A stretch of 13,534 bases of DNA from Thiohalomonas sp. (GTDB lineage: Bacteria; Pseudomonadota; Gammaproteobacteria; GRL18), in assembly GCA_023864145.1 (NCBI GenBank), contig JAIVER010000010.1, positions 1 through 13,534 of the forward strand. Reading direction: 5' to 3'. Positions within the stretch are counted from its first letter, which is position 1. The number at the start of each line of letters is the position of its first letter. The translations under genes and the position numbers were made by a program. Positions 1-13,534 of this stretch are shown in pieces. Below the pieces are notes generated by a model. The model was not told the origin of the DNA, made no database searches, and was given only the letters and a program-made list of their open reading frames with translations.

Positions 1-395
1 GCGCCTAATCATATTTGGGGCGGAGATATTACCTACTTAAAAACAGGTGAAGGCTGGATGTATTTGGCTGTTGTAATGGATTTGTACTCGCACCGTATTG
101 TACGCCTGGTACGTCAGCAAACAAATGACAACAGACTTGATATGCAAAGCATATGATCATGGCCTGTAACTTAAGGCAACCACCTTTTGGGCTTATTTTT
201 CACACTGATCGAGGTTCTCAATATACCAGTAAGCGGTACAGAAAATTACTGAGTGATTATGGGATCCGAGCAAGTATGGGTGATGTTGGAGCTTGTTGGG
301 ATAATGGCGTAGTTGAACGCTTTTATGGAAGTCTCAAGCACGACTGGATATTTAAAATTGCTCAACCTAGCCGTGAACCTAAAAAAATCAGTTAA
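1..395 (+). pseudogene. IS3-family transposase (OrfB), C-terminal part, frameshifted and truncated
   Basis: An IS3 OrfB integrase catalytic core (rve fold), cut by the window edge. Frame 1 from base 1 encodes GDITYL, with the first catalytic Asp at bases 25-27, and runs to codon ATG at 142-144. An extra C at 145 moves the reading to frame 2 for KAYD, and an extra C at 158 moves it to frame 3, where MACNLRQPP...FHTDRGSQYTS (second Asp) and ACWDNGVVERFYGSLK (Glu) follow. Dropping the two Cs restores one continuous IS3-like protein. After SLKHDWIFKIAQPSRE the family normally continues for about 40 residues containing a YYN..RLH motif; here it runs only KKIS and stops, so the C-terminus looks deleted. 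The DDE triad is present, but the gene cannot make a full transposase unless two frameshifts occur. Whether the Cs are true mutations or read errors cannot be told from the sequence. Confidence 0.85.
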
Positions 396-398
396 CCC

Positions 399-469
399 TG
401 CCAGCAACCAAAATTTAGCATAAACAACCTAAAAGTCTGACTCATTATGTTCTATGAAGGAGCTGGCAG
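399..469. repeat. 8-bp inverted repeat near the IS3 right end
   Basis: CTGCCAGC at 399-406 is matched by its perfect inverse GCTGGCAG at 462-469. The outer copy belongs to the terminal inverted repeat of the IS3 element; the inner copy lies just after the broken transposase frame. The pair could fold as a long-range hairpin with 55 bases between the arms, or could be a second transposase-binding core. The function is unknown. Confidence 0.5.
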
Positions 470-476
470 TCCCACA
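459..476. repeat. Putative right terminal inverted repeat of the IS3 element
   Basis: The last 18 bases before the junction at 476/477, read from outside inward, begin TGTGGGACTGCCAGC. The left partner is outside the window, so this assignment rests on the TG...CA terminus and on the disruption of the neighbouring minus-strand transposase frame at exactly this point. Confidence 0.5.
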
Positions 477-617
477 TGCTACTGAGCAATAATGGACGAC
501 TGGTAATTGCCTGACTGGTAATTGCCTCATGGTGTTTGTGTGGAATAGCTAATCGAACAAATAAATTCCACCAGTTACATATCAATGCAATCATTCGAGC
601 CATGAATTGACAGCTCT
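477..617 (-). pseudogene. DDE transposase C-terminal fragment (IS1380/IS4-like)
   Basis: Read on the minus strand from about 617, the sequence encodes QFMARMIALICNWWNLF, then VRLAIPHKHHEAITS and SRPLLLSS. This resembles, from memory, the C-terminal region of DDE transposases of the IS1380/IS4-like kind (NWW.LFVRL...EAITSRPLLL). No catalytic part is present. The fragment abuts the broken end of tnsA around 612-630 and ends at 477, where the IS3 element interrupts it. A minus-strand frame continues through the junction to a stop at 445-447, giving a chance 52-residue ORF from the ATG at 603. The frame carries an in-frame 15-bp duplication. The family placement is inference; that it is a transposase remnant is fairly sure. 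Confidence 0.6.
498..527. repeat. Perfect 15-bp tandem duplication inside the transposase fragment
   Basis: GACTGGTAATTGCCT occurs twice back to back at 498-512 and 513-527. On the minus strand it repeats five codons, giving EAITSQAITSRP instead of the family-like EAITSRP. It is a recent-looking slippage or duplication in a decaying gene. Confidence 0.9.
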
Positions 618-1042
618 TTATTTTATGGGTATATATTGTGGGTGCCGAATCCCTAATTTTTCAGCCAAAGCTACGGTATCATCGATATTTAAGGGAAAGT
701 GTTCTCTTATATCAAGCATGAAGGTTGACCAGTCAAAAAGATAAAAGGTTGCCAATTCCAGGTCGGATAACAGATGGAGGACCCGGCCATGGATAATACT
801 GGGTAAGCGATGAGTACGACCTTTGCTAGGCAGATCACGTACTTCAAGGAAGGGTTTATAAGCCGCACCAATTCCTTGCCCACGACCTTCTTTAAATCGT
901 TTGGCAATATTAGATATTACTAATTTATTGATTGTTTTCAGGTTTAGCTTGAGGAAATCACCCATTCTGGGGCATCCTGCTTAATATTTAATCAAAAATT
1001 AGCATAATTACCCTAAGGATGATACTTTATTATTAATCCACA
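612..1042 (-). mobile_element. Remnant of a Tn7-like transposon, right (glmS-proximal) end
   Basis: The remnant comprises a candidate right terminus ending at 1042, about 77 bases of AT-rich end sequence, and the beginning of tnsA. In Tn7 the right end faces glmS and tnsA is the first gene inward, read in the same direction as glmS; the same layout is seen here. No tnsB, tnsC, tnsD or cargo is in the window. I could not find convincing repeated TnsB-binding sites in 966-1042, so the end sequence is either diverged or degraded. Confidence 0.75.
618..965 (-). pseudogene. tnsA: Tn7-type TnsA endonuclease, truncated after the N-terminal part
   Basis: TnsA is the endonuclease of the TnsAB transposase that cuts the 5' ends of a Tn7-type element. 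The 115-residue product matches the start of Tn7 TnsA closely: KEGRGQG (25-31), VRDLPSKGRTHR (42-53), GRVLHLLSDLE (60-70), LDIREHFPL (84-92) and GIRHP (105-109). Glu70 aligns with catalytic Glu63 of Tn7 TnsA. The frame stops at 618-620 just past GIRHPQY, before the equivalents of Asp114, Gln130 and Lys132, so the enzyme cannot be active; full-length TnsA is about 270 residues. The start at 965 is supported by AGGA nine bases upstream. The gene points away from glmS, as tnsA does beside the right end of Tn7. The break coincides with the start of a foreign transposase fragment. Confidence 0.88.
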
Positions 1043-1047
1043 TTTAA
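1038..1047. other. Candidate Tn7-like right terminus and target-site duplication
   Basis: Bases 1038-1042 are CCACA, which read from the outside inward is TGTGG, the start of Tn7 right ends (TGTGGGCGG... in Tn7, from memory). The next five bases, TTTAA (1043-1047), are nucleotides 21-25 after the glmS stop codon, the same place as the 5-bp duplication that Tn7 makes in E. coli. The second copy of the duplication at the far end of the element is not in the window. Confidence 0.6.
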
Positions 1048-1103
1048 TAATATTCGTATCTTCCCTCCTACTCAACAGTAACTGATTTTGCCAGATTTCT
1101 GGG
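1043..1103 (-). other. attTn7 attachment site region (3' end of glmS)
   Basis: TnsD of Tn7-type elements recognises the last 30 or so bases of glmS, which encode the conserved active-site tail, and directs insertion just downstream. Here the tail reads NLAKSVTVE and stops at 1068-1070; the candidate insertion point lies 20-25 bases further on. The extent of the recognition region is taken from the known E. coli site, not seen directly. Confidence 0.65.
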
Positions 1104-2894
1104 TTGATCAATATCAGTGCCCTTTATTATTGCCACATGATAGGAGAGAAGTTGCAGCGGAATGGTGAATACCATAGGAGCTATCAGAGAGTCTATTTCA
1201 CCGACTTTAATGACTTTGATTGATTCTTCTTCTTCAAGATCGGCATTGGTATCAGAAAAAACATAGAGTTTTCCCCCCCTGGTTTTAAGTTCTTGCAGAT
1301 TTGATTTTAATTTACCAATGAGATCATTATTGGGTGCCACAGCCACTACCGGCATATCAGCATCGACTAATGCCAACGGTCCGTGTTTTAGTTCGCCAGC
1401 AGGATAGGCTTCTGCATGAATATAGGATATTTCTTTTAGTTTTAATGCCCCTTCCATTGCGATGGGGTATTGCGTTCCTCTGCCCAGGAATAAGGTATTG
1501 TGTTTATCAGAAAACTCTTTTGACAGTTCTTCAATTTCTTTATCAAGTAATAATGCCTGTTCTATTTGTCCTGGTAATTTTCTTAATGCTTTTACTGCTT
1601 CTTCTTCTAGTTTTGTATTCGCTTTTTCTTTAGCAACACAAACCACCAGCATTAATAAGGCTGTTAGCTGCGTGGTAAATGCTTTTGTTGATGCGACAGC
1701 AATTTCCGGCCCGGCATGGGTCATAAAAGCCAGATTTGATTCTCTTACTAATGAACTTTCCGGCACATTACAAATCACTAAAGAGTGCTGCACACCCTGT
1801 TTTTTTGCTTCTCTTAAGGCTGCCAGAGTATCGGCGGTTTCTCCTGATTGAGAAATGGTGACGATAAGCGTTTTTTTACTATAGACTGCTTTACGATAAC
1901 GAAATTCACTGGCTACCTCAACCATACAAGGAATACCTACAATTCCTTCAAACCAGTATTTTGCTACCAATCCTGAGTGATAGCTGGTACCACAGGCAAT
2001 TATATAGACTGAGTCCATTTCTTTAAAAATTTCTTCTGCGCCATAACCAAATGAGTTTGAAAATACATGAGAGCTGTCTATTCGTCCTTCTAATGTGTCT
2101 GCGACCGCCTTGGGTTGTTCATAAATTTCTTTCAGCATGTAGTGTCGATATTCACCACGTTCTACGGCGTCTACTCCAAGCTCACTTTTTCTCATGGGAC
2201 GTTCAACTTCTTCCCCTGATTTATCATAAATCACAATGGATTCGCGTGTGATATCTGCTATATCACCTTCTTCAAGAAATATAAATTGTTGAGTCACAGG
2301 TAGTAATGCAGAGACATCTGATGCAACAAAATTTTCCCCGATGCCTAAACCTATCACTAATGGACTGCCGCTTCTCGCTGCAATTAAACGTTCCTCAGTG
2401 TTATCTATTACACCCAGGGCATAGGCTCCTTCTAAATGTTTAATGGATTCAAATACTGAATGTAAAATATCCTTGCCTTGTTTTTTATATTTTCCTATTA
2501 GATGAACAATACTTTCACTATCCGTTTGCGAGCAAAAATTAATGCCTTCTGATTCTAGCTGAGTTTTAATTTCTTCATAATTTTCAATAATACCATTATG
2601 AACCAGAGCAATATTTTCTTCGCTCATATGTGGGTGGGCATTACATTCTGCTGGCTTTCCATGGGTTGCCCAGCGTGTGTGAGCAACACCAATACTACCT
2701 TTTATCGGATTTTTTTCCAAGCCTTCTTCTAATTGTAAGACTTTTCCAAGCGCTCTTTGTCTACTAATTTTATTATTTTTCCCCTGAATGGCCAGACCGG
2801 CAGAATCATAGCCTCTGTATTCCAGTCTTCTCAAACCTTCTATTAAAATTGCTTCAACGTTTCGTTCTGCGATAGCAGCAACTATTCCGCACAT
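1068..2894 (-). CDS. glmS: Glutamine--fructose-6-phosphate aminotransferase (isomerizing)
   Basis: GlmS converts fructose 6-phosphate and glutamine to glucosamine 6-phosphate, the first step toward UDP-GlcNAc for peptidoglycan and lipopolysaccharide. The 608-residue length is as in E. coli (609). The N-terminal class II glutaminase domain (about 1-240) starts MCGIVAA with nucleophile Cys2 and has HTRWATHG and HNGIIENY. Two SIS sugar-isomerase domains follow (about 280-600), with CGTSYHSG, SQSGETADT and LGRGTQYPIAMEGALKLKE. The C-terminal tail DQPRNLAKSVTVE carries the conserved Lys. It follows glmU by 39 bases and is probably co-transcribed with it. No terminator remains after the stop codon: the next 25 bases lead straight into the Tn7-like end. 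There is no sign of a glmS ribozyme, as expected for this class. Confidence 0.98.
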   Translation of the reverse strand: MCGIVAAIAERNVEAILIEGLRRLEYRGYDSAGLAIQGKNNKISRQRALGKVLQLEEGLEKNPIKGSIGVAHTRWATHGKPAECNAHPHMSEENIALVHNGIIENYEEIKTQLESEGINFCSQTDSESIVHLIGKYKKQGKDILHSVFESIKHLEGAYALGVIDNTEERLIAARSGSPLVIGLGIGENFVASDVSALLPVTQQFIFLEEGDIADITRESIVIYDKSGEEVERPMRKSELGVDAVERGEYRHYMLKEIYEQPKAVADTLEGRIDSSHVFSNSFGYGAEEIFKEMDSVYIIACGTSYHSGLVAKYWFEGIVGIPCMVEVASEFRYRKAVYSKKTLIVTISQSGETADTLAALREAKKQGVQHSLVICNVPESSLVRESNLAFMTHAGPEIAVASTKAFTTQLTALLMLVVCVAKEKANTKLEEEAVKALRKLPGQIEQALLLDKEIEELSKEFSDKHNTLFLGRGTQYPIAMEGALKLKEISYIHAEAYPAGELKHGPLALVDADMPVVAVAPNNDLIGKLKSNLQELKTRGGKLYVFSDTNADLEEEESIKVIKVGEIDSLIAPMVFTIPLQLLSYHVAIIKGTDIDQPRNLAKSVTVE

Positions 2895-2933
2895 AGTTTA
2901 TCCTGTTTTTTTATTATAAAGGTGAATTTTCAA

Positions 2934-4322
2934 TCATTTTTGTTTACTGGGTCTTTGCCAGCCATCCAGAGTTTTTTGTCCCCCTCTGGTGAAGGTCAAT
3001 TTATCTGCTTCAGCATTTCTACTGAGTGTTGAACCAGCCCCAATAGTGGCACCGCTGCCTATTTCAATTGGTGCAACCAATGCAGTATTTGAACCTATAA
3101 AGGCATTATCGCCAATTTTAGTTAAATGTTTATAGGCACCATCATAATTACAGGTAATTGTACCTGCACCAATATTGACGTTTTCACCCATTTCAGTATC
3201 ACCAATATAACTCAGATGGTTTACCTTTGATCCTTTGGATATATGTGATTTTTTTATTTCAACAAAGTTACCGACTTTGGCATTTTCATCCAGTTTTGTA
3301 TCGGGTCTTAATCGTGCAAATGGGCCAATATGACAGCCATTAGCAATGGTTGATTTTTCCAGAATACAATTTTCTAGAATCTCAACATTATCTTCAATGG
3401 TCATATCTTTTATAACCGTATTAGCACCAATAGTCACATTACTGCCTATCTTGCAGTGACCTTCTATAATGACATTAATATCAATAATGACATCTTGTCC
3501 GGTTTCAATGGTGCCACGTAAATCAAAACGACCCGGATCCCTCAAAGTCACCCCCCTGGTCATCAGAGTATATGCCTGACGTTTTTGATATTCTCGTTCA
3601 AGTTCTGCCAATTGAATCTTATTATTGATTCCTTCTATTTCTTTATTATCTTTAACAATATAACTTTGAACTATTTCATTTTCTAAAACAGCTAATTCGA
3701 TCAGATCAGTTAAATAATATTCGCCCTGAGCATTATTATTAGCAATTTTTGCTAACCATTGTTTTAGTTTGTCACCATTAACCAGCATGACGCCGCTATT
3801 GATCTCCGTGATCTGTCTTATGACTTCACTGGCATCTTTTTCTTCTACTATTTTTTCAATATTTGCATCACTATTTCTAACAATACGTCCATAGCCTTGT
3901 GGATTATTCAGATTTGCAGTCAACAGAGCAATAGAACTGTCTTGTTTAGCTTCTAACAGTTTATTGAGTGTTTCTGTATTCAATAAAGGCACATCAGCAT
4001 ATAAAATTAATACATTTGCTGAATCATTTACTCTTTCTATTGCTTGCTGTACTGCATGTCCTGTGCCTAATTGCTCTTTTTGCTCACACCAGATTAGTTT
4101 TCTTCCTTGCAATGAATTTTTGACCTGTTCAGCACCATGACCATAAATTAAACTTATTGATTGTGCTTTAAGAGCCTCTGCACTATCAATAACATGCTCT
4201 ACAAGTGATTTACCTGCTAATTTATGCAGTACCTTGGGTAGATCCGAGTACATCCTTGTCCCTTTACCGGCAGCAAGAATAATGACTTGAAGTGATTTAT
4301 CCGACAGTGTTTTTTCATTCAT
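2934..4322 (-). CDS. glmU: Bifunctional UDP-GlcNAc pyrophosphorylase / GlcN-1-P acetyltransferase
   Basis: GlmU carries out the last two steps to UDP-GlcNAc: acetylation of glucosamine 1-phosphate and uridylyl transfer. At 462 residues it is close to E. coli GlmU (456). The N-terminal nucleotidyltransferase domain (about 11-240) has LAAGKGTRM at 16-24, Lys30 in SDLPKVLHK, GTGHAVQQA and YADVPLL. After a linker helix, the C-terminal left-handed beta-helix (about 260-450) shows hexapeptide repeats such as NVTIGANTVI and the acetyltransferase motifs RLRPDTKL, SYIGDTEMGENVNIGAG and NYDGAYKH. It has a few extra N-terminal residues (MNEKTLSDKS); the start ATG at 4322 has only a weak ribosome site. 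It is the first gene of a glmU-glmS pair, divergent from a small plus-strand gene, so its promoter should lie in 4323-4498, where I could not pick one confidently. Confidence 0.97.
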   Translation of the reverse strand: MNEKTLSDKSLQVIILAAGKGTRMYSDLPKVLHKLAGKSLVEHVIDSAEALKAQSISLIYGHGAEQVKNSLQGRKLIWCEQKEQLGTGHAVQQAIERVNDSANVLILYADVPLLNTETLNKLLEAKQDSSIALLTANLNNPQGYGRIVRNSDANIEKIVEEKDASEVIRQITEINSGVMLVNGDKLKQWLAKIANNNAQGEYYLTDLIELAVLENEIVQSYIVKDNKEIEGINNKIQLAELEREYQKRQAYTLMTRGVTLRDPGRFDLRGTIETGQDVIIDINVIIEGHCKIGSNVTIGANTVIKDMTIEDNVEILENCILEKSTIANGCHIGPFARLRPDTKLDENAKVGNFVEIKKSHISKGSKVNHLSYIGDTEMGENVNIGAGTITCNYDGAYKHLTKIGDNAFIGSNTALVAPIEIGSGATIGAGSTLSRNAEADKLTFTRGGQKTLDGWQRPSKQK

Positions 4323-4455
4323 TCTTATTTATCTCAAAATATTGTTTAATCTCTTATTGTTCTATTTTTATTTTCTTTTTTAAAGAAGATTTATCTTACT
4401 TTTGTTAAATTCATCACACATTAGGGTATTCCACTACATTTTGCTCTGTTTTCCC

Positions 4456-4494
4456 TTGAATTACGCACCGTTTTGTATATTATTAATTTATAAT
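4456..4494 (+). promoter_or_regulatory. Possible promoter for the small secreted-protein gene
   Basis: TTGAAT at 4456-4461 and TATTAT at 4478-4483, 16 bases apart, could serve as -35 and -10. A perfect TATAAT also occurs at 4489-4494 but has no good -35. The region is very AT-rich, so chance matches are likely. Confidence 0.3.
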
Positions 4495-4513
4495 ATAGTT
4501 GTGGCTTTTATTT

Positions 4514-4759
4514 ATGATGAAAAACTTACTAATACTGCTCTTACTCGTTTTTTTTAATCTGAATCCATTCAGAGGTGTTTCTGCGGATGAATATGCTCCA
4601 TGTATGGGCGAAGATCCTGTTTCTCCTGTGCTAATTGATTACTATAACGAATTTAAACAAGCACCTACAGTTGTTGATAATAAAAAAAACAGTTTAAATA
4701 CAAATCCTTACCTAATTAAAGATTCACTGGCCAATTATTATTCTGAATTCCTTGATTAA
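4514..4759 (+). CDS. Small secreted or periplasmic protein, unknown function
   Basis: I do not recognise this protein. From the ATG at 4514 it has 81 residues; a TTG five codons upstream and the ATG at 4517 are other possible starts, and none has a clear ribosome site. The N-terminus is a classic signal peptide: MMKN, a Leu/Ile/Phe-rich core, then GVSA before DEYAP, so cleavage after VSA would leave a mature part of about 57 residues. The mature part is acidic and polar, has one Cys, and carries a short internal repeat: LIDYYNEF near residue 40 and LANYYSEF near residue 72. It is the only intact plus-strand gene in the window, divergent from glmU and convergent with atpC, and is followed by a strong hairpin terminator 26 bases on. 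The signal sequence, terminator and repeat argue for a real gene, perhaps lineage-specific. Confidence 0.6.
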   Translation: MMKNLLILLLLVFFNLNPFRGVSADEYAPCMGEDPVSPVLIDYYNEFKQAPTVVDNKKNSLNTNPYLIKDSLANYYSEFLD

Positions 4760-4785
4760 TATCGTATTGATATTATTTCACTCAT

Positions 4786-4817
4786 AAAAAAAGGTCGTAT
4801 AAATACGACCTTTTTTT
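4786..4817. terminator. Bidirectional rho-independent terminator
   Basis: A perfect 8-bp stem GGTCGTAT / ATACGACC (4793-4800 and 4803-4810) with a two-base AA spacer is flanked by seven As on the left and seven Ts on the right, which also pair. It therefore has a U-tract when read on either strand. It sits between the convergent small gene (ends 4759) and atpC (ends 4894) and should stop both transcripts. Confidence 0.93.
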
Positions 4818-4893
4818 ATGAAAAAGAGTGATTTCATTAATCCACATAGTGTCTATCTAAAAATTGTCTTAGCTATGCTAATATACTAGTGAA

Positions 4894-5322
4894 TTAATCT
4901 CCTCTCTTCTGCTTACGCATTTTTTCAATCATTTTTAATTGTACAATAGCTTCAGCCAGTTGTGCTTCAGCCTTTGCGAAATTAATTTCTGACTCTTGAT
5001 CTTTGAGCATTTCTTCTGCGCGTTCTTTAGCGGCCTGAGCTGAATGCGCATCCAGCTCACCTGCTCTTATTGCCGTATCTGAAAGAATGGTAACCACGTG
5101 AGGCTGAACCTCAAGTAAACCACCTGATACGTATATAAATTCTTGCTTACCGCCTTGTTCTGTGATGATCACTTCGCCGGCTTTTAAAATTGAAAGCAAT
5201 TGCGAGTGGTGGGGTAAAATACCTAAATCACCCATTTCACCTGGAACGATAACCATCTCAGCCAAATTAGAGAAAATCTCTTTTTCAGCACTGACGATGT
5301 TTAATTTCATGGTCATTGCCAT
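4894..5322 (-). CDS. atpC: F1Fo ATP synthase subunit epsilon
   Basis: Epsilon is part of the F1 central stalk; it couples rotation between gamma and the c-ring and inhibits ATP hydrolysis through its C-terminal helices. The 142 residues start MAMTMKLNIVSAEKEIFS, very like E. coli. The N-terminal beta-sandwich (about 1-85) includes GDLGILPHHSQLL and GGLLEVQPHVVTIL, followed by DTAIRAGELD and a charged helical hairpin with Lys/Arg-rich end KMRKQKRGD. A good ribosome site (AGGAGAG) lies just upstream of the ATG at 5322. It is the last gene of the atp operon, 115 bases after atpD, with a long inverted repeat in that gap, and is followed by the terminator at 4786-4817. Confidence 0.97.
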   Translation of the reverse strand: MAMTMKLNIVSAEKEIFSNLAEMVIVPGEMGDLGILPHHSQLLSILKAGEVIITEQGGKQEFIYVSGGLLEVQPHVVTILSDTAIRAGELDAHSAQAAKERAEEMLKDQESEINFAKAEAQLAEAIVQLKMIEKMRKQKRGD

Positions 5323-5349
5323 GCCAACTCTCCTTTTACATCCTGAATA

Positions 5350-5399
5350 CTAGCCATAGAACAAAGTGTTTCATTGATAACTAATTGATCTATGGCTAG
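5350..5399. repeat. Perfect 11-bp inverted repeat between atpD and atpC
   Basis: CTAGCCATAGA at 5350-5360 and its exact inverse TCTATGGCTAG at 5389-5399 enclose 28 bases. In the atp mRNA this would form an 11-bp hairpin ending roughly 15 bases before the atpC ribosome site. No T-run follows on the minus strand, so it is not a simple terminator. It may serve as an RNA processing or stability element, or damp atpC expression. Confidence 0.8.
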
Positions 5400-5437
5400 A
5401 TTTTATCTCTATTAAGTAGAGCCTGGATATTGTTTGC

Positions 5438-6829
<1,392 letters not shown>

Positions 6830-6939
6830 TTAAAACTAAAAACAAAAATAGAAAGTATGCTGAATGTAAACTACAATCTGTGCTTCATCTAGCATAACTT
6901 TTTTGCTTTATTGCTTTCTTAATTTACAGGTCTTCAGCC

Positions 6940-7851
6940 TTATACAGCAGCAGCACCAGCAACAATTTCTGAAAGTTCTTGTGTAATAGCGGCTTGTCTT
7001 GCTTTATTGTAAACAAGTTGCAAGTCATCAATCATATCAGCAGCATTATCGGTTGCGCTCTTCATTGCAACCATTCTGGCACCCTGCTCACAGGCAGCAT
7101 TCTCAACCACACTCTGATACACCAGTGACTCAATATAACGCATTAATAATGCATCAATCACTCCTTCGGCATCAGGTTCGTATAGATAATCCCAGTGATA
7201 CTTCATATGTCCAGCAGAAACTTCATGGTATCTCACATACTCATTAGTACCGGAATGATTATCCATCTGAGACTCACCAATTGGCAGCATCTGAGCCACA
7301 ATAGGCTGTTGAGTCATAGTATTAATAAATTTATTAAATACCACGAACAGGCGATCTATTTTACCTTCGTGATAAGCATCAAGCATAACTTTGACACTAC
7401 CGATTAAATCGTCAATCCTCGGTTCATCGCCTAATTGTTCGCTATGTGAAATCACATTACCGCCAATACGCTTAAAAAAGGCACTGGCTTTTGAACCAAT
7501 GACACAAACATCAATTTCTTTCTCTTGTTCATGCCACTTTTTCATGCTCGTAACGGTTTCTTTGAATAAATTAGTATTCAAGCCGCCACATAAGCCTCGA
7601 TCAGAAGATATGACAATATAACCAACACGCTGTACTTCAGGTTCAACTAGAAAGGGATGCTTATATTCAGTATGTGCGTGTGCCAAATGACGAACAACAT
7701 CGATCATCTTTTTTGCATAGGGCCTGGATGCACTCATCCTGTCCTGTGCACGACGCATTTTACTGGCAGCAACCATTTCCATCGCACTGGTGATTTTCTG
7801 CGTATTTTTAATACTGCTGATCTGAGTGCGAATCTCTTTTCCGCTTGCCAT
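6940..7851 (-). CDS. atpG: F1Fo ATP synthase subunit gamma
   Basis: Gamma is the rotating central shaft of F1. The N-terminal coiled-coil strand [28 protein letters not shown]... and the C-terminal one ([39 protein letters not shown]) are as in E. coli, with the Rossmann-like middle ([12 protein letters not shown]) between. At 303 residues it is somewhat longer than E. coli gamma (287); the extra residues lie around 195-215 ([16 protein letters not shown]), just before HWDYLYEPD, a surface loop known to vary. AGGAGG precedes the ATG at 7851. It lies 16 bases after atpA. Confidence 0.97.
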
Positions 7852-7867
7852 CCTCAGAGCCTCCTAT

Positions 7868-9409
7868 TTAGCAGGTGCTATTTGCTTTAAAGCTTTCAAT
7901 CGCTTCATGAAGTTTCTTTTCAATGTCATCGTTATAGTCGCCTGACTCGTTGATTGTATTAATCAAGTCTGCCTTGTTTGCTTTCATATAATCCTGCATA
8001 GCAGCTTCAACCAAAACAATTTTAACAACATCAACATCATCAAGATAACCCTTAGTCGCAGCAAATAAGGTAATCGCCATTTGTGCAACACTATAGGGTG
8101 AATATTGATTTTGTTTCATCAATTCAGTGACACGCTGACCACGTTCAATTTGCCCGCGAGTTGCTTCATCTAAATCAGAGGCAAACTGAGCAAATGCCGC
8201 CAGTTCACGATACTGAGCTAAATCAAGACGAATACCGCCTCCTAATTTTTTAATGATCTTAGTTTGTGCAGCACCACCAACACGTGATACTGATAAACCT
8301 GCATTAATCGCCGGACGAATACCTGAGTTAAATAAATCAGTTTCCAGGAAAATCTGACCATCTGTAATTGAAATGACATTGGTTGGTACAAAAGCTGATA
8401 CGTCACCTGCCTGTGTTTCAATAATCGGCAATGCCGTTAATGAACCCGTTTGACCTGTGACTTTACCATTGGTCTGTGCTTCAACATAATCCGCATTAAC
8501 ACGAGCTGCACGCTCAAGTAAACGTGAATGAAGATAGAATACATCTCCAGGATATGCTTCACGACCCGGTGGACGACGCAATAGTAATGAGACCTGACGA
8601 TAAGCCCATGCTTGTTTGGTCAAATCATCATAAACAATCAATGCGTCTTCACCACGGTCACGGTAGAACTCACCCATGGCACAACCTGAATAAGGTGCAA
8701 TGTATTGCATGGCAGCGGCATCAGATGCAGATGCCGCAACAACAATCGTGTTTTCCATAGCGCCGAATTCTTCCAACTTGCGAACCACTGCCGCGACACT
8801 GGATGCTTTTTGTCCTACAGCAACGTAGATACATTTAATACCAGAGTCTTTCTGGTTAATAATTGCGTCAATGGCGACTGCAGTCTTACCTGTCTGGCGG
8901 TCACCGATAATCAATTCACGCTGACCACGGCCAATCGGCACCATAGCATCAACTGATTTCAAACCGCTCTGAACTGGCTGATTTACTGATTGACGAGCAA
9001 TTACGCCCGGTGCAATTTTCTCAATGGGTGATGTCTGTTCTGTATCAATTGGACCTTTACCATCAATCGGATTACCCAGTGAGTCAACAACACGACCCAA
9101 TATAGCATCCCCTACGGGTACTTCCAGAATACGACCGGTACACTTTACCTTGTCACCTTCAGCGATATGCTTGTAATCTCCTAAGATAACTGCACCAACT
9201 GAATCGCGTTCCAGGTTTAATGCCATACCATAAATGTTTCCTGGGAATTCAATCATTTCCCCTGACATTACGTCACTTAAACCGTGAATTAATGCAATAC
9301 CATCTGATAGACTAACAACAGTACCTTCGATATTTACTTCGGTTTTAAGATCAAAATTTTCAATGCGACTTTTTATTAAATCGCTGATTTCTGATGGATT
9401 TAACTGCAT
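7868..9409 (-). CDS. atpA: F1Fo ATP synthase subunit alpha
   Basis: The non-catalytic partner of beta in the alpha3-beta3 hexamer; it binds nucleotide and supplies the arginine finger. The length of 513 equals E. coli alpha. P-loop GDRQTGKT is at 169-176, [10 protein letters not shown] (Walker B) at 256-265, and the arginine finger is Arg376 in [11 protein letters not shown]. The N-terminal helix ([12 protein letters not shown]) that docks onto delta is present. AGAGG lies eight bases before the ATG at 9409. It follows atpH by 30 bases. I see nothing abnormal. Confidence 0.98.
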
Positions 9410-9439
9410 TTTTTAATCCTCTATGTCCCGACTCGCTAC

Positions 9440-9973
9440 CTATAGCAGTGAGTGGGTAATTTTTTCCAGTTGTGATTTCACTGAACCGTCAATCACCACA
9501 TCACCTGCACGAATGATAACTCCACCTAACAATATCTTATCGGTTTGAGTTGTAATCGTCACTTCACGACCGAATTTCTTTTTCAACGCTGCGGCAATGC
9601 TTTTCTTTTGTGTCGCATTGACGGCATAAGCTGAAATAACCTGAGCTTCTATACTGCCTTCTTCTTCAGCACGCATGGCTTCAAAGCTGTCAGCTATAGT
9701 AGGAATCACTTCTAAACGACCGTTTTCTGCCACTATTTTAATGAAGTTTTGTCCTTGCTCATCCAGTTCTTCCTTGCAAATATCAATGATAAGTGAAGTA
9801 ACCTGCTCATCTGCAACACCTGGATTGTTGATAAACTCGACCATGGACTCATTCGCTGTCACTTCTTTGAGAAGAGCCAGTGTGTCAGACCATGCTTTAA
9901 GGGTGTTATTGGCTTGTGCCAGATTGAAGATTGCCTGGGCATAAGGTCTTGCTAATGTGCTTAATTCTGCCAT
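9440..9973 (-). CDS. atpH: F1Fo ATP synthase subunit delta
   Basis: Delta sits on top of F1 and ties the alpha subunits to the peripheral b stalk. The 177 residues (E. coli also 177) show the helical N-terminal domain starting ELSTLARPYAQAIFNLA and the C-terminal signature LLGGVIIRAGDVVIDGSVKSQL near 148-169. It starts 37 bases after atpF; the ribosome site is weak (GGAAA) before the ATG at 9973. Confidence 0.97.
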   Translation of the reverse strand: MAELSTLARPYAQAIFNLAQANNTLKAWSDTLALLKEVTANESMVEFINNPGVADEQVTSLIIDICKEELDEQGQNFIKIVAENGRLEVIPTIADSFEAMRAEEEGSIEAQVISAYAVNATQKKSIAAALKKKFGREVTITTQTDKILLGGVIIRAGDVVIDGSVKSQLEKITHSLL

Positions 9974-10010
9974 TATGAATTTCCAGTCTTATAAATCACT
10001 GTCTTATAAG

Positions 10011-10481
10011 TCATAGTTGCCCTACGACATCTTTTAACAAATTGCCATGTGCTTTAGCGTCGATCTCTTTCTTAATGATCTTACCTGCTGCTGCAATAGT
10101 GATATCAACCACCTGTGCACGCAATGATTCTTTAGCACGATTGACCTCTTGTTCAATCTCAGCATTCGCTGCTACGATTAAACGTTCGCCTTCTGCCTTT
10201 GCGTCATCTTTAGCGTCTTCTATTATTTCAGCACCGCGTTTTTGCGCTTGAGCAAGGAATTCAGCTGCCTGCTCTTTTGCTTCTTTAATATGTTGAGTCG
10301 CTTTATGTTCCGCCAGCTCCTGCTCATGTTTACCACGTTCAGCTGCTGCAAGACCATCGGCAATACGCTTTTTACGATCGTCCATCATCTGGGTCATTGG
10401 AGTCCAGAGATATTTACCTATGAACCAGACTAATATCGCGAACGTTATCATCTGGCCTATAAGAGTTGCGGTAATGCTCAT
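10011..10481 (-). CDS. atpF: F1Fo ATP synthase subunit b
   Basis: Subunit b forms the dimeric peripheral stalk linking Fo subunit a to delta/alpha. The 156 residues (as E. coli) have a single N-terminal membrane helix (about 5-27, ITATLIGQMITFAILVWFI) followed by a long charged helix rich in Ala, Glu, Lys and Arg (DDRKKRIADGLAAAERG... to about 140) that forms the right-handed coiled coil. AGGAA lies nine bases before the ATG at 10481. The gene is separated from atpE by an unusually structured 155-base gap. Confidence 0.97.
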   Translation of the reverse strand: MSITATLIGQMITFAILVWFIGKYLWTPMTQMMDDRKKRIADGLAAAERGKHEQELAEHKATQHIKEAKEQAAEFLAQAQKRGAEIIEDAKDDAKAEGERLIVAANAEIEQEVNRAKESLRAQVVDITIAAAGKIIKKEIDAKAHGNLLKDVVGQL

Positions 10482-10520
10482 CGCCTAATTCCTATATTCA
10501 TTTTTGTTAAAATTCTATAT

Positions 10521-10554
10521 TTAGCTTCTCATTAAACATTCAATGTTAAGCTAA
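10521..10554. repeat. Bulged inverted repeat upstream of atpF
   Basis: Outer arms TTAGCTT (10521-10527) and AAGCTAA (10548-10554) pair perfectly, and directly inside lie AACATT / AATGTT (10535-10540 and 10542-10547) around a single C. The result is a 13-bp stem (the innermost pairs probably open) with a seven-base bulge on one side. In the mRNA it lies about 40-75 bases before the atpF start. It may shape translation of b or protect the atpE message; neither is shown. Confidence 0.65.
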
Positions 10555-10569
10555 TAATCAGCATGTTAT

Positions 10570-10584
10570 GAACCGCAGGGGTTC
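10570..10584. repeat. Small GC-rich hairpin in the atpE-atpF gap
   Basis: GAACC (10570-10574) and GGTTC (10580-10584) form a five-base-pair stem with a five-base loop. It is the only GC-rich stem in an AT-rich spacer and lies about 50 bases after the atpE stop on the mRNA. No T-run follows on the minus strand. Confidence 0.5.
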
Positions 10585-10590
10585 CTTCTG

Positions 10591-10622
10591 ATAAACAGCC
10601 CTGAGGCAATAAACAACCCTGA
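10591..10622. repeat. Two near-identical 14-bp direct repeats after atpE
   Basis: ATAAACAGCCCTGA (10591-10604) and ATAAACAACCCTGA (10609-10622) differ at one base and are 18 bases apart. They lie just after the atpE stop on the minus strand (TCAGGGYTGTTTAT twice). They may be a duplication or a protein or RNA binding pair; no known motif is recognised. Confidence 0.7.
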
Positions 10623-10636
10623 CCTAAATAAAATAG

Positions 10637-10915
10637 TTAACCGCCGACAGAGGCTTGAACTGCTGCCGCAAATGGGTTTGCAAATACGAACCACATTGCC
10701 ATACCTAAAACGATCATTGGGAATGCTTCCATCAGACCACCAGTGAACAGCATTTGACCCATTAATTGCGGACGCATTTCAGGCTGACGAGCAATACCTT
10801 CCAGGAACTTGGAACAAATAAGTCCCCACCCTAAAGCTGAACCCAGACCTGCCGCAGCAAGAATAATACCGACAGCGATTGCTGTGTAACCATAAACTAA
10901 AGCCATTGCTTCCAT
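10637..10915 (-). CDS. atpE: F1Fo ATP synthase subunit c
   Basis: The c subunit forms the proton-driven membrane ring of Fo. The 92 residues fold as two membrane helices (about 8-36 and 55-82) with the polar loop ARQPEMRP (42-49) that meets gamma/epsilon. The essential carboxylate is Glu63 in GGLMEAFPMI, where E. coli has Asp61. The glycine-rich helix 1 reads GLGSALGWGLICSKF, with Trp30 and Ser36 at places that are usually small or Gly. The residues that bind sodium in Na+-type rings (a Gln in helix 1 and a Ser after the Glu) are Trp30 and Ala64 here, so a proton ring is likely. The very good ribosome site AGGAGA five bases before the ATG at 10915 fits the high copy number needed. Confidence 0.97.
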   Translation of the reverse strand: MEAMALVYGYTAIAVGIILAAAGLGSALGWGLICSKFLEGIARQPEMRPQLMGQMLFTGGLMEAFPMIVLGMAMWFVFANPFAAAVQASVGG

Positions 10916-10977
10916 TAGTTTCTCCTAATATTTGCTATTTTTTAAAAGTTAAAAGTTAAATGTTTGAAATTCGTTTT

Positions 10978-11811
<834 letters not shown>

Positions 11812-11844
11812 TTAAATAATTCTTTTTTCAAAAAAACAGTGCTC

Positions 11845-12243
11845 CTATTTTTTTACAGGAACATAACTGGTATCTACTTTATTGGCAATAAAACTCAATT
11901 GGGTCACAGCAAAACTGATCAGAATTGCTAGCGGGTCTAATTTTAGGTAACCCATCCCTAACGCCATTAAAACCAGTGTTAAAATAAATTTTTGTATCGC
12001 GCCAATATATATTTCTATATATCTCTGCTGCCTCTCTATGGAAGCAACTTCAGCAGCACGGCCAATGCGCCATGCCATAAGCAATGTGCCTGACAGCGTA
12101 ATGCTACCCCCATAAAAGGCGGCAAACAGACCATCACTATTTTGCAGAACAAGATAACTAAGAGCAATGATGAGAGTTAAAATAACTTGTACAATTAACA
12201 GTCGACGTACTACCCTGCGCATGACGACTAGTGCAAAACTCAT
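11845..12243 (-). CDS. atpI: ATP synthase assembly/accessory protein AtpI
   Basis: AtpI is a small membrane protein that in other bacteria helps c-ring assembly or magnesium supply, and is not part of the mature enzyme. The 132 residues show four hydrophobic segments (about 14-32, 36-56, 82-99 and 102-120) with a basic N-terminus (MRRVVRRLL), as expected. The ATG at 12243 has a poor ribosome site (GGATAA, ten bases away); an ATG eight codons in (12222) is a possible alternative. It is the first gene of the operon, with a leader of about 110 bases. Confidence 0.92.
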   Translation of the reverse strand: MSFALVVMRRVVRRLLIVQVILTLIIALSYLVLQNSDGLFAAFYGGSITLSGTLLMAWRIGRAAEVASIERQQRYIEIYIGAIQKFILTLVLMALGMGYLKLDPLAILISFAVTQLSFIANKVDTSYVPVKK

Positions 12244-12267
12244 TTATATAATTATCCGTTTTCTTTC

Positions 12268-12326
12268 TTTTAATACTTCCTTTTAATACTTCCTTTTAAT
12301 ACTTCCTTTTAATACTTCCTTTTAAT
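12268..12326. repeat. Tandem repeat, 4.5 copies of a 13-bp unit, in the atp leader
   Basis: TTTTAATACTTCC occurs four times without a mismatch at 12268-12280, 12281-12293, 12294-12306 and 12307-12319, followed by a partial TTTTAAT. On the transcribed strand the unit reads GGAAGTATTAAAA, so each copy offers a ribosome-site-like GGAAG. The array starts 25 bases upstream of atpI and lies inside the predicted 5' leader. The identical copies point to recent slippage. Confidence 0.95.
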
Positions 12327-12361
12327 ATAAGTGGCATTTGCACTTAATTTTTAAAGCGTAA

Positions 12362-12390
12362 AGTATAATGATTATCTTGTGCTAGATCAA
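12362..12390 (-). promoter_or_regulatory. Sigma-70-type promoter of the atp operon
   Basis: On the minus strand TTGATC (-35, 12385-12390) and TATACT (-10, 12362-12367) are separated by exactly 17 bases, with four and five matches to the six-base consensus boxes. The start of transcription would be near 12355, giving a leader of about 110 bases that contains the 13-bp repeats. An AT-rich stretch upstream could act as an UP element. Confidence 0.75.
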
Positions 12391-12406
12391 TGAAAATAAC
12401 GATATT

Positions 12407-12441
12407 CTAATATTTATCCCCAAATAGATACTAATATTTAT
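12407..12441. repeat. 11-bp direct repeat upstream of the atp promoter
   Basis: CTAATATTTAT is present at 12407-12417 and again at 12431-12441, 24 bases apart, which is close to two helical turns. The nearer copy lies about 17 bases upstream of the -35 box. It could be an activator or architectural-protein site, or a chance match in AT-rich DNA. Confidence 0.6.
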
Positions 12442-12530
12442 TGTATCCTGCTCTCTATGATAGAAAACCTGCTAATGTAATCTATTACCACACCATTTTA
12501 CACAGAATTATCCAGAGTAACGAATGAATT

Positions 12531-13415
12531 CTAACTCGACCTAATATGGGCTATGATTCCTTCCAGTTCATCGACATTATTATAATGAATAAGCATTTTA
12601 CCCCGCCCTTTATTACCATGCTGAAAAAGGACTTTTGCACCCAGCTTCTCACTCAAACTCTGTTCTAAATTAAGAATATTAGGATCAACCTTCTTTTCCG
12701 TTTTTACTTTAGGATTGAGTATTTTTTTGATCAGTCGTTCTGTTTCACGTACTGAAAGTCCCTGACTGACAATTTGTCGTGCTGTATGACTTTGTTCTTC
12801 TCCCTTTAATGCCAGTAATGCACGCGCATGACCCATTTCCAGATCACCATTTTCCAGCAAACTGCGTGTACTTATTTCTAAATCTAAAAGACGTAATAAA
12901 TTCGACACCGCAGCACGAGATCGGCCCACAGCATCGGCTGCAAGCTGATGGGTCATATTAAATTCATCAATCAGGCGTCTTAATGCACCGGCCTCTTCAA
13001 TGGGATTGAGTTCTTCACGCTGAATATTCTCAATTAATGCCATGGCAATAGCAGCTTGATCGGACACATCACGGATCACAGCAGGGATATCAGCCAGGCC
13101 TGCCATTTGTGCTGCACGCCAACGACGTTCACCAGCAATAATTTCATATTTTTGTTCGTCATTTGCAGCAGCATCACCAACAGGACGAATGATAATGGGC
13201 TGCACAACACCCTGTGCTTTTATAGAATTCGCTAATTCTTCCAGTGCTTCAGGATGCATATCAATCCGTGGCTGGTATACACCTGGCTGAATCAATTCTA
13301 GCGGCATATTATGCAGTTCACCATCTGATTTTTGTTTGACAGCACGTTCTTTTTTAGCACCGCCACTCAATAAGGCATCTAAGCCACGACCCAAACCACG
13401 TTTTTTACCTGCCAC
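12531..13415 (-). CDS. parB: Chromosome partitioning protein ParB
   Basis: ParB binds parS sites, loads and slides on DNA as a CTP-dependent clamp, and works with ParA to separate the origins. The 294 residues begin AGKKRGLGRGLDALLSGG, the ParA-contacting N-terminus. The CTP-binding ParB/Sulfiredoxin domain follows (about 36-130), with GERRWR at 95-100 and ENIQREELNPIEEA at 119-132, then a helix-turn-helix (about 146-170, LAADAVGRSRAAVSNLLRLL) and a C-terminal dimerisation domain (about 245-294). The start is GTG at 13415, supported by AGGAAGGA eight bases upstream. Its place just before the atp operon is typical of gammaproteobacteria. Confidence 0.96.
   Translation of the reverse strand: MAGKKRGLGRGLDALLSGGAKKERAVKQKSDGELHNMPLELIQPGVYQPRIDMHPEALEELANSIKAQGVVQPIIIRPVGDAAANDEQKYEIIAGERRWRAAQMAGLADIPAVIRDVSDQAAIAMALIENIQREELNPIEEAGALRRLIDEFNMTHQLAADAVGRSRAAVSNLLRLLDLEISTRSLLENGDLEMGHARALLALKGEEQSHTARQIVSQGLSVRETERLIKKILNPKVKTEKKVDPNILNLEQSLSEKLGAKVLFQHGNKGRGKMLIHYNNVDELEGIIAHIRSS
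12741..12756. other. Degenerate parS-like site inside parB
   Basis: TGTTTCACGT at 12741-12750 is a perfect match to ten bases of the parS consensus TGTTTCACGTGAAACA, but the other half (ACTGAA) does not match, 11 of 16 in all. It encodes the VRET of LSVRETERL. The intragenic parS in the Bacillus subtilis parB homologue spo0J also encodes an RET sequence, as I recall. It may be a weak or decayed site, or simply conserved codons. Confidence 0.3.
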
Positions 13416-13453
13416 TATTTAGTTCCTTCCTATCTTAATAGGCATATAGCCAA

Positions 13454-13534
13454 TCAACTTGAAAATGCAGGATCGAACACTTGGAAATTATCATTAATTC
13501 GAGAATCTAATGATTTTCCAATGCTCGGTAAAAT
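13454..13534 (-). CDS. C-terminal tail of an unidentified upstream frame (parA expected)
   Basis: The longest minus-strand frame at the right edge is open for 26 codons from the border and stops at 13454-13456; it ends SRINDNFQVFDPAFSS. parA is the gene normally found directly before parB, but this tail does not look like a ParA C-terminus that I know. The spacing to the parB start would be 38 bases. It could be a diverged ParA end, a different gene, or a chance frame in an intergenic region. Confidence 0.3.
   Translation of the reverse strand: MLPSIGKSLDSRINDNFQVFDPAFSS

Follow-up and report, generated by a model that had tools for sequence, protein, structure and literature searches.

The 13,534-nt stretch analysed here (the window) covers positions 1 to 13,534 of contig C10 in a Thiohalomonas genome of 1.94 Mb (432 contigs, 94% completeness; pieces may be unassembled). 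Near its start, a short tnsA-like open reading frame lies beside the 3′ end of glmS, which raises the question of whether a Tn7-type transposon once entered the chromosome at this site and, if so, in what state it persists. We have little doubt that a Tn7-type transposon inserted 25 bp past the glmS stop codon and was then wrecked by other insertion sequences, and that the window holds a relic of its right-hand end adjoining glmS (Table 1).

Table 1 Features of the glmS-proximal part of the window (G002 and G003 are relatives described in the text).
Feature	Position	Strand	Basis
Mobile-element debris cutting tnsA	1-633		Also present on contig C181 (633 bp, 99%)
IS3-type transposase remnant	153-395	plus	Profile scan
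Truncated tnsA ORF, 115 aa; TnsA homology 633-965 (residues 1-111)	618-965	minus	ORF list, phmmer, relatives
Tn7-type right end, non-coding, starts TGTGG (1042-1038)	966-1042	minus	71/77 bases as in G002; exact pattern match
Single putative TnsB-like site, AATAATAAAGTATCATCCTT	1015-1034	minus	Three tandem copies in G003, one imperfect; TnsB binding presumed
Candidate 5-bp target duplication TTTAA (minus strand: TTAAA), nt 21-25 past glmS stop	1043-1047		Presumed; position as in the G003 element
Chromosomal spacer, 25 nt, glmS stop to transposon end	1043-1067	minus	7/25 bases as in G002; 4 to 11/25 across 17 relatives
glmS, 608 aa	1068-2894	minus	ORF list

A phmmer search of the PDB with the 115-residue product returned Tn7 TnsA (1t0f_A, E 9.6e-26; 1f1z_A, E 9.9e-26), with query residues 19-110 aligned to residues 15-106 and 12-103 of the two chains, respectively. 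The gene adjoins glmS at the right end of the element and is transcribed inward. A preliminary description of this DNA, which had proposed a truncated tnsA in canonical orientation beside the glmS 3′ end, is thereby borne out (E ~1e-25). It had also called for a TnsA match in family searches; that match came from phmmer against the PDB, while neither Pfam nor NCBIfam profiles name a family for the 115-residue fragment. In the full-length TnsA of the relative G003, Pfam recognises the two TnsA domains, but the N-domain is matched only from residue 83 onward, so that most of that Pfam model lies beyond the truncation in the window. A search with the Pfam TnsA-N model gave zero matches in the window's own genome but also zero in 14 control genomes, and is therefore uninformative. 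Intact TnsA relatives comprise 284 residues, of which the window retains 1-111, with 80% identity to G003 and, in two comparisons, 86% and 88% to G002. The homology stops at window base 633, and the codons in 618-632 derive from the adjoining debris. Comparison of TnsA with plasmids by tblastn gave 508 records among the matches listed, with identities of at most 80% by band. The catalytic residues of Tn7 TnsA are E63, D114, Q130 and K132, of which presumably only E63 (here E70) falls within the surviving part.

The terminus TGTGG, which is also that of Tn7 itself, is read on the minus strand from nt 26 past the glmS stop codon (1038-1042 on the plus strand). Homology to G002 jumps at this boundary, from 7 of the 25 spacer bases to 71 of the next 77, and BLAST aligns the two from the initial base of the terminus onward. 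The terminus and the position of TTTAA at nt 21-25 are thus as first described, and the glmS boundary, previously drawn by eye, is backed by the comparison with relatives. According to PMC2918618, insertion is expected about 20-25 bp downstream of glmS, and the last 36 bp of the gene are the counterpart of the TnsD recognition region of attTn7; nt 21-25 agree with the attTn7 coordinates given there if the 36-bp TnsD site takes in the stop codon, which is our own reading. By analogy, TTTAA on the plus strand may be the target duplication of the window copy. Its left-end partner would lie outside contig C10, whose first base is window base 1 and falls within repeated sequence; the left end of the transposon is not on this contig.

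In the window's own genome, the end pattern TGT-N6-R-TAATAAAGTNTCAT matches exactly once (C10:1019-1042), once with one mismatch (contig C77) and twice elsewhere with two mismatches, and a reversed-pattern control with up to two mismatches matches zero times forward and once in reverse. Only one TnsB-like site accompanies the TGTGG end of the window, as in the C77 copy and in G002, and G003 has three in tandem. The prototypic Tn7 right end has four partially overlapping TnsB sites and is functional only if the last two of them overlap (PMC11406308); because of this requirement, a one-site end such as that of the window is probably defective. At gathering threshold, Rfam matches nothing in the window, the first 2,000 bases of C146 or C77.

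That intact relatives of the element may exist had been anticipated, and one with a 5-bp duplication at the same position is found in G003 (MAG N3S-Bin_2, JAPHSW010000073.1). This intact 20.7-kb tnsABCDE element (C237:40790-61482) lies after glmS in the same position and orientation as the window copy. Its ends are TGTAGTCC and TGTGGAAC, flanked on both outer sides by TAATT. It encodes TnsA, TnsB (recognised by a Mu-type C-terminal domain and a PDB match), TnsC, TnsD (with TniQ and TnsD domains) and TnsE; for TnsB, TnsC and TnsD, the PDB returns the Tn7 counterparts with E values of 7.8e-143, 5.2e-128 and 5.8e-51, respectively. Thus the G003 relative shares with Tn7 all five tns genes and the 5-bp duplication. 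The window copy resembles Tn7 in its TnsA sequence family, gene orientation, insertion 25 nt past the stop codon and TGTGG terminus, and it is a relic of this well-known kind; it differs in consisting of a right end and part of tnsA, and in having a single TnsB-like site where PMC11406308 describes four overlapping ones for Tn7. Beyond tnsA (over 111 residues), the G003 element has in common with the window a related right end and the same site, and it differs in being intact, with three tandem TnsB-like sites and a cargo.

The cargo of the G003 element (L062:2000-11449) encodes SspB, SspC and SspD (PADLOC E values of 4.6e-104, 0 and 1.9e-134); next come a protein bearing two HATPase domains and one of 640 residues, the latter without a family match in PADLOC, Pfam or NCBIfam. 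An unrecognised partner of Ssp may be encoded here. Tn7-like elements carrying defence genes are already known (PMC8649781). The preliminary description had also hinted at CRISPR-guided cargo, and this finds no support in the G003 relative: the element has TnsD, TnsE and SspBCD, its cargo shows no CRISPR-like array over L062:1-12136 and L063:19280-20000, and no cas family occurs among the element proteins scanned, a subset of its ORFs. Type I-B1 CAST elements that target glmS also use a glmS-recognising TnsD, as PMC11406308 describes; they differ from the present elements in that no cas gene or CRISPR-like array is seen in the intact G003 relative, and the window copy retains no cargo in which a cas gene or array could be sought.

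An element related to that of the window is found in G002, a symbiont of Lucinoma myriamae (JAHXIM010000487.1), which has in addition to a similar tnsA the same single TnsB-like site at the same glmS position; it differs from the window in that tnsA and tnsB are open and homology to tnsC ends at residue 452 of 552. The shared position and site, together with the agreement of the right ends, could reflect one insertion common by descent to the window and G002 rather than independent ones. Such an origin is unlikely in view of the dissimilar spacers and of the synonymous divergence of the pair, for which dS is 0.137 in tnsA as compared with 0.99 in glmS and 0.81 in glmU; rounded synonymous differences number 10 at 76 sites in tnsA versus 227 at 412 sites (Fisher p 3e-12). 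The tnsA dS far below that of glmS, in combination with the unlike spacers, favours separate arrivals of the two elements by horizontal transfer, as judged from sequence divergence.

The window tnsA is cut at base 633, just where the 633-bp block common to contig C181 has its edge. Within this block, 376-633 is a repeat with many copies in the genome, from which about 212 inner bases are missing here relative to C146; it is probably a transposase tail, and we take it to resemble that of an IS1380-type transposase, an identity that NCBIfam did not confirm. Contig C77, which lacks a glmS match, carries another tnsA fragment (C77:5832-6179, L051); its right end has the same single site, and it is 95% identical to the window tnsA over 86 codons. 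It starts two bases inside the terminus, beside an internal part of a repeat common to C155, presumably of IS30 type, and is truncated by a different repeat, the end of which likewise sits on C155. The C77 piece may represent another insertion or else a copy that has been rearranged, and misassembly is also possible.

The contig opens at window base 1 in repeated sequence, and tnsA runs on as an intact ORF in G002 and G003; hence the contig might merely break in an insertion sequence inside tnsA, with the element intact elsewhere in the organism. A DNA search of the genome with the G003 tns region recovered only the window and C77 pieces (40 of 50 candidates scored), and protein searches with G003 TnsB, TnsC, TnsD and TnsE gave no match; these were run without a positive-control genome, the same tool having recovered both of the genome's own pieces with the TnsA fragment. 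The four genes tnsB, tnsC, tnsD and tnsE, all present in G003, were thus not found in this 94%-complete assembly, which makes the window copy a relic of a Tn7-type element and not a working member. Apart from C10 and C77, moreover, the end pattern is not found with fewer than two mismatches. Even if the element were intact elsewhere, tnsA would be disrupted, and the gene appears less constrained here than in its relatives. The persistence of an intact element is accordingly considered very improbable, and slightly less likely because the TnsB-TnsE protein searches found nothing.

The tnsA substitution rates rest on few sites (86 codons; 111 when the window is compared with G002 or G003). Over 111 codons, the window-G002 pair has a dN of 0.054 and a dN/dS of 0.39. 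Over 86 codons, dN/dS is 0.55 for window-G002, 0.30 for C77-G002, 0.10 for G002-G003, 0.19 for window-G003 and, on two synonymous changes, 1.66 for window-C77. The value of 0.55 versus 0.10 for G002-G003 suggests weaker constraint on the window tnsA. Retention of the N-terminal TnsA fragment for a host function is scarcely credible, in that the 115-codon frame is open with no internal stop but has the most private replacements over 86 codons (5, versus 2 in C77, 1 in G002 and 4 in the far more distant G003) and, of the catalytic residues, presumably keeps E63 (E70) alone; domestication of the fragment was rejected on this substitution pattern.

The relic reading is supported by the TnsA match, the G002 boundary at the terminus TG, the intact G003 element, the spacing repeated among relatives and the absence of tnsB-E; the missing left end and second duplication copy, the lack of an empty site in a sister strain, the 432-contig assembly and the few sites behind dN/dS stand against certainty. 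The element would have arrived 25 bp after the glmS stop codon, presumably via the TnsD route, so that tnsA came to lie beside glmS, directed away from that gene. Its later destruction by other insertion sequences would have left 111 tnsA codons and a 77-bp stretch of right end bearing a single TnsB-like site. The remnant is unable to make a full transposase, and it is probably inert.

The glmS 3′ junction was read in 18 of 24 genomes of the family; the six others are G005, G010 and G018 (no good match to glmS), G007 and G008 (interrupted by a contig end) and G016 (41% match). By eye, a Tn7-type end lies 24-25 nt past the stop codon in eight of the 18 (the window's own genome G000, G002, G003, G004, G013, G014, G015 and G017). 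The end pattern supports seven of these, G014 resting on inspection and an adjacent tnsA, and tnsA adjoins five of the eight. No Tn7-type end was seen at the other ten junctions, including that of G009, which has TGT at a similar distance without a TnsB-like site. Among the 17 readable relatives, G002 and G003 alone repeat the body of the window's right end, in both cases beside tnsA, and G004, G013, G015 and G017 share only a 12-14 base core of the TnsB-like site. Relatives that lack any insertion yet have the same bases at 1020-1067 had been named as refuting the proposal; none of the 17 keeps the spacer (4 to 11 of 25 bases agree, ungapped). An empty site was not found in a sister strain: G011, the closest by glmS (97.8% amino acid identity over the matched part), has an unrelated downstream region, presumably resembling an hsdS tail. 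Its glmS (G011:C222, L055) is 97.5% identical from window base 1086 on, and the last codons (1068-1086) use other synonymous codons; this looks like a replacement within the TnsD recognition region. In the sister genus, where G021 and G022 are unoccupied, G017 shares 14 of the first 16 spacer bases with G021 and 15 with G022; over the following 8 bases the agreement falls to 2 and 1, a comparison that locates the break only roughly.

Intact, decaying and tns-less elements at a single site form a small natural series within the family, which shows the arrival and decay of Tn7-type elements in bacteria related to a Lucinoma symbiont; a literature search found no published work linking Lucinoma symbionts with Tn7. 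Duplications of 5 bp at both sides are seen in G003 and in G004 (TGAAT). It is tentatively proposed, at somewhat short of an even chance, that the glmS site of this family is a shared dock for autonomous Tn7-type elements and for small tns-less satellites with Tn7 ends that are mobilised in trans, and that elements have repeatedly arrived there by horizontal transfer and decayed. The best example for the satellites is a 2,664-bp element at the G004 glmS site (G004:C35:675413-678076, L066), which has Tn7-type ends, TGAAT on both sides and a few small ORFs, and in which tblastn with G003 TnsA-E finds no match at E values up to 1e-4. It is the most unusual side result at an otherwise ordinary locus. 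On several contigs of G004, the end pattern occurs 22 times with up to two mismatches, versus 5 for the reversed control, which suggests that this genome carries several scattered elements with Tn7-type ends.
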